The notes under the pieces are model-generated. The model ran no database searches and was not told the DNA's origin. It saw only the letters and a list, made by a program, of their open reading frames with translations. Shown here in pieces: positions 1 through 58,094 of a stretch of DNA of 58,094 nucleotides. A program made the translations under genes and the position numbers. The stretch spans positions 1-58,094 of the forward strand of contig CAMLSF010000004.1 in assembly GCA_946482615.1 (NCBI GenBank), read 5' to 3'. The stretch comes from an uncultured Chromatiaceae bacterium (GTDB taxonomy: Bacteria; Pseudomonadota; Gammaproteobacteria; Enterobacterales; Alteromonadaceae). Positions within the stretch are counted from its first letter, which is position 1; every line of letters begins with the position of its first letter.

Positions 1-2094
1 GATTAAAGCGGCGTTTTGCGAAACGCTGCTGCCAGTGCTGTTGCCATTGCTGTTGTCAGACAACACCCAGGCCATATCCGCCGCTAAGTTGCGGACAAAA
101 AGCGGCTGTATACCATCATCGCTGCCAGCGGCCACTACTTTGGAGCCTTGTTCTGTAAATTGCCCCAGTTCCTTCTTGTCGGCATAAGTTAAGCCATAAC
201 CATAAGCGAACAAGGGGTCGTAGTTCACATCGCCTTTATTCAGCACAAACTGGTGATCGTACTTAGGCCAGGAAAAACTCAGTTTACCCTGAAAATCATA
301 ACGGGCTTTGCCCTCTGTATCTGTCAGTAGTACATCAGCCACACCCTGCCCTTCAGAGCCAGGCAACCAGGCCACAACAAAAGCGTCGGAAGCGTTGATT
401 TCTTTATTGGTCCACAGCGGTCTGCCTGTTAAAAACACAGTCACCACAGGAATACCCTGTTGTTTTAGCTTTTTGATTAAAGCTAAATCACGCTTGTCGC
501 CATGCTGGTATTCCAGCTGCTGAATATCGCCAAACCATTCGGCATAAGGGCTTTCGCCTATCACCACCAGGGCTACATCTGGTTTTTTGCTGTAGTCACC
601 ATCCACCGCCAGCTCAACCTGACCCCCAGCAGCTTTTACCTGCTGAGCTATGCCCTGATACACAGAGGTTGCATTAGGGAAGTCGGCATTGGTGTTATCC
701 GTACCCTGCCAGGACACACTCCAGCCCCCTGCCTGTTTGGCGATGTTATCTGCACCATCTCCTGCCACCAGCACCCGGCTTTTTGGCGACAAAGGCAATA
801 TCTGCTGGTTGTTTTTCAGCAGCACCAAAGATTTACGCACAGCTTCCCGGGCTAAGTCTTTATGCTGCTGACTGTTAAAGACCGCATTTTGCACAGACTC
901 AACCCGGCTGGACGGTTCACCACGGGATAACAAACCCCAACGAATTTTCGCCCGTAAAAAGCGACGCACCGCATCATCAATACGAGCTTGCGGAATAATG
1001 CCCTGCTCTACCTGACGAATGGTATTGTGGTAAAAAGCTTCGAAGTGCTCTGGCACCATCAGTACGTCCACACCGGCATTAATAGCTCCGGCGCACTGCT
1101 CTAAATCACAGCCTTCAACAAATTTATGGGCGTTCCAGTCACTGACAACAAAACCGTCAAAGCCCATTTGGTTTTTCAGCACATCGGTCAGCAGGTACTT
1201 GTGGCCATGCAAACGCACACCATTCCAGCTGTTAAAAGACGCCATCACAGACTGCACACCAGCCTCAATAGCTGTCATATAACCTGCGGCATGAATATCG
1301 CGCAGGCCTTGTTCGTCGATGAGCGTGTCGCCACGGTCTATGCCTTTTTCAGTGCCACCATCGCCGACAAAGTGTTTGGCGGTTGCAATACGGCCATAAC
1401 CCTGCAGAAAATCTTTACCTAAAGTGCCCTGTAAACCCGACACCATCTGGCCGGCATAGGATTTGACTATGGCCGGATCTTCCGAGTAACTTTCATAAGT
1501 GCGGCCCCAGCGGTCATCCCGCACTACAGCCACAGTAGGTGCAAAGCTCCATTCAATACCTGTAGCCGCTACTTCTTTGGCTGTAGCTACCCCTATGCGG
1601 TGAATAAGCTCTGGATCATTAGCCGCGCCCAAACCAATATTGTGCGGAAACAAGGTGGCGCCATAGACATTGCTATGACCATGCATAGCGTCTGTGCCCC
1701 AAATAGTTGGGATCCGGCTGCCGTCCTGACTGGCATCCACTGAGGCCTGATACATTTCGTCAGCGTATTTCAGCCAGACCTCAACCGAAGCCCGTTTTTT
1801 GCCATAAGGCGCTGTATTACCACCGTTCAGATAAGAGCCGAAGCCATATTTACGCATTTGTGCCAAAGACAAATAACCAATTTCCGGCTGGATCATCTGT
1901 GCTACTTTTTGCTGCAGTGTCATACGGGCCAGGATCTGGTCCAGCAGTTTTTCCATCTGTGGGTCGCGTTTTAAACCCGTATTGACATAAGGCCATTGCA
2001 CTGCAGTGCTATCGACTGGCTGCACCGCAGCATAAGACGATAGCGACATAGCCAACAGGCTCAGCAGAGAAAAGCTGCGCTTCATGCTGATCAT
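1..2094 (-). CDS. GH3 beta-glucosidase (ExoP-like), 3' end outside window
   Basis: Exported glycoside hydrolase family 3 enzyme, expected to release glucose from the ends of beta-glucan oligosaccharides. The frame runs 698 codons without a stop to base 1, so the C-terminus is missing. I chose the ATG at 2094 because AAGGAT lies about 9 bases upstream; a second ATG at 2085 is possible. The N-terminus has a signal peptide ending near SSYA. The GH3 N-domain follows, with KHFVGDGG and the nucleophile motif GFVVSDW (Asp about residue 319), then the GH3 C-domain. The sequence after about residue 640 resembles the extra C-terminal part of marine ExoP-type 1,3/1,4-beta-glucosidases. It is the last gene seen of the minus-strand TonB receptor-GH16-GH3 cluster, 54 bases after GH16. 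Exact linkage specificity cannot be read from the sequence. Confidence 0.93.
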   Translation of the reverse strand, partial: MISMKRSFSLLSLLAMSLSSYAAVQPVDSTAVQWPYVNTGLKRDPQMEKLLDQILARMTLQQKVAQMIQPEIGYLSLAQMRKYGFGSYLNGGNTAPYGKKRASVEVWLKYADEMYQASVDASQDGSRIPTIWGTDAMHGHSNVYGATLFPHNIGLGAANDPELIHRIGVATAKEVAATGIEWSFAPTVAVVRDDRWGRTYESYSEDPAIVKSYAGQMVSGLQGTLGKDFLQGYGRIATAKHFVGDGGTEKGIDRGDTLIDEQGLRDIHAAGYMTAIEAGVQSVMASFNSWNGVRLHGHKYLLTDVLKNQMGFDGFVVSDWNAHKFVEGCDLEQCAGAINAGVDVLMVPEHFEAFYHNTIRQVEQGIIPQARIDDAVRRFLRAKIRWGLLSRGEPSSRVESVQNAVFNSQQHKDLAREAVRKSLVLLKNNQQILPLSPKSRVLVAGDGADNIAKQAGGWSVSWQGTDNTNADFPNATSVYQGIAQQVKAAGGQVELAVDGDYSKKPDVALVVIGESPYAEWFGDIQQLEYQHGDKRDLALIKKLKQQGIPVVTVFLTGRPLWTNKEINASDAFVVAWLPGSEGQGVADVLLTDTEGKARYDFQGKLSFSWPKYDHQFVLNKGDVNYDPLFAYGYGLTYADKKELGQFTEQGSKVVAAGSDDGIQPLFVRNLAADMAWVLSDNSNGNSTGSSVSQNAALI

Positions 2095-2148
2095 TTATTT
2101 TATCCTTTTCATCTGAGCAGCTGTTTTGCCGCCGGTTAAACAGAGGAG

Positions 2149-2934
2149 TTAATGAGGGATGTATTCGATAAAGTCGTAATAAGCCCAGCCGCTCTGCTGA
2201 TCGTATTGACCAGGAAAGTAATAACCCTGTACAGAGTTGTCACCATGCCAGTGATTCAACATGATTCGGGTTAAATCCACTGGCCAGGCATGGGCAGGAA
2301 TTTCATTGGCGGTTAAGCGACCATCTCCATTGTCTTTGTACAAAGTTCTGATGGTTTGCTCCCGGCCCTGAGCATCATAGACATACCAACGGATCTGACT
2401 GGCACTCCAGTCAAAGCCTATAGCCAATAAATCCCGCTGAATATTCAAACCATACTGAGTTAAGTCAATATCCTGCTCCCAGCTCTGGTAAGGGCCATTC
2501 ACCGCCTGATAAATCAGATTGGTGTGCACTACGTTGCCAAGTGAAGGTAAAAACTCAATATCAATTTCCTGCCAGGCCCGGCCGGGAACATCCCACCAGG
2601 AGGTGTAAGTAAAAATGGATGACACTGTGCCTCTGGTGTTGCCAGTTTTCAGCGCCCCTTGCACTTTGCCAAACCCATAAAAACTTTTGCTTTGTAATTC
2701 AGCACACTGACCGGCGTTCAGAGCCAGAGTAATACCATGTGATGAGGGAACAATCTGAGCGGGAGAGAAAGTACAACCAAAAGGTGTGCCGTTACTGCCA
2801 GTCCTCGCCTGCCAAAGCGCTGAATTAAAACCCCAGTTCAAATCATCTTTAAAATAATTGGCTTGAACATCTGACGTCAGCGCAAGCTGCATAGCAGCAG
2901 CAAGCACTGCGATAAATTTGAGTGAATATTTCAT
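2149..2934 (-). CDS. GH16 endo-beta-glucanase (lichenase/laminarinase type)
   Basis: Secreted endo-glucanase of glycoside hydrolase family 16, expected to cut beta-1,3 or mixed-linkage beta-1,3-1,4 glucan. The ATG at 2934 is preceded by AAGGGG at the right distance; a longer frame to 2964 has no such site. Residues 1-25 form a signal peptide ending near VQA. The catalytic motif EIDIEF gives Glu123 (nucleophile), Asp125 and Glu127 (acid/base). The length of 261 residues fits a single-domain enzyme with no attached binding module. A segment with NGDGRLTANE, about 60 residues before the C-terminus, looks like an incomplete EF-hand calcium loop, which is unusual in this family. It lies between the TonB receptor (76 bases upstream) and the GH3 gene, consistent with one transcript for beta-glucan use. 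Confidence 0.93.
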   Translation of the reverse strand: MKYSLKFIAVLAAAMQLALTSDVQANYFKDDLNWGFNSALWQARTGSNGTPFGCTFSPAQIVPSSHGITLALNAGQCAELQSKSFYGFGKVQGALKTGNTRGTVSSIFTYTSWWDVPGRAWQEIDIEFLPSLGNVVHTNLIYQAVNGPYQSWEQDIDLTQYGLNIQRDLLAIGFDWSASQIRWYVYDAQGREQTIRTLYKDNGDGRLTANEIPAHAWPVDLTRIMLNHWHGDNSVQGYYFPGQYDQQSGWAYYDFIEYIPH

Positions 2935-3010
2935 GAGTGCCCCTTGTGATGCAGTAAACAACACCCACTGAACTGTGCAGCAGTGGGTGCGTTTTTTATG
3001 TCAGTCAGGA

Positions 3011-5701
3011 TTAGAAATTAAAGCCTGCACGCACCCCGTAGTACCTTGGCATATTAAAACTGCCTTTCGGGAAGCCTTTGCCTGTGTTACTCCATTGCTG
3101 GACTATTTCATTGGTGGCGTTGCTGACAAAAAGTTCAGCAAACCAGGCCTGACCAACAGGCTCATACTTCAGTGAAGCATTGGCTATGGTATGAGCGTCT
3201 CTGCGATCGTCTATGTAAGCAACGGCTTCGTCAGACACTGCAAAGTCCATATCGTCTAAATGTCTGTCGACGTTCCAGATGGTATTGTAGGACTTATCTT
3301 TCCAACTTAAGTTAAACCAGCCGTGGATAAAACCGTAGCTGCCCAAATCAACACTATGGGTGTAACTTAAGTTGGCGGTGTATTTGGGCACCATAGCCAG
3401 CTGATTGCCTTTGAGGTTCGTGGTCAGCATTTCGTTTTCAGGATCAATCGACTCTTCATAAGACAGACCAAACAGATACTCAGGGTCGTAATCCCACTTG
3501 GTGATCCAGTCTTCAGTCACCTCGGCGTCCGTGTAAGTGACATAACCATTGATACGGCCACTTGGGTACGGTTTCCAGTCAAATTCCAGCTCTAAGCCTT
3601 TAATGGTTGAACCCGGTACGTTTTGGGTGTAGTAAGCCACCACCGGCATATTGCGGTAATCCAGCACAGGCTGACCGTTTTCATCCAGCACCGGGCTGCC
3701 ATCCGGGTTTTCGACCGGAGCCAGACGCTCCACAGTGCCAACAGAACCGACTGAGGCATACTGCATATCTGTGTAATCGGTATAGAAAAACACCGCCTGT
3801 AAGTTCAGTGAGTTATCTAACAAGCTGGTTTTTGTACCCAGCTCGTAGGTGACAACCTGTTCAGGATCAAACTGGGTTTCAATACGTTGAACCTGACCTG
3901 TTCTGTCATTAACCACTTCAAACACGTCACCTATACCACCGGCTTTAAAGCCTGAGGCCACATAACCATAAACCATAGTGTTCTCCGTCAGATCATAATC
4001 CAGACCTAAGCGGAAATCGTGGTTGCGCCAGCTGCCTTTGTTGTCATTGGCAAAAGACGATTTATAGATAGACGGATCTTCAAAGGCATTGGTTGGCAGA
4101 TCGGACAACACAGTACGGTTATACCAGCCCGGTGCACAACCATCGGCATTGGAACAACGTAAAGTACGGCCACCTTTGTCTTCTTTGGTTTCGTCACTGA
4201 AACGGTAACCTAAGGTCAGGTGCAGATCAGAAGTTAAGTTGTAGGTCGCCTGACCAAAAGCAGCCAAAGCGTCAGTAGAACGGTCGGGTTGATCCCAAAA
4301 CGCCTTGTCATCCATAGGGTTGTCGTAATAACCCACAGTAGAGGTTTTTTCATGGAACAGGTTAACGCCTGCGATCCAGACTAAATCTCCCAGCTCATCC
4401 GACTGCAATTGCAGCTCAGTGGAATATGAACGTGCGCCTGTGCCATCGAGGAAAAACATAGCGCCATCCCAGACATCCAGACCAGTCTCAATATCCTGAG
4501 CAGATTGGCGCTTCATATCTTCGTAGCCTGCCAACCAGACCAGATCTAACTCGTCGGTCAGTTCATAGTTTAAAGTGTTGCGCAGGTAAGTGATGTCCAG
4601 CTCCAGTTTACCCGGCACGTTCACCACGGCCTGATAGGTGTTGTCGCTTGGTAAAAAGTTGGAACAGTCGCCACCAAACTCTGTAGGTCTGCCACGTAAT
4701 TTTTCGCAGTTGACCATGTCGGTAGAGCCGGCACTGTCGTTTTTGTAGTACTGGAACACCGTATGGTTGGAGAAATTACCTGCAGCAGGTTCCCACAAGG
4801 TGCTAACGCGGAATGAGTGCTCATTGGCGTTATTGTAGAAATCGCTTTTATCCGCCGCAGTTAAAGCACGGATTTTTTGCGCTTCAGGATCTGTACCTGC
4901 CGCGTCTATCCACCAGTTTTCGCGCTGGGTTAAGGTTTGGCCTATGCCCTGATAGGAGCCTTCGGCAATAACCGGAGCATCCAGCACCCCAGCAGGCAGA
5001 TAACGGGTGTCGTATTGGTTTGGATCCCAATAGCCTTCGACATAAGAATCACGTTTTAAGCCTTTGCCGGAAAAACGCACGGCAAAATCATCGGACACCG
5101 CCAGGTTAAACATGCCGCCGACACTTTTGGCATTAAATTTCCCCATCTCGGTATTCAGATTACCAAAGCTGCTGCTCAGATCAGGCTTGGCCGTCAGTAC
5201 GTTAATGCTGCCGACTGTGGAGTTACGGCCAAACAAAGTACCTTGCGGACCACGTAAAGCTTCAACCCGCTCTACGTCGTACATCAACGCCAAAGCGCCC
5301 TGCATACGTGGCGAATAAATACCGTCCAGGTGCACACCTACAGCAGGGTCACCCAGTTCAGTAATGTTGGTGGAACGGATACCACGCATGGTAATGACAG
5401 GAGCCGCCTGCTCTGAGGAGACAGCAATATCCAGACCCGGCACTAAATTGGCGATATCCACCACATTATTTACGCCGCTTTGTTGCAGCTGGGCTTCACT
5501 CAGGGCTGAAATAGCCACAGGTGTTTCCATCAGTTTGGTTTTGCGTTTGGTGGCCGTAACTGAAATGACTTCAAGTTCAGTTTCATTGGCAACGGCCTGA
5601 GATTGAGTAGTTGCGGAATTCTTCACTTCCGCCTGCTGCGCCGCAGCAGAAAAAGCGCATGCCATCGCTATCGCAAGCGAAAGTGCGTTACGTTTATGCA
5701 T
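3011..5701 (-). CDS. TonB-dependent outer-membrane receptor, probably for beta-glucan oligosaccharides
   Basis: Outer-membrane active transporter of 896 residues. A signal peptide ends near SAAAQQ. A TonB-box-like segment (EVISVTA) follows at about residues 44-50, then the plug domain with TPVAISALS, the RGIRS segment and LRGPQGTLFGRN, then a 22-strand-type barrel ending in aromatic GFNF, the usual C-terminal outer-membrane signature. AGGGG about 7 bases before ATG supports the start. Substrate is inferred from the neighbours: the next two genes on the same strand encode secreted GH16 and GH3 beta-glucanases. It is the first gene of the cluster; the upstream region to 6440 shows no regulator, so a controlling gene may lie left of the window. 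Confidence 0.93.
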   Translation of the reverse strand: MHKRNALSLAIAMACAFSAAAQQAEVKNSATTQSQAVANETELEVISVTATKRKTKLMETPVAISALSEAQLQQSGVNNVVDIANLVPGLDIAVSSEQAAPVITMRGIRSTNITELGDPAVGVHLDGIYSPRMQGALALMYDVERVEALRGPQGTLFGRNSTVGSINVLTAKPDLSSSFGNLNTEMGKFNAKSVGGMFNLAVSDDFAVRFSGKGLKRDSYVEGYWDPNQYDTRYLPAGVLDAPVIAEGSYQGIGQTLTQRENWWIDAAGTDPEAQKIRALTAADKSDFYNNANEHSFRVSTLWEPAAGNFSNHTVFQYYKNDSAGSTDMVNCEKLRGRPTEFGGDCSNFLPSDNTYQAVVNVPGKLELDITYLRNTLNYELTDELDLVWLAGYEDMKRQSAQDIETGLDVWDGAMFFLDGTGARSYSTELQLQSDELGDLVWIAGVNLFHEKTSTVGYYDNPMDDKAFWDQPDRSTDALAAFGQATYNLTSDLHLTLGYRFSDETKEDKGGRTLRCSNADGCAPGWYNRTVLSDLPTNAFEDPSIYKSSFANDNKGSWRNHDFRLGLDYDLTENTMVYGYVASGFKAGGIGDVFEVVNDRTGQVQRIETQFDPEQVVTYELGTKTSLLDNSLNLQAVFFYTDYTDMQYASVGSVGTVERLAPVENPDGSPVLDENGQPVLDYRNMPVVAYYTQNVPGSTIKGLELEFDWKPYPSGRINGYVTYTDAEVTEDWITKWDYDPEYLFGLSYEESIDPENEMLTTNLKGNQLAMVPKYTANLSYTHSVDLGSYGFIHGWFNLSWKDKSYNTIWNVDRHLDDMDFAVSDEAVAYIDDRRDAHTIANASLKYEPVGQAWFAELFVSNATNEIVQQWSNTGKGFPKGSFNMPRYYGVRAGFNF

Positions 5702-6440
5702 TATCTAACCCCTGTCTGTAGTTTTTTGCTTTTGTTTTTATGGCAAACAAAACAGCTGGGTTTGCCACAGTCCTAACCTTAATGGCAGCGAAAAGCCAGA
5801 GAAACAGAGATTCGACAAGGCGAGTTGGTCACACTACAACACGATTCAGGTGAGGTTGTTGGCCTTGTAGCGAAAAATAATTTTTATTCTTGATGTGGAT
5901 AAAGCTGCAGCACAGCAGAACCTTTCGCAGGGGTACCCATTTTTTGATGGATTATTTCTCAACTTTTGGCAGTGACTATGAGTTGTAATTGCATCCGGGG
6001 TTGATTCAGTTGTATAGCCATAATTCACGCAGGCAGGCCTAATTTCCTCCTCGTTAGTCAGCCGAGCTTATCCTCTCACTATCCCTGTAAAAGACGGTCG
6101 GCTTAAAACTATACCCATACTCGCTTTAATACAGGTCAGTGCCAATTGCGGGCATTCGGTGGTGTAGTAAATGCCATTCATCACCCCCTTAATTGGCCCA
6201 AACCGTCGGTTAAATTCCCATGTAACCAGCTTGAGTAAATTGAAAAACAACTAGTGTAGTGCCGGTATAAATATTGTCGGACTCAAATTTACTGATTTCA
6301 GAAAAACCTGTTGAAATAGAGGTACATCAGCGTTAGTTTGGCATGAGTAAAAATCAGGAAAGAAGGTAAAAAATGTTCGACTGGCGGGCAGAAAGCCTTC
6401 TATTAAAAAGTTATGCGTGACACTAGTATCATTGTGATAT
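5702..6440. other. 740-base stretch without a convincing gene
   Basis: This stretch lies between the TonB receptor start and the first cassette gene. Minus-strand frames of 60-74 codons (5846-6028, 6068-6250, 6251-6475) exist, but none has a good ribosome site or a recognisable motif. An imperfect inverted repeat (GCCGA near 6060, TCGGC near 6100) is visible. The left part should hold the promoter of the receptor gene, but no clear -35/-10 pair could be chosen. The right end contains GCGTTAGTT at 6330-6338, which may be the right end of a first attC site. Confidence 0.5.
6248..6338 (+). repeat. possible degenerate attC site at left end of cassette array
   Basis: GTTAGTT at 6332-6338, preceded by GC, resembles the right (R') core of an attC site. 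A left arm beginning AACTAGTGTAG near 6249 shares AACTA with the reverse complement of the right arm. Pairing beyond that is poor, so this is a weak call. Confidence 0.25.
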
Positions 6441-6650
6441 TTGGAGCGGCCTATCTTGATCGAGTTTTTTGGCAAATTATTTGGTTTTTGGATGTTTGTT
6501 TTCAGTGAAACGCATAGGGAAATTTGGTTATTCGAGTTTCAGCGCGCCAACTTATTCTTTAAGTGCATTCATATCTTGGAGTCTATTGTTTCAATAGTCG
6601 TTGGTGTTGGGGCTCCAGTACTTTTCGCATATATGCTGATAACATGGTGA
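6441..6650 (+). CDS. cassette 1: small membrane protein, unknown function
   Basis: A 69-residue frame starting with TTG at 6441, just after an in-frame TGA at 6435. An internal ATG at 6492 is the alternative start. The N-terminal half is rich in Phe/Trp (FGKLFGFWMFVF) and the C-terminus is one hydrophobic segment (SIVVGVGAPVLFAYMLITW), so a membrane location is likely. The stop codon is 10 bases before an attC-like site, the normal place for an integron cassette gene. No ribosome site of normal strength is visible, and the in-frame TGA at 6435 could mean the true N-terminus is lost. I do not recognise a family. Confidence 0.4.
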   Translation: MERPILIEFFGKLFGFWMFVFSETHREIWLFEFQRANLFFKCIHILESIVSIVVGVGAPVLFAYMLITW

Positions 6651-6658
6651 TCAAAATT

Positions 6659-6751
6659 GCATAACAAGCAAATATTAATCGCCCACGCTGCGCATGAGCT
6701 GCGACGGCAAAACGCATACGCGTTTTCCCGCGCTAAATTTGGTAGTTATGT
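6659..6751 (+). repeat. attC-like recombination site (after cassette 1)
   Basis: Begins GCATAACAAGC and ends GTAGTTATGT. The outer arms are complementary in the attC manner: ATAAC and CAAAT on the left match the reverse complement of the right end. The centre holds the perfect hairpin AAAACGC/GCGTTTT. The TAACAAGC start directly behind a stop codon is typical of cassette junctions. Confidence 0.65.
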
Positions 6752-6773
6752 TTTTATTGTGGAGTTTTGAGAT

Positions 6774-7025
6774 TTGGAAGAACTTATTAGTCGCATCATT
6801 TTTGGGTCTATTGCAGGAATTTTACTTGGATGTTGGCCATTAATTAGAGGTGTTAACGCCCAGCAAACAGTACTTGGTGTTGCAGGATTCTTTGCTAGTT
6901 TAATTTCAGGTGCAGTGCTTGGTCTTATCTTGGCAGTGCCAGTTGCTTGGTTGTTTGCTTTCTTAATCAACAAGAACTCTCAAGCCGCAAAAGTTGATGT
7001 GGATTCGAATGCAGAAAAAACATAG
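6774..7025 (+). CDS. cassette 2: small membrane protein, unknown function
   Basis: An 83-residue protein starting with TTG at 6774; GGAG lies about 10 bases upstream and no in-frame ATG gives a similar length. Two hydrophobic stretches are visible, about residues 8-27 (IIFGSIAGILLGCWPLI) and 33-66 (glycine- and alanine-rich), followed by a polar tail ending NAEKT. It probably sits in the inner membrane with a short soluble C-terminus. It lies on the plus strand between two attC-like sites, 22 bases after the first and ending inside the start of the second, as expected for a cassette gene. No family recognised. Confidence 0.6.
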   Translation: MEELISRIIFGSIAGILLGCWPLIRGVNAQQTVLGVAGFFASLISGAVLGLILAVPVAWLFAFLINKNSQAAKVDVDSNAEKT

Positions 7026-7106
7026 CAAGGCGCATCACTCGCAGCCTGCAGCTGCAGTGACGTCAAACGCTAACGCGTTTTGCCGCCCGTGTGCTTTGCG
7101 TTAGCT
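7020..7106 (+). repeat. attC-like recombination site (after cassette 2)
   Basis: Starts with the stop region of cassette 2 and AGCAAGGCGCATCAC, and ends TTTGCGTTAGCT. The right core GTTAGCT at 7100-7106 is close to the attC consensus. The left arm GCGCATCAC matches the reverse complement of the right arm (GCAAAGCACAC) imperfectly. The inner part holds CTGCAGCTGCAG and an AACGC/GCGTT repeat. Confidence 0.65.
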
Positions 7107-7168
7107 CTTCCGTTGGAAGTATTATGAACTCTCGTTAAACCCTAAAAACTCGTTAAGGAAAACAGAAA

Positions 7169-7831
7169 GTGAAAAAAGTAGCAATATTGGTAACGTCATT
7201 TACAATTTTGTCTGGTTGCGTGAGTACTAAAAATCTACAAATTAGTCAGCAAACTCTCAAACAACTAAATCCAAATAATGTGGCATTAACTACAAGAGAA
7301 AAACCAAACTTTTCAGCAATAACTGCTGGTAAAGCTATGTTTGCTTTAGTTGGTGCAGCCGCAATGATTGCTGCTGGAAATGAAATTGTAGAAAAAAATA
7401 ATATTGAAGATCCGGCGAGTTATATTCAATCTGAACTTGCTAAAGAGTTAAGTAAAAGTTATGGCTTTACAATAAACGAAACAAATTCGAAATCAGTAAA
7501 AACCAGTAATGGAGCTGAAATAGCTAAGGATTTTCCAGAATCAGACTTGGTTCTTGATGTAGAAACAATAAATTGGAGCTTTGCTTACTTCCCGACTGAT
7601 TGGGACAATTATCGTGTTATTTATAGTGCAAAACTAAGACTGATTGATACAAAATCTAAAAGCATTATCGCCGAAGGATTTTGTGCAAGAGTGCCAGAAG
7701 AAGGAGAAACAGCCCCGTCTCATGAAGAATTGCTTGCTAATAAAGCTGAACGATTAAAACAGGAACTAAAAATAGCAGCAAGTAATTGCATTGGTGAATT
7801 TAAAAATAAAGTACTAAGTATCCAGAGCTAA
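7169..7831 (+). CDS. cassette 3: lipoprotein, unknown function
   Basis: A 220-residue predicted lipoprotein. GTG at 7169 follows AAGGAA by about 8 bases. The signal peptide ends in the lipobox LSGC, with Cys17 as the lipidated residue. A hydrophobic stretch near residues 60-76 (AMFALVGAAAMIAAG) may be a second membrane-associated helix. The rest is soluble, with a segment DLVLDVETINWSF that resembles a beta-rich periplasmic domain. Base composition is AT-rich compared with the flanking core genes, a sign of separate origin. Its stop codon forms the left core of the next attC-like site. No family recognised. Confidence 0.85.
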   Translation: MKKVAILVTSFTILSGCVSTKNLQISQQTLKQLNPNNVALTTREKPNFSAITAGKAMFALVGAAAMIAAGNEIVEKNNIEDPASYIQSELAKELSKSYGFTINETNSKSVKTSNGAEIAKDFPESDLVLDVETINWSFAYFPTDWDNYRVIYSAKLRLIDTKSKSIIAEGFCARVPEEGETAPSHEELLANKAERLKQELKIAASNCIGEFKNKVLSIQS

Positions 7832-7928
7832 CAAAGCTTTTAACCGGATTCCGCTTACTGTCGCGGTTTTTGCAAACAGGCGCAAAAACTAGTGCCAGTA
7901 AGATCCACCGATGAATGCGGCGTTATAA
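7826..7928 (+). repeat. attC-like recombination site (after cassette 3)
   Basis: Left end AGCTAACAAAGC overlaps the stop codon of cassette 3, and the right end is GCGGCGTTATAA. The arms carry the perfect inverted repeat CTTACTG (near 7855) and CAGTAAG (near 7897). GGTTTTTGC/GCAAAAAC pairs closer to the centre. Confidence 0.7.
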
Positions 7929-7942
7929 GGAAAGGAATATTC

Positions 7943-8395
7943 GTGCGTAAGATATTTGTTGGGTTAGCGATCGCCGCATTCCTCCAAGGGTGCGTTGCGA
8001 TGGGAAATAAATACAGCGGGTACCAGCCGATTTCTCCTGGAAACGCTGTCTTGTACCTTTATAGACAGTCAAAATTTGATAGCAAGGCTTATTGTCCCGA
8101 CATTGTTGTTGATGGGAAGACCCAATTTTGTTTAAAAGATGGCGGGTTCGCTATATTTGAGTTGCCAGCTGGAAGACACGTCGTCCTTTTGAAGAAAAGT
8201 ATAATGGACTCAAGTGAAGACGTATCCTTCGGAATTGATATGGTGGAAGGTAAGCGCTACTTCATGGAGTATGTTCCACAGACATCAACAAGCAGTTTTG
8301 GTTCTTCTACTTCATACAGCTACAGTGATTATATTTATAGTAGGGATGAAGATTATTCAAAAGACGTACTTCGAGATCTCAGAAATTCACTATAA
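7943..8395 (+). CDS. cassette 4: DUF2846-type lipoprotein
   Basis: A 150-residue lipoprotein resembling DUF2846 proteins, which are small exported proteins of unknown function common in Proteobacteria. I chose GTG at 7943 because AAGGAAAGGAA lies just upstream and a signal peptide starts there (RKIFVGLAIAAFL) with lipobox LQGC. A longer frame from 7892 would put attC sequence in the protein. The body has the family's pattern: a first strand AVLYLYR, a middle FELPAGRHVVLL and the segment GKRYFMEYV. The tail is rich in Ser and Tyr. The RBS lies directly behind the right core of the preceding attC-like site. Confidence 0.85.
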   Translation: MRKIFVGLAIAAFLQGCVAMGNKYSGYQPISPGNAVLYLYRQSKFDSKAYCPDIVVDGKTQFCLKDGGFAIFELPAGRHVVLLKKSIMDSSEDVSFGIDMVEGKRYFMEYVPQTSTSSFGSSTSYSYSDYIYSRDEDYSKDVLRDLRNSL

Positions 8396-8482
8396 CAAGT
8401 TGCTTAATTTCGTTCCGGTCATAAACAGCATGGCCTACGCTGCGCTGCGGCAGCCCATTATCAAAGCGTTCGTGCTTTAGGA
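8390..8482 (+). repeat. attC-like recombination site (after cassette 4)
   Basis: Left end CTATAACAAGTTGC overlaps the stop codon of cassette 4; the right end is CGTGCTTTAGG. The right core has CTT where GTT is expected, so it is slightly degenerate. The centre has an imperfect GC-rich hairpin (TGCGCTGCGGCA). Confidence 0.6.
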
Positions 8483-8488
8483 GCATTT

Positions 8489-8704
8489 ATGAGAAATAAA
8501 ATATTTGGTGCCATCGGCGTGATATGGGGCGGAGCTATTTTAGTTAATGGTCTGTTCGGGCAATCTTCGTAAGGTTCTGATGCATACCAGGCGGGGCAGT
8601 CAGGCGCTCTAATATTTGGCGGGATATTGTTAGTGGCAGGTATATATTATTTTTTTGAAAAACCAAAAGTAAAAGCGGAAAAGGTCGCAAGTGAGTCGCT
8701 CTAA
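8489..8704 (+). pseudogene. cassette 5: small membrane protein gene broken by an in-frame TAA
   Basis: ATG at 8489 follows AGGAGC by about 4 bases. The frame reads 27 residues to TAA at 8570-8572, then stays open for 43 more codons to TAA at 8702-8704, exactly where the next attC-like site begins. The first part has one hydrophobic helix (IFGAIGVIWGGAILVNGLFG). The second has the typical continuation of such proteins, a YQAGQSGALIFGG segment and a second hydrophobic helix before FFEKPKVK. The single stop thus splits what looks like one 71-residue two-helix membrane protein. A sequencing error is the main alternative. Confidence 0.65.
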
Positions 8705-8782
8705 CAAGGCGCATCACACACAATCTTCGACCAATTGAACCTAAAACGCCAACAGGCTTTTCCGCCCTGCTCTGCCCTAGTT
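8699..8782 (+). repeat. degenerate attC-like site (after cassette 5)
   Basis: The left end CTCTAACAAGGCGCATCAC is nearly the same as the left end of the site at 7020. The right end is unclear; CCCTAGTTGC at 8773-8782 is the best candidate. The arms pair only weakly. Confidence 0.45.
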
Positions 8783-8805
8783 GCAATCGACTATAAGGGA
8801 ACGTA

Positions 8806-9099
8806 GTGAGTACAGAGTAAGTTATATTTAGTTTGCACTCGGTAATCTAGTTGGCTGCACTTCTGGGCTTTTGTTCGGGAGTTATTTTTGGTTTACTTTT
8901 TCTGGGGCTGAGCCTTTATCCAGATGAGAGTCTAAACAAGCCGCCAGTTATTTTTGCATTACTAAGCCCAGTGGTATCAACTGCAACTTTTGCTTTACAT
9001 TCAATGTTGGCTTACCCGCTTTTTTATTGGATAAGCAATACATTAGGAGGGATTCAAGTTGAATATTCAAACATTGCCGCCAACAAGGCGCAACATTAG
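8806..9099 (+). pseudogene. cassette 6: membrane protein gene with two early in-frame stops (or a TTG-start gene at 8851)
   Basis: A strong ribosome site (AAGGGAA) precedes GTG at 8806, but the frame meets TAA at 8818 and TAG at 8848. It then stays open from TTG at 8851 to 9099, 82 codons, with two hydrophobic segments (LLGFCSGVIFGLLFLGLSL and ATFALHSMLAYPLFYW). The codons between GTG and TTG are also hydrophobic (VIFSLHSVI), as if they belonged to the first helix. The simplest reading is a protein of about 97 residues damaged by two single-base changes. The alternative is a working gene starting at TTG 8851, which has no ribosome site. The last codons run into the following attC-like site. 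Confidence 0.5.
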
Positions 9100-9156
9100 C
9101 GGCCTGCTGCAACGAGAGCTCACTGTGTTTCGCGCGCGTGCGCTTAATAGTTATAG
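9078..9156 (+). repeat. attC-like recombination site (after cassette 6)
   Basis: Left end CGCCAACAAGGCGCAACATT, right end GCGCTTAATAGTTATAG. The left arm AAGGCGCA pairs with the right arm TGCGCTT. The centre is GC-rich, with CGCGCGCG. The site sits between the end of cassette 6 and the ribosome site of cassette 7. Confidence 0.7.
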
Positions 9157-9163
9157 GAATAAA

Positions 9164-9691
9164 ATGAAAACTGCCTCTTTAATAATATCAATACTTATTG
9201 TTTCCTCTGCATGTATTGCGGACGAAATTAATGTTCAAGGAGGGCAATTCAAGCGAGTGTCCTTAGGACAAAATGAACAAACTCTACGCTCAATGAAATG
9301 TGAGTTTGAAATCCTCGAAGAATATAGAGATACAGATTGGGGGCCGGTAATAACGCTCGGCCTAGCTGATTCAGAGGACAACGAGTTTATTCAAATCCTG
9401 TACACAACTACAAAAAAGGACAAATATTATCTATTCAAAACTAAAAATGGATCTGTAAAAAACGGAGATATAGACTCACATTTTTTATCCCTACCAATAA
9501 CTTACGGAGCAAAGGTGTCTCTTTCTATCGTACCTTGGGATGAAAATGGCGGTACCTTTGATTACAGAGCTCAAGTCGGTGAGAGTATTAAAGCGAGTGG
9601 CTACATAATCAATCCATATTTGCGTAGTGGTCTTAACTATTCAATTACTTTTTCATCGGTCCGCGCCAAGTATGCATGTAGCGTCCGCTAA
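9164..9691 (+). CDS. cassette 7: exported protein, unknown function
   Basis: A 175-residue exported protein. I chose ATG at 9164 because AGGAA lies just upstream and a signal peptide begins there (KTASLIISILIVSSA), with likely cleavage before DEINVQ. Starting at 9059 would translate the attC-like site. The mature part is beta-strand rich, with segments WGPVITLGLAD and FIQILYTT, like a small jelly-roll or lectin-like fold, but no family is recognised. Two Cys residues in the mature region, near the start (SMKCEF) and near the end (KYACSV), could form a disulfide. The stop codon overlaps the left core of the next attC-like site. Confidence 0.82.
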   Translation: MKTASLIISILIVSSACIADEINVQGGQFKRVSLGQNEQTLRSMKCEFEILEEYRDTDWGPVITLGLADSEDNEFIQILYTTTKKDKYYLFKTKNGSVKNGDIDSHFLSLPITYGAKVSLSIVPWDENGGTFDYRAQVGESIKASGYIINPYLRSGLNYSITFSSVRAKYACSVR

Positions 9692-9760
9692 CAAGCCGTG
9701 CCAATTGCCGCCTTCGGGGACGGCTACGCTCACAGTTTCGCGTGCTTGCGCTGGTTATCA
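9686..9760 (+). repeat. attC-like recombination site (after cassette 7)
   Basis: Left end CGCTAACAAGCCGTGCC, right end TTGCGCTGGTTATCA. A strong central hairpin GCCGCC/GGGACGGC with a TTCG loop lies at about 9709-9724. The outer arms pair as AAC-AGC with GCTGGTT. This is one of the clearest sites in the array. Confidence 0.75.
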
Positions 9761-9769
9761 GGCATCACA

Positions 9770-10471
9770 ATGAACTTAGATGAGTTAGTAAACTCAGTGC
9801 CTGAAACCAATCTTAGAGAAAATCTCTCTCGCTGGGTTGAAGAGTGGAAGCAAGATGATAAAGATATCGAGAAACTCGCAAATCTAATTGGCAAATGGCA
9901 GGGAAATGTTTGGTTTCAAGATATGGATGCTTCAAACAAGTTCCACTCTGAATTTCAAAGTTTCAAAAGTGCAGCAATAGATAATATTGGCGACTTAACA
10001 TTAAACGAACGGCTCTACTTGTTTGGACTTTTTGAGCTTTGGGATAGCAGCAATGAAACTACACGTAATCGCTTGCGTAGCAAACTCCATGCAAAAGCTG
10101 TTGTCGCCGCTAGCACGGCTTGGCTGGCTTATGTCGCGCTCCGGCGGACCCGAAGCTCTGCGTTAGGTGTTTCAATGTCGCACAATCTTGATGAACTTCT
10201 TGCACAAGTAAAAGATGAAAAAACTTTCATCGAGTTCGTGCAGGCGCTAGCGGCAGATTTCGCGGAAGAGAGGGAGCTTAAGTTGTCTAAGTCAGGCTCG
10301 CCTTATTCCTCTGGATCGCTTGGCTGGGAAAATGGTTCAATTGACACCATGCTGGGAGGTGCTGCCGCGTGGGGATATTCAACCGCCATGGATCCCTCAA
10401 ACAAAACTTCCGAACAGAATCCATGGTATAGGTTTGCTCATATTCTATACGCTGGAAAATTCTATGAGTAA
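9770..10471 (+). CDS. cassettes 8 and 9 joined in one frame: fusion protein of 233 residues
   Basis: One frame of 233 residues covers two cassettes. ATG at 9770 lies 10 bases after the preceding attC-like site. Residues 1-110 are an acidic, helical protein (MNLDELVNSVPETN; INERLYLFGLFELWD-like segment) of a type seen in integron cassettes, function unknown. No stop follows. The frame passes through an attC-like site (residues about 104-133: Ala/Arg-rich, with STAWLAYVALRRTRSS) into a second protein starting at Met136 (ATG 10175), which is DUF7660-like. Either the stop of cassette 8 was lost by recombination or mutation, giving a fusion, or the first gene ends by an unseen event and the second starts on its own. 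Confidence 0.7.
   Translation: MNLDELVNSVPETNLRENLSRWVEEWKQDDKDIEKLANLIGKWQGNVWFQDMDASNKFHSEFQSFKSAAIDNIGDLTLNERLYLFGLFELWDSSNETTRNRLRSKLHAKAVVAASTAWLAYVALRRTRSSALGVSMSHNLDELLAQVKDEKTFIEFVQALAADFAEERELKLSKSGSPYSSGSLGWENGSIDTMLGGAAAWGYSTAMDPSNKTSEQNPWYRFAHILYAGKFYE
10079..10168 (+). repeat. attC-like site inside the fused frame of cassettes 8 and 9
   Basis: The right end CTCTGCGTTAGGT has a perfect right core, GTTAGGT, at 10162-10168. The left end is unclear (AGCAAAC at 10079-10085 is the best match to the left core). Inner pairing includes GCTCCGG/CCGAAGC-type segments. The whole element is translated in frame with the flanking cassettes. Confidence 0.6.
10175..10471 (+). CDS. cassette 9: DUF7660-like protein (own start inside the fusion)
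   Basis: A 98-residue protein that would result if translation starts at ATG 10175, 6 bases after the right core of the attC-like site. It is acidic, with the conserved features of a small family common in cassettes and toxin-neighbour regions (DUF7660): an N-terminal helix with FIEFVQALAADF, the segment GWENGSID and a C-terminus NPWYRFAHILYAGKFYE. Function is unknown. GTTAGGTG just upstream is only a weak ribosome site, so expression may depend on read-through from cassette 8 (see the fused frame, 9770-10471). It ends about 50 bases before the last attC-like fragment. Confidence 0.6.
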   Translation: MSHNLDELLAQVKDEKTFIEFVQALAADFAEERELKLSKSGSPYSSGSLGWENGSIDTMLGGAAAWGYSTAMDPSNKTSEQNPWYRFAHILYAGKFYE

Positions 10472-10520
10472 AACGAAGCCGTCTGAGGTCTTCAAGTTCA
10501 CTTCGGTCCTATGGGTCTCC

Positions 10521-10555
10521 GTATAACAAGCACTCCAGATTCAGTGCAGATAACA
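10521..10555 (+). repeat. attC-like fragment at right end of cassette array
   Basis: GTATAACAAGC at 10521-10531 resembles the left core and arm of the other sites. It is followed by the hairpin GCACT/AGTGC (10530-10547) and GATAACAAAAGG, but no right core is present. It may be a remnant or a recombined end marking the right edge of the array. Confidence 0.4.
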
Positions 10556-10568
10556 AAAGGAATTGAAC

Positions 10569-12449
10569 ATGCGCATAAACGGAAACTTAGTAAAACTGTG
10601 TTGGCAAGTCGCCTTATATTCGGTCACCAATCTTTGTCTGTCCGTTAATTTGTATGCCTCTGCAGCAGATTGCGATACAGTAGATAGCTGCTATCAGCGG
10701 ATTTTACTGCATGCTGATCGGGAACGGGGCATGGGCCAATATGCCAACGACACAGATCGGGTCATGATTGATCGACTGGTCAGTTTTGGTGATCCGGCAC
10801 TCCCATTATTATTTCAGTTATTGGCTGATAGTAACGAAGGTTTGGCCAGTCTCGCGGCGCAAGGGCTGGCCAAAAGCCCCTCCCTTGATGCAACTTACTT
10901 ACCTCAATTGCAGCAGGCATATGCCAGAGGTAATGGCACAGTAGTCTACGCTATTGCCAAAATCGAGCATCCAACCGTGGCTCCCATGCTCGTCGACGCT
11001 TATTTAACGGCAAGCTCAAGCCCATCAAACCAGGAAGCTGTTGCGCTAAAAACAGTTCAACGCCAGGCTGTCCCTTTGCTATTAGAAGCAGCAGCTTGTC
11101 AGTCCGACTGTTCTGATAAAACCTTTTATTTGATTTATCATGCAACCGAAACCTTTGCGCCAGAGCAGCAACAGCTGATGATTGATGGCCTGCTGGATTT
11201 AGCAGTTAATCCTGCTCTGCCCATACAGGTGCGGGAGGAGGCTATTTCCACTATCGCCCGTCTGGTGAAAAAGGTTGATTACGTGCGTTCACAACAAAGT
11301 CGTATTGTCAGTTTGTGCCAGGACGACCTTGATTTGGCCCGCAGTTGTGACTATGCCTTGGTTGAACTCCAGGTGAAAGGCACATGGAAAACACTGGTAA
11401 AGAAGTTAAAGCAGGCAAAACAAAATCCGATTTATGCATGGGGATTGCTTGATCAACTCAGTGCATTTGGCGTAGAAGCACAAGCCGCTGCCCCTGTGGT
11501 CGAAGATTTATTAGCATCAGACGATGACTATCTGCGAGCGGTAGCCGCTGAAACCTTAGTCGCCATCAACCCTGACTATGCTATTCCTGTGCTGTTGAAA
11601 CACATGCACAACCCCACTGATGCAAAACTCAGTTATTTGATTGCGCTACAACTCGGAGATTGGCCTGGAACGGAAGTAAAACAGGCATTAGAGCGAGTTG
11701 CCAGCAGCTATTGGTACCCACCGGTGCGTGCGGCAGCAGAAAAGTCACTACAAAAACTGGCAAAGCCAGCCAAACCAGCGGTGCAGCAAACCGTACGCAA
11801 CGCCCATAGATTTGACGAAGAAGACTTGCAGGCTGTGAGGTGTGAGCTAGCCCCCTTGCAAAAAATAACTGAACCCAAAAAACATAAACTTTACCAGGAG
11901 CAAGATGAAAAGCAGCTCTCCGCACTTACTTATTGGTTACCCAACTCGCAGTTTCAAAGCGATGCAGAAGCCAGTGAAGATGCGTCGTTAATACTGCAGC
12001 AACTTGATAAATGGTCACAGAATCCAAAGCGTATAGAGTATTTGCCTAACCTCGCTCTTCGTGTAGCGGACGGTTGGTTAACTGGCCGGCAGAAAGGGGA
12101 ATGGGGTGGCGAATTGATGTATATATCAGACTCTGGCGTTAAGCAGCTTGTGGTCAGCGACAATATTGAAGATATTTATCAACTGGGCGAGCAGTGGATC
12201 GCCACAGCTGGCTTAGCGCATTTAAGCGGCGACTATGGCCGGATTTATCGACTCAAGCGGCTCAACGCGAACTCAGCTGCAAGCAACAACAAAGAATTCA
12301 GAGCGGATATCTGGCTGGAACTTCCCAGTGCGGTGAAAAGCTCCTGGTGGGTTGAAGGGGGTGAACTACTGCTTAATACCAATAAAGGCAGTATGTTGCT
12401 GTCGGCGGATGGCAGCCTGCGGATGGCGCCTTGTCGTGAGTTGAATTAA
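10569..12449 (+). CDS. exported HEAT-repeat protein
   Basis: A 626-residue exported protein. ATG at 10569 follows AAAGGAA by 7 bases. A hydrophobic signal segment (VALYSVTNLCLSVNLYASAA) precedes a mature part starting with two Cys (DCDTVDSCYQ). From about residue 60 to 400 it is a series of short paired helices with HEAT-like signatures (VSFGDPALPLLFQLLAD, LASDDDYLRAVAAETL). The C-terminal 200 residues are beta-rich (ISDSGVKQLVVSDNIEDIY, LLLNTNKGSMLLSADG), like part of a propeller. HEAT arrays usually bind partner proteins; the partner is unknown. Codon use and composition are those of the core genome, so it lies outside the cassette array. Confidence 0.85.
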   Translation: MRINGNLVKLCWQVALYSVTNLCLSVNLYASAADCDTVDSCYQRILLHADRERGMGQYANDTDRVMIDRLVSFGDPALPLLFQLLADSNEGLASLAAQGLAKSPSLDATYLPQLQQAYARGNGTVVYAIAKIEHPTVAPMLVDAYLTASSSPSNQEAVALKTVQRQAVPLLLEAAACQSDCSDKTFYLIYHATETFAPEQQQLMIDGLLDLAVNPALPIQVREEAISTIARLVKKVDYVRSQQSRIVSLCQDDLDLARSCDYALVELQVKGTWKTLVKKLKQAKQNPIYAWGLLDQLSAFGVEAQAAAPVVEDLLASDDDYLRAVAAETLVAINPDYAIPVLLKHMHNPTDAKLSYLIALQLGDWPGTEVKQALERVASSYWYPPVRAAAEKSLQKLAKPAKPAVQQTVRNAHRFDEEDLQAVRCELAPLQKITEPKKHKLYQEQDEKQLSALTYWLPNSQFQSDAEASEDASLILQQLDKWSQNPKRIEYLPNLALRVADGWLTGRQKGEWGGELMYISDSGVKQLVVSDNIEDIYQLGEQWIATAGLAHLSGDYGRIYRLKRLNANSAASNNKEFRADIWLELPSAVKSSWWVEGGELLLNTNKGSMLLSADGSLRMAPCRELN

Positions 12450-12496
12450 TAGAAGAACTTTTATCTTTAATAGCGCGTGGCCTATTTTGGCTGGTC

Positions 12497-12679
12497 GTGG
12501 ACATTTTATTTTTTAAGATATGTTTCCGCATCGGTTTTGTGTTTTTCAGATTAATAACCGCTGGACACTACCCGCGTTTCGAACCTGAAATCGACGAGGT
12601 GGTAACCGGAAACAACTGGGTTGCATTTGTCGGCAGCCTGATTTTGATAGTGGCACTGCTGGTGATTTGTTTTTGGTAA
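12497..12679 (+). CDS. small membrane protein, start uncertain
   Basis: A 60-residue frame from GTG at 12497. Residues 2-20 and 41-59 are hydrophobic helices, joined by a polar loop with HYPRFEPEIDEVV. The open frame continues upstream to 12440 with plausible protein (ELIEELLSLIARGLFWLV), but no ATG, GTG or TTG occurs there. So either GTG 12497 is the start, without a ribosome site, or a rare start (ATA 12449 or CTG 12491) is used. It follows the HEAT-repeat gene by 48 bases on the same strand and may share its transcript. Function unknown. Confidence 0.5.
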   Translation: MDILFFKICFRIGFVFFRLITAGHYPRFEPEIDEVVTGNNWVAFVGSLILIVALLVICFW

Positions 12680-12783
12680 AAACACCTTCTCCTTCTATCG
12701 TAAATAATAATGCAAACACCTGCATAAAGCTGCTCAGTTTTCCAGCAAAGTCTTTAATCTAAGTCCAAGATCCACAACAGCAT

Positions 12784-12813
12784 TTGCATTCGTGTTGCCT
12801 TTTTGCTTATGCT
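12784..12813 (+). promoter_or_regulatory. possible sigma-70 promoter for the corA-like gene
   Basis: TTGCAT at 12784-12789 and TATGCT at 12808-12813 are separated by 18 bases, 28 bases before the start codon. The match to consensus is moderate and nothing else supports it. Confidence 0.3.
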
Positions 12814-12840
12814 GCCAAAAGTATTCAGAAGGCCAGCAGC

Positions 12841-13806
12841 ATGATTGAACTTCACCAGTATTGTCCGGAGCAAAAACAATGGCAGATCAGCGACTTTCAG
12901 ACGCTGCGTTACCCTTTGTTATCTGATACAAAAATCTGGATCAACTTAACAGCAGCCAACCAGATGGAACAACGGCAGGTGCTGGAGTTTTTCCGTATTC
13001 ACCCTGTGATCGCTGAAGATTTTTTGCGTGAACGCCATCCGCCGAAGATGGAATTTAGTGACAGCTTTAGCTTGTTGATTTTACGTGGCTTTTCAGGCCC
13101 CGATTTCAGTGATTATCCGGGGCATAGTCAGATTTCAGTGCTGTTTAACGATCAGGTCATTTTGGTGAAATACCATTGCCCGCTGAATGACAGCAAAATT
13201 GATCTGCCCTTCTCTTCGTTTAGCGGCATCGACAGATTTAAAGACTGGGTGAAAAAATACATTCATGCGGTCTCCGGCACTTATCTGGAAAAACTGCTGC
13301 AGTTTGAAGATGAGTTAGGTGAGCTGGAAGACAGCATGCAAAGCAATGGCAATGACCAGAAAATGGCGCAAATTATGAAGTACCGTTCGGTATTTCGGAA
13401 AATTGACCGCAATCTGGCTTACCAAAAAGAAATGTTTTCCGATCTGTTGTATGAAGAAGATGCCACTCATCCATTTAAACGTCATTTTGAAGCGATAGAA
13501 TTACGCGATTTTTACGAGAAGTTTGAGCGCCTGCATAGCATGACGCAGATGTATTACGATCAATTAAGCGATCTGGTGGATGGTTATATGTCGACCTCCT
13601 CGCATCAAATCAACGAAAAAATGAAAGTGCTGACCATGCTCAGCGCCGTGTTTATTCCATTGACCTTTATTGTGGGCGTCTATGGCATGAACTTTAAGTA
13701 CATGCCCGAGCTGGAAAACCCTTCCGGCTATTATATTACCTGGGGTTTAATGCTGGCTTTGGCATTGGGCCTGTTGGCTTTGTTTAAAATCCGCCGCTGG
13801 TGGTAA
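12841..13806 (+). CDS. corA: CorA-family magnesium/divalent metal transporter
   Basis: Inner-membrane divalent cation channel of the CorA/ZntB superfamily, 321 residues. ATG at 12841 follows AAGGCC; an upstream frame to 12784 lacks a site. The first 260 residues form the cytoplasmic funnel, with long acidic helices (EDELGELEDSMQSNGND). The C-terminal pair of membrane helices carries the signature YGMNF (residues about 286-290), then the outer loop KYMPELENP and a Lys/Arg/Trp tail (RRWW). The intact GMN motif argues for Mg2+ transport, but Co2+, Ni2+ or Zn2+ are possible in this family. The mgtE gene begins 18 bases after its stop, so both Mg2+ carriers are probably cotranscribed. Confidence 0.9.
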   Translation: MIELHQYCPEQKQWQISDFQTLRYPLLSDTKIWINLTAANQMEQRQVLEFFRIHPVIAEDFLRERHPPKMEFSDSFSLLILRGFSGPDFSDYPGHSQISVLFNDQVILVKYHCPLNDSKIDLPFSSFSGIDRFKDWVKKYIHAVSGTYLEKLLQFEDELGELEDSMQSNGNDQKMAQIMKYRSVFRKIDRNLAYQKEMFSDLLYEEDATHPFKRHFEAIELRDFYEKFERLHSMTQMYYDQLSDLVDGYMSTSSHQINEKMKVLTMLSAVFIPLTFIVGVYGMNFKYMPELENPSGYYITWGLMLALALGLLALFKIRRWW

Positions 13807-13824
13807 AGCGGTTTAGGCGCACTG

Positions 13825-15171
13825 ATGGTTGAAAATAGTCCACTGGATATTGAAGAAATAGTCCGCGACAGTTTTGATGAAAACGAAACTGAACAGCTGG
13901 CGGAAAAACTGGACCAACTGGAGCCGGAAGAGATAGCTTTTGCGCTGGAAGCCATGCCGCTGGAACAGCGGGTTGGCACCTGGCTGACACTGGAAAAAGA
14001 ACAACAAATCGCCGCCTTAACCTACATGAGGGTGGATGCGCGCAGCAACATCTTTAAGCAGCTCGAAACGGCACAACTGCATGAACTGGTTGAAGAAATT
14101 GATGTTGATGATCTGATTGAACTGCTGGACGAATTACCGGACGCTATTTACCAGTACGCCTGTTCACGACTGGATCAAAGTGAAAAACGCTGGCTGGATC
14201 AGGCATTAACCTATGATGACGAACAATGTGGTCGTTATGCTGACCACGACGTACTGATCTTAAGCAAAAACGCCAAAGTGCGGGACGCGGTGCGGTTATT
14301 TAAAAAACTAACCGAAGATGCCGAATATCAGGAAGCCTTGTTTGTGGTCGACCGCACCGGCCGTTATGTCGGTTTATTGCAAGGCATACGTTTATTAGGC
14401 CAGCCGAACCATATGCCTGTGGTGGAATTTATCGACGCCGAAGCCCCTGTGGTGCAAGGTGATATGGAGCTGGATCAAGGCTCGGATTTAGTGGCCCGCT
14501 CCGGTTACAGCGCTTTGGCTGTGGTCGACAGTGAAGGCAAACTCTTAGGCCGTTTATCTATAGGTGAAGCACTGGAAAACGTGCGTCGCAGCCTCGAAGG
14601 CCAGTTTATGCATACGGCGGGTCTGGACGAAGAGGAAGACTTATTCGCTCCTATTATCAACAGCGCCAAACGCCGTGCTTTATGGCTGGGTATTAACTTA
14701 CTGACCGCCTTTTTAGCCGCCTGGACCATAGGTTTATTTGAAGCCACCTTGCAGCAGGTGGTGGCTTTGGCTGTGTTGATGCCTATAGTGGCTTCTATGG
14801 GGGGCATAGCTGGCAGTCAAACTTTAACTTTGATTATCCGCGGTTTAGCTTTGGGGCAAATTACGCCACAAACCTACTGGACTTTAATGCGTAAGGAGTT
14901 GGGGGTTGGCGCTATTAACGGCGTGCTCTGGGCTTTGGTGATCGCCAGTATTACCTACCTGTGGTTTGGCGACTGGATTATCGCTGGCGTCATCAGCTTT
15001 GCCATAGTGATCAATATTTGTGTTGCTGCTTTTAGTGGCGTGGTGATCCCGGTTTGGCTGGAAAAAATGAAAATAGACCCTGCCCTGTCAGGTTCAGTGA
15101 TCTTAACCACTGTCACAGACGTGATAGGTTTTTTTGCCTTCCTGGGTTTAGGTTCGCTGTTCTTACTTTAA
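13825..15171 (+). CDS. mgtE: MgtE-family magnesium transporter
   Basis: Mg2+ channel of the MgtE/SLC41 family, 448 residues, near the usual length. An acidic N-domain (residues about 1-130, LDELPDAIYQY) senses Mg2+. A CBS pair follows, about 130-260 (VVDRTGRYVGLLQG, VVDSEGKLLGRLS), then a linker helix, then five C-terminal membrane helices with the pore motif PIVASMGGIAGSQT and the final PALSGSVILTTVTDV. In this family the N-domain and CBS domains close the pore when internal Mg2+ is high. It follows the corA-like gene by 18 bases with no terminator, an unusual pairing of two unrelated Mg2+ carriers. Confidence 0.95.
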   Translation: MVENSPLDIEEIVRDSFDENETEQLAEKLDQLEPEEIAFALEAMPLEQRVGTWLTLEKEQQIAALTYMRVDARSNIFKQLETAQLHELVEEIDVDDLIELLDELPDAIYQYACSRLDQSEKRWLDQALTYDDEQCGRYADHDVLILSKNAKVRDAVRLFKKLTEDAEYQEALFVVDRTGRYVGLLQGIRLLGQPNHMPVVEFIDAEAPVVQGDMELDQGSDLVARSGYSALAVVDSEGKLLGRLSIGEALENVRRSLEGQFMHTAGLDEEEDLFAPIINSAKRRALWLGINLLTAFLAAWTIGLFEATLQQVVALAVLMPIVASMGGIAGSQTLTLIIRGLALGQITPQTYWTLMRKELGVGAINGVLWALVIASITYLWFGDWIIAGVISFAIVINICVAAFSGVVIPVWLEKMKIDPALSGSVILTTVTDVIGFFAFLGLGSLFLL

Positions 15172-15269
15172 GGCGGTATGGCTTTAATGTAAATTTTTTG
15201 ATTTTATACAGATACTTGGCTGCTAAAGCACACTAGAATACTCATAACAAAAAAATTGAAGGTGTTGTT

Positions 15270-16220
15270 ATGAAAATTGCGGTTTTATCGCGCAATAGTG
15301 AGCTGTATTCAACCCGCCGGCTGGTTGAAGCAGCCCAGGAGCGGGGTCACCAGATTGAGGTGATAGACCCGCTGATGTGTTATATGAACATCAATAAAAC
15401 CAAATCCGGTATTCACTACAAAGGTGAAGTGCTGGAGCAATTTGATGCTGTGATCCCCCGTGTTGGCGCCTCTATTACCTTTTATGGCACTGCTGTGTTA
15501 CGTCAGTTTGAAATGATGGGCGTCTATGCACTGAATGAATCCAGCGCCATCAGCCGTGCCCGCGATAAACTCTGCTCTCTGCAACTCTTAGCCCGCGAAG
15601 GTATAGGCCTGCCTATCACAGGTTTTGCCGATAAACCCGGTGATATCCCGGATTTAATTGAGATGGTGGGTGGCGCACCACTGGTGATCAAACTGCTCGA
15701 AGGCACTCAGGGCATTGGCGTGGTTTTAGCGGAAACCCGCACTGCAGCCGAAAGTGTGATTGAAGCTTTTATGGGCCTGAACGCTAATATTCTGGTGCAG
15801 GAATACATCAAAGAAGCCAATGGTGCTGATATCCGCTGTTTTATTATCGGCAATAAAATAGTCGCCTCGATGAAACGACAGGCTAAAGCCGGTGAATTCC
15901 GTTCAAACTTACATAGGGGTGGTACAGCATCCATTGTTAAACTCAGCGCCGAAGAAAAACGCACAGCTCTGGCTGCGGCTAAAACCATGGGCTTGCATGT
16001 AGCAGGTGTGGATATTTTGCGTTCCAACCATGGCCCTGTGGTGATGGAAGTGAACAGCTCACCGGGTTTAGAGGGCATAGAAGGTGCAACCGACATAGAC
16101 GTGGCAGGCCGGATGATTGAATATCTGGAAAAGCATGTGCCTTTGCATCAGGCCAGAATGTTGCAAAAAACACAACAGAAAGCACAACACAAAGCGCTGC
16201 AAAAACAGCAGGTGAAATAG
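15270..16220 (+). CDS. rimK: RimK: ribosomal protein S6 glutamate ligase (ATP-grasp)
   Basis: ATP-dependent ligase that adds glutamate residues to the C-terminus of ribosomal protein S6. The 316-residue protein starts at ATG 15270 after GAAGGTG. It has the RimK N-domain ([21 protein letters not shown]), then the ATP-grasp fold: [28 protein letters not shown] with the ATP-binding Lys, the RSNLHRGG loop, and the metal site [13 protein letters not shown]. The last 20 residues are a Lys/Gln-rich tail ([14 protein letters not shown]), longer than usual. It is followed after 3 bases by an AstE-like hydrolase, so the two are probably translated together; the pairing suggests ligation and removal of glutamyl groups. 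Confidence 0.95.
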
Positions 16221-16223
16221 CTT

Positions 16224-17291
16224 ATGTCAATAACAGAAGGCAAACCCATGCTGGTGGAAAAGCAACAACCTTTTACTCTGGGTGGCACAATGATTGAGCC
16301 AGGCCAACGTGCTGTGGTGGATATTCCTTTTGGCAAACTTTATACCCACACTGAGCTCAATATCGGCGCTCATGTGGTGCATGGCAAAAGACCTGGTCCG
16401 GTGTTACTCATTACCTCAGCTTTGCATGGCGATGAAATTAATGGTGTGGAAATTTGTCGCCGCCTGTTGAAGATGCCGAAATTAAGTCAGTTGAGAGGCA
16501 CTTTAGTGGTGGTGCCTATAGTCAACACCTATGGTTTTGTGCAGCAATCGCGTTATTTACCGGACAGACGGGACTTAAACCGCAGTTTCCCGGGCAGTGA
16601 AAAAGGCTCACTCGGCAGCCGTATGGCCTACCAGTTTACCGAACGTATTTTAAAACAATGCACCCATGTTATTGATTTGCATACAGGCGCTATTCATCGC
16701 AGCAACCTGCCTCAGGTTCGCGCCAGTGCCAAGGACAAAGTGGCGTTGCAAATGGCAGAGGTGTTTAACGCCCCTATTATTATCAAAGCAGCCAGCCGGG
16801 AAGGCACAATGCGCGGAACCGCCAATGCCTTGGGTATTCCTATTATTTTGTACGAAGCAGGTGAAGCACTGCGTTTTGATGAACAGTCCATCAAAATTGG
16901 TGTGCATGGTATTTTAAATGTGATGCAAGACCTCCGTATGTTCAGCCCAAGCAAAAAAGCCGTCAAAACCGGTTCTTTATTCAGTAAAAAAAGTAGCTGG
17001 ATCAGAGCAGAACACGACGGTATAGCGCGTTATTACGTAGGTTTAGGTCAGACGGTACAACAAGGTGATGTGCTGGCGCATATCTACAGCCCCTACTCCG
17101 ATTTTGAAGTGGCGGTTGAAGCCAGTTTTAACGGCATAGTGATAGGCCGCAATAACTTACCACTGGTGAACGAAGGTGAAGCTTTGTTCCATATCGCCGA
17201 AGTCAGCTCGCTGGATGAAGCGGAGAAGACTCTGGACGCCATCACAGACGAAGTTGATGCCGCCATGCCTTCGATTTTAGGTGTAGTATAA
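16224..17291 (+). CDS. AstE/aspartoacylase-family zinc hydrolase
   Basis: A 355-residue member of the succinylglutamate desuccinylase/aspartoacylase family (M14-like zinc carboxypeptidase fold). Likely Zn ligands are His68 and Glu71 in SALHGDEINGVE and His153 in DLHTGAIH. The substrate-binding Arg lies in DLNRSFPGS. The C-terminal 100 residues form the small beta-barrel domain seen in this subgroup (ARYYVGLGQTVQQGDVLAHI). Start ATG 16224 lies 3 bases after the rimK stop, with AGGTGA upstream inside rimK. The AST pathway genes are absent, so I infer a role linked to RimK, such as trimming glutamyl groups, rather than arginine catabolism. Transcription ends before the convergent antiporter gene. 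Confidence 0.88.
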   Translation: MSITEGKPMLVEKQQPFTLGGTMIEPGQRAVVDIPFGKLYTHTELNIGAHVVHGKRPGPVLLITSALHGDEINGVEICRRLLKMPKLSQLRGTLVVVPIVNTYGFVQQSRYLPDRRDLNRSFPGSEKGSLGSRMAYQFTERILKQCTHVIDLHTGAIHRSNLPQVRASAKDKVALQMAEVFNAPIIIKAASREGTMRGTANALGIPIILYEAGEALRFDEQSIKIGVHGILNVMQDLRMFSPSKKAVKTGSLFSKKSSWIRAEHDGIARYYVGLGQTVQQGDVLAHIYSPYSDFEVAVEASFNGIVIGRNNLPLVNEGEALFHIAEVSSLDEAEKTLDAITDEVDAAMPSILGVV

Positions 17292-17295
17292 AACA

Positions 17296-17329
17296 GCCTC
17301 AGAGCAGACCCGCAAGGTCTGTCTGAGGC
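17296..17329 (-). terminator. intrinsic terminator of the antiporter gene
   Basis: A 14-bp stem (GCCTCAG, CAGACC and complements) with loop CGCAA. Read on the minus strand it is followed by TGTTTTATA. It lies between two convergent genes and may also stop plus-strand transcripts, though no T-run follows on that side. Confidence 0.75.
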
Positions 17330-17337
17330 GATTGCCT

Positions 17338-19056
17338 TTAACTGATGGCCGCTGTGGTTACTATGCCTACAGTCGCAATACGTTGTCCAACCATATCCCG
17401 CACATAAAGCCTGACGTCGCCGAAGTCTTTGCCCTGATCTTTTTCAGGCTCACCGGCAAAAGATTGGCGTAATAATTCGTCGAGCGACAACCCAGCTTCA
17501 GCCGACAGTTCTATGCCGTAGGAATGCTGTAAGTCTTCCACTTTGGTATAACCTTTTAAGCGCAGCTCGGCTGCCGGCAGCTCCTGATGGCTGGCCTCAG
17601 ACACTCCGGCACAAACCAAATCAACAAACTCACGCACATCAGGTTTCATCACAATAAACAAATGATCACCGGCATGCAGCAGCGTTGAACCCCGGGGTGG
17701 GATCACCTCATTGCCGCGGGTGATCATCGCCACCACAGTGCCGTCCGGTAACGCCATTTGGGATAAACGACGGCCTGACGCCCGTGAATTGTCACCCAGT
17801 TGATACTCCACTATATCCGCATCCACATCCCCCAAAGCGGTGATCTCCAGCGTAGCTGCCGGTGTTACCGGAGGGGGTTCTGTCAAACCCAAAGTACGGG
17901 CCACCCAGGGTAAAGTGGACCCCTGCACTGTGGCTGAAATAAGCACTACGAAAAACACCACACTGAAAATCAGGCTGGCGCCGGGTAAACCATAAATCAG
18001 CGGGTAAATCGCCAGAATAATAGGCACTGAGCCTCTTAAACCTACCCAGGACACCAAAGTCATTTCGCGCGCATTAAAACCAAAGAGTTTCATCACAGGG
18101 ACTACAGACAAAGGGCGCGCCACTAAAGTCAGAACCACAGCAATCAGCAAACCTTCCAGCCAGACATCAAGTAAAGAGGACGGGTTAATCAGCAAACCTA
18201 AAAACACGAACATGATAATTTGACCTAACCAAGCCAGACCGTCGTGAAACAAAAAAGTACTGCGCTGAAACACAAAACGGCTGTTGCCTATCACCACACC
18301 GGCGATAAAAATTGCAAGGAAACCACTACCGCCCAGATTGGCCGCCACACCAAAAGCCAGCAGGCCCAATGCGGCCACCATCACAGGGTATAAACCTGAG
18401 GTGGTTAAATGAATACGGTTAATGATGCGCACGGACAACCAGCCACCGGCTAAACCCACAACAGAACCTATGCCCATTTGCTGAATAAACAGCATCAATA
18501 AGCCGGTACCGGGTTCCAGCCCTTTCACCATCACTTCCAGTAAACCTACGGTTAGAAAAATCGCCATAGGGTCGTTGGTTGCACTTTCAATTTCCAGCGT
18601 CGATTTCAATCGTGGATTAATATGAATACCGGCATTACGCAGCAGGGAAAATACAGCTGCAGCATCCGTAGAGCCAACAATGGCGCCAATAAGTAAACCG
18701 TAAAATAACGATACATCCAGAATATAAGCAGCAGCCACACCTGTCACAGCGGAGGTGACCAATACGCCTAAAGTGGCCAGGACAGAGGCGGGTTTCCAGA
18801 CCTGCTTAATAGAGGACATAGGAGTCTGCAAACCACCGTCAAACAGAATAATGGCTAAAGCTAAAGAGCCCAGCGCATGAGCGATTTGCGCATTATCAAA
18901 CACTATACCGCCGGGGCCATCTTCCCCCGCCAGCATACCGACCATTAAAAACAGCACCAGCACAGGTAAACCTAAGCGGGCCGACAACTTGCTGGATAAA
19001 ATGCCGAAAATAATCAGAATCGCGGCTAATAAAATAATTTGATCTATGACAAACAT
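17338..19056 (-). CDS. nhaP2: NhaP2/CvrA-type K+/H+ antiporter
   Basis: Inner-membrane CPA1-family antiporter that exports K+ (or Na+) in exchange for protons; 572 residues. ATG at 19056 follows GAGGA by 8 bases; a longer frame to 19089 lacks a site. Twelve or so membrane helices occupy residues 1-390, with the acidic motifs LFDGGLQTP, GSTDAAAVF and ESATNDPMAIF carrying the ion-binding Asp residues. The cytoplasmic tail has an RCK_C-type domain (about 400-500, ADIVEYQLGDNSRASGRRLS; GDHLFIV), which usually binds a regulating nucleotide, and a further CorC/HlyC-like end. It stands alone on the minus strand and ends in a good terminator. Confidence 0.93.
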   Translation of the reverse strand: MFVIDQIILLAAILIIFGILSSKLSARLGLPVLVLFLMVGMLAGEDGPGGIVFDNAQIAHALGSLALAIILFDGGLQTPMSSIKQVWKPASVLATLGVLVTSAVTGVAAAYILDVSLFYGLLIGAIVGSTDAAAVFSLLRNAGIHINPRLKSTLEIESATNDPMAIFLTVGLLEVMVKGLEPGTGLLMLFIQQMGIGSVVGLAGGWLSVRIINRIHLTTSGLYPVMVAALGLLAFGVAANLGGSGFLAIFIAGVVIGNSRFVFQRSTFLFHDGLAWLGQIIMFVFLGLLINPSSLLDVWLEGLLIAVVLTLVARPLSVVPVMKLFGFNAREMTLVSWVGLRGSVPIILAIYPLIYGLPGASLIFSVVFFVVLISATVQGSTLPWVARTLGLTEPPPVTPAATLEITALGDVDADIVEYQLGDNSRASGRRLSQMALPDGTVVAMITRGNEVIPPRGSTLLHAGDHLFIVMKPDVREFVDLVCAGVSEASHQELPAAELRLKGYTKVEDLQHSYGIELSAEAGLSLDELLRQSFAGEPEKDQGKDFGDVRLYVRDMVGQRIATVGIVTTAAIS

Positions 19057-19168
19057 GAATAGGTTCCTCGCATTGAGGCTACAGGCCAAACCTACAGCAT
19101 AACTTTATTTTGCAGCACCAGACTTTTAGTTTCACAAGCTGGGCACTGCCGGGCAAAAAAACGGTGAA

Positions 19169-19483
19169 TTAACTCAGTACTACCGGAGGACCCCGCGCTA
19201 AAAAGGCTAAAGGACTTTGGAGATAAAATGCTTTCTCTACATAGCTATAGCTCTGACTCAAAGCTGGCCCTGCAGTATGGGAATGCAGTTGCACCAGACT
19301 GTGGTCGTCATCATCTGACAACATCAAATGTTTCACAGGCGATGCCGCAGAGGTCAGTTGGGCCAGACTATGAGTGGGTGAACTTTGAGGTGAAGCCAGC
19401 CACTGATGGGCAGCAGAAAACTGCGCTGAAGGAAGCAACGAACTAAGATAAAAAAACAGCGCAATAAAACTTAAAAGTTTCAT
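19169..19483 (-). CDS. small exported His/Asp-containing protein, unknown function
   Basis: A 104-residue frame starting at ATG 19483, with AGGT about 9 bases upstream. Residues 1-20 form a signal peptide (LLSFIALFFYLSSLLPSAQF). The mature part has a cluster DDDDHSLVQLHSHT and further His residues, which could bind metal. It somewhat resembles small DUF2946-like proteins found near metal-efflux genes, but no such genes are adjacent. It stands alone between the antiporter gene and the divergent SDYEL-repeat gene. Expression and function are unproven. Confidence 0.5.
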   Translation of the reverse strand: MKLLSFIALFFYLSSLLPSAQFSAAHQWLASPQSSPTHSLAQLTSAASPVKHLMLSDDDDHSLVQLHSHTAGPALSQSYSYVEKAFYLQSPLAFLARGPPVVLS

Positions 19484-19755
19484 CTTTAACTACCTGAAAG
19501 CATAAGAGAAGCGACCCCTTGGTTTACAACCTTTGTTATTTAATGCTTTGATAATACCATCGGATAAGCATCAGAAAACGACAAAATTAGCTAAAAATTG
19601 CGGCTTTACGCCACTTTAGCTTCATTTTATATATAACTAACAAATAAAATCATTTAAAAACATAAACTTAAATCATGGAGCATTGTTTGCTTGTAAGCAA
19701 ACAAAACAAGTCAGAGAATAGGTTTGCTTCTGACACTCATCCACAAGGACATCCG

Positions 19756-20877
19756 ATGAAATCTGCCTTACAGCTTTGCTGCTCTGCCCTGCTTTTGCTC
19801 ACCTTAACCTGCTGTACTATTCACAGCCAGTACATAAAAACTGACGATCAAGGTCAGGTGACCAGGTTAAAGCGCAGTATTGAAGTGGATTCAGTGCGCT
19901 ACAGCATAGACGCCGAACTGACTTCTGCCCTGACTCTGGACAGCACAGGCAATAGTATCCTGGCTTTACCAAAGCAAAGTTATATCCGTATCGGCAGTAC
20001 AAAAGACGATCTTGATTTTCTGTTAGAGCGCCAGCAGGCAGAGACTAAATCTGAGCTGAGCCTCAATGGCAAGCAGGTTGGCGACAGTCCACAACGCCGC
20101 CAGCAGATTGAGCAACTGACACTGATGCTGTTCAGGAATACACCGATAGAAGCCCAGGGCCGGGTTCATGCCTTATTGCAGTATCAGGGCGCAGATAAAG
20201 TGCTGAATGAAATCAGCCTGATGCAGGATCTGCAGAGTAAAAAGCAGTATTTTAGCGAGCTGGTAAAACAGGCCGTACTGACAGAACAACAGCAGCTGCA
20301 ACTGTTAGAAAGTACGGCGACAATACAAAGCGACTATGAATTGACCGAAGTGTTGTTATTGCTGGCCAAAGCTCAGTCCATCCAGCCCTCAGTGCAAAAA
20401 AACCTACTGCAGGCCAGTTTGCGCATTGATTCAGATTATGAAAAACGACGGCTGCTCAGCCAACTGGCCCAGCCACAGTCTGGCTTTCAGTTAGGCCAGA
20501 TACTCCAGGCCAGCCTTGATATCGAATCCGACTATGAACTGGGACAGTTGCTACAGCAAGCCGCACCACAAGTTCAGGACAACGACACTCTGCAGGCGCT
20601 TCTCAGTGCAGCCAAATCAATAGAGTCTGATTACGAGTTACAGCAGGTTTTAGCTGCTTTACCTTTTGAGCATTTCAGCAAAACGCAGAATGAACAGGTC
20701 ATAACACTGGCCGGTGCAAGTATAGAATCGGATTACGAGCTGGCGACCATGCTTACCCTTGTGTTAAGCCGGGCCTCTGCGCCACAAGAGTTGCAACAGG
20801 CAGTAAAAGCAGCCTTAAAAACCATCAGCAGCGACAGTGAAAAAGTGCGGGTATTTGAACTGTTACATCCGGCATAA
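19756..20877 (+). CDS. exported protein with six SDYEL repeats
   Basis: A 373-residue exported protein. ATG at 19756 follows AAGGAC by 6 bases. The signal segment ends near TLTCC, so lipid attachment at Cys19 or Cys20 is possible, though the lipobox is not standard. Six repeats of 32-34 residues begin with I-x-S-D-Y-E at Ser192, 226, 258, 291 and 325 and a last weaker copy at 359 (SDSEK). Each repeat continues with a Leu-rich helix, for example IESDYELQQVLA. Similar repeats are known in proteins that carry a BlaR1/M56 peptidase domain, where they follow the catalytic part. Here no peptidase domain is present. The region before the repeats is unassigned. Confidence 0.85.
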   Translation: MKSALQLCCSALLLLTLTCCTIHSQYIKTDDQGQVTRLKRSIEVDSVRYSIDAELTSALTLDSTGNSILALPKQSYIRIGSTKDDLDFLLERQQAETKSELSLNGKQVGDSPQRRQQIEQLTLMLFRNTPIEAQGRVHALLQYQGADKVLNEISLMQDLQSKKQYFSELVKQAVLTEQQQLQLLESTATIQSDYELTEVLLLLAKAQSIQPSVQKNLLQASLRIDSDYEKRRLLSQLAQPQSGFQLGQILQASLDIESDYELGQLLQQAAPQVQDNDTLQALLSAAKSIESDYELQQVLAALPFEHFSKTQNEQVITLAGASIESDYELATMLTLVLSRASAPQELQQAVKAALKTISSDSEKVRVFELLHPA

Positions 20878-21018
20878 AAAAGCAGCCGCGTTACCTGTTA
20901 TCTTTAATTAGCTGGTGTTGATCGCAGATCAGGATCAGCCCCTTGTCCTTTGTTGCTTTTTTATGCTGTGATGCTCAGGTCACTGTCAGGTATCAATAAC
21001 AACAAAAAGGATTTCAGA

Positions 21019-22350
21019 ATGCGCCAGCCTGCCCTCGTCTGCCTGATCAGCTCAGTCCTGATCAGCACAAGTAGTAATGCAGCCCCCAAAGACTTAGCCG
21101 CAGCAATTCACAGCGACTACCAGCAGCATCTGGAACCGCTGTTTAAGCACTTGCATCAAAACCCTGAGCTGTCTTTTATGGAGTTTAAAACCGCTGAGCG
21201 TTTGGCCAAAGAGCTCAAAGACGCCGGTTTTGAAGTGACAACAGGTGTAGGAAAAACCGGGGTAGTCGCCATTTTAAAAAACGGCAAAGGTCCGTTGGTG
21301 ATGATGCGTGCTGATATGGACGCCTTACCGGTGGAAGAAAAAAGCGGTTTGCCTTATGCGTCTAAAGTAAAAAGCAAAGACTGGCATGGTAATGAAGTCT
21401 CAGTGATGCATGCCTGTGGCCATGATATGCATGTCACCAGTTTAATTGGCACAGCACGGCAGATGGTGAAGATAAAAGACCAATGGCAAGGCACCCTGAT
21501 GTTGATAGGCCAGCCTGCCGAAGAATATGTGGGCGGCGCCCAAAGCATGCGCGACGATAAGATCTGGCAGCGTTTTGGTACGCCGGATTACGCTATGGCG
21601 CTGCATGTATCCAGCGAAATTGAAGCAGGAAAAATAGTGGCTGTCGAAGGCTCCCCTTACTCTGGTGTGGATTCGGTTGATATTCATATTCATGGCGTTG
21701 GGGCTCATGGCGCCAGCCCCCATCGTGGCAAAGACCCTATAGTTTTAGGTTCACAAATTGTGCTGGCACTGCAAACTATTGTCAGCCGCGAAGTGGCACC
21801 AAAAGAGCCCAGTGTTATTACAGTGGGATCTTTTCATTCAGGTTCTAAGCACAATATTATCCCTGATTCAGCGCATTTACAGCTGACCGTACGCAACGAT
21901 ACCTTAGAGACCCGTGAGCAGCTGATTAGCGCTATTAAAAGAGTGGCCACCAATATGGGCCGGGTCGCAGGTTTGCCTGAAGATAAGCTGCCAGAAGTGA
22001 CAGTAGACCCACAAACCACCCCGCCTACAGTCAATGATATACCGCTGACACAACGCTTAAAGCAGCGCTGGGTCAGTCATTTTGGCGCTGATATTCTGGA
22101 TAAGAATTACAAACGTCTGGGTATGGGTGCAGAAGATTATCCGTTTTTAATTATGAACCCTACTATTCAGAGTGTGTATTTCCAGATTGGTGGCACACCT
22201 AAAGCTGACTTTGAACGGGAAAAACAAGGCGGTGCTCCAGTGCCCAGTCATCACAGCCCTTTATTTAAAATTGCGCCAGAACCGGCTATTAAAGCCGGTG
22301 TGGAAGCAACAGTGGTGGCTTTACTGGATCTGATGCCTAAACAGTCATAA
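21019..22350 (+). CDS. exported M20-family amidohydrolase
   Basis: A 443-residue secreted metallo-hydrolase of the M20D group (carboxypeptidase or N-acyl-amino-acid amidohydrolase). ATG at 21019 is preceded by AAAGGA. A signal peptide ends near SSNAAP. Metal ligands are visible in RADMDALPVEE and HACGHDMHVT; the catalytic glutamates are in QPAEEYVGGA. The dimerisation domain lies at about residues 210-320, including HGVGAHGASPHRGKDP, and the last ligand is in the APVPSHHSPLF-like segment. The true substrate (N-acyl amino acid or dipeptide) is not known. The gene is alone; a weak hairpin follows at 22356-22385. Confidence 0.93.
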   Translation: MRQPALVCLISSVLISTSSNAAPKDLAAAIHSDYQQHLEPLFKHLHQNPELSFMEFKTAERLAKELKDAGFEVTTGVGKTGVVAILKNGKGPLVMMRADMDALPVEEKSGLPYASKVKSKDWHGNEVSVMHACGHDMHVTSLIGTARQMVKIKDQWQGTLMLIGQPAEEYVGGAQSMRDDKIWQRFGTPDYAMALHVSSEIEAGKIVAVEGSPYSGVDSVDIHIHGVGAHGASPHRGKDPIVLGSQIVLALQTIVSREVAPKEPSVITVGSFHSGSKHNIIPDSAHLQLTVRNDTLETREQLISAIKRVATNMGRVAGLPEDKLPEVTVDPQTTPPTVNDIPLTQRLKQRWVSHFGADILDKNYKRLGMGAEDYPFLIMNPTIQSVYFQIGGTPKADFEREKQGGAPVPSHHSPLFKIAPEPAIKAGVEATVVALLDLMPKQS

Positions 22351-22355
22351 GTCAA

Positions 22356-22385
22356 CTGCGGCCTGCAAATCAAGGCTTGCCGCAG
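22356..22385 (+). terminator. possible terminator hairpin after the M20 gene
   Basis: CTGCGGC at 22356-22362 pairs with GCCGCAG at 22379-22385. No clear T-run follows, so this is a weak call. Confidence 0.35.
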
Positions 22386-22524
22386 CTGAGCCTCTTTGTA
22401 AGATAAACTTACAATTGAGTTTCGACTCTCAGGGAAAATCAGGTTAGTCTGACAAGTGCAATATCAGCTATGTTGTTTGAACCTGATGATGCTTCATAAT
22501 CAATAACTAGAAGGAAAACGCAAA

Positions 22525-24399
22525 GTGCGCCATTCATTAGTAGCTCTTAGCATTGCCGCATTGCTGGCAGGCTGTAATCCGGCACAAGAACCAAAAACCA
22601 CCTCCACCCCAGCAGCTGCAGAACCAGTGACAGCAGCAGAAACCAAAGCGGCAGTATCTGAATCAGAACGCTTAAATCAGTGGTTTGAAACCAAATACGA
22701 AGAGCAGCTGCAAATGAGCCCGCTGCAGATGACCTTCTTAGGTCGTAAAGATAAACAAGATCAAATTGACGATGTAACTGAAGAAGCTGAAGACAAGCAA
22801 CTGGCCTGGGCAGCAGCTAGTGTTGAAGAGTTAAAATCTCAGTTTGATTACAGCAAGTTAGATACAGAAGCTAAAACCTCATACGATTTATGGATTTACC
22901 AGTACGAACAAAGCCGTGATGCTGCAGCATTTCGTGTCAATAGTTATGTGTTTAACCAAATGCAGGGGGTACATGCCTTATTGCCTCAAGTGCTGATGAA
23001 CTTCCATAAAGTTGACGAAGTAGTGGATATGGAAGCCTATGTTAAACGTATTGGTGGTATCGCCAAAGCTATTGCTGACTTACAGCAACGCGCCGCTAAA
23101 TATGCTGAAGCTGGTGTACGTCCACCACGTTTTGCCTACGAAGGTGTGCTGGAACAAGTCAATAACCTGTTAAACGGCGCGCCTTTTAAAGAAAGCGATA
23201 AAGATGCTCCGTTATGGGCCGATGCCAAAGCCAAAGTCGAAGCACTGAAAAAAGCCGACAAACTGGATGACAAAAAAGCTGAACAGTTACTGGCCGACGC
23301 GAAATCAGCCTTAACCACTCAGTTCCAGCCTTCTTATGAAGCTTTAGCCGCCTTTTTAACCAGCGAGCTGGACAAAACTCAGGTCAATGTGACAGGTGTC
23401 TCCACTCAGCCCAACGGCGTGGCGTACTACAACCATCGTTTAGCTCAGTCGACTACCACCAACTTAACGGCTGACGAAATTCACCAGATTGGTTTAAATG
23501 AAGTCGACCGCCTGACCAAAGAAATGATTGCAATCAAAGATAAAGTGGGCTTTAAAGGCTCACTTAAAGAGTTCTTCACTTTTATCAAAACTGATGCCCA
23601 ATTCTTCTACCCGGACACAGATGAAGGACGTCAGGGCTATATCAAAGACTCAGAAGCTTATTTAGCTTTTATTGAGAAAAAGCTGCCTGAATATTTTGGT
23701 ATTCTGCCCAAAGCGGCCTTGACCGTAAAACGTGTTGAAGCCTTCCGTGAACAACCTGGTGCAGCTCAGCATTATTACCCCGGCACACCAGATGGTAAAC
23801 GCCCGGGTATTTATTACGCGCATTTGTCGGATATGAAGCAAATGCCAAAAAATGAAATGGAAGCCATTGCTTACCACGAAGGTAGCCCAGGTCACCATAT
23901 GCAGATTTCTATTGCACAGGAACTGACTTCAGTGCCAACTTTCCGCACTCAGGCAGGCTTTACCGCTTATGTGGAAGGCTGGGCTTTGTATTCTGAATTA
24001 CTGGCCAAAGAAATGGGCGCTTACCAGAGCGACTACTCTGACTTCGGCCGTTTAATCACAGAAATGTGGCGTGCCGTGCGTTTAGTGGTCGATACAGGCA
24101 TGCACAGCAAAGGCTGGACTGAACAACAAGGTATCGACTACTTCAAAGAAAAAACTCCTGTTGCCGAAGGCGCAGTGACCTCTGAAGTACGACGTTATTT
24201 AGTATGGCCAGGTCAGGCCACTGCCTACAAAATCGGGATGTTAAAGATTCTGGAAATCCGTGCTAAAGCCAAAGAGCAATTAGGCGACAAGTTCGATATC
24301 CGTGGTTTCCACGACACTGTGTTAGGCGGTGGTGCATTGCCTCTGCAAGTGTTGGAAAAACGTGTACAGAACTGGGTTGACAGCGTCAAAGCGGCTTAA
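22525..24399 (+). CDS. DUF885-family lipoprotein (putative metallopeptidase)
   Basis: A 624-residue lipoprotein of the DUF885 family. GTG at 22525 follows AAGGAAAA by 8 bases. The signal peptide ends in the lipobox LAGC (Cys17), followed by a Pro/Ala/Thr-rich linker (about residues 20-45). Around residue 440 lies AIAYHEGSPGHHMQ, which resembles an M32-type HExxH site with the spacing changed and probably binds metal. The final domain has MLKILEIRAKAKEQLGD, typical of the family. Members are thought to be peptidases, but the substrate is not established. The gene ends at a strong terminator. Confidence 0.92.
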   Translation: MRHSLVALSIAALLAGCNPAQEPKTTSTPAAAEPVTAAETKAAVSESERLNQWFETKYEEQLQMSPLQMTFLGRKDKQDQIDDVTEEAEDKQLAWAAASVEELKSQFDYSKLDTEAKTSYDLWIYQYEQSRDAAAFRVNSYVFNQMQGVHALLPQVLMNFHKVDEVVDMEAYVKRIGGIAKAIADLQQRAAKYAEAGVRPPRFAYEGVLEQVNNLLNGAPFKESDKDAPLWADAKAKVEALKKADKLDDKKAEQLLADAKSALTTQFQPSYEALAAFLTSELDKTQVNVTGVSTQPNGVAYYNHRLAQSTTTNLTADEIHQIGLNEVDRLTKEMIAIKDKVGFKGSLKEFFTFIKTDAQFFYPDTDEGRQGYIKDSEAYLAFIEKKLPEYFGILPKAALTVKRVEAFREQPGAAQHYYPGTPDGKRPGIYYAHLSDMKQMPKNEMEAIAYHEGSPGHHMQISIAQELTSVPTFRTQAGFTAYVEGWALYSELLAKEMGAYQSDYSDFGRLITEMWRAVRLVVDTGMHSKGWTEQQGIDYFKEKTPVAEGAVTSEVRRYLVWPGQATAYKIGMLKILEIRAKAKEQLGDKFDIRGFHDTVLGGGALPLQVLEKRVQNWVDSVKAA

Positions 24400-24415
24400 T
24401 CTTCTGCCTGAACCT

Positions 24416-24445
24416 AAAAATGGCCCTGAACAGGGCCATTTTTTT
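24416..24445 (+). terminator. intrinsic terminator after the DUF885 gene
   Basis: Stem TGGCCCTG/CAGGGCCA with a two-base loop at 24421-24438, flanked by A5 on the left and T7 on the right. A strong rho-independent terminator; the A-run makes it work on either strand. Confidence 0.92.
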
Positions 24446-24537
24446 AACCTGTGATCTGCTCTAAATCCAGAGATACGTTTGGTTAGGTTGTGCGCAGTCA
24501 GCTCCACAATCAAGGGTTTACACTTGTGTTCCCGCCT

Positions 24538-24565
24538 TTGCAAATGTTAACCTCAGGTTTACTAT
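24538..24565 (+). promoter_or_regulatory. possible sigma-70 promoter of the TonB-C/Sel1 gene
   Basis: TTGCAA at 24538-24543 and TACTAT at 24560-24565 with a 16-base spacer, 24 bases before the start codon. Confidence 0.4.
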
Positions 24566-24589
24566 TTCATTGATTACAGGGACGCAACA

Positions 24590-25915
24590 ATGCGCAAATC
24601 ATTACTGGCCACCAGCTTGTTTATCAGTTGCATGGCCCAAGCCGATTTATTAGACGCCTTAAAATATTACGACCAAAAAGACTATGCCAAAGCACAGACT
24701 GAATTTGCTGCATTAGTTCCGCTTGGTAATGAAACTGCGGCCTTTAATCTGGCCGTGATGCATCAGGAAGGCCAGGGCACTGCTGTTGATCTGGTAAAAA
24801 CTCAGGCCTATCTGCAGTTGGCATACAGCCTTGGCGACAAAAGGTCTGGACGTCTGGCCAAAGCGCTGTTTGACAAGTTAACACCTGAAGAGCAACAGCA
24901 GGCCGGTGCCCATTTTGAGCAGTTAGTGGCGTCCGTGCAGATTAATAATCCCGCTGTGGAGGAACAACCTGATGCTGACATGCCTGAACCCATACTGCGT
25001 AAAGAACCTAAGTATCCAATCTCCGCAGCCCGCAGAGGACAGTTTGGTTTTGCTGAGGCCCGTTTTCTGATCGATGAAAAAGGTCGGGTGCAAGGCGTTG
25101 AAATAGTGAATGAATATCCAAAAGGCACCTTTGATACAGCGACCAAAAATGCCCTGATCAACTGGAAATACCAGGCGACAGGACAAAAACACATAGGCAG
25201 GGTCTCTCTGAGTTACACTCTGGACGGCGTGGAGCTTAGTAAAACACGTATCGACAATCTGGTTAAAGAACACAAATTGTTTGACTATGCAGTAGCGGGT
25301 TCACCTGACCATCAGTACCTGCTCGGCTCTTTATTACGACTACTTAATAGCAACTCTTTTGCGTTAGTGGAGGAAGATCCGGATCAGACTGTGACTTCTG
25401 AGTTCAACCTGCCAAAGGAACTTTTTACTCAAAACTATTTAGCTCCCAAACCTTTAGCGGCTTTTAAAGGCAATGCCAGAGTAACCACGGACGAGAACGG
25501 CAAAGTTATTGCTGTGCTTGAAAGTAAACCTCTGAGCAAGGCGGAAGTGGAAGCTTTGTTACTGGGTCAAAAACTGCATAGCAAAGTCAAAGCAGGCCAG
25601 TACTCCATCAATGCCATAGCTAAAGATAACGGTAAGGTGTACATAAGCAAAGTACTGAAAGTGCCGCCTTATTACAGCAGCGACTACTGGTTACTGACTG
25701 CTGCCAAAAATGGTCACCTGGAGGCACAACGTTTAATGGCAGCCCGTTCTGATGAATGGGAAAACTATTTGTTGCAACAAAATGATGCTCAGGTACAAAC
25801 CTGGGCTGGGGTCAGTAAAATACTGAAAGGCGAACAGGAACAAGGCCAATTGCTGCTGGAAAAAGCTATAGCTCAGCAGTATCAGGTGGCTGAAGAAATC
25901 AAAGCCGCATTGTAA
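24590..25915 (+). CDS. periplasmic protein with Sel1-like repeats and a TonB C-terminal domain
   Basis: A 441-residue protein. ATG at 24590 follows AGGGA. A cleavable signal peptide (SLLATSLFISCMAQA) sends it to the periplasm, so it lacks the N-terminal membrane anchor of true TonB energy transducers. Residues about 20-100 form a Sel1/TPR-type repeat (YYDQKDYAKAQTEFAALV, AAFNLAVMHQEGQG). Residues 130-215 are a TonB C-domain (YPISAARRGQFGFAEARFLI, FDTATKNALINWKY). A second weak domain and another short helical repeat follow. Soluble TonB-C proteins of this type are common next to receptors in Alteromonadales, but no receptor is adjacent here. Function is unclear. It ends in a bidirectional terminator. 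Confidence 0.85.
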   Translation: MRKSLLATSLFISCMAQADLLDALKYYDQKDYAKAQTEFAALVPLGNETAAFNLAVMHQEGQGTAVDLVKTQAYLQLAYSLGDKRSGRLAKALFDKLTPEEQQQAGAHFEQLVASVQINNPAVEEQPDADMPEPILRKEPKYPISAARRGQFGFAEARFLIDEKGRVQGVEIVNEYPKGTFDTATKNALINWKYQATGQKHIGRVSLSYTLDGVELSKTRIDNLVKEHKLFDYAVAGSPDHQYLLGSLLRLLNSNSFALVEEDPDQTVTSEFNLPKELFTQNYLAPKPLAAFKGNARVTTDENGKVIAVLESKPLSKAEVEALLLGQKLHSKVKAGQYSINAIAKDNGKVYISKVLKVPPYYSSDYWLLTAAKNGHLEAQRLMAARSDEWENYLLQQNDAQVQTWAGVSKILKGEQEQGQLLLEKAIAQQYQVAEEIKAAL

Positions 25916-25934
25916 TTTCAGCTTTAAATTCAAT

Positions 25935-25967
25935 AAAAAAGCCCACTTGATTACTGTGGGCTTTTTT
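25935..25967. terminator. bidirectional terminator
   Basis: Stem AAAAAAGCCCAC/GTGGGCTTTTTT with a nine-base loop, between the convergent TonB-C gene and MFS gene. T-runs are present on both strands. Confidence 0.92.
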
Positions 25968-25981
25968 CTGCGTGAACCACA

Positions 25982-27574
25982 TTAGCGCACTGACTTTTTC
26001 TCCAGTGCGGCATGCATATCTTCCAGCCTTATACCTCTGGTATCTATGCCATGACGTTGCAGTAAAAAGGCGGCTGTAACTAAAGCGGCCATAATCACCA
26101 AAGCTGACAATGCCATCTGGTCAAATAACCCTAAAACCCCAAGCAAAGCACCTAAAATGCCGCCAAATTTTGAACTGGCCGCCACTATACCCGAGCCTGT
26201 GCCACGCAAATGCACAGGATAAATCTCAGCCGCATAAGGGATCAGCATGGCAATGACACCACTGGAGCTGACCAGCAGCAAGGCGATAGAGACCGACAGC
26301 AAAAATACAGAGCGGCTGTCGAGCCAGTCAAACAGGCAAAAACTCAGCAAAGACAAAGCTGTTAACAGAATAAACAGCAGCAAAGTTTTGATACTGCTCC
26401 AGCTGTGATAGAGCCAAATCACCAGCGCTACCCCAGGCAAAGCAAAAAAAGCCGACTTGGTAATGATTGCACTGGCCTGCCCTGCTAAGCCCATTCCCCC
26501 TAAATTGGTCGGCAGCCATAACATAAAACCGAAGTTTACCAGACCCCAGGCCACACCTGCGGCCACTAAACCTAAAGTGATACCGGCATAATGCCCTTCG
26601 AGTAGCTGTTTAAATCCGGCCTTTGGCGCTGCAGGCTCCTCTTCGACCACTATGCTGCTTTGATCCTGAGATTGCACACCACTAAAACGTTGCAGCACCA
26701 GACGGGCCTCTGTCGTTAAACCTTTGCTCGCCAGATAACGGGGCGATTCAGGAATATAGCGGTTTAAGAAAATCACCAACAAGCCTGTTGGCAAACCCAG
26801 CATCCATAAAATACGCCAGCTAAACAAAGGCTCCAGCACTGCGGCAGAACCGGATGCCACCAGATATCCGGCTGCTGTACCAAAGCCCCCTAAAGCCACC
26901 AGCAACCAGCCTCTGTGTGCTGCTGGTATAGTTTCAGCCATCAGGGTAAAGGTTATGGGCAATAAACCACCTGCTGACATGCCCATTAAAAAGCACATCA
27001 CCAGATTCCATTCAAAAGTCGGCATAGCACCACAAATAGCGGTGCCGATAAACATCAAAGCTGACAGCAAAATAGCAGCCCTGCGGCCGAATAAATCCGC
27101 CATCAGGCCCCAGATCACTGAACCTATAGTGGTGCCTGTTAACGCCACCAGCGCCAGCACACCCGCCTCTTTTGAACTGATGCCGTATTCAGCTTTTAAA
27201 CCCGGCATGACAAAACCTAAAGTAGCGGGTTTCATCACATCCACTATCACAGCCGCCATCAACACCATCACCAAAGTCCAGTGTTCTTTATTCAGCGGTA
27301 ACTGATCGGCGACATGAAAATGCAATCTGCTGTTGTCGTTGCTGCTCAGTTGATCCAGCCGCGGCATCAAACCATAGATGGCCAGCACTAAACCAAGTGG
27401 GATCAGCCCCATACCAATCAGCATATTGCTGTCCATTGGCATACCCACCATTTGATAATCCATATAAGAGGCATGAATAAACATCGGGATATGAGCTAGG
27501 ACCCCTAAAGTGATACCAATACATCCCAGCCAAAAAGCAAACGGATGGTAAAAATTTATTCCCTGTGATTTCAT
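25982..27574 (-). CDS. MFS transporter with extra N-terminal membrane segments
   Basis: Major facilitator superfamily transporter, 530 residues. I chose ATG 27574 (MKSQGINFY); its ribosome site is weak, and a GTG at 27610 would add 12 residues. The first about 80 residues hold two additional hydrophobic helices (FWLGCIGITLGVLAHI, MLIGMGLIPLGLVLAIYGL) ahead of the usual 12-helix fold. The MFS signature after helix 2 is GLMADLFGRRAAI, and helix 5 has AHRGWLLVALGG. Helix 6 is followed by PESPRYLASKG, the sugar/metabolite-porter motif. The substrate is unknown; the pattern fits the aromatic-acid or sugar porters. It is monocistronic on the minus strand. Confidence 0.9.
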   Translation of the reverse strand: MKSQGINFYHPFAFWLGCIGITLGVLAHIPMFIHASYMDYQMVGMPMDSNMLIGMGLIPLGLVLAIYGLMPRLDQLSSNDNSRLHFHVADQLPLNKEHWTLVMVLMAAVIVDVMKPATLGFVMPGLKAEYGISSKEAGVLALVALTGTTIGSVIWGLMADLFGRRAAILLSALMFIGTAICGAMPTFEWNLVMCFLMGMSAGGLLPITFTLMAETIPAAHRGWLLVALGGFGTAAGYLVASGSAAVLEPLFSWRILWMLGLPTGLLVIFLNRYIPESPRYLASKGLTTEARLVLQRFSGVQSQDQSSIVVEEEPAAPKAGFKQLLEGHYAGITLGLVAAGVAWGLVNFGFMLWLPTNLGGMGLAGQASAIITKSAFFALPGVALVIWLYHSWSSIKTLLLFILLTALSLLSFCLFDWLDSRSVFLLSVSIALLLVSSSGVIAMLIPYAAEIYPVHLRGTGSGIVAASSKFGGILGALLGVLGLFDQMALSALVIMAALVTAAFLLQRHGIDTRGIRLEDMHAALEKKSVR

Positions 27575-27813
27575 TCGTCTTGTCTCTGTGATTGGCCTCT
27601 GCTGAGGCACTTATTGTAAGCGCAAAGCATACTGGGCAATGCTCTGTAATAGCAAGCACAGCAGCAACAGCTTTTTTGATCAAAGCTGTTGATTGGAAAA
27701 CAAAAATTAGCGCTGTTTTGCATCACAAATTCAGCTACCATAAATCTTCGTTCTGTCAGCCTTATACCAGAGTCCAAAGACTCTTCCTGTACCCTATTCC
27801 ATCTGAGGATTGT

Positions 27814-29307
27814 ATGCGTCGTTTTTCTGTTGCTTTGCTGTGTTTATTTAGTGGTTTTGCTCTGGCCAAACCCGGTGAACTGGTGTTTTCCAGCGACTTT
27901 GATCAGGATGCCCATCAGTGGAATATTCTCGCTGGTTGTCAGCGCAGCTCTGAGATGGCCCGCACTGGAACAAGCGCCTTATTTTGTCAGGACGGCAGCA
28001 GCTCTTTAGTCAGCCGTTATCCTGTATCTGAACTGGGTTTACTGGAGTTTTGGGTCAAGCCTCAGTCCGCTTTTGCCAGCTACCGCATTAATATTTTAAC
28101 GTCGTCTTCTGTCGCTTTAGATGCACAGTGGCAACAGGTGGGCCTGATTGAAGCGCCTGCCGGCACTGAAGCTTATATGGCGCATCGGGTTTCTATTGAC
28201 GATCCGGGCCGCAAATACCTGCGTTTAGACATAGAAACATTACACGGTGGCATAGCGCTGGATGATGTGACGCTGGACCGTATTCTGCTCGACACGGCAC
28301 TACAGAAAAACGAACAAAAAATTATCAGCGGTATTTTAGATAAGCTGCAAACCAATAAAAATTATGAACTGCAAACTGAGTCCTTCCGCACTATAGGTAA
28401 AAACTATGCGGCGCAGTTGGAGAGTCAGCGCCAGTATCTGGAATACGCCAACGCCATTTATTCGACTATTACCTTTGCGCTGGCCAGTTCAGAGCGCAAC
28501 AAAATGTCGAATCCTATGGCCTATTCGTCGTTCCGTACTATTCTGGCCGACACAAAACGAGTGTCGTCACCTTTGCAGCAAGCCCGGCTTAATTCGATGG
28601 TGAAACCTTTTGGTGATTTAACCACTGCCACTTTAACTGTGGTCAGCGGCGGCTTATATGCCGCTTTTGCCGAGCCTTTTAAGTCCTTTCTGGCCACAGC
28701 CTTTGATAAATCCAATTACGAAAATGCCGACCTGAATCGTAAAGATCGTAAGTTTGCCGAGGAAAACGGTTTAAAAATTTATGAACAGGCCGAGAAGTTT
28801 TTAAACGAACTTGAAAAAGAACTGGTGCAGGTATCAGCTCTGGATAACGATTTGCAAAGCATGCTGAAGATGGTGGAAGTGTTCCGCAAAGATTTGGACA
28901 AGCACCTGCGCGACTATATCCAGCATGCTGGCCTTGCCCGCACTCAGGAAAACTACAGCAGGGTGATGAGTAAAGATGAGTCCATTCGTACACTGGTAAT
29001 GAATGAAGTGGGTGAAAACGTCACCACTAAAGCTCAGGCTTATCTGGCCGCCAATGACAATACCCAGTTAATCCAGTACATGTTAAAAACCTCAGAACAG
29101 CTTGAAGGCATGCAGGAGTTTAAAGAACGTTTTAACCAAATTACCTCTTCGGCCCTGACCTTTTACGACAGATTTGAACGTTCAGTCGCGCCGGATCAAA
29201 ACCCCTTCACCGACGCCAAAGATAAAGCAGCCTGGGAGCAACACGCGCAAAAAGCCAGAAGTTATATCAAACAATCCAAAGAGGCTTTTAGCAAAGCTTA
29301 TATGTAA
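27814..29307 (+). CDS. exported protein, beta-sandwich plus helical domain, unknown function
   Basis: A 497-residue exported protein. ATG at 27814 follows GAGGA by 5 bases; the longer open frame upstream overlaps the divergent MFS gene and is not used. A signal peptide ends in FALAKP. Residues about 20-140 look like a carbohydrate-binding beta-sandwich (ELVFSSDFDQDAHQWN, LLEFWVKPQ, GGIALDDVTLDR). The remaining 350 residues are helical, with long charged helices (KFLNELEKELVQVSALDNDLQ) that probably form coiled coils, interrupted by a Gly/Ala-rich segment with GGLYAAFAEPF. I recognise no family. Convergent with rhlE. Confidence 0.82.
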   Translation: MRRFSVALLCLFSGFALAKPGELVFSSDFDQDAHQWNILAGCQRSSEMARTGTSALFCQDGSSSLVSRYPVSELGLLEFWVKPQSAFASYRINILTSSSVALDAQWQQVGLIEAPAGTEAYMAHRVSIDDPGRKYLRLDIETLHGGIALDDVTLDRILLDTALQKNEQKIISGILDKLQTNKNYELQTESFRTIGKNYAAQLESQRQYLEYANAIYSTITFALASSERNKMSNPMAYSSFRTILADTKRVSSPLQQARLNSMVKPFGDLTTATLTVVSGGLYAAFAEPFKSFLATAFDKSNYENADLNRKDRKFAEENGLKIYEQAEKFLNELEKELVQVSALDNDLQSMLKMVEVFRKDLDKHLRDYIQHAGLARTQENYSRVMSKDESIRTLVMNEVGENVTTKAQAYLAANDNTQLIQYMLKTSEQLEGMQEFKERFNQITSSALTFYDRFERSVAPDQNPFTDAKDKAAWEQHAQKARSYIKQSKEAFSKAYM

Positions 29308-29328
29308 GACTGGTGCACAGAGAAGAAA

Positions 29329-29356
29329 CCAGTCAAAGCACAACAACTTTGACTGG
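29329..29356 (-). terminator. terminator hairpin between the unknown exported gene and rhlE
   Basis: CCAGTCAAAG/CTTTGACTGG, a 10-bp perfect stem. Its left arm also can pair with GACTGGT at 29309-29315, giving two mutually exclusive hairpins. Read on the minus strand the T-rich run TTTCTTCTC follows. Confidence 0.6.
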
Positions 29357-29371
29357 TGAGAAAACATAAGA

Positions 29372-30652
29372 TTATTTGGCGGCGCGTGGCTTAGCTTTCG
29401 GCTTGGCCTTTGGCTTCACCTTGTTGGCACTGTCCAAATCAATCCGGGTTTCACTGGCTTTGTTCGAGCGGCCCGACAACACCTTACGTGAAATACTTTT
29501 TAACAGTGACTCACGGTTACTGACTTCAAAACCCGGCACTATCACACGTTTGATGCGGCTGCCGATCAGTTTTTGAATCCGCTCTAAGGTTTGCTCTTCT
29601 TCACGGCTGACAAAGGAAATCGCCAACCCTTCTGCGCCAGCACGGCCGGTGCGGCCTATACGGTGGACATAGTCTTCCGGCAGATAAGGCAGGTTAAAGT
29701 TCACCACATAATCCAGCCCCTGAATATCCAGACCCCGGGCCGCCACTTCAGTGGCAATCAGTACCTGTAACTTTGCCGATTTAAAGTCGGCTATAGCACG
29801 ACGGCGGGCGCCCTGACTTTTATCCCCATGGCAGACTGCAGCGTCAATTTTTTTCATTTGCAGACCAGCTAATAAGCGATCCGCCTGCTCTTTGGTACTG
29901 GTAAAGACCAGCACCTGGAACCAGTTATTTTCCAGTAGCAATTGCTCAAACAACTCAATTTTGCGGCTCTCTTCCACCGGATACACCAGATGCTCTACTG
30001 TATCTGCTGTGCTGTTGGTTTTGGCCACCCGGATTTGCTGGTGATTTTTCAGAATTTTATGCGACAGCTCATTCACTGCAGGTGAAGTGGTGGCGGAGAA
30101 CAACAGGGTTTGACGGTTGTTCCCTGTCATTTGTATCAGCTTCAGCACGTCTGTGACAAAGCCCATATCCAGCATACGGTCGGCTTCATCCAGCACCACA
30201 AATTCGACATCAGTTAAAATCACATTGCCAAGCGCCATATGCTCAATCAACCGGCCCGGTGTACTGATCACAATATCGACACCAGTTTGTAATTTATTGG
30301 CCTGCCCACCCATTTTGACCCCACCGTACAGCGCAGTCACGCTGATCGGCACAAACCTGGCGTATGCAGAGATGGACCCGGCAATTTGTTCTGCTAACTC
30401 GCGGGTCGGCGTCAGGATCAAAGCGCGTGGACGCTGCGCCACTGTCGCCTTAGGTTTATCCAGCATGCGCTGTAACACTGGAATAGCAAAAGCAGCAGTT
30501 TTGCCAGTGCCTGTTTGCGCTGTCACCTGCAAATCTTTCCCACGGCGCGCCGGCACTATCGCCTGCTCCTGCACCGGAGTCATAGTACTGTAGCCGCATT
30601 CCACAAGAGCACGTTGCAGATCCGGAGCTAAATCTAAAGATGAAAATTGCAT
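29372..30652 (-). CDS. rhlE: RhlE-type DEAD-box RNA helicase
   Basis: ATP-dependent RNA helicase, 426 residues, for RNA unwinding in ribosome assembly or RNA decay. Motifs in order: Q motif (GYSTMTPVQEQAI), I (AQTGTGKT), Ia (PTRELAEQ), II (VLDEADRM), III (SATTS), then the second RecA domain with IV-VI (TATEVAARGLD-like IATEVAARGLDIQG, HRIGRTGRAG). The C-terminus is a short basic tail with PKAKPKAKPRAAK, typical of the RhlE group rather than SrmB or DbpA. The start ATG 30652 is preceded by AGGAACTC. Neighbouring genes are not clearly related. Confidence 0.94.
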   Translation of the reverse strand: MQFSSLDLAPDLQRALVECGYSTMTPVQEQAIVPARRGKDLQVTAQTGTGKTAAFAIPVLQRMLDKPKATVAQRPRALILTPTRELAEQIAGSISAYARFVPISVTALYGGVKMGGQANKLQTGVDIVISTPGRLIEHMALGNVILTDVEFVVLDEADRMLDMGFVTDVLKLIQMTGNNRQTLLFSATTSPAVNELSHKILKNHQQIRVAKTNSTADTVEHLVYPVEESRKIELFEQLLLENNWFQVLVFTSTKEQADRLLAGLQMKKIDAAVCHGDKSQGARRRAIADFKSAKLQVLIATEVAARGLDIQGLDYVVNFNLPYLPEDYVHRIGRTGRAGAEGLAISFVSREEEQTLERIQKLIGSRIKRVIVPGFEVSNRESLLKSISRKVLSGRSNKASETRIDLDSANKVKPKAKPKAKPRAAK

Positions 30653-30797
30653 AAAGAGTTCCTCTGTAGAATAGCTACAGTAAAAAATGAGGGCAGAATA
30701 TACAGTATTTTAGTCTCAGAAGAGACAATTCTTTACCAGTGGCTGGTTTTCTGTCGGAAAATGAAATGCTGATCTGCAGTGACAAGCATCCAGGCCT

Positions 30798-31109
30798 TTA
30801 GCCCTGGTCGCTATCAAAATCAATATCCCTTGGTTGATGTTTGCAGGCTCTGGCCAGAATTTCGACATAAAAACTCTCCAGCTTTTGCTCCACTGCAGCA
30901 TCAATATGTTTATTGATTTCAGAGGTAAATACCTTTTTTGCTACTTCTTCTGATGCACCAAAACGGCAGTCGAAAGTCCAGTAATCCATGCCAGCAGGCA
31001 GGCTCTTGCGGCGCTCTCTTTTCAGATACTTTTTAATATCATATTTGATGGCATCCACCCAACGGGCCGGTTGCAGTTTAGGGTGGGTTAAAGCAATGGT
31101 TTTTCTCAT
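30798..31109 (-). CDS. DUF6172 family protein
   Basis: A 103-residue soluble protein of the DUF6172 family, function unknown. It begins RKTIALTHPKLQ and contains KYLKRERRKSLP, FDCRFGASEE and the C-terminal KLESFYVEILAR, which I recall as family signatures. Two Met codons lie in tandem; I chose the second (31109), because AGGA is then 6 bases upstream. It is basic in the middle and acidic at the end. It is not clearly in an operon: rhlE is downstream on the same strand after 145 bases. Confidence 0.8.
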   Translation of the reverse strand: MRKTIALTHPKLQPARWVDAIKYDIKKYLKRERRKSLPAGMDYWTFDCRFGASEEVAKKVFTSEINKHIDAAVEQKLESFYVEILARACKHQPRDIDFDSDQG

Positions 31110-31255
31110 CATGGATCCTGAATAAAAAGGCCGGCGCGCATTCTACATGGAAGAGCGCAAGATAACTATAGCTGGCTTTCGTCCAGGCTTTGGCTCTGGC
31201 TGCGAAAAGCCAGACCACTTAAAAACACAACTAAACGCCAGAGCCCTTGTCAGGA

Positions 31256-31702
31256 CTAATCTGCCGACAAGTTAGTGCTGACCAGATTGCTATACATTTG
31301 CGCCAAAAGTTGCGTCATTTGGTTTTGTTGTTGGTCAGTCAGTCCAATCAGCATAGTGCTGGCAATCTGACGTTTTTTCACAGTGAGCCGGGCTGCCAAC
31401 TGCTGGCCTTGCTCTGAAAGCAATAACAGCTGACGGCGGCCATCCAAAGGATCGGCTTTGCGCAGCATCAGTCCTGCTTGCTGCAGGTCATTGAGCAAGC
31501 GTGTAATTTGCGCTTTGTCCCGCCTTAACATGTCTGAAAGTTGTTGGGCAGTAACTTCTGAAACTCTGGCGATCAGCAACAGCACACGACCATGCATAGC
31601 GGTCAATCCTGATAATTCAGATCCCAGTCGTTGCGAAAACTGACCTCTTAACTCGGCAGTCAGTTGCTGAAGCTGATCCAATAAATCTGCTTGTTTATCC
31701 AT
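31256..31702 (-). CDS. MarR-family transcriptional regulator
   Basis: A 148-residue MarR-type repressor with a winged helix-turn-helix. The recognition region is about residues 50-90 (VTAQQLSDMLRRDKAQITRLLNDLQQAGLM), with the wing at RKADPLDGRRQLLLLS. The flanking helices form the dimer interface. ATG 31702 follows GGGGTG. It is divergently placed to the 65-residue CxxC protein; two palindromes in the spacer (31724-31738, 31757-31771) are good candidates for its operators, so it probably represses itself and the neighbour. The ligand is unknown. Confidence 0.92.
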   Translation of the reverse strand: MDKQADLLDQLQQLTAELRGQFSQRLGSELSGLTAMHGRVLLLIARVSEVTAQQLSDMLRRDKAQITRLLNDLQQAGLMLRKADPLDGRRQLLLLSEQGQQLAARLTVKKRQIASTMLIGLTDQQQNQMTQLLAQMYSNLVSTNLSAD

Positions 31703-31723
31703 ACTTCACCCCCACTATTTTTA

Positions 31724-31738
31724 GTTGACTTTATCAAC
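31724..31738. promoter_or_regulatory. candidate MarR operator 1
   Basis: Perfect inverted repeat GTTGA-N5-TCAAC. It includes the -35 box TTGACT (31725-31730) of the plus-strand promoter. Confidence 0.7.
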
Positions 31739-31753
31739 ATAAAAAATCACAAT
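31725..31753 (+). promoter_or_regulatory. candidate sigma-70 promoter of the CxxC protein gene
   Basis: TTGACT (31725-31730) and CACAAT (31748-31753), 17-base spacer. Five of six and four of six consensus bases match. The -35 lies in operator 1, and operator 2 lies at the expected start of transcription. On the minus strand, the operator 2 sequence contains TATAAT, a possible -10 for the regulator gene. Confidence 0.55.
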
Positions 31754-31756
31754 TAA

Positions 31757-31771
31757 GTTGATTATATCAAC
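31757..31771. promoter_or_regulatory. candidate MarR operator 2
   Basis: Perfect inverted repeat GTTGA-N5-TCAAC, the same arms as operator 1. Centres of the two sites are 33 bases apart, close to three helical turns. Confidence 0.7.
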
Positions 31772-31811
31772 CATTTTTGAAATAGAGAAAGACTCAATTG
31801 AAGAGGTACTT

Positions 31812-32009
31812 ATGTCAGATTTACATATTTGTCCGGCCTGTAATGCCAGAGCAAGACAAGTCAGAGATCCACAATCAGGAGAATTCACACTAAAAGCAAT
31901 ACAAGACGATGAAGCTGCAGCAAAAATCGCCCAACTGAAACAATTGCTGGAAAAAGAGAAAAACCGCAATCAGCAGTTAAAAAACAGACTGGCTGAACTG
32001 AATGGCTAA
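31812..32009 (+). CDS. small CxxC protein with coiled coil, divergent from MarR regulator
   Basis: A 65-residue protein from ATG 31812 after AGAGGT; a longer frame to 31758 would run through operator 2. The N-terminus has a single CPAC motif (Cys8 and Cys11 by eye), then a polar linker (RQVRDPQSGEF). Residues 34-63 form a charged heptad-like helix (KIAQLKQLLEKEKNRNQQLKNRLAE), so it probably forms a dimer with two metal or redox sites. No family recognised. Divergent from the MarR gene with shared operators, so it is a likely target of that regulator. It ends just before the convergent yggN-like gene. Confidence 0.75.
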   Translation: MSDLHICPACNARARQVRDPQSGEFTLKAIQDDEAAAKIAQLKQLLEKEKNRNQQLKNRLAELNG

Positions 32010-32027
32010 TTCAGTTCAGGACTGCTG

Positions 32028-32786
32028 CTATTTCGTGGTCACAACATCGTAGGCCAAAAGTTGTGGCACCCTTTGTTGTAGCTGGGTTTCGATTTGATCA
32101 AGCTCGGTCAGACGCTGGCAAAACAGCACAGATTTTTGTTCCAGCTCGTCTGCTTTTAATTCCAGACCTGTGTTAATTTTTGCCAGCAATTCATCTGCCG
32201 GTTGCCAGTTTTGGCTTTCAGTACGTTCAAAATCATCTTCGCTCTGGCGCAAAGCATCGCGCAGGGCATCCCAGACAGCGCCTACTGTATATTTAGCGAG
32301 GTCTTTCAGTTGAGTTTTTAACTCACCATGTAAAAAGGCATCCAGTTCATTCAGGCTTTGGGGTGCCAGATAAAAATGCTCGCCACTGCGGACAAAACGT
32401 GAGGTCAGCTGATAGGTCGTTTCGCGGATCAGCGCTTGCCATTCTTCCTGCTGTGCCGTGCTGCCAATACCCACCAGCATATTTTCAATGGCAGTTAAAC
32501 CAAGTTCTACGCTGTCCACTGCTATAGTGACCAACTCAGGCACAAACTTACGCAACCCTTGTGCATACTGGCGAACCAGCTCCTGCTCTGCCGGATTAAG
32601 AGTGATCCACTCCCCCCGGATAAATAAATCTTTATCCTGATTGATCTGAAAAACTGTGCGGTTGGTATTTTGGATACGAATTTGTTGCGGAGAAATAAGA
32701 ATGCCGTGCCGAAAGGCCATATTGCATTCAGCCGCAAAGCCTGGCCAGCTAAAGAGCATCAGAAACAGGATCAACACAAGGCGCAA
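32028..32786 (-). CDS. yggN: YggN-like exported protein (DUF2884)
   Basis: A 252-residue exported protein of the YggN/DUF2884 family, function unknown. The start is TTG 32786, with no strong ribosome site; a GTG two codons later is an alternative. Residues 1-18 form a signal peptide (LVLILFLMLFSWPGFAA). The mature part has Cys near the start (ECNMAFRHG) and another near the end (FCQRLTELD). The rest is helical with an acidic stretch. A hairpin at 32876-32905 separates it from the upstream DUF1566 genes. Confidence 0.82.
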   Translation of the reverse strand: MRLVLILFLMLFSWPGFAAECNMAFRHGILISPQQIRIQNTNRTVFQINQDKDLFIRGEWITLNPAEQELVRQYAQGLRKFVPELVTIAVDSVELGLTAIENMLVGIGSTAQQEEWQALIRETTYQLTSRFVRSGEHFYLAPQSLNELDAFLHGELKTQLKDLAKYTVGAVWDALRDALRQSEDDFERTESQNWQPADELLAKINTGLELKADELEQKSVLFCQRLTELDQIETQLQQRVPQLLAYDVVTTK

Positions 32787-32875
32787 AATATCAGTTCTCT
32801 ATCAAGGGGATCGGTCAAGCATTTGAGGCTAGCTTAGGTGAAAAAGACCGCGAAATCATCAGAAAGTAACGCATT

Positions 32876-32905
32876 GCTGTGGTCTTTCATCGAAAAGACC
32901 ACAGC
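32876..32905 (-). terminator. terminator-like hairpin after the DUF1566 genes
   Basis: GCTGTGGTCTTT pairs with AAAGACCACAGC, an 11-12 bp perfect stem with a short loop. It lies 10 bases after the end of the shorter DUF1566 gene. No T-run follows on the minus strand. Confidence 0.6.
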
Positions 32906-32915
32906 ACAAGCCATT

Positions 32916-33428
32916 TTACTCATCGCTGAACCGGACTAAGCGCACGTACAGACGAATAATTTTCTCCTTGGAATTATTTTTGCCACTGTACATGGCAATG
33001 GCCCAGGCCCGATCAGGTTGGTTTACTACTGTAGTTCCTGTCCACATATTTTCACTGTTACTGGCCGGGAACACCGTCAGGTTGATGGCAGGATCGACAC
33101 AGCTGCGCTCAACCAGCGTCAGTACTTCTTTAGCGTTAGGTAAACGCCAGGTGCTAAAACCTGCCAGAGTGCTGCGTTTAGCTTCAGTTAAAGCCTCTGA
33201 CCAGTCCAATTGTTGGGCCGTTCCGGTACAGCTGCTGCTGGAGCTGTCCCAGCTTTGTCCTACCAGACAGCGGGACCACATCAGCTTAGTCGTCGTATCC
33301 AGCACTGTACCATCTGCATTTAATTGAAAACTGGCAATAGGTTTAGTGGTCGTGATATCGCTGTAACACACCTGAGCTGCATGAACGGGCATGACCACCA
33401 TCAGTAACAACATAAAATACTTTGACAT
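32916..33428 (-). CDS. exported DUF1566 (Lcl C-terminal) protein
   Basis: A 170-residue exported protein consisting of a signal peptide (LLLMVVMPVHA) and one DUF1566/Lcl-C domain. The domain shows the family's pattern: TVLDTTTKLMWSRC, WSEALTEAKRSTLAGFSTWRLP and NAKEVLTLVERSC, with the C-terminal Trp-rich WTGTTVV and YVRLVR. Such domains sit at the end of surface proteins in marine bacteria and may bind glycans. It begins 9 bases after the end of the larger DUF1566 lipoprotein, so the two form one transcript. Function unproven. Confidence 0.85.
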   Translation of the reverse strand: MSKYFMLLLMVVMPVHAAQVCYSDITTTKPIASFQLNADGTVLDTTTKLMWSRCLVGQSWDSSSSSCTGTAQQLDWSEALTEAKRSTLAGFSTWRLPNAKEVLTLVERSCVDPAINLTVFPASNSENMWTGTTVVNQPDRAWAIAMYSGKNNSKEKIIRLYVRLVRFSDE

Positions 33429-33437
33429 AAAATTCCC

Positions 33438-35108
33438 TTATGGCGAGCGCACTAAACGCACATAACCTAACTGATTTTGTTGCTTCGGCAAGGTATTGTC
33501 ATTGCCATTACGGATGTCAAACACCCAGGCAGAAATGCCTCCGCCGCCTTCTGCGCTGGTTTGAGCCGTCCAGTAAAACATATTGTTTTGTATTGCATGA
33601 TCAGGTTCAAAACGGAAAAACGCCGGGTCTAACAAATGATTTTCACCAATACGGCTAAAGTCAGCGATCGACATTAACTCTTCTAAAGTGGGCAAACGCC
33701 AGTTTGCTCCTCCACAGTACGCCGTTTCATTCACTTCTTCGACATAAACCTCAATACCACAGTTTTCCGTGCTTGGGCAGGTGCTTAAAGCTGCTGCCGG
33801 AACACCTGCCTCATCGCCATTACCGGCATTAGAGTTAACAAAACTGTATCTGTTATTGGCCGCTCTTAAGGTACTGGCCGGAGGCGCGGCAATCACAGGT
33901 TCTTTTAATTCCCAAATCAGGCCTGTGACATTGTCGCGAATACAGGCAAACTCATTGGCGGTGTCAGCCAGCTCGTCACCAAACTGATCCAGCTTGGTAA
34001 AATCAAAAGCTTTTTCGCCTTTGCCGATTTTACGCAAATACTGCACCACGCTGTCACGCCCTCCATCCCCGTCCTGACGCGGGTAAGCGTCATCCCCACA
34101 AGGGATCACACCGGATATGTCATAACAGTTCACTACCCCAGTGTCGGGTAAATCACCCAGTACAGCATTACTGACCGTCACCAGCATAGTATCAGTAGAG
34201 GTTTGGTTATTACTGTCTGTGGCTGTTAACTGCAGCTCCAACTGACTGGTGCCTGAGATATCGGGAGCAATAAAAGATGCCTGACAAGAAGTAGCATTGA
34301 CCAAGACCAGAGCTTGACCCTTCAACTGGCTCCAGCGACAGCTAAAACTACCAGTCACAGTGCGGGTACCACGACCATCTAGCTGTACTTCAGCAAACTC
34401 CCGGACCTGTTGATCGGGTCCGGCATCCGCAATAATTTGTTGAGTGCTGGCGCGCACCGGTACTTTAATACTGCCCTGCCCTGTTAAACCTTCATCATCA
34501 GTAATAGTCAGAGTCAGCTCAATATCTGTTTGGGTAGCCACCAAAGGGGCAATAAAACTGAGGGTTGATGTATCTGTGCCAGTCAAGGTGACTGCAGGTC
34601 CTGCAGTCTGGCTCCATTGATAACTGGCAATACTGCCGTCCGCATCCAAATCGTAAGAGGAGGCTGCACTGATACTGACTGTGAGCCCCTGAGCTACGGG
34701 TAATATGGAGGGTTGGGTAATTTGTAACACAGCAACAGGCGCCTGATTCTCTGCTTTGACCAACACCTGCATTTCGTCCGTTAAATTTTGTCCCGCTGGT
34801 GTAGTGTAAGTCACCTGAAAGACTAAAATGCTGTCTGCTTTAACTAAAGGGGCAGTTAAGGTGACGGCGGCTGTACTGGCAGGCATACCTGTGACCGCGG
34901 TTCCGGACAATTGACGCCACGCAAAAGTGCCACCTGAGGGGTCTCCCAAAGCGGTCAGAGTGAAACTATCTGTTTCGTTCACCGTCTGGTCTACGCCGGC
35001 ATTGACGCTGGACGCGGAGCCTGTCGAATCAGAATCGCCACCACCTCCACAGCCAATCAACACTGTGCTTAACAAAAGCAAAATCAACCATTGTTGTGTT
35101 CGGATCAT
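33438..35108 (-). CDS. surface lipoprotein with PKD/Ig-like repeats and DUF1566 domain
   Basis: A 556-residue lipoprotein. ATG 35108 starts a signal peptide ending in the lipobox LIGC (Cys20), followed by GGGGDSDSTGS, a flexible Gly/Ser linker. Three PKD or cadherin-like modules occupy about residues 30-310; each has the recurring segment SYQWSQTAGPAVTL, ADAGPDQ or related. The C-terminal 200 residues form a DUF1566 domain like that of the next gene (WELKEPVIAA, YCGGANWRLPTLEELMSI, YVRLVRSP). The layout suggests a surface-exposed protein for adhesion or glycan contact. Transcribed with the smaller DUF1566 gene. Confidence 0.85.
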   Translation of the reverse strand: MIRTQQWLILLLLSTVLIGCGGGGDSDSTGSASSVNAGVDQTVNETDSFTLTALGDPSGGTFAWRQLSGTAVTGMPASTAAVTLTAPLVKADSILVFQVTYTTPAGQNLTDEMQVLVKAENQAPVAVLQITQPSILPVAQGLTVSISAASSYDLDADGSIASYQWSQTAGPAVTLTGTDTSTLSFIAPLVATQTDIELTLTITDDEGLTGQGSIKVPVRASTQQIIADAGPDQQVREFAEVQLDGRGTRTVTGSFSCRWSQLKGQALVLVNATSCQASFIAPDISGTSQLELQLTATDSNNQTSTDTMLVTVSNAVLGDLPDTGVVNCYDISGVIPCGDDAYPRQDGDGGRDSVVQYLRKIGKGEKAFDFTKLDQFGDELADTANEFACIRDNVTGLIWELKEPVIAAPPASTLRAANNRYSFVNSNAGNGDEAGVPAAALSTCPSTENCGIEVYVEEVNETAYCGGANWRLPTLEELMSIADFSRIGENHLLDPAFFRFEPDHAIQNNMFYWTAQTSAEGGGGISAWVFDIRNGNDNTLPKQQNQLGYVRLVRSP

Positions 35109-35250
35109 TGTCTTGTTTCCACCAAATGCTGGTCGCGGTGCTGCCAATCAACACCAACTACAGCAAAAATTTGACATCAGAAATAACAAAGCAAAAGACA
35201 GGCCAGTTTTGCCCAGACATTTAACAGAACTGGTGTAATAAATGGTGAGG

Positions 35251-36933
35251 CTAAAGAGCTTCGACAACCACCCCTTGTTCAGACAATCGAATACGGGACG
35301 GACCATACTCTTTTTTAGTTCTTAGTATTTCGTTACCAAAACTACTTTCAACTCCGGCAAAGAGTTGCTGAGTCACTTCAACGCAAACCGACAATAACAA
35401 CTGTCGTCTTTGTTCTTCCAGCTGTTTAATATCAGCGATAAAGGCCGAGGCAATATGACGGTGTTCTTCAAACTCTTCCACCATAGCGGCCATCTGCTCC
35501 TGCACAGCGGCAGATTTTTCCATCTGTTTAAGTTGCTCAACGTGCTGTTTCACCAGTTCCATTTCGGCTTTTAAACTGACTAAACTGGCCCTGAGCACAT
35601 TTTGCTTTTCTATCAATGGATCCATTTGCTTGTTCAGCACTATTTGCAACAAGCTGCCGGAAGGAGCACCAAGGTTGCCGCAACGTAAACCATTGCCCAG
35701 GTAATAACGGCCTCCGACTATTTTACCATTAGCCTTTTCTTCTGTACCCGCTAAGACTGAATCCGCTTCGACCTGGCAATGCAGCAATTGTTTGGACACC
35801 GTCAGGCGCCCTTCACATTTGATAGCAGCATATTGTGCCAGAGTACATTGAATATGGCCTTTAGCCCGAAGCTGAGTGCTGAGTTCAGTCTGTTCACTGA
35901 CTTCACCTATCTGATGGCCAATAATAGCGCCACCTACAGTGATATCACCACCTGACTCAATCAGGTCACCTTCAAATATACCTTTGACAAATACATTACC
36001 GCCGGCAATGACTTTCATAGCGGCAGCAACATCGCCGTTAATCACAACAGCACCTTTAAAGATAATATGACCGGATCCCGTATCCACTTTATTGATCACA
36101 AAAACTTCATCAACAGCAACACAGGCATCCATCAAACGTGGCATTCCATCTTTGCTGGCAACTAAAAGGTCTGGGTTATCTGCAGAGATCTCTGAACCTT
36201 CAGCACTCCCCCAGGGCAACTGCTGACCATCCAAAGCGGATAACCGGGTTCCTGTGACCGTCATGCCCTCTTTACCTTTAGTAGGGGGATGACGACGCAT
36301 CAAAGCTTCACCTGTTTTGACCGAAGCAATAGCGCCAAAATCACGCAAATCGACTTTGCCTTCAGAGCGGGCAACGGGTTGCTTGCTGCGGGTGGACATA
36401 TCACGAATCAGCAGCTCAAACACAGAATCACGACCCGGGATTGGTAACCGCCCCACTGCGATTTCTGCTTTTATTTTGCTGCCAGGCTCAGCGCGACTGG
36501 CTTGTGCTACCAATTGCAGGATTTGCTCTTTCTGAAAACCGAATACAACCCCGGCTTCCTGTCCTGCTTTTACCGCCTCATTGGCTGAAACAGGATTACC
36601 ACCATAAGCAGCTGTGATTTCCGCCGTGGCGTGCATAGCGTCGCTACTGATCTCAACTTTAAGCTGAGCATGAACACGCTGAGCCACTTTGTACTTCAGC
36701 ACATAGCCTTCGGCCTGCAACTGCTGCTTGATTTTCTGCTGGATTTGCTGATATTCCAGCAACAAATTTTTAATTTGGTCTTGCAATAAAAGACAGCGGC
36801 CGTACCCTGCCTGATGTAATTGCTCTTTCAGTAAGTCCACAGTCAGATTGGTCTGAGTGACAGGTATATGAATGAAGACTAAATCGTCCTGAAGGCTGAA
36901 CTGACACGCTAATACATTTACTGTCACAAGCAA
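35251..36933 (-). CDS. FapA-family (DUF342) protein
   Basis: A 560-residue protein of the FapA/DUF342 family. The N-terminal domain is followed, at about residues 200-390, by a right-handed beta-helix region with repeated Gly-rich turns (GAVVINGDVAAAMKVIAGGNV, GGDITVGGAIIG), then a long coiled coil (about 430-510). Related proteins help assemble or regulate surface structures and flagella in other bacteria; here the role is unknown. The start is TTG 36933; GTG 36927 is possible, with AAGTGG upstream. No motif for enzyme activity is seen. The preceding gene on the same strand, 37014-37349, is 80 bases upstream and may be cotranscribed. Confidence 0.85.
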   Translation of the reverse strand: MLVTVNVLACQFSLQDDLVFIHIPVTQTNLTVDLLKEQLHQAGYGRCLLLQDQIKNLLLEYQQIQQKIKQQLQAEGYVLKYKVAQRVHAQLKVEISSDAMHATAEITAAYGGNPVSANEAVKAGQEAGVVFGFQKEQILQLVAQASRAEPGSKIKAEIAVGRLPIPGRDSVFELLIRDMSTRSKQPVARSEGKVDLRDFGAIASVKTGEALMRRHPPTKGKEGMTVTGTRLSALDGQQLPWGSAEGSEISADNPDLLVASKDGMPRLMDACVAVDEVFVINKVDTGSGHIIFKGAVVINGDVAAAMKVIAGGNVFVKGIFEGDLIESGGDITVGGAIIGHQIGEVSEQTELSTQLRAKGHIQCTLAQYAAIKCEGRLTVSKQLLHCQVEADSVLAGTEEKANGKIVGGRYYLGNGLRCGNLGAPSGSLLQIVLNKQMDPLIEKQNVLRASLVSLKAEMELVKQHVEQLKQMEKSAAVQEQMAAMVEEFEEHRHIASAFIADIKQLEEQRRQLLLSVCVEVTQQLFAGVESSFGNEILRTKKEYGPSRIRLSEQGVVVEAL

Positions 36934-37013
36934 TTACCACTTAAATAAAGCGAGCCGCCATGATGTCAAACCCGTCCGGCTTCAACCGGCATCGAATTCG
37001 TACCCAATTCTTA

Positions 37014-37349
37014 TTAAATATAGTTCTCTTGGTGGATACGGATAAATAAATCAGTTCCCACTTTGCTGTAATCTACTTTGTATTCTTTATTATTCAAAGC
37101 CTGTACAAATAACAAGGTTTTGTTTTCACTGAATACTTCGGAGCTGGCGATGTCCACTAATTCCAGATAACGGGCCTTTGCATCTGCTTTGCTCGAAGGC
37201 ACTTCTTCAGTAAATATTTTTACACCATGACGGGTGGCGACTATCACCGGATCACCTGTATCATTCACAATAACTAAATCCACTTTTTTTTGCTTGTGGA
37301 TCAAGGTGTTACGTCCGCTGACTAAAAATGATTTTTCGTAATTATTCAT
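37014..37349 (-). CDS. hypothetical protein
   Basis: A 111-residue soluble protein, no signal peptide or membrane segment. It is mixed alpha/beta by eye (LVIVNDTGDPVIVATRHGVKIF, TLLFVQALNNKEYKVDY). ATG 37349 is preceded by GGTATTTCAGTT, a weak ribosome site. It lies between the FapA-like gene and the DUF2982 gene on the minus strand, with gaps of 80 and 63 bases. I recognise no family and claim no function. Confidence 0.6.
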   Translation of the reverse strand: MNNYEKSFLVSGRNTLIHKQKKVDLVIVNDTGDPVIVATRHGVKIFTEEVPSSKADAKARYLELVDIASSEVFSENKTLLFVQALNNKEYKVDYSKVGTDLFIRIHQENYI

Positions 37350-37412
37350 AACTGAAATACCGTTTTAAATTCGTTTTATCGCGTCATTATGATACAGACG
37401 CACATCAAGTGT

Positions 37413-38081
37413 CTAGGTGACTGTATTATCTAAACATTGTAACCGGATTTGATTCACTTTGCGGCAAAACTCAGCAGGTTCTGAACCTATAGCACTCATT
37501 GGGATAAAGAGATCAAAACCGGTTAATTGCCTCAATAATTGCATGCGTCGGGCAAACATTGCAATAGCACCTTTATAACTGCGCGTCCCCCCCCTGTATT
37601 CTCCGACTTCCACCATCAGCTCCGTAGGGCAAGTGCCGGTAGGGCAGTTACTGCCAAGTGCAGCAATGAGCAAATGGCGTTGTTCGACCATCAGGTGAAC
37701 AGCTAAACGTGGTTGCAGTTGATTGAGAAAATCATCGTAGTTTTTTAGTTTTACACCAATATAAGCCAACTCTTTACCAGCCAGTTCAGGTACGGCAATA
37801 AAAGCAAAACCCTGCCAGGGAATACGCCACCGCCCTTTGTGATGCACATAACAAAAGCCTTGCTGGTCCAGTTCAATAACATACAAAGGTTCTGTTAACT
37901 TGGCATAGCCTGCAAAAAGACCAAGCAAACAACAAATCAGCAACAAGACCCAGGCTGAGCTGTGCAGCAGATCCGGTGTGAGCAGCAGTAGCACCAGCCA
38001 GATGAACAAAGCCCCACTGCTGAAAAGCAGAGTTTTCACACCGCCTTTGGCGGTGGCTGCTCTGTATTGCAGTTTTTCCAT
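37413..38081 (-). CDS. DUF2982 membrane protein
   Basis: A 222-residue inner-membrane protein of the DUF2982 family. Two hydrophobic helices (about residues 18-60, LFSSGALFIWLVLLLLTP and LLLICCLLGLFAGYA) are followed by a cytoplasmic domain with WRIPWQGFAFIAVPE and YDDFLNQLQPR. I chose ATG 38081 because it overlaps the TGA of the 31-residue gene just upstream by one base (TGATG), a sign of translational coupling; a TTG at 38153 would extend it but would overlap that gene in another frame. Function unknown. Confidence 0.8.
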   Translation of the reverse strand: MEKLQYRAATAKGGVKTLLFSSGALFIWLVLLLLTPDLLHSSAWVLLLICCLLGLFAGYAKLTEPLYVIELDQQGFCYVHHKGRWRIPWQGFAFIAVPELAGKELAYIGVKLKNYDDFLNQLQPRLAVHLMVEQRHLLIAALGSNCPTGTCPTELMVEVGEYRGGTRSYKGAIAMFARRMQLLRQLTGFDLFIPMSAIGSEPAEFCRKVNQIRLQCLDNTVT

Positions 38082-38176
38082 CAGTCTATATACCAGAAAT
38101 AAAATACGGCCATCAGCACAGCCCAAACCATGTAGAAGCGCACATTCTGACAAAACTCACACTTTTGTTCCGACAT
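38081..38176 (-). CDS. 31-residue CxxC single-pass membrane protein
   Basis: A short gene of 31 residues from ATG 38176 with GGAG 6 bases upstream, a good ribosome site. The protein begins MSEQKCEFCQN, with a CxxC pair, and continues into one hydrophobic helix (VWAVLMAVFYFWY). Its TGA overlaps the ATG of DUF2982 (TGATG), so the two are probably translated together. The CxxC at the cytoplasmic end could bind a metal. It is too short for most gene finders. The DUF2982 start is chosen on the strength of this overlap. Confidence 0.7.
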   Translation of the reverse strand: MSEQKCEFCQNVRFYMVWAVLMAVFYFWYID

Positions 38177-38289
38177 CCACTACTCCGATACGACCAACAC
38201 CTGAGTCATTGCGATAACCCGTACGCTGTTTTACTGAATATTCCCTACAATAAAGCCCATTATTCTAAGAGTACCAGACTGGAGTTACC

Positions 38290-39357
38290 GTGACGCAAAA
38301 AAATTCGAATCTGATATGGGTGTTTTTAATTGCTCTTTCCTTATTCGTCGCCTACCTTTTCCTTCAAAATCAATCACCTGAAGAAGAGCAAAAAGCAGCA
38401 GGTGCAGCCACCTTAGTCAATACTCAAATCGTCAGTCATTCAGCTTTAGTGCGTCAGGTGACCAGTCTGGGGACAGCTCTGGCCAATGAGTCGGTACAAA
38501 TAGTCAGCAATGCCAGCGATTATTTAATAGAGCTGCATATTAACGAAGGTAAAACTATTGAAAAAGGGCAACTTATTGCTCAGTTAAATGATGTGGAAGA
38601 ACGCGCCCGTGTTGCCGAGTTGTCAGCCTCTTTGGTCGATCAAAAACGTCAACTGGAACGGGTGAAAAACCTGGCGAAAACCCAGGCCACAGCTCAGTCT
38701 TTATTGGATGAGCAACAAACCAGAGTCAATACCACACAAGCTCAGTTGGATGCAGTTAAAGCCCGTCTGAATGAAATGACGATCCGCGCTCCTTTTAGTG
38801 GGGTGTTAGGTTTACGTCAGGTCAGTGAAGGTGCTTATTTAACAGCGGGCACTGTGCTGACCACACTGGATGATTTAAGCAAAATCCGGTTGGAATTTAG
38901 CGTGGCAGAATATTTTCTGGCCCAGTTACAACCTGGTATGACAGTCCATGCCAGTAATGTGGCCTATCCAGGTACAATTTTTACCGGCCAAATCAAAGCC
39001 ATAGATACCCGCTTAGACCCTGTCACCCGCTCTGTGAAAGTGCATGCCTTAATCAGCAATGATGATATGAAATTACGCCCCGGCATGCTGCTCAACGTCA
39101 GTGTCACCCTGGCGGAAGTGCAGGCGCTGCAGGTGTCTGAAAAGGCTATAGTGCCACTGCAAAACAAACAATATGTCTTTGTAGTGAATCAGGATAACAG
39201 CGTGACCCAAACCGAAGTTCAACTGGGACAACGTATGCCGGGTCTGGTGGAAATAGTGTCTGGTTTAAAGGCCGGTGATCAGGTTGTGATTGAGGGCACC
39301 ACCAAAATCCGTTCTGGTGCTGTGGTGACACCTACTGTTACAAAAGTGGGGCAATAA
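38290..39357 (+). CDS. RND efflux membrane-fusion protein
   Basis: Periplasmic adaptor of a tripartite efflux pump, 355 residues. GTG 38290 follows TGGAG by 6 bases. An N-terminal membrane anchor (about residues 9-26, LIWVFLIALSLFVAYLF) is followed by a lipoyl/barrel-sandwich domain (SDYLIELHINEGKTIEKGQLIAQL), a helical hairpin (SLVDQKRQLERVKNLAKTQATAQSLLDEQQTRV), the second half of the barrel (MTIRAPFSGVLG) and a beta-barrel with GMTVHASNVAYPG. The RND transporter starts 3 bases later. The outer-membrane channel is not encoded nearby, so a separate TolC-type protein must be used. Confidence 0.93.
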   Translation: MTQKNSNLIWVFLIALSLFVAYLFLQNQSPEEEQKAAGAATLVNTQIVSHSALVRQVTSLGTALANESVQIVSNASDYLIELHINEGKTIEKGQLIAQLNDVEERARVAELSASLVDQKRQLERVKNLAKTQATAQSLLDEQQTRVNTTQAQLDAVKARLNEMTIRAPFSGVLGLRQVSEGAYLTAGTVLTTLDDLSKIRLEFSVAEYFLAQLQPGMTVHASNVAYPGTIFTGQIKAIDTRLDPVTRSVKVHALISNDDMKLRPGMLLNVSVTLAEVQALQVSEKAIVPLQNKQYVFVVNQDNSVTQTEVQLGQRMPGLVEIVSGLKAGDQVVIEGTTKIRSGAVVTPTVTKVGQ

Positions 39358-39359
39358 GC

Positions 39360-42300
39360 ATGTGGTTATCTGATGTTTCGGTCAAACGACCGGTCTTTGC
39401 CACAGTAGTGAATTTGATTTTACTGATCTTTGGTATTGTCTGTTTCACCATGCTGCCGCTGAGGGAATTCCCTGATATTGATGCGCCTATAGTCACCATC
39501 AGTACCGACTATCCGGGTGCGTCAGCAGAAATTGTTGAAACTAAAATCACTCAGCCTATTGAGGATATGATTTCTGGTGTTGAAGGCATCAAAAACATTA
39601 ACTCCAATAGCCGTGATGGCCGTTCCAACGTCACCATCGAGTTTAATATCAGCCGTGATATAGACGCTGCAGCCAACGATGTACGTGAGCGGGTGTCCCG
39701 TATTCTGGATAACCTGCCGGATCAGGCCTACCCGCCTGAGGTGTTTAAAGCCGACGGCGACGACGACACCATTGCCTGGTTTGTGCTGAACAGCGAAACC
39801 ATGACTAACCTGGAATTATCCGATTACGCCGACCGTTATATAGTTGAGCGTTTTTCTGTGGTGGATGGCGTAGCCCGTATTCAGATTGGTGGTGAGCGCC
39901 GTTATGCGATGCGCTTGTGGCTGGACAAAGATGCAATGGCGGCCCGTGGTGTCACAGTACAGGACATTGAAACTGTTCTGCGCGCTGAAAACGTCGAGCT
40001 GCCGGCCGGTAATATCAAATCCGAAGATCGGAATTTCACGGTCCGGGTGGTGCGCACCTACAAAACTCAGCAGGATTTTAGCCGTTTAGCCATCAAACGC
40101 GGGGAAGATAATTATCTGGTGCGTTTAGGCGAAGTGGCCCAGGTGATTCTGAGCTCAGAAGATGAAGAAAACGAATTCCGCGGCGATGGCAAAAACCTGT
40201 TGGGTATCGGCATTATTAAACAGTCCAAAGCCAATACGCTGGACGTAGTCCAAAATGCCCGCGCTGAAATGGAAAAAATCAAAGCCAGTTTACCTGCAGG
40301 CACCACCATAGAACCGGGTTATGATTCCTCCCTTTTTATCGCTGAATCCATTAAAGAGGTGTACAACACTTTAGGTATTGCCATGGGTATGGTGGTACTG
40401 GTGATTTTCCTGTTCCTTGGTAATTTACGCGCCACTTTTATTCCGGCTATTACAGTACCAGTGGCTTTAGTGGCTGCTGTGACTGTGCTTTATGCGCTGG
40501 ATTTTTCGATTAACTTACTCACCCTACTGGCTATGGTGCTGGCGATTGGCCTGGTGGTGGATGACTCCATAGTCGTTTTGGAAAACATTTACCGCCGTAT
40601 TGAAGAAGGTGAACATCCGCTGCTCGCCTCCTACCGTGGTGCCCGCGAAGTAGGTTTTGCTGTGGTGGCGACGACCCTTGTGCTGATTGCAGTTTTTGTG
40701 CCACTGGTCTTTATGCAGGGAGAATTGGGTAAACTCTTTACCGAATTTGCTTTAGCGGTCGCCGCTGCTGTGGCTTTTTCCGCCATTACCGCTTTGACCC
40801 TCTCCCCTATGCTGGCCAGTAAGTTACTCACTCATAAAAAACGTGAATCCCGTTTTAGTGCCGCTATGCACAAAGGTTTCGCTAAATTGGAGGCTCTGTA
40901 CAGTCAACAGCTCAATGCGGTGATAGCACGGCGTTGGCCCACTATGGCCGTGCTGGTGATGAGTTTTGTCGCCACTGTGCTGCTGCTGAAATTAATTCCG
41001 TCTGAGCTGGCGCCACAGGAAGACAGAGGCACCTTTTTTGTCAATATGAGTGGCGCTGAAGGTGCCAGTTATGCCAATAACAGCCGCAATATGAGGTTAA
41101 TTGAAGATTTGCTGATGCCCTATTACGAAAAAGGTGAGTTTAACCGCTTGCTGATTAGGGTACCGGGCTGGGGCAATTCAGGTGGCGTGGCCATAGTCGG
41201 CACAGAAAACTGGAATAACGGCAAAAGACGCACCTCAGAGCTGATGCAGGAAGTCAGTGGCAAGCTGAACGCCTTGCCTGATGTCAAAGCCTTCACCTTT
41301 ATGCGCAGCGGCTTAGGCGGCGGTCGTGGTGGTGGTCGTCCTGTGCAGTTTGTGATTCAGGGTAATACCTATCAGGAACTGGTGCAGTGGCGCGATATAG
41401 TGCTGGCCAAAGCGGCAGAAAACCCGCAATTGCAGATGCTGGATCACGACTACAAAGAAACAGTGCCTCAGGTGCTGGTGGAAATTAACAGTGAAAGAGC
41501 CGCTGATTTAGGCATCTCTGTCGGTGCTGTAGGTCAGGCATTGGAAGCTATGTTGGGCGGCCGCCGTGTCACCACTTTCCTTGACAGAGGCAAAGAATAC
41601 GACGTGATCCTCGAAGGCGAAGACAAAGATTTTGCCAAACCCGGCAGCATCAGCAATGTTTATGTACGGGCCAAAGAATCAGGAAAACTTATTCCGTTGG
41701 ATAACTTAGTGGTGTTAAAAGAAGAAGCCACTACCTCCAGCTTAAACCGCTACAACAGAATGCGCAGTATCACTATTACCGCCAACCTGGCTCCGGGTTA
41801 CAGCTTAGGCGAAGCACTGGAGTTTTTAGAAAAAACTGTGAAAGACAATATCGAAGGCACAGTAGGTATTGACTACAAAGGCGAGTCACTGCTGTTTAAA
41901 GAAAGCGGCGAATCAACAGTGCTGATTTTTGCGCTGGCACTCCTCATCACCTTTTTGGTATTGGCCGCGCAGTTTGAAAGTTTTGTCCATCCTTTTGTCA
42001 TTATGCTGACAGTACCGCTGGGTCTGGTCGGTGCTTTGGCTGGTTTGTATTTAGCGGGCATGACGCTGAATATTTACAGCCAGATAGGTTTGGTGATGCT
42101 GATAGGTCTGGTGGCGAAAAACGGCATTTTAATAGTCGAATTTGCCAACCAGTTGCGCGATGCTGGTGTGGAGTTTGAAGAGGCGATTAAACGCGCCTCA
42201 GCATTACGCTTACGCCCTATAGTGATGACAGCTTTCACTACAGTGTTCAGTGCTATTCCGCTTATTATCACCACTGGCCCTGGTTCTGAAAGCCGGATGG

Positions 42301-42470
42301 TGATAGGTATGGTGATTTTTGCTGGTGTAGGTGTGGCGACCTTACTGACTATTTATGTGGTACCAGTGGCTTATATGGTGCTGGCCCGCAATACCGGCTC
42401 ACCGCTGGCCATCAGCAAAGAATTGGAATTGCTGGACAAAGAAGCAGCAGAAAAAGCGCCTGAGCACTAA
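39360..42470 (+). CDS. RND efflux permease (HAE1 family)
   Basis: Inner-membrane proton-driven drug exporter, 1036 residues, the full length of the family. Twelve membrane helices and two large periplasmic loops are present. Landmarks are the first helix motif VSVKRPVFATVVNLILL, the proton-relay helix 4 motif LAIGLVVDDSIVVLEN with two adjacent Asp, and the second-half GLVAKNGILIVEFAN. The periplasmic funnel has GGVAIVGTENWN and a Gly-rich GLGGGRGGGRP, which is unusual. Substrates are unknown. It ends with a terminator at 42494. The MFP gene directly precedes it. Confidence 0.95.
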   Translation: MWLSDVSVKRPVFATVVNLILLIFGIVCFTMLPLREFPDIDAPIVTISTDYPGASAEIVETKITQPIEDMISGVEGIKNINSNSRDGRSNVTIEFNISRDIDAAANDVRERVSRILDNLPDQAYPPEVFKADGDDDTIAWFVLNSETMTNLELSDYADRYIVERFSVVDGVARIQIGGERRYAMRLWLDKDAMAARGVTVQDIETVLRAENVELPAGNIKSEDRNFTVRVVRTYKTQQDFSRLAIKRGEDNYLVRLGEVAQVILSSEDEENEFRGDGKNLLGIGIIKQSKANTLDVVQNARAEMEKIKASLPAGTTIEPGYDSSLFIAESIKEVYNTLGIAMGMVVLVIFLFLGNLRATFIPAITVPVALVAAVTVLYALDFSINLLTLLAMVLAIGLVVDDSIVVLENIYRRIEEGEHPLLASYRGAREVGFAVVATTLVLIAVFVPLVFMQGELGKLFTEFALAVAAAVAFSAITALTLSPMLASKLLTHKKRESRFSAAMHKGFAKLEALYSQQLNAVIARRWPTMAVLVMSFVATVLLLKLIPSELAPQEDRGTFFVNMSGAEGASYANNSRNMRLIEDLLMPYYEKGEFNRLLIRVPGWGNSGGVAIVGTENWNNGKRRTSELMQEVSGKLNALPDVKAFTFMRSGLGGGRGGGRPVQFVIQGNTYQELVQWRDIVLAKAAENPQLQMLDHDYKETVPQVLVEINSERAADLGISVGAVGQALEAMLGGRRVTTFLDRGKEYDVILEGEDKDFAKPGSISNVYVRAKESGKLIPLDNLVVLKEEATTSSLNRYNRMRSITITANLAPGYSLGEALEFLEKTVKDNIEGTVGIDYKGESLLFKESGESTVLIFALALLITFLVLAAQFESFVHPFVIMLTVPLGLVGALAGLYLAGMTLNIYSQIGLVMLIGLVAKNGILIVEFANQLRDAGVEFEEAIKRASALRLRPIVMTAFTTVFSAIPLIITTGPGSESRMVIGMVIFAGVGVATLLTIYVVPVAYMVLARNTGSPLAISKELELLDKEAAEKAPEH

Positions 42471-42493
42471 GGCTTCAGATAAAAACTGCTGAC

Positions 42494-42523
42494 AAGACCC
42501 CGCTGAATGCGGGGTCTTTTTTT
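42494..42523 (+). terminator. intrinsic terminator after the RND pump genes
   Basis: AAGACCCCGC/GCGGGGTCTT with a five-base loop, followed by T5-7. Strong. Confidence 0.92.
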
Positions 42524-42622
42524 ATGTCCTAAATCGCTACCTCTTGTTTTAGATCTGGTTTATCCGCATAAAAATCAGCTACTTTAACGGCAGAGATGTT
42601 TTGGCTAAAAGGAGTTGAGCAC

Positions 42623-44230
42623 ATGGACTACTGGCTACTTCTGACTGCACTTTTTCCGCTACTGAGTGTATTGCTGTTTTTAGTGCTACTGCGCTGGCCT
42701 GCACGTAACGCCATGCCTCTTTGTCTGCTGGGCACTGTGGTGTTAAGTGCTTTGGTCTGGTCTGTCTCAGCTTTACAGATAGCGGCCGCTGTGGCTGAAG
42801 GGCTGGTGATAGCTGCGACCGTATTATGGGTGGTGTTTGGAGCTTTATTGCTACTTAAGGTGCTGGAAAATAACGGCAGCTTTTTGCTGATCCGCCGAGG
42901 TTTTGCCAGTATCTCGCCCGATCATCGAATTCAGTTGCTGTTTGTCGGCTGGTTGTTGGTGGCCTTTTTAGAAGGCGCAGCAGGCTTTGGCACACCGGCC
43001 GCTATAGCCGCACCTCTGCTGATTGCTTTAGGGTTCAGGCCTTTGGCTGCTGTGGTGTTAACCCTGATAGCAGATTCAGTGCCAGTCTCTTTTGGGGCTA
43101 TTGGTACTCCGGTGCTGGTAGGACTAACCAACGGCCTGCAGGGTGTCTCGCCGGAGCTGATAAAACAAAGCGCTATCACAGCCGCCAGCATTGATCTGTT
43201 GTGCGCCAGCTTCATCCCGGTGCTGATGTGTCTGATGTTATGCCGTTATTTCTGTGACAAACCAGGCTGGCGCTCTGGTGTGGCTATTGCACCTTTGGCC
43301 TTTTTATCCGGTCTTTGTTACAGCCTGCCCGCTTTTTTAGTGGCGCGTTATCTTGGTCCTGAATTTCCGTCTTTGCTCGGCGCTTTAGCAGGCTTGATGC
43401 TGCTGACTTTGTTAGTGCGTTTTGGCATTGCCGTGCCTGCGACTTTATGGCGCTGTGATAGCGAAACGGATACCCCTGCTGCTGAGCATCATGCTGCGCC
43501 AAAGCCCTTCGCTTTATTCAAAGCCTGGGGGGCTTATCTGTTACTGGCCAGCTTATTGCTGCTCAGCCGGCTGGAGTTTTTACCTTTTAAAGCAGCGTTG
43601 CAGGCAGTGCAACTGCAGTGGTCAGAGATTTTTGGCTCCGGCTTATCCACCACTGTTCAACCTTTGTATTTGCCCGGCACTTTGTTTGTAGTCACTGTAC
43701 TCTTGTTATTGCCCTGGCAAACGAAGCGCCGCCAACTGCTGCGCCAGGCCGGTACGGAAAGCGTGCTCAGAATTTGGCCTGCAGCCATTACCCTTGCCAG
43801 TGCAGTGCCTATGGTGCGGCTGTTTTTGCATTCGGATCTGAACAGTGCGGATTTACCCGCTATGCCTATGTATCTGGCCGCTGTGGCAAGTCAGCATCTG
43901 GCGGAGATCTGGTTATGGTGTGCGCCATGGATAGGTGCTTTGGGCTCTTTTATTGCAGGTTCTGCCACTTTTTCTAATCTGATGTTTGCCAGTATGCAAC
44001 AGCAACTGGCGACAGACGCCGCCCTGCCTTTGCATCTGGTTTTAGCATTACAAATGTTGGGAGCCAATGCAGGCAATATGCTCTGTGTGGTCAATGTGGT
44101 GGCTGCAGCTTCAGTGGTAAAACTGACAGGACAGGAAGGACAAATTATGCGTTTTACCTTGCTGCCGATGCTGCTTTATTGTCTGCTGGCTAGTGCTGTA
44201 GCAAGCTTAGGCTACCGAATTACAACTTAA
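42623..44230 (+). CDS. lldP: L-lactate permease (LldP family)
   Basis: Inner-membrane lactate/H+ symporter, 535 residues, near the family length. ATG 42623 has AAGGAG 8 bases upstream; an earlier frame to 42596 is not supported. About 13 helices. The family motif [19 protein letters not shown] is at about residues 122-140 and [15 protein letters not shown] follows. A matching second-half motif [15 protein letters not shown] is near the C-terminus. No lactate dehydrogenase or regulator is adjacent. Its stop codon overlaps the convergent solute-binding protein gene by 11 bases. Confidence 0.93.
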
Positions 44231-45017
44231 TATCAGGGGCCAGCTCTGGAGCGCTGTTGTGCTGGTAGCCTTTGACAATCTTGTTGATATCTCCTTGCTG
44301 ATACAGCTTCAGCCAGGCCTGCTGTAGTTTAAGCAGCATAGGTCTGGATAAAGTTTTTTTACTAAAGCCAAAATAAACAGGGCTTTGATACACCAGCACT
44401 AAAGGCTGGTACTTTTTCGCATTTTTATACTGATGTGTCTGCCAGTACTGCAGCACCGACTCATCTTCTAAAATCGCATTGACCCTGCCCGCCTCCAGCA
44501 AAGCCAGCTTGTCCTGAATACTGCTGATACTGACCAGTTGCCTGGCAAAAAAAGGATTTTGTTTTAACAGCTCAAACTCTTCACCGTAATAAGCCCCATT
44601 CAGCTCAGCAATACGGCCCAGATCGACCTCATGAGCTAAGTCTTTTAAAGCCGATACTTTGGGCAACTTAGCCGGATCGCCTATCAGCCAGATGGATTCA
44701 ATATGATGAGGGCCGATAAAGGCAAAGTCAGTTTTTCGTGCCTCGCTGTAGGACAAATGACTGACTAAATCCAGCTCACCGGATTTAATCTGAGCTAAAG
44801 AGCGTAACCAGGGACTGTTGATAAACTCCAGTTCACAGCCGACTTCTTTAGCCAGGGCACGCAACAGCCCGACACTTTGCCCTTGCCAGTCTTGCCCTTT
44901 TAAAATCAAATGAGGTGGAAAATCAGTTTCTGCCGCCATCCGCAGCACACAGGCCTGTGTTAAACCTGAGTAAAACAACGCTAAGGCAGCTAATCCAGAC
45001 AATAACCTTTTTCGCAT
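44220..45017 (-). CDS. periplasmic solute-binding protein (SBP_bac_3 type)
   Basis: A 265-residue exported protein of the bacterial extracellular solute-binding family 3. ATG 45017 (MRKRLLSGL) is preceded by AGG; an upstream frame to 45041 is less likely. The signal peptide ends near GLTQA. The domain begins [13 protein letters not shown] and holds [18 protein letters not shown] and [11 protein letters not shown], typical of this fold. No ABC permease or ATPase is adjacent, so it may act with distant transport genes or as a receptor-type sensor. Amino acids or related small compounds are the likely ligands, but this is a guess. The 3' end overlaps the lldP 3' end. Confidence 0.85.
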
Positions 45018-45202
45018 CAACGAACCTATGAGGCAGATCACACCAGGCTACTATTGCACGGCGTTATTTGCTTTACCAGCTATGCTCATCCGGCTTTGCT
45101 AAATATCTTCAGACGTCCTTGTGTCCAGCTTGTATTCGTTTTATTGTCATTTATGTAAACACCTGGTTTTATTGGTTAATTTAAAGATAGGAAATCATCA
45201 GA

Positions 45203-45556
45203 ATGAATAAGAAAATACTGTTGTCTGCTGCTTTTTGCTGTGTATTCAGCAGTACCGCAACTTTGGCTGCAGAAAAAGGCAAAATAGGTTTGTCTCTGGA
45301 TATTGCAGTTGAAGGCGGCTTTTTTAACCCCACTTTATCCAGTGTAAAAGTAAAAGAACTGGTTGCCGGCGGCGCAGCGGAAAAAGCCGGACTATTGGTC
45401 GGTGATCAAATTTTGAAAATAGCTGACTGTGTTATTCCTGGCTGTCCTGCCGATGATGCCAAAGAGTTGATGAAAAGAAATAAGGGCGAGTCTGTCAGTT
45501 TTCTCATCAAACAAGCCGACGGCACAGAACTGACCAAAACAGTAGTTGCACAATAA
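45203..45556 (+). CDS. small periplasmic PDZ protein
   Basis: A 117-residue exported protein made of one PDZ domain. ATG 45203 follows TAGGAAA. A signal peptide ends in TLAAEKG. The PDZ domain shows the usual carboxylate loop region (GLSLDIAVEGGFF), LVAGGAAEKAGLLVGDQILKI and ESVSFLIKQADGTELT. Two Cys in ADCVIPGCPADD could form a disulfide. Single-PDZ periplasmic proteins of this kind usually lack a protease domain, so it may act as an adaptor. The gene ends with a hairpin before the cobalamin riboswitch. Partner unknown. Confidence 0.82.
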   Translation: MNKKILLSAAFCCVFSSTATLAAEKGKIGLSLDIAVEGGFFNPTLSSVKVKELVAGGAAEKAGLLVGDQILKIADCVIPGCPADDAKELMKRNKGESVSFLIKQADGTELTKTVVAQ

Positions 45557-45587
45557 TCTGCTCTGCCAGGCAAAAGACATCCAGACC

Positions 45588-45613
45588 GCCGGACATTTCT
45601 GCTGACGTCCGGC
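45588..45613 (+). terminator. possible terminator after the PDZ gene
   Basis: GCCGGAC/GTCCGGC stem, 7 bp, with TTGCTGCTCT after it. Weak T-run. Confidence 0.45.
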
Positions 45614-45639
45614 TTGCTGCTCTGCTACACTGCGCTGGT

Positions 45640-45778
45640 TTTGTCAAAGGTGTTCTGCATAAGCCTTAAGCTAATGCAATGAACTGAAAAGGGAAACAGG
45701 TGTAAATCCTGTACTGTACCCGCAACTGTAAGCCACTCTGAACAGAGTATGGCAAGTCAGATGTCCTGCCTTTACAAA
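45640..45778 (+). ncRNA. cobalamin riboswitch
   Basis: Conserved B12-box elements are present: AAAAGGGAA at 45687-45695, the CAGGTG-AAATCCTG hairpin, ACTGTACCCGCAACTG near 45712-45728, and CAAGTCAGATGTCCTGCC near 45754-45770. The outer stem is TTTGT-AAAGG (45640-45650) with CCTTTACAAA (45769-45778). Downstream, a CACAGTG/CACTGTG hairpin (45806-45827) and a GCGGTTTTTTACCGC element (45838-45852) could serve as expression platform. It should turn the downstream B12 genes off when adenosylcobalamin is plentiful. Confidence 0.93.
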
Positions 45779-45890
45779 CCTCAGGCGTTGCAAGCTGTTG
45801 CAGCACACAGTGCGGGCTTACACTGTGCCGGAACTCTGCGGTTTTTTACCGCTTTTCCTGGTCCCTGCCCGTTATTTTATGGAGCTTTTT

Positions 45891-46676
45891 GTGGACCAGA
45901 CCCCAGTCGTCGAATTTTTGCAGGTGCAGTTGCAGATCAATCAGCAACAGATCTTAACCGGGCTGAATTTTGCCATAGCACCAGGACAGTTTGTCGCTTT
46001 GCTTGGCCCCAATGGTGCAGGTAAAACCAGCTTATTACGACTGCTGCAAAAAGAGTATCAGCCAAGCTCCGGCCAGATTAAATTGCAGGGCCAGCCCATC
46101 TCCACGTTCACCCAATCTGAACTGGCCGCCAAAGTGGCTCTGGTCAGTCAGTTATCCGGCCCTTTATTTGATTTAACTGTGGCTGATGTGGTGCTGATGG
46201 GGCTTATTCCGCATAAAGCCTTATGGCAAACCAATACAGAACAAGACCTGCAGCAACTCAGGCACAGTCTGGAACTGGTTGGCCTGGCGGATAAGGAACG
46301 CCATTCTTTTGCCCATTTATCCGGTGGCGAACAACAACGGGTGTTATTGGCGCGGGCTGTGATGCAAAAACCTCTGTTGTTATTGCTGGACGAACCGACC
46401 AACCATCTGGATCTGTATTACCAGCATCAGGTGCTGCGTATTGCCAAAGCATTGAAGATCACTGTGATCGCCAGTATTCATGATTTAAATCTGGCGTCAC
46501 GTTATTGCGACCGTTTATTACTGCTGCACAAAGGCCAACTGGTCGCAGACGGCACGGCCGGGCAAGTACTGACACAAGAGCTGCTGACAGAAGTATTCCG
46601 TATTCCCTGTTTAATAGACCAAAACCCTTTTGGTGATTGTCCACGGGTCAGCTTTGGTTATAAGGACATTCGATGA
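45891..46676 (+). CDS. btuD: vitamin B12 ABC transporter ATPase BtuD
   Basis: ATP-binding subunit of the cobalamin ABC importer, 261 residues from GTG 45891. GTG has GGAG 6 bases upstream; ATG 45879 lies over that ribosome site and has none of its own. Walker A is LLGPNGAGKTSLL, the Q-loop is ALVSQL, the signature is LSGGEQQRVLLARA and Walker B is LLLLLDEPTNHLD, with the switch His in ASIHDLN. First gene of the riboswitch-controlled operon; its TGA overlaps the btuC ATG by 4 bases. Confidence 0.92.
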   Translation: MDQTPVVEFLQVQLQINQQQILTGLNFAIAPGQFVALLGPNGAGKTSLLRLLQKEYQPSSGQIKLQGQPISTFTQSELAAKVALVSQLSGPLFDLTVADVVLMGLIPHKALWQTNTEQDLQQLRHSLELVGLADKERHSFAHLSGGEQQRVLLARAVMQKPLLLLLDEPTNHLDLYYQHQVLRIAKALKITVIASIHDLNLASRYCDRLLLLHKGQLVADGTAGQVLTQELLTEVFRIPCLIDQNPFGDCPRVSFGYKDIR

Positions 46677-47671
46677 GCAAAGTCTGGTTAGCCGCCTTGC
46701 CTGTGCCGCTGCTGTTGTTACTGGCCATCCTGCTGTTCGTGCTGGTGTCTGTGCTGGCGTTAACTACAGGTTCAGTGCCGGTTTCGGTCGCCGCTTTAGC
46801 CGGAGTCGCGCCTTTAGATGAGATGCAATCCACTGTGTTGTGGCAACTGAGGTTTCCGCGTTTATTGCTCGCTTTGCTGGCAGGTAGTGGTTTAGCCCTG
46901 TGTGGCGCTTTGCTGCAAAACGCCAGCCGCAATCCGCTGGCTGACCCTTATTTATTTGGCATAGTCTCAGGCGCTGCTTTAGGGGCGACCATAGCGACTA
47001 TTCTGCTCCCGGACTGGCAATTATTCACCGCCTTGTTTGCCTTTTTTGGTGCTTTGCTGGCGGTGTTTCTGGTGCTGCTGATAGGGGCCAGCAGTCGCTG
47101 GCAACGTTTAGAAACTTTACTGCTTTGTGGTGTTGCGGTCAGCTTTATGCTCAGTGCCATTACCACCACCTTATTGTATTTATCTGAACCTTTTGCCGCC
47201 AACCGCGTCATGTTCTGGCTGATGGGCAGTTTAAGTCAGGCCAGTCTGACTCATGTGGCTTTGATCAGTCCGCTGGTGTTGATCACCTTAGCATTGGGTT
47301 TGCTGTATCGCCGTCAGCTCGACGCTTTGGTATTAAGTGATGAAAGCGCCCGTAGTCTTGGCGTCAATGTAAGGCCTTTGCGTTTAGTGATCTTGTTGCT
47401 TTGTGCTGCGGTCAGCGCTGCTATTGTCGCCTGTTGCGGTGGCATAGCTTTTGTTGGTCTGATGATCCCACATCTGGTGCGTTCGTTATTTGGTTTATCC
47501 AGTGTGGCCTTGTTGCTGGGCTCGGTCTGGTTAGGGGCTGTGTTTTTAGCGGGCGTCGACACCTTGTCCCGCAGCTTATTGCCGGATCAGGAATTGCCTA
47601 TAGGTGTGGTGACTTCGGCCATCGGCAGTCTGTTCTTTTTATCCATGTTATTTAAATACCGTCGCGGTTAA
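46673..47671 (+). CDS. btuC: vitamin B12 ABC transporter permease BtuC
   Basis: Membrane subunit of the cobalamin importer (FecCD/BtuC type), 332 residues with about ten membrane helices. Signatures are LRFPRLLLALLAGSGLALCG, QNASRNPLADPYLFGIVSGA and CGGIAFVGLMIPHLVR. ATG overlaps the btuD stop by 4 bases. It works with BtuD and the periplasmic BtuF encoded seven genes further on. Confidence 0.92.
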   Translation: MSKVWLAALPVPLLLLLAILLFVLVSVLALTTGSVPVSVAALAGVAPLDEMQSTVLWQLRFPRLLLALLAGSGLALCGALLQNASRNPLADPYLFGIVSGAALGATIATILLPDWQLFTALFAFFGALLAVFLVLLIGASSRWQRLETLLLCGVAVSFMLSAITTTLLYLSEPFAANRVMFWLMGSLSQASLTHVALISPLVLITLALGLLYRRQLDALVLSDESARSLGVNVRPLRLVILLLCAAVSAAIVACCGGIAFVGLMIPHLVRSLFGLSSVALLLGSVWLGAVFLAGVDTLSRSLLPDQELPIGVVTSAIGSLFFLSMLFKYRRG

Positions 47672-47680
47672 CGGAGTTTT

Positions 47681-48733
47681 ATGTTAGTTGAAATACCGGC
47701 TTTAGATAAAAAGGCGACCTCAGCCATACAGCAACGCATTGATTTAAAAACCAAACCTGCGGGGGCTTTGGGGAAGCTGGAGGCATTGGCGCTGCAACTG
47801 GCGCTGATACAAGGCTCTGATGGTCGCTTATCACTAAATAAACCTGTGCTGCTGATTTTTACCGGCGATCATGGCATCAATAGCCATGGCGTCAGCATAG
47901 CGCCCAGCGCTGTGACACAGCAGATGGTGCTGAATTTTCTTGCCGGAGGTGCGGCCGCCAACTGTTTTTGCCGCAGCAATGGGATTGAGTTAGCTGTGAT
48001 AGATGCCGGTATCTTATCTGCCCTGCCTGACGCTGCAGGCTTAATTCAACAGTCTTTAGGCTCTGGCACCGCAGATTTCAGCCAGGGACCAGCCATGACG
48101 CTGGCTCAGGTGGAAGCAGGTCTGGCCTTAGGCCGTCATATCGCACGGCAACATATTCTGGCAGGTTGTGATTTGTTGCTGCTGGGCGAAATGGGCATAG
48201 CCAACACCAGTAGTGCAGCGGCTTTACTTGCTGCTGCGACTGACTTGCCGGTTGAAACTTGTGTCGGTCGGGGGACCGGCATCAGCGATACACAATTTGA
48301 GTTAAAACTGAGTTTAATCAAACAGGCTTTGCAGCGGCCTTATGCCAAAGATCCCTTGTCTGTTCTGGCTGAATTTGGTGGCTTTGAAATAGTTCAGCTT
48401 TGTGGCGCTATCCTCGCTGCGGCCGCTTTACAAACCCCAGTGCTGATTGATGGCTTTATTGTCTCAGTGGCGGCTTTACTGGCCTGTCAGCTCGCGCCCA
48501 ATTGCCGTGATTATTTAATTTTTGCTCATCAGGGAGCAGAGGCCGGTCATAAGGCGGTATTAACACAGCTCAATGCGACCGCCTTACTGGATTTAGGCTT
48601 ACGTTTAGGTGAAGGCACAGGTGCTGCTTTGGCTGTGCCCTTGCTCAAGGCTGCTATTAGTTTTTATAACGATATGGCCAGTTTTGCTGATGCAGGTGTG
48701 ACTCAGGTGGTGGAAAGCGGAGTGGTTCAGTGA
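47681..48733 (+). CDS. cobT: CobT: nicotinate-nucleotide-dimethylbenzimidazole phosphoribosyltransferase
   Basis: Forms alpha-ribazole phosphate from the lower-ligand base and nicotinate mononucleotide, a step of the nucleotide-loop assembly of cobalamin. 350 residues, normal length. Conserved segments: KTKPAGALGKLEALA near the start, FTGDHGI, GGAAANCFCRSNGIEL, GEMGIANTSSAAALLAA and CVGRGTG. ATG 47681 lies 9 bases after the btuC stop, with GGAG just before. Its TGA overlaps the cobS start. Confidence 0.95.
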   Translation: MLVEIPALDKKATSAIQQRIDLKTKPAGALGKLEALALQLALIQGSDGRLSLNKPVLLIFTGDHGINSHGVSIAPSAVTQQMVLNFLAGGAAANCFCRSNGIELAVIDAGILSALPDAAGLIQQSLGSGTADFSQGPAMTLAQVEAGLALGRHIARQHILAGCDLLLLGEMGIANTSSAAALLAAATDLPVETCVGRGTGISDTQFELKLSLIKQALQRPYAKDPLSVLAEFGGFEIVQLCGAILAAAALQTPVLIDGFIVSVAALLACQLAPNCRDYLIFAHQGAEAGHKAVLTQLNATALLDLGLRLGEGTGAALAVPLLKAAISFYNDMASFADAGVTQVVESGVVQ

Positions 48734-49515
48734 TCCGCCACGGTCTCAACCTGGCACTCAGGCAATGGCAACTCTTTTGTCTGGCCTTGGCATTTTTCAG
48801 CCGTATTCCAGTGCCATCAGCCACCCCCTATAGCCCTGAACTGTTGAATCAAAGCAGCCGTTATTTAAGTCTGGTGGGATTATTATTAGGTGCCCTGCAA
48901 GCTTTGGTGTTGCTTGCTGCAGCCCAACTGCTGCCCTTTTCCATCGCCGTGCTACTTAGCTTAATGGCAGGTCTGGTGCTGACCGGTGCTTTTCATGAAG
49001 ATGGTCTGGCCGATACAGCGGACGGTTTAGGTGGCGGTTTAAACCTCGAGCGTAAGCTGGAGATTATGAAAGACAGCAGAGTGGGCACTTATGGTCTGGT
49101 GACGCTGCTGTCAGTTTTTTTAATCAAGTGGCAAAGCCTGCAGGCTTTAGACAGTCAAGCCGTTTGGGCCTTAGTGTTGGTTGCCGGATTATCGCGCGCA
49201 ACTGCAGTCAGCCTGACCTTTGTTTTGCCTTATCAACAGTTGGATTTGGTGAGTAAAAGCAAACCTATAGCGAGCTCGTTACAAAAAAGTGCGTTGGTCT
49301 GGATCTGGCTTTTTGTGCTACCGCTTTTGTATTTTGTGCCTTTGTCTTTAGCTTTATGCCTTCTTGCTGGCCTGGCTATTTGTTTTGCGCTGCTGTTTTA
49401 TTATTACCGCAGTCAGTTGCAGGGTTATACCGGCGATTTATTAGGGGCTGCGCAGCAAATGACGGAGCTGAGTTGTTATCTGGTGTGGCTGATCTGGTGG
49501 AGGCAACAGGGGTGA
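48730..49515 (+). CDS. cobS: CobS: adenosylcobinamide-GDP ribazoletransferase
   Basis: Membrane enzyme that joins alpha-ribazole and adenosylcobinamide-GDP to form cobalamin. 261 residues with six or so hydrophobic helices. The family signature FHEDGLADTADGLGGG is at about residues 93-108, followed by KLEIMKDSRVGTYG. GTG 48730 overlaps the cobT stop by 4 bases. The last two bases overlap the cobU start. It acts in the inner membrane. Confidence 0.95.
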   Translation: MIRHGLNLALRQWQLFCLALAFFSRIPVPSATPYSPELLNQSSRYLSLVGLLLGALQALVLLAAAQLLPFSIAVLLSLMAGLVLTGAFHEDGLADTADGLGGGLNLERKLEIMKDSRVGTYGLVTLLSVFLIKWQSLQALDSQAVWALVLVAGLSRATAVSLTFVLPYQQLDLVSKSKPIASSLQKSALVWIWLFVLPLLYFVPLSLALCLLAGLAICFALLFYYYRSQLQGYTGDLLGAAQQMTELSCYLVWLIWWRQQG

Positions 49516-50042
49516 AAAAAACACTGATTTTAGGGGGCGCCCGCAGTGGTAAATCCAGTCTGGCAGAACAGCTTGCCAAAACATCAGAGCAGGTCACTTA
49601 TATAGCCACAGCCACAGCTTTTGATCAGGAGATGGCAAAACGGATCAGCCTGCACCAGCAGCAAAGACCGAAAAACTGGCCTGTACTCGAATGCCCTTTG
49701 TTGCTCTGTGAAGCCTTAACTCAGCTTTCAGGTTCGGGCCAGACGGTGTTAGTCGATTGCCTGACACTTTGGCTGAATAATCAGCTGTATCATGATCCAC
49801 AGCAGGATTTTGCCTTAGTGCGCCAACAGTTAGCGGACGCTGTCCGTCAGTTTGAAGGACAACTGATCCTGGTCAGCAACGAGGTTGGTATGGGGTTAGT
49901 GCCACTAGGCGAGCTGAATCGCATTTTTGTCGACCAGCAAGGTTGGTTAAACCAGCAACTTGCCACACTGTGTGATGAGGTGATTTTTGTCGCAGCCGGT
50001 TTGCCACTCTATTTAAAACGGGGCACTGATGCAGCAGATTGA
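49512..50042 (+). CDS. cobU: CobU: adenosylcobinamide kinase / guanylyltransferase
   Basis: Bifunctional enzyme that phosphorylates adenosylcobinamide and then transfers GMP to it. 176 residues from GTG 49512, which overlaps the cobS stop by 4 bases. The P-loop is GGARSGKSSLAE (residues about 8-19), and the family motifs YIATATAFDQEMAKRI, LVDCLTLWLNN and SNEVGMGLVPL are present. The 3' end overlaps cobC by 14 bases. The longer open frame upstream (49356) overlaps cobS and is not used. Confidence 0.93.
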   Translation: MKKTLILGGARSGKSSLAEQLAKTSEQVTYIATATAFDQEMAKRISLHQQQRPKNWPVLECPLLLCEALTQLSGSGQTVLVDCLTLWLNNQLYHDPQQDFALVRQQLADAVRQFEGQLILVSNEVGMGLVPLGELNRIFVDQQGWLNQQLATLCDEVIFVAAGLPLYLKRGTDAAD

Positions 50043-50640
50043 TTTAGTCCGCCATGGCCCTGTCGCCGGCCCTGCGGCTTTATACGGCTGGACAGACGTA
50101 GCGCTGCATCAATCAGCTGCAGCCTGTCTTGAGTGGTTAAATCATCACACTTATCAGCAGGTGCTGAGTTCGCCTTTACAACGCTGCCGCCACAGTGCTG
50201 CGGCTCAGGCACAACGTCTGCAGCTTGGGCTGGTGATTGAACCGGATTTCAAAGAAATGAATTTTGGCCGCTGGGATGGTGTGCCTTTTGATGAACAAAG
50301 CCCCTATTGGCCTGCACAACAGAACTTCTGGCAGCAGCCTTTTGCCATCACCCCGCCTGAAGGTGAATCCTTAACTGATTTTCAGCAGCGGCTGTTACGA
50401 GCCTTTGAACGACACAGTCAGTACCAGAGTGGGCAGGCATTGTGGCTGCTGCATGCCGGGGTGATCCGCCTGCTGCTGGCGTTCTTATTAAATATCGACT
50501 TAGAACAAAGCCACTGGCTGCAGCAGTTGTCCATTGGCTATGGCAGTGTAAGCCGGATCAGCCGTTATAACGAAAAGAGTCCCTGGCAGGTCCACTGTAT
50601 TGCCGCGCCGGTTTTTTCATTTTCACAACAGGATTTTTAA
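50029..50640 (+). CDS. cobC: CobC-type alpha-ribazole phosphatase (histidine phosphatase family)
   Basis: A 203-residue histidine-phosphatase-fold protein, likely removing phosphate from alpha-ribazole phosphate or from cobalamin phosphate. The catalytic RHG motif is at DLVRHGPV (His9 nearby), with the second catalytic His in LLHAGVIRLL. Family features are RCRHSAAAQA and EMNFGRWDG. ATG 50029 lies inside the end of cobU in another frame, and its TAA overlaps the cobO ATG. Confidence 0.9.
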   Translation: MQQIDLVRHGPVAGPAALYGWTDVALHQSAAACLEWLNHHTYQQVLSSPLQRCRHSAAAQAQRLQLGLVIEPDFKEMNFGRWDGVPFDEQSPYWPAQQNFWQQPFAITPPEGESLTDFQQRLLRAFERHSQYQSGQALWLLHAGVIRLLLAFLLNIDLEQSHWLQQLSIGYGSVSRISRYNEKSPWQVHCIAAPVFSFSQQDF

Positions 50641-51239
50641 TGACGGACCTAAAACAACAAAACCATAAAAAACGCCAGCAGAAACTGAAAGAACAGGTCG
50701 ATAGCCGCATCGCCGCCGCCACGACCGACAAAGCTTTATTGCTGGTGATCACAGGCAACGGCAAAGGTAAATCTACTGCTGGTTTTGGCACTGTAGCCCG
50801 GGCAGTAGGCCATGGTTTAAAAGCCGCTGTTGCCCAGTTTATTAAAGGCACATGGGACTGTGGCGAGCGTAATTTGTTGGAACAACATGGTGTTGAGTTT
50901 GCGGTGATGAACACAGGTTTTACCTGGGATACGCAGGACAGAGCCGCCGATATTGCCGCAGCAGAACTGGTCTGGGCCAAAGCCGAACAGTTTTTACAGG
51001 ATGACAGCATTCAACTGGTTTTGCTGGATGAACTGACCTATATGGTGAGTTACCACTATATAGATTTAGACAGAGTGGTGAACGCGCTCAACAACAGACC
51101 CGCCACCCAGCATGTGGTGATCACAGGCCGTGCCGCTCATCGTACTTTGATTGAGATGGCCGATACCGTCAGTGAAGTGCAGTCGATCAAACATGCCTTT
51201 GATGCAGGGATACAAGTACAAAAAGGAGTGGACTGGTAA
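50640..51239 (+). CDS. cobO: CobO/BtuR: corrinoid adenosyltransferase
   Basis: ATP:corrinoid adenosyltransferase that adds the upper adenosyl ligand to cob(I)alamin or cobinamide. 199 residues. The P-loop is GNGKGKSTAGFG (residues about 39-50), and VLLDELTYMVSYHY is the family's Walker-B-like segment. ATG 50640 overlaps the cobC stop (TAATG). The charged N-terminus (KQQNHKKRQQKLKEQ) is the usual lead of this group. Confidence 0.93.
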   Translation: MTDLKQQNHKKRQQKLKEQVDSRIAAATTDKALLLVITGNGKGKSTAGFGTVARAVGHGLKAAVAQFIKGTWDCGERNLLEQHGVEFAVMNTGFTWDTQDRAADIAAAELVWAKAEQFLQDDSIQLVLLDELTYMVSYHYIDLDRVVNALNNRPATQHVVITGRAAHRTLIEMADTVSEVQSIKHAFDAGIQVQKGVDW

Positions 51240-52081
51240 TGGTCGCGCTACGCATCGTGCTGTGCTGCTGCGCACTATTGACAGCGGCTGTACAAGCCAA
51301 ACCGGCCCAGCGTATTGTGGCGCTCTCGCCACATTTGGTGGAGCAGCTGTATAGCCTTGGTGCCGGCGACAGAATTGTCGGCACTACAGATCATGCCGAT
51401 TATCCGGAGGCTGCGAAAAACATTCCGAGGGTAGGCAATTATGCCCAGTTGCAGGTGGAGAAAATTCTGGCGTTAAAACCGGATCTGGTGTTGGCCTGGA
51501 CAGACGGCAATCCGCCGGCGGATTTAAATAAACTGCGCCGCTTTGGTCTGCATGTCGTGGATTCCAACCCGCTGCAACTGACAGATATAGCCAAAGAGCT
51601 GCGTCTGTTAGGTCAGTTGACAGGAACCGCAGCGGTCGCAGAACACCAGGCGCAACGGATGGAACAAGGTCTGGCTGAACTGCGCCAGACTTACAGTGCT
51701 AAAGACAAAGTGGTTGTATTTTATGAGTTGTGGCAACAACCGCTGTCGACTGTGGCGCAAAAAGCCTGGCCACAGCAACAACTGGAACTTTGTGGTGCCA
51801 CCAACCCTTTTGCTAATGCCATAGGGGATTACCCTCAGGTGAGCTTGGAGCATGTGGTCGCCAGTCAGCCACAACTTATTATTCAACCTGTGTCAGTCAA
51901 TGAACCACGCGCCCTGCTCGACTGGAGCCGCTGGCCTGCTATTCCTGCCGTTAAATATCAACAGTTTAGCCAGCCTGATTCAGATCTGGTGCATCGCACC
52001 ACCAGCAGAATGCTGCAAGGGGTGCGGCAACTTTGCGCCGATATCGACAAGACGCGGCAATTTTTTGCCAAAAAGTCCTAA
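51239..52081 (+). CDS. btuF: cobalamin-binding periplasmic protein BtuF
   Basis: Periplasmic B12-binding protein that delivers corrinoid to BtuCD, 280 residues. A signal peptide (IVLCCCALLTAAVQA) is followed by a class III helical-backbone binding fold: RIVALSPHLVEQLYSLGAG, VEKILALKPDLVLAW and VFYELWQQPLSTV. ATG 51239 overlaps the cobO stop (TAATG). It is the last gene of the riboswitch operon. A BtuB receptor is not encoded in the window. Confidence 0.93.
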   Translation: MVALRIVLCCCALLTAAVQAKPAQRIVALSPHLVEQLYSLGAGDRIVGTTDHADYPEAAKNIPRVGNYAQLQVEKILALKPDLVLAWTDGNPPADLNKLRRFGLHVVDSNPLQLTDIAKELRLLGQLTGTAAVAEHQAQRMEQGLAELRQTYSAKDKVVVFYELWQQPLSTVAQKAWPQQQLELCGATNPFANAIGDYPQVSLEHVVASQPQLIIQPVSVNEPRALLDWSRWPAIPAVKYQQFSQPDSDLVHRTTSRMLQGVRQLCADIDKTRQFFAKKS

Positions 52082-52159
52082 AGTTACTCCAGTCACTGCC
52101 GATAGCCTGATCAGTCAGAACTATACTGAACAGTATTTAACCTCCAAGGGAGTGTATTT

Positions 52160-52810
52160 ATGTCATCTGTGAACGGTGTCGGCGCGTCAAATGCTTCAGC
52201 CCAGGCTCAAGCCAACAAAGCAGAAAGCAGTGAAAAAACCGAAGAGAAAAAACTCTCTGGTTACGATGCTTCCCGTATGAATAAGCAAAAGCTGAATGCC
52301 GCCATTATGGAAAACCAGCTGAAACTGAGCGCAGGTGAAGACGATAACTCGATGAAGTTACTCTATAAAACTGCACTTGAAGGCATTAACAAAGAACTGG
52401 AAGCTGAATTTGGCCCTAACGCCGCTGAAAAAATTAAAAACAGTGGTGTTGATACCTCCCCTCAGGCCACTGCCGACCGTATTGTTGGTTTTGCGACCGC
52501 TTTTTATCAGAAGTACTCTGAACAAAACCCGGATATGCCGGAAGAGGAACGTTTAGACAAATTCCTCGCTCTGGTGGGCGGTGGTGTGGATAAAGGTTTC
52601 GAAGATGCCCGCGGTGTTCTGGACGGTTTAGGTGTGCTCAATGGCAAAATTGCCGAAGACATCGACAGCACCTATTCGCTGATCCAGGACGGTTTTGCCA
52701 AGTTCCGTGAAATGATTTTAAACCCGGATAAAACCACAGAAGATCAGGATATGACTGAATCTGTTGCCGCTAACACCGGCAGCGAACTGCGGTTTTCGGT
52801 GAAAGTGTAA
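52160..52810 (+). CDS. DUF5610 protein
   Basis: A 216-residue soluble protein of the DUF5610 family, function unknown. ATG 52160 follows AAGGGAG by 9 bases. The N-terminus is a low-complexity Ala/Gln/Ser/Glu tract (AQAQANKAESSEKTEEKK), and the rest is helical and acidic (DTSPQATADRIVGFATAFYQKY, FLALVGGGVDKGFEDARGV). There is no signal peptide or membrane segment. It sits 79 bases after btuF with its own ribosome site and is probably separate from the B12 operon. A terminator follows at 52880. Confidence 0.8.
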   Translation: MSSVNGVGASNASAQAQANKAESSEKTEEKKLSGYDASRMNKQKLNAAIMENQLKLSAGEDDNSMKLLYKTALEGINKELEAEFGPNAAEKIKNSGVDTSPQATADRIVGFATAFYQKYSEQNPDMPEEERLDKFLALVGGGVDKGFEDARGVLDGLGVLNGKIAEDIDSTYSLIQDGFAKFREMILNPDKTTEDQDMTESVAANTGSELRFSVKV

Positions 52811-52879
52811 GTGCATTCTGCTTTGTTATGACTCCTGACGTGCTGGTTTCATTAAAGCCTTGAAACCAGCTGTTTTTTA

Positions 52880-52912
52880 AACTGGCCTTAGATCTTTAAG
52901 GCCAGTTCTTTT
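52880..52912. terminator. bidirectional terminator
   Basis: AACTGGCCTTA pairs with TAAGGCCAGTT, an 11-bp palindrome-like stem, followed by CTTTT on the plus side; T6 and A-rich sequence lie on the other side. It lies between the convergent DUF5610 gene and the lipoprotein gene. Confidence 0.85.
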
Positions 52913-52941
52913 CTGCTGTGACTTCTGCCCAGGCTAAGCAT

Positions 52942-53829
52942 TTACTGGCTACTGAGCCCTGTTTTAATCAATAGCGCAGCACTATGTTTGTTGCCCTCTT
53001 CACTGATCCAAATCTGCTTGTCCTGATCAATACAAAGGCCCTCGACCTGACCTGTAGTGGGTAAAGCTTTAGTGTCCAGCAATTGCAGGTCTTTATCATA
53101 ACGGGCGATTTGAGGCTGAAAACCAGCATTACTTAAATAAGCCCAAATCGCTTTGCGTGGATCCGGATAGCCTACCAGCCACCACTCTTGTTTGCTTTGC
53201 TCAAATACCGCATCTGTCACCAAAAAGCCGGGGCTAACAAAAGGCATAGCTTTGCCAAGCTTTTGTTGTTTCAAAGCAGGATCCAGCTTGTAGCGCGCAG
53301 GGATTTGGCTATCCCAGCTTTTACTGATCAGCCACAACGCACCTTGCTGATACACCAGAGCCTCAAAGTCCAGATCATGTTGATAAGGCTGACGTTTTTC
53401 ATCTGGTGGCAGCAGTATCTCCAGCCGTTCAGGCCGGTAAGGTTGCTTTAAACCAGACCAATTCAGCGGTACTTTGTAAATAAACAAGGCTTTTTTATAG
53501 CCGGCGTTATTGCCGGTATCGGCCAGATACAAAAACTCCCCATCTGAGGTGATAGCTTCCCAGTCGCTGTTTCTGAAGGATAACTGCAGCTGATGTTTCA
53601 TGTCACCATTGCGGTCAAACCTATACAGCACAGGCTTGCCACCTGAGTCATTGAAGCTGATAAAGTCTTGCTCAAGGCAAAGTAAGCCTGAAGTTTCCAG
53701 CAGCTGTGAAGGCAATGCAACAACAGACTGGCCTTCAGCCGGCACTGTCTGACTGACGCTGCAGCCACTTAACAGCAATAATATTCCCGCAAGCCCGGAT
53801 AACACAGGGTATCTGACTGAATGCTCCAT
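52942..53829 (-). CDS. lipoprotein with beta-propeller-like repeats
   Basis: A 295-residue lipoprotein. ATG 53829 (MEHSVRYPV) follows AGAGAG; a TTG at 53847 is the alternative. The signal peptide ends in the lipobox LSGC (Cys23). The mature part has repeated beta segments (SDWEAITSDGEFLYLADTGNN, FEALVYQQGALWLISK, VEGLCIDQDKQIWISEEG) like SdiA-regulated or esterase-like propeller proteins. No catalytic motif was seen. It is convergent with the DUF5610 gene and divergent from the response-regulator gene. Confidence 0.82.
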   Translation of the reverse strand: MEHSVRYPVLSGLAGILLLLSGCSVSQTVPAEGQSVVALPSQLLETSGLLCLEQDFISFNDSGGKPVLYRFDRNGDMKHQLQLSFRNSDWEAITSDGEFLYLADTGNNAGYKKALFIYKVPLNWSGLKQPYRPERLEILLPPDEKRQPYQHDLDFEALVYQQGALWLISKSWDSQIPARYKLDPALKQQKLGKAMPFVSPGFLVTDAVFEQSKQEWWLVGYPDPRKAIWAYLSNAGFQPQIARYDKDLQLLDTKALPTTGQVEGLCIDQDKQIWISEEGNKHSAALLIKTGLSSQ

Positions 53830-53948
53830 ACACACTCTCTTTAGCAATCGGACAGACTATTGAAGTCCAGCATAAAACAGTTGTTATTCCAGTGCTATAG
53901 TCGATAGTGATCAAAATACTCTGCGGGTAAAACAGAAAGGGCTGACAG

Positions 53949-54560
53949 GTGAACAAAGAGTTAAAAGTCTACATAGTAGACGATGACGAATCCTTGCGTT
54001 ATGCACTGGAGGGCTTATTAAATTCAATGGGTTATCAAACTCAAAGTTTTGGTGATGTGGCTGAGTTTTTATTGCAGTACAAAGCGGGTTCAAAAGGCTG
54101 CCTGATATTAGATGTGCGTCTGCCCGGCCTTAGTGGTTTGAGCTTTCAGGCGAAATTGCAGGATTATGCGATTCAGCTGCCCGTGATCCTGATGACAGGT
54201 CATGGCGATATTCCGATGTCAGTCCGGGCCATGAAAGCCGGAGCTGTGGATTTTTTAACCAAACCTTTCCGTGATCAGGACATGTTGGACGCTGTGGCCA
54301 CGGCCATGGAACGCATTCATGATCAGCAGCATGCAGAAAAAAACAGCGAAGGCATCCGTGCCTGCTTTGACAGCTTAACCAGCAGAGAAAAACAGGTAAT
54401 GGCTCTGGTCTGCCAGGGCAAGATGAATAAACAAATCGCCTGGGAACTGCAACTAAGCGAAGTGACGATCAAAATTCACCGGGGTTCTGCCATGCGCAAA
54501 ATGCAGGCTAAAACCCTGGCTGATTTAGTCAAAATGGCTGAAGCCCTGCATTTAAATTAA
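53949..54560 (+). CDS. FixJ/TtrR-like response regulator
   Basis: A 203-residue DNA-binding response regulator. GTG 53949 follows AAAGGG. The receiver domain has the acidic pair in VDDDES (Asp11, Asp12), the phosphorylated Asp55 in ILDVRLPG, Thr83 in MTGHGD and Lys105 in LTKPFRD. The LuxR-type HTH occupies about residues 140-195 (LTSREKQVMALVCQGKMNKQIA, SEVTIKIHRG). The PAS histidine kinase starts 10 bases later, so the two form a two-component pair. The kind is FixJ-like, without an ATPase domain. Confidence 0.93.
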   Translation: MNKELKVYIVDDDESLRYALEGLLNSMGYQTQSFGDVAEFLLQYKAGSKGCLILDVRLPGLSGLSFQAKLQDYAIQLPVILMTGHGDIPMSVRAMKAGAVDFLTKPFRDQDMLDAVATAMERIHDQQHAEKNSEGIRACFDSLTSREKQVMALVCQGKMNKQIAWELQLSEVTIKIHRGSAMRKMQAKTLADLVKMAEALHLN

Positions 54561-54569
54561 GGATCTCTG

Positions 54570-56618
54570 ATGAAACAGCATGATATGGAGATCCTCAACC
54601 TCATTCAGCTCAGTGTGTTGACTTTTACCGCTGAAGGCATCATTACCGGCTGGAACAAAGCCGCTGAGCTTTTGTATGGCTGGAGCGCAAAACAGGCTGT
54701 GGGACAACATCTGTGTCAATTGCTGCGCTGCGACTGTTCATCCGATGTCGCTGCTGTGCTTGATTCGTTAAAGTCCAGCACCCAGCAGCTTCAGGTAAAA
54801 CGCTTCAGTGCCAGTGGCGAGTTAAAACTGATCACTATCAGTTGGTCTTGCCGTTATGATCAGGCGGGCCACTTGCTGGAAATTATTGAATCAGGCCGGG
54901 ATGTCACCCAAAGTCAGCAGGTTCAGGATGAGTTACGCCAAAGCGAGCTGCGCTACCGCACTATGTTCGACTCCATGTCAGTCGGTTGTTTTGAGATAGA
55001 TACCAGTGCGCTGAATCAGATCTTTAGCCAGTTACGAACCCAGGGCGTCACGGATTTAGTGAGCTATGCTCAGCAACACCCGGATTTTTTAGCCCAAGCC
55101 ATGATAGCCTCTAAAGTCGTCAAAGTGAATGCCGAGGCGATGCGGATTTTTAAAGCCAGCCAGCCTGAGCAGTTGCTTGGCCCTGTCACTCCCTATTGGA
55201 ACAGCGGTAACAGCGATACCTTTTGTCACAGCATTAACGCAGGTTATCAGCGCCGTTCTAAATACGAAGCAGAAACTTGTATGATGGTCAGTGATGGCAC
55301 CACAGTCGATGTGCAGTTTTCCATGTTCGCCTCCCCGGCCTTACGCGACTCTGGCACTGTGTTTATCTCTTTAGTGGATATTACCCAACGTAAACAGGCT
55401 GAACGTGAACTGATGAAAAGTGAGTTTAAATTCAGAACCTTGTTTGAAGCCTCTGCCATTTCCTTTCAGCAACTGGATGTCAGTCGCCAGACGCAGTTAT
55501 TCAGAGCATTAAAAGCCCAGGGGGTCACCGACTTAAAAGCTTACATAGACGAGCATCCGGAATTTGTGCAACAGGCGATGGATGCAGTCTGGATAGCAGA
55601 AGCCAACCCCTACACTCTGACCTTGTATGGCGCAAAAACCAAAGCCGAAATTTTGGGCCCTGTGACGCCTTATTGGATCCCGGGCCAATGCGATACCTTC
55701 AGACGCAGTATTGAAGCAGGGTACAGAGGCGAAACAGGCTATCAGGCCGAAACCAAAATCCGCCGGCTGGACGGCAAAGTGATCGATATTTTATTCGCAT
55801 CCGCCTCTACCGCTACCTTAAGGGAATTAGGCCTGGTGGTGCTGACCATAGTAGATATTACCGACTGGGTGGCTGACCGTAATCAGCGTGATAATTTTCG
55901 TGATGAATTAGCCCATGCCGCCCGGGTGTCTATGCTTGGGGAATTGACCGCCTCCATTGCGCACGAAGTGAATCAGCCCCTGGCGGCTATAGCGACCAAT
56001 GGCGAAACCGGTTTACGCTGGCTGAACCGGCAGGAGCCGGATTTAAATAAAGCCCGAGATTTAATGCAGCGCATGGTCAATGACGCTTACAGGGCTGCCG
56101 ATATTATCAGTCGTATTCGCGCTATGGCCCGCCATACCAAAGTGCAGCAGCAACGGATTGATTTAAATGCCTGCGTCGAAGAGTCTGTGCTGTTTTTACA
56201 ACACGAACTTCGCAACCAGCATATTGAACTGGAGCTGGATCTTGCGCCGGATCTGCCCCCATTACTGGCAGACCGCATTCAACTGCAGCAGGTGCTGATT
56301 AATATTCTGGTCAATGCCATGCAGGCTTTATCCGGCAAAACCAACGGCCAGCCAAAAACAATGCCTTTTATTCATATTCAAAGTGTCTGGCTTAATCCAA
56401 ATCATCTGCAACTACAAATCACTGACAATGGCCCGGGCATAAAACCTGAACATTTGCCTCATATTTTCGACAGTTTTTTTACCACCAAAAGCGCAGGTAT
56501 GGGTATGGGCCTGCTGATTTGCCGCTCTATTATTGAAGCTTTGGGCGGTACTATCGAAGCCAAAAATAATGACGACAGTCCGGGAGCCTGCTTTGTATTG
56601 CTGCTGCCACTGAGTTAA
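54570..56618 (+). CDS. FixL-type sensor histidine kinase with three PAS domains
   Basis: A 682-residue histidine kinase with no membrane helices, so it is cytoplasmic. Residues 8-115 are PAS 1 (FTAEGIITGWNKAAELLYGW). Residues 124-272 and 284-432 are two related modules, each with an unusual long insert (LRTQGVTDLVSYAQQHPDF, LKAQGVTDLKAYIDEHPEF) and a GPVTPYW motif before AGY. The kinase core has the H-box SIAHEVNQPLAAI (His465) of the FixL/DctS group, N-box LINILVNAMQAL, G1 TDNGPGI and G2 GMGMGLLIC. The signal is unknown. The duplicated module is discussed among the findings. Confidence 0.94.
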   Translation: MKQHDMEILNLIQLSVLTFTAEGIITGWNKAAELLYGWSAKQAVGQHLCQLLRCDCSSDVAAVLDSLKSSTQQLQVKRFSASGELKLITISWSCRYDQAGHLLEIIESGRDVTQSQQVQDELRQSELRYRTMFDSMSVGCFEIDTSALNQIFSQLRTQGVTDLVSYAQQHPDFLAQAMIASKVVKVNAEAMRIFKASQPEQLLGPVTPYWNSGNSDTFCHSINAGYQRRSKYEAETCMMVSDGTTVDVQFSMFASPALRDSGTVFISLVDITQRKQAERELMKSEFKFRTLFEASAISFQQLDVSRQTQLFRALKAQGVTDLKAYIDEHPEFVQQAMDAVWIAEANPYTLTLYGAKTKAEILGPVTPYWIPGQCDTFRRSIEAGYRGETGYQAETKIRRLDGKVIDILFASASTATLRELGLVVLTIVDITDWVADRNQRDNFRDELAHAARVSMLGELTASIAHEVNQPLAAIATNGETGLRWLNRQEPDLNKARDLMQRMVNDAYRAADIISRIRAMARHTKVQQQRIDLNACVEESVLFLQHELRNQHIELELDLAPDLPPLLADRIQLQQVLINILVNAMQALSGKTNGQPKTMPFIHIQSVWLNPNHLQLQITDNGPGIKPEHLPHIFDSFFTTKSAGMGMGLLICRSIIEALGGTIEAKNNDDSPGACFVLLLPLS

Positions 56619-56759
56619 AACCTGAACAGCTAAGGCCATACCTAAGTATGAGCCAAACCACCCCGATGGACTAATGCCTTGCGCTGCCAATACTCCTATC
56701 TTATGCCATGACCACCTTGTCTTCAGACAAGCCTTATGGACTAAAACAGGACAACCCAA

Positions 56760-57539
56760 ATGACAACAGCTCTTGTAACAGGCGCCTCCTCCGGGATAGG
56801 TGCCACCTACGCTGATCGCTTAGCTAAACGTGGGTACGACTTAATTCTGGTGGCGCGAAATGCAGAGCGCTTAGCAGCCTTAGCAGACAAACTCAGTTCC
56901 ACTTATCAGGTCAAGGTCGAATGCTTACCAGCTGATTTAAGTTCAGCCGAAGGCTGGCGTGTGACTGTAGCCCGCATCTATAAAGACACTAAGCTGTCGA
57001 TGCTGATCAACAGTGCAGGTATAGGCCCGGAAGGTCCGGTACTGCAGTCGAACGAAAGTGAACTGGAAACCATGATCCAGCTTAATGTAATGGGCTTACA
57101 TCAACTGACCTTAGCAGCCGCTAAGGTCTTTTCAGCCCGGGGGCAAGGCACTATCGTCAATATTGCCTCTGTTGTGGCTTTACTGCCGGAGAAATTTAAT
57201 GCGGTCTACAGCGCCTCTAAAGCCTTTGTGCTGGCATTAACTCAGGGACTGCACTCTGAGCTGGCTCCTGTTGGCGTAAGAGTTCAGGCTGTGTTGCCAG
57301 GACTCACCCGCACCGAAATATTTGAACGGGCAGGTTTTGATATTAATCATCTGGACCCGGGCATGATAATGGAAGCCGGTGATATGGTCGATGCGTCACT
57401 GGCAGGTTTAGACCAGGGTGAGCTGGTCACTATTCCATCCTTGCCTGATGTAGCCGACTGGCAAGCTTTTTTGCAAGCCCGTTATGCTTTGGCTCCGCAC
57501 TTATCACTGCAATACCCGGCTAAACGTTACACTGTCTAA
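56760..57539 (+). CDS. short-chain dehydrogenase/reductase
   Basis: A 259-residue NAD(P)-dependent oxidoreductase of the classical SDR family. Rossmann motif TGASSGIGATYA near the start, NSAGIG in the middle, and the catalytic Ser (IVNIASVVALL) and Tyr-Lys (AVYSASKAFV). Basic residues after the second strand (VARNAERL) favour NADP. ATG 56760 follows AGGACAACC. Substrate unknown; related proteins handle acyl or keto groups. A gap of 140 bases separates it from the kinase gene. No partner is evident. Confidence 0.92.
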   Translation: MTTALVTGASSGIGATYADRLAKRGYDLILVARNAERLAALADKLSSTYQVKVECLPADLSSAEGWRVTVARIYKDTKLSMLINSAGIGPEGPVLQSNESELETMIQLNVMGLHQLTLAAAKVFSARGQGTIVNIASVVALLPEKFNAVYSASKAFVLALTQGLHSELAPVGVRVQAVLPGLTRTEIFERAGFDINHLDPGMIMEAGDMVDASLAGLDQGELVTIPSLPDVADWQAFLQARYALAPHLSLQYPAKRYTV

Positions 57540-57555
57540 CGCTATGACAAAAGCC

Positions 57556-57585
57556 TAAAAAAACCCCGGGAAAGGTCCCGGGGTT
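57556..57585 (-). terminator. intrinsic terminator of the OsmC-like gene
   Basis: AACCCCGGG/CCCGGGGTT with a six-base loop. On the minus strand it is followed by T7 (AAAAAAA on the plus strand before it). Also between two convergent genes. Confidence 0.9.
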
Positions 57586-57636
57586 CAGCATCAATGCCAG
57601 ATGGCGATTGATTTAAAAAGGTCATGCCCGCTGAAA

Positions 57637-58094
57637 TCAGACCAACTCAGCATCCAGCGTGATTTCAGCATTCAGCACTTTGGATACAGGGCAGTTTAAT
57701 TTGGCAAGGGTCGCCAGTTCGTGAAAAGTGGCTTCATCTATGCCGGGAATAGCAGCTTTCAGAGTTAAGGCAATAGAAGGGATCACAAAAGCATCTCCCT
57801 GCTGCTCCAGTGCAACGACGGCCTGAGTATCGAGCTGAGCCGGAGTAAAACCTGCTTTGGATAAAATCAGTGTAAACGCCATAGTAAAACAGGACGCATG
57901 AGCCGCCCCGATCAGCTCTTCCGGATTGCTGCCAGGTGTGCCTTCAAAACGACTGGCAAAACCATAAGGGTAAGCCGATAAAGCACCGGTTTGAGTAGAT
58001 ATTTCACCGCGGCCGTCTGTATACCCAAGTGACTTCAATATGCAGAATTCAGCGGGAGATAAAAGCGCTTTAGGCAAGGCAGCTGTTGGAAGCT
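57637..58094 (-). CDS. OsmC-family peroxidase, 5' end at window edge
   Basis: OsmC/Ohr-type thiol peroxidase that reduces organic hydroperoxides, by family. The two active Cys are present: in AAHASCFTMAF (near residue 63) and in KLNCPVSKVL (near 129). EISTQTGALSAYPYGFASRFEG is the usual beginning of the fold. The first 20 residues before it (FCILKSLGYTDGRGE) do not resemble family N-termini, and the only start codon nearby is TTG 58077 with no ribosome site. The frame is open to the window edge, so the gene may begin outside the window or have a disrupted N-terminus. Confidence 0.82.
   Translation of the reverse strand, partial: LPTAALPKALLSPAEFCILKSLGYTDGRGEISTQTGALSAYPYGFASRFEGTPGSNPEELIGAAHASCFTMAFTLILSKAGFTPAQLDTQAVVALEQQGDAFVIPSIALTLKAAIPGIDEATFHELATLAKLNCPVSKVLNAEITLDAELV

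Follow-up and report, generated by a model that had tools for sequence, protein, structure and literature searches.

An integron is usually pictured as one intI, one attI and one array of cassettes, and arrays that lack an integrase are seen as debris or as off-target insertions. The stretch of DNA analysed here (the window, 58,094 nucleotides) carries at 6441..10555 a run of small genes for which no integrase is in view, and the question raised by this locus is whether its array belongs to either of these kinds or was filled at a docking site of its own.

Layout of the array and its attC sites

A sequence-only reading had described small plus-strand genes alternating with spacers as a cassette array, and this layout is present at 6441..10555. 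The array lies between a TonB-receptor-like left neighbour and a HEAT-repeat right neighbour, both of which are also found at the counterpart sites of Rheinheimera sp. A13L and of genome G020. The HEAT protein of the window is 88% identical in G020 and 77% in A13L, the nearest relatives, and the window's organism is probably Rheinheimera or close kin.

The spacers were scored with R2, a covariance model trained on 80 attCs from loci of the genus, none of them from the window. Home-made attC scanners were too noisy and were rejected, the second giving 22 and 19 control matches per strand (score ≥10, 45.6 kb); with a strict version, 56 sites were found and none in the controls (window 12500-58094 and locus L001, both strands), 15 of these 56 sites seeded a model R1, and R1 found the 80 sites of R2. 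The covariance-model check proposed by the sequence-only reading was run with R2 on all 58,094 bases, on both strands and with filters off, and four spacers score as attC at E<1e-3, all on the plus strand; the window lies outside the training of R2 and this count is independent of it. The weakest of these firm attCs has E 3.2e-4, whereas the best of the four matches outside the array up to E 10 has E 0.57. Of the nine spacers, four are thus firm as attC sites, one is weak, three are degenerate and one is truncated. The features of the locus are as follows.

3011..5701, minus strand: left flank, TonB-dependent-receptor-like gene (ORF; name read from the translation)
6139..6232, plus strand: left part of the attI unit ("class B"), from the alignment of copies
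6233..6412, plus strand: putative attI region, about 180 bp; crossover G^TT between 6410 and 6411
6441..6650, plus strand: cassette 1 gene, 69 aa, TTG start, no family
6659..6751, plus strand: attC 1, R2 E 4.9e-8; 93-97% identical to DNA of several genus loci (blastn)
6774..7025, plus strand: cassette 2 gene, 83 aa, no family above cut-off
7020..7106, plus strand: attC 2, R2 E 1.8e-4; TAGC instead of TAAC
7169..7831, plus strand: cassette 3 gene, 220 aa, lipoprotein-like start, by eye
7826..7928, plus strand: attC 3, weak, R2 E 3; no blastn match to genus loci
7943..8395, plus strand: cassette 4 gene, DUF2846, 150 aa (Pfam 48.8 bits, cut-off 34.3)
8390..8474, plus strand: attC 4, R2 E 8e-5
8489..8704, plus strand: cassette 5 gene remnant, internal stop in frame
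8699..8786, plus strand: attC 5, degenerate, 71% to L055 (blastn); unscored by R2
8851..9099, plus strand: cassette 6 gene, 82 aa, no family above cut-off
9078..9156, plus strand: attC 6, degenerate, up to 79% to genus loci (blastn); unscored by R2
9164..9691, plus strand: cassette 7 gene, 175 aa, no family
9686..9760, plus strand: attC 7, R2 E 3.2e-4
9770..10081, plus strand: cassette 8 gene; frame stays open into the next gene, end undefined
10075..10168, plus strand: attC 8, degenerate, 78% to L106 and L107 (blastn); unscored by R2
10175..10471, plus strand: cassette 9 gene, DUF7660, 98 aa (Pfam 37.8 bits, cut-off 27)
10521..10549, plus strand: terminal attC, truncated, right end of the array; the short end at 10515-10560 is common to the syntenic locus of G020
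10569..12449, plus strand: right flank, HEAT-repeat gene (Pfam HEAT_2)

The relatives of attC 1 at 93-97% identity include the intI-linked loci L096, L107 and L095. Among the eight cassette proteins scanned, from which the 8489 remnant was left out, DUF2846 and DUF7660 were the sole Pfam families above cut-off and NCBIfam gave nothing above cut-off; PADLOC gave no match among eight window proteins or the cassette protein of the plasmid described below. Two of the array genes, the 8489 frame and the 9770 frame, look damaged. The array genes had also been called AT-rich, which agrees with a G+C content of 41.6% for the array against 45.6% for the lowest of 83 windows of array length in 12500-58094, a region with 48.0% overall.

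The putative attI at the head of the array

To the left of the first cassette, window 6227-6414 is 83% identical (blastn) to the DNA that separates intI from the first cassette in an integron of A13L (L002), and the match stops at the GTTAT core. Because the homology to this intI-linked attI ends at the core, the array is considered to have an attI of its own. Across 55 copies, a set that includes the window and the plasmid copy and omits ten decayed copies, conservation is 0.75-0.96 from 6233 to 6412 and then 0.46 and 0.21 (10-column means). The class B part to the left of this region is common to many lone copies and to enterobacterial plasmids and is absent at the intI of A13L. Given that the attI region sits there, the interval of the array should be extended leftwards to 6139. 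A promoter scan of the attI region returned one consensus-like site, against 0.9 expected by chance.

The absence of an integrase from view was borne out, as tblastn with two IntI types across the whole window gave a best E of 0.85, leaving no intI in the 6.4 kb to the left or the 51.7 kb to the right of the attI core. By its sequence, the locus is an attI-headed cassette array without intI. At least two attCs in one orientation and no intI nearby are the marks of a CALIN (a cluster of attC sites lacking an integrase), and the window's array has both, so that the earlier reading of it as a CALIN fits this working definition, its attI head having been missed. From the marks of a complete integron it has the attI at the head of the array and lacks intI beside that attI. 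The alternative offered earlier, a locus forming the distal portion of a larger integron, lacks support: the array begins at its own putative attI (6233-6412).

At the corresponding site G020 has the same neighbours and the same right end, with a 63-bp piece of attI that is 81% identical and is followed by about 1 kb of other DNA, and the counterpart site of A13L holds neither attI nor attC. A search for a clean empty version of the site was negative in A13L and in G020, where other DNA occupies the place of the window's array. The attI head was probably present before the lineages of the window and G020 split.

Copies of the attI region in the genus

In A13L's genus a 282-bp query for the attI region matched 103 times, in 17 of the 22 genomes, with a maximum of 14 per genome. 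Sixty regions holding 63 attI copies were fetched, the unfetched matches being mostly shorter or weaker; intI lies within 2.5 kb of 10 of these copies and the other 53 are solo. In a family sample of 196 genomes (four candidates per genome scored), seven match the attI at E ≤ 1e-8, and six of these seven belong to the genus set. An intI (E ≤ 1e-40) is present in 18 of the 22 genus genomes and was not found at that threshold in G002, G013, G015 and G020. With the A13L IntI as query, G020, G002 and G013 gave partial matches only, at no more than 38-52% identity and in frames of about 300 residues, which we take to be XerC/D-like; G015 has an additional 63-residue IntI fragment at 90% identity.

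A same-strand attC lies within 2 kb downstream of 30 of the 53 solo copies (R2, E up to 0.02), a count that is partly built in because R2 was trained on these genus loci, and none was scored by R2 within 2 kb of the remaining 23. Where at least 1 kb of downstream sequence is available, 27 of 46 solo copies have an attC; for the intI-linked copies the figure is 6 of 10 within 2 kb, 7 of the 10 having 1 kb of sequence. The attCs found upstream of a copy or on its opposite strand belong to the array of another copy in L101 and L105, and in L061 to a cluster about 10 kb away.

By eye, the left contexts of the copies fall into a few classes: intI, the class B unit of about 90 bp, a site behind a glk-eda-like gene pair, and others. 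A CTGT-N8-ACAG box, presumably of LexA type, was seen by eye at the intI-linked copies and most glk-eda copies. Concerted evolution of the attI copies within a genome is not supported, mean identity being 0.762 for copies of the same genome versus 0.762 for copies of different genomes, and 519 of 1000 shuffles reach the same-genome mean. One pair, L106 and L107 in G004, reaches 98.8% identity.

Fixed heads and changing cassettes at shared sites

Comparison of left flanks identified ten shared sites, namely the intI site (10 genomes) and nine solo sites (2-9 genomes each), and the left flanks of all nine solo sites are syntenic. At the intI site 44 of 45 pairs lose homology no further than 30 bp from the core, as do 49 of 56 pairs at the solo sites, and the DNA behind the attI, compared from +30 to +400, differs in 55 of the 56 solo-site pairs; four of the compared loci (L081, L091, L093 and L094) have less than 500 bp downstream. 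Six of the seven exceptional solo pairs involve a decayed or shortened attI (L108, L100, L061), including L061 and the window, for which homology breaks at -47 and not at the core. The seventh, L091/L093, has a common IS91-family element directly behind the core and is the sole pair that is similar at +30 to +400. A further shared solo pair outside this grouping, L069/L074, is homologous through the core, at 98% to +1477, and looks like a decayed copy.

The richest solo site is that behind the glk-eda-like gene pair, named from translation, where the attI is present in 10 genomes (G001, G002, G004, G006, G009, G012, G014, G018, G020 and G021). The attI there is decayed and arrayless in G015 and missing in G003, and no attI was seen at this site in the more distant G005, G008, G013, G016, G017, G019 and G022. 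The first match to the right flank comes at +1.43 kb in G002, +1.84 in G020, +3.70 in G006, +1.48 in G012 and +3.07 in G004, the right flank being not reached or not found in the other five of the ten. The first 300 bp behind the core are similar solely in G018 and G021, which is the IS91-family case: in both genomes similar DNA begins at the core of the intI-linked as well as the glk-eda attI, and in G018 this DNA is an IS91-family transposase adjoining a tyrosine recombinase. It is possible that the pattern in G018 and G021 is an assembly effect; three of the four contigs end there.

Cassettes are shared between intI-linked and solo arrays. In G004 a 316-bp segment with its attC is 100% identical as the first in the intI array (L107) and the second in a solo array (L106), and over its first 313 bp L106 is 94% identical to the segment that comes first in the intI array of G014 (L083). 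A cassette at another solo site, in G020 (L063), matches window 9082-9717 at 92% identity. At the shared solo sites of the genus, attI and flanks stay constant and relatives carry different cassettes; for the window's site the only counterpart in that comparison is G020, with its decayed attI. Comparison of these loci demonstrates dispersed copies of the predicted attI, attC arrays behind them, fixed flanks, a break near the crossover point and shared cassettes. Such dispersal of lone attI regions, at fixed sites with changing cassettes, had not been foreseen by the sequence-only reading.

Copies beyond the genus

A Shewanella-type attI, unrelated to the Rheinheimera attI, is likewise dispersed. 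A query for it, allowing up to three mismatches, matched 20 of 394 genomes of the order, 12 of which carry 2-13 copies, and the same query run backwards as a control gave no match in the 394 genomes; IntI (E ≤ 1e-40) is present in 13 of the 20. Among the copies fetched from three genomes, 19 of 20 have a downstream same-strand attC (E<0.01), 16 of these no more than 2 kb away and the others within 4 kb; these loci lie outside the training of R2, their attC counts being independent of it. All 32 attC matches up to E 1 at these loci are on the same strand and the same side. Two of the loci, L159 and L166, adjoin intI, and a downstream attC is present at 17 of the 18 solo copies. G427 carries a 328-bp segment directly after the core that is 100% identical between its intI-linked attI and two solo ones and that may be a cassette or another repeat.

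The class B attI also occurs in enterobacteria. Plasmid records with it number 51 (Escherichia 25, Klebsiella 12, Shigella 11, Enterobacter 3), all at 80-90% identity; among 5426 complete E. coli genomes 52 have it, 51 at 80-90% identity, and some records are counted in both collections. On plasmid L008 it is followed by a cassette whose attC lies at 4290-4349.

Origin of the array

It is suggested that IntI serves many lone attI heads in trans and that the window's array is an integrase-less integron filled in this way, a reading that we hold to be probable. The window would carry one of many dispersed attI copies, its attI region (6233-6412) being followed by nine cassettes, some of them decayed. 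An IntI encoded elsewhere in the cell would insert and remove cassettes at the lone attI in trans, with the crossover at G^TT as for the intI-linked attI, so that the attI heads would remain fixed between conserved genes as the cassettes turn over; upon loss of intI in a lineage, its arrays would freeze and decay. We infer the recombinase to be the IntI of the same genome, working in trans; this enzyme would also have filled the window's array and may be active in the window's organism today. Counting against this model, G020 (10 copies fetched) and G002 (5) carry arrays and no intI was found in either; therefore the IntI of these genomes would have been lost or lie elsewhere. The 23 solo copies with no attC scored within 2 kb, the pair L069/L074 and the break at -47 in the G020 counterpart of the window also speak against it. 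If the attI itself were still being exchanged, copies of one genome might attract one another, and the shuffles showed no such attraction. A rolling-circle route for the spread of the attI is speculation.

It could be argued that the array is a dead remnant, in which the intI of a former complete integron was deleted and the attI and cassettes froze and are decaying. The weak attCs and broken genes of the window would be expected of such a remnant, as would the G020 counterpart, which retains merely 63 bp of the attI in a genome that is a single 4.64-Mb contig with no intI. However, this is unlikely: there is no trace of intI to the left of the window's attI, the stretch 6139-6232 is common to many lone copies at other loci and so is not a private deletion, and solo sites that are free of intI in every genome differ behind the attI in nearly every pair, from which it follows that the arrays changed after becoming solo. 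At shared sites it is the DNA to the right of G^TT alone that changes, the block and its left flank being retained, just as at the intI-linked attI. This also makes it quite improbable that the conserved block is a promoter or leader repeat moving with its array by transposition or homologous recombination, with IntI uninvolved at the solo sites, even though the block is long and very conserved, its defined left part is common to the copies and to enterobacterial plasmids, and an IS91-family element lies at the attI of two genomes. Cassette insertion at secondary genomic (attG-type) sites, said to have been described by Loot in 2024, would make the locus an ordinary CALIN, with which the presence of attCs without intI agrees; given that the array begins at a long attI homologue and not at a bare secondary site, this explanation is very improbable indeed.

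If IntI does act in trans on these heads, one integrase would diversify the genes carried at many positions of the chromosome, each with its own surroundings. Many integrase-less arrays in this genus appear to have a proper docking site, a fixed place and species-specific cassettes. In a wider reading, towards which we lean slightly, integrons would be distributed machines, with one integrase and many dispersed attI docking sites, each holding a small, changing array between conserved genes; the attI would behave like a small non-autonomous mobile element that reached enterobacterial plasmids and chromosomes, and the same would have arisen with a different attI in the Shewanella-type lineage, so that many CALINs may be attI-headed branches. 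Tools that seek intI and attC alone would overlook such a system, and a search for an attI at the heads of CALINs offers a test of their origin.

Comparison with known systems

Multicopy attI at conserved chromosomal sites was not reported in those parts of the open-access literature that were available, which is weak evidence of absence. According to PMC9024848 the attI is undetected outside class 1, and a head of the window's type would therefore be missed by IntegronFinder. Like a CALIN in the IntegronFinder usage, the window's array has several attCs in one orientation and no intI nearby; it differs in having its own predicted attI head, which is a dispersed, site-conserved repeat. The sedentary chromosomal integron of Rheinheimera sp. 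A13L and its kin has the same attI region, crossover and attC families as the window, but its intI lies beside the attI and that of the window is absent.

PMC12444791 states that a functional IntI is able to mobilise CALINs in trans, and the Xanthomonas CALINs treated there are, as here, integrase-less arrays at recurrent chromosomal places across species; the accessible section describes no attI at those arrays, whereas the window's array has one. Delta-attI cassettes of class 1 and 2 integrons, as given in the extract of PMC12901181, likewise have an attI away from its home position that is used by IntI1, but there the attI pieces are inside cassettes and in the window the attI is at the head, outside the array. 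The nearest precedent is the prophage case in the accessible text of PMC9892861, in which an integrase-less array is headed by the same attI as a complete integron; that text presents one such case and describes no chromosomal dispersal, conserved sites or turnover, all of which are found in the genus of A13L.

Sequence at and behind the attI copies

The final ~20 bp ahead of the attI core (window 6393-6412 and other copies) fall into at least two sequence types, and differing types occur even at one site across genomes. Directly behind the core, in two genomes of the Rheinheimera-type genus (G018 and G021), lie an IS91-family transposase gene and a tyrosine recombinase gene, which adjoin one another at positions 290-2211 of locus L089. 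In these two genomes, the same IS91-family DNA begins both at the attI copy linked to intI and at the lone copy that follows the glk-eda-like gene pair. In the Shewanella-type lineage, which carries a second, unrelated dispersed attI, a near-identical segment of ~328 bp stands behind 9 of the 20 copies fetched, and part of this segment is tandemly repeated in L149.

DNA found behind attI copies
IS91-family transposase and tyrosine recombinase genes: L089 290-2211 and L091 (G018); L093 and L094 (G021)
~328-bp segment: L147, L149, L151, L153, L154 and L157-L160 (Shewanella-type lineage)

Behind the class B attI of an E. coli plasmid, the main cassette encodes a 476-aa hypothetical protein (L008 4386-5816), for which a PADLOC search returned no match; an E. 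coli chromosome has a gene of equal length at the corresponding position (L134 6549-7979).

Other elements in the window and the genus

Genome G020 holds an additional attC cluster (L121 16819-17866 and L061 206-1086), ~8-12 kb away from the site orthologous to the window's array, and none of the attI matches obtained across 22 genomes of the genus lies near it. Elsewhere in the window, a Cobalamin riboswitch (45631-45787, 59.5 bits) precedes genes that, with names assigned by eye, are of cobalamin-type transport and synthesis.
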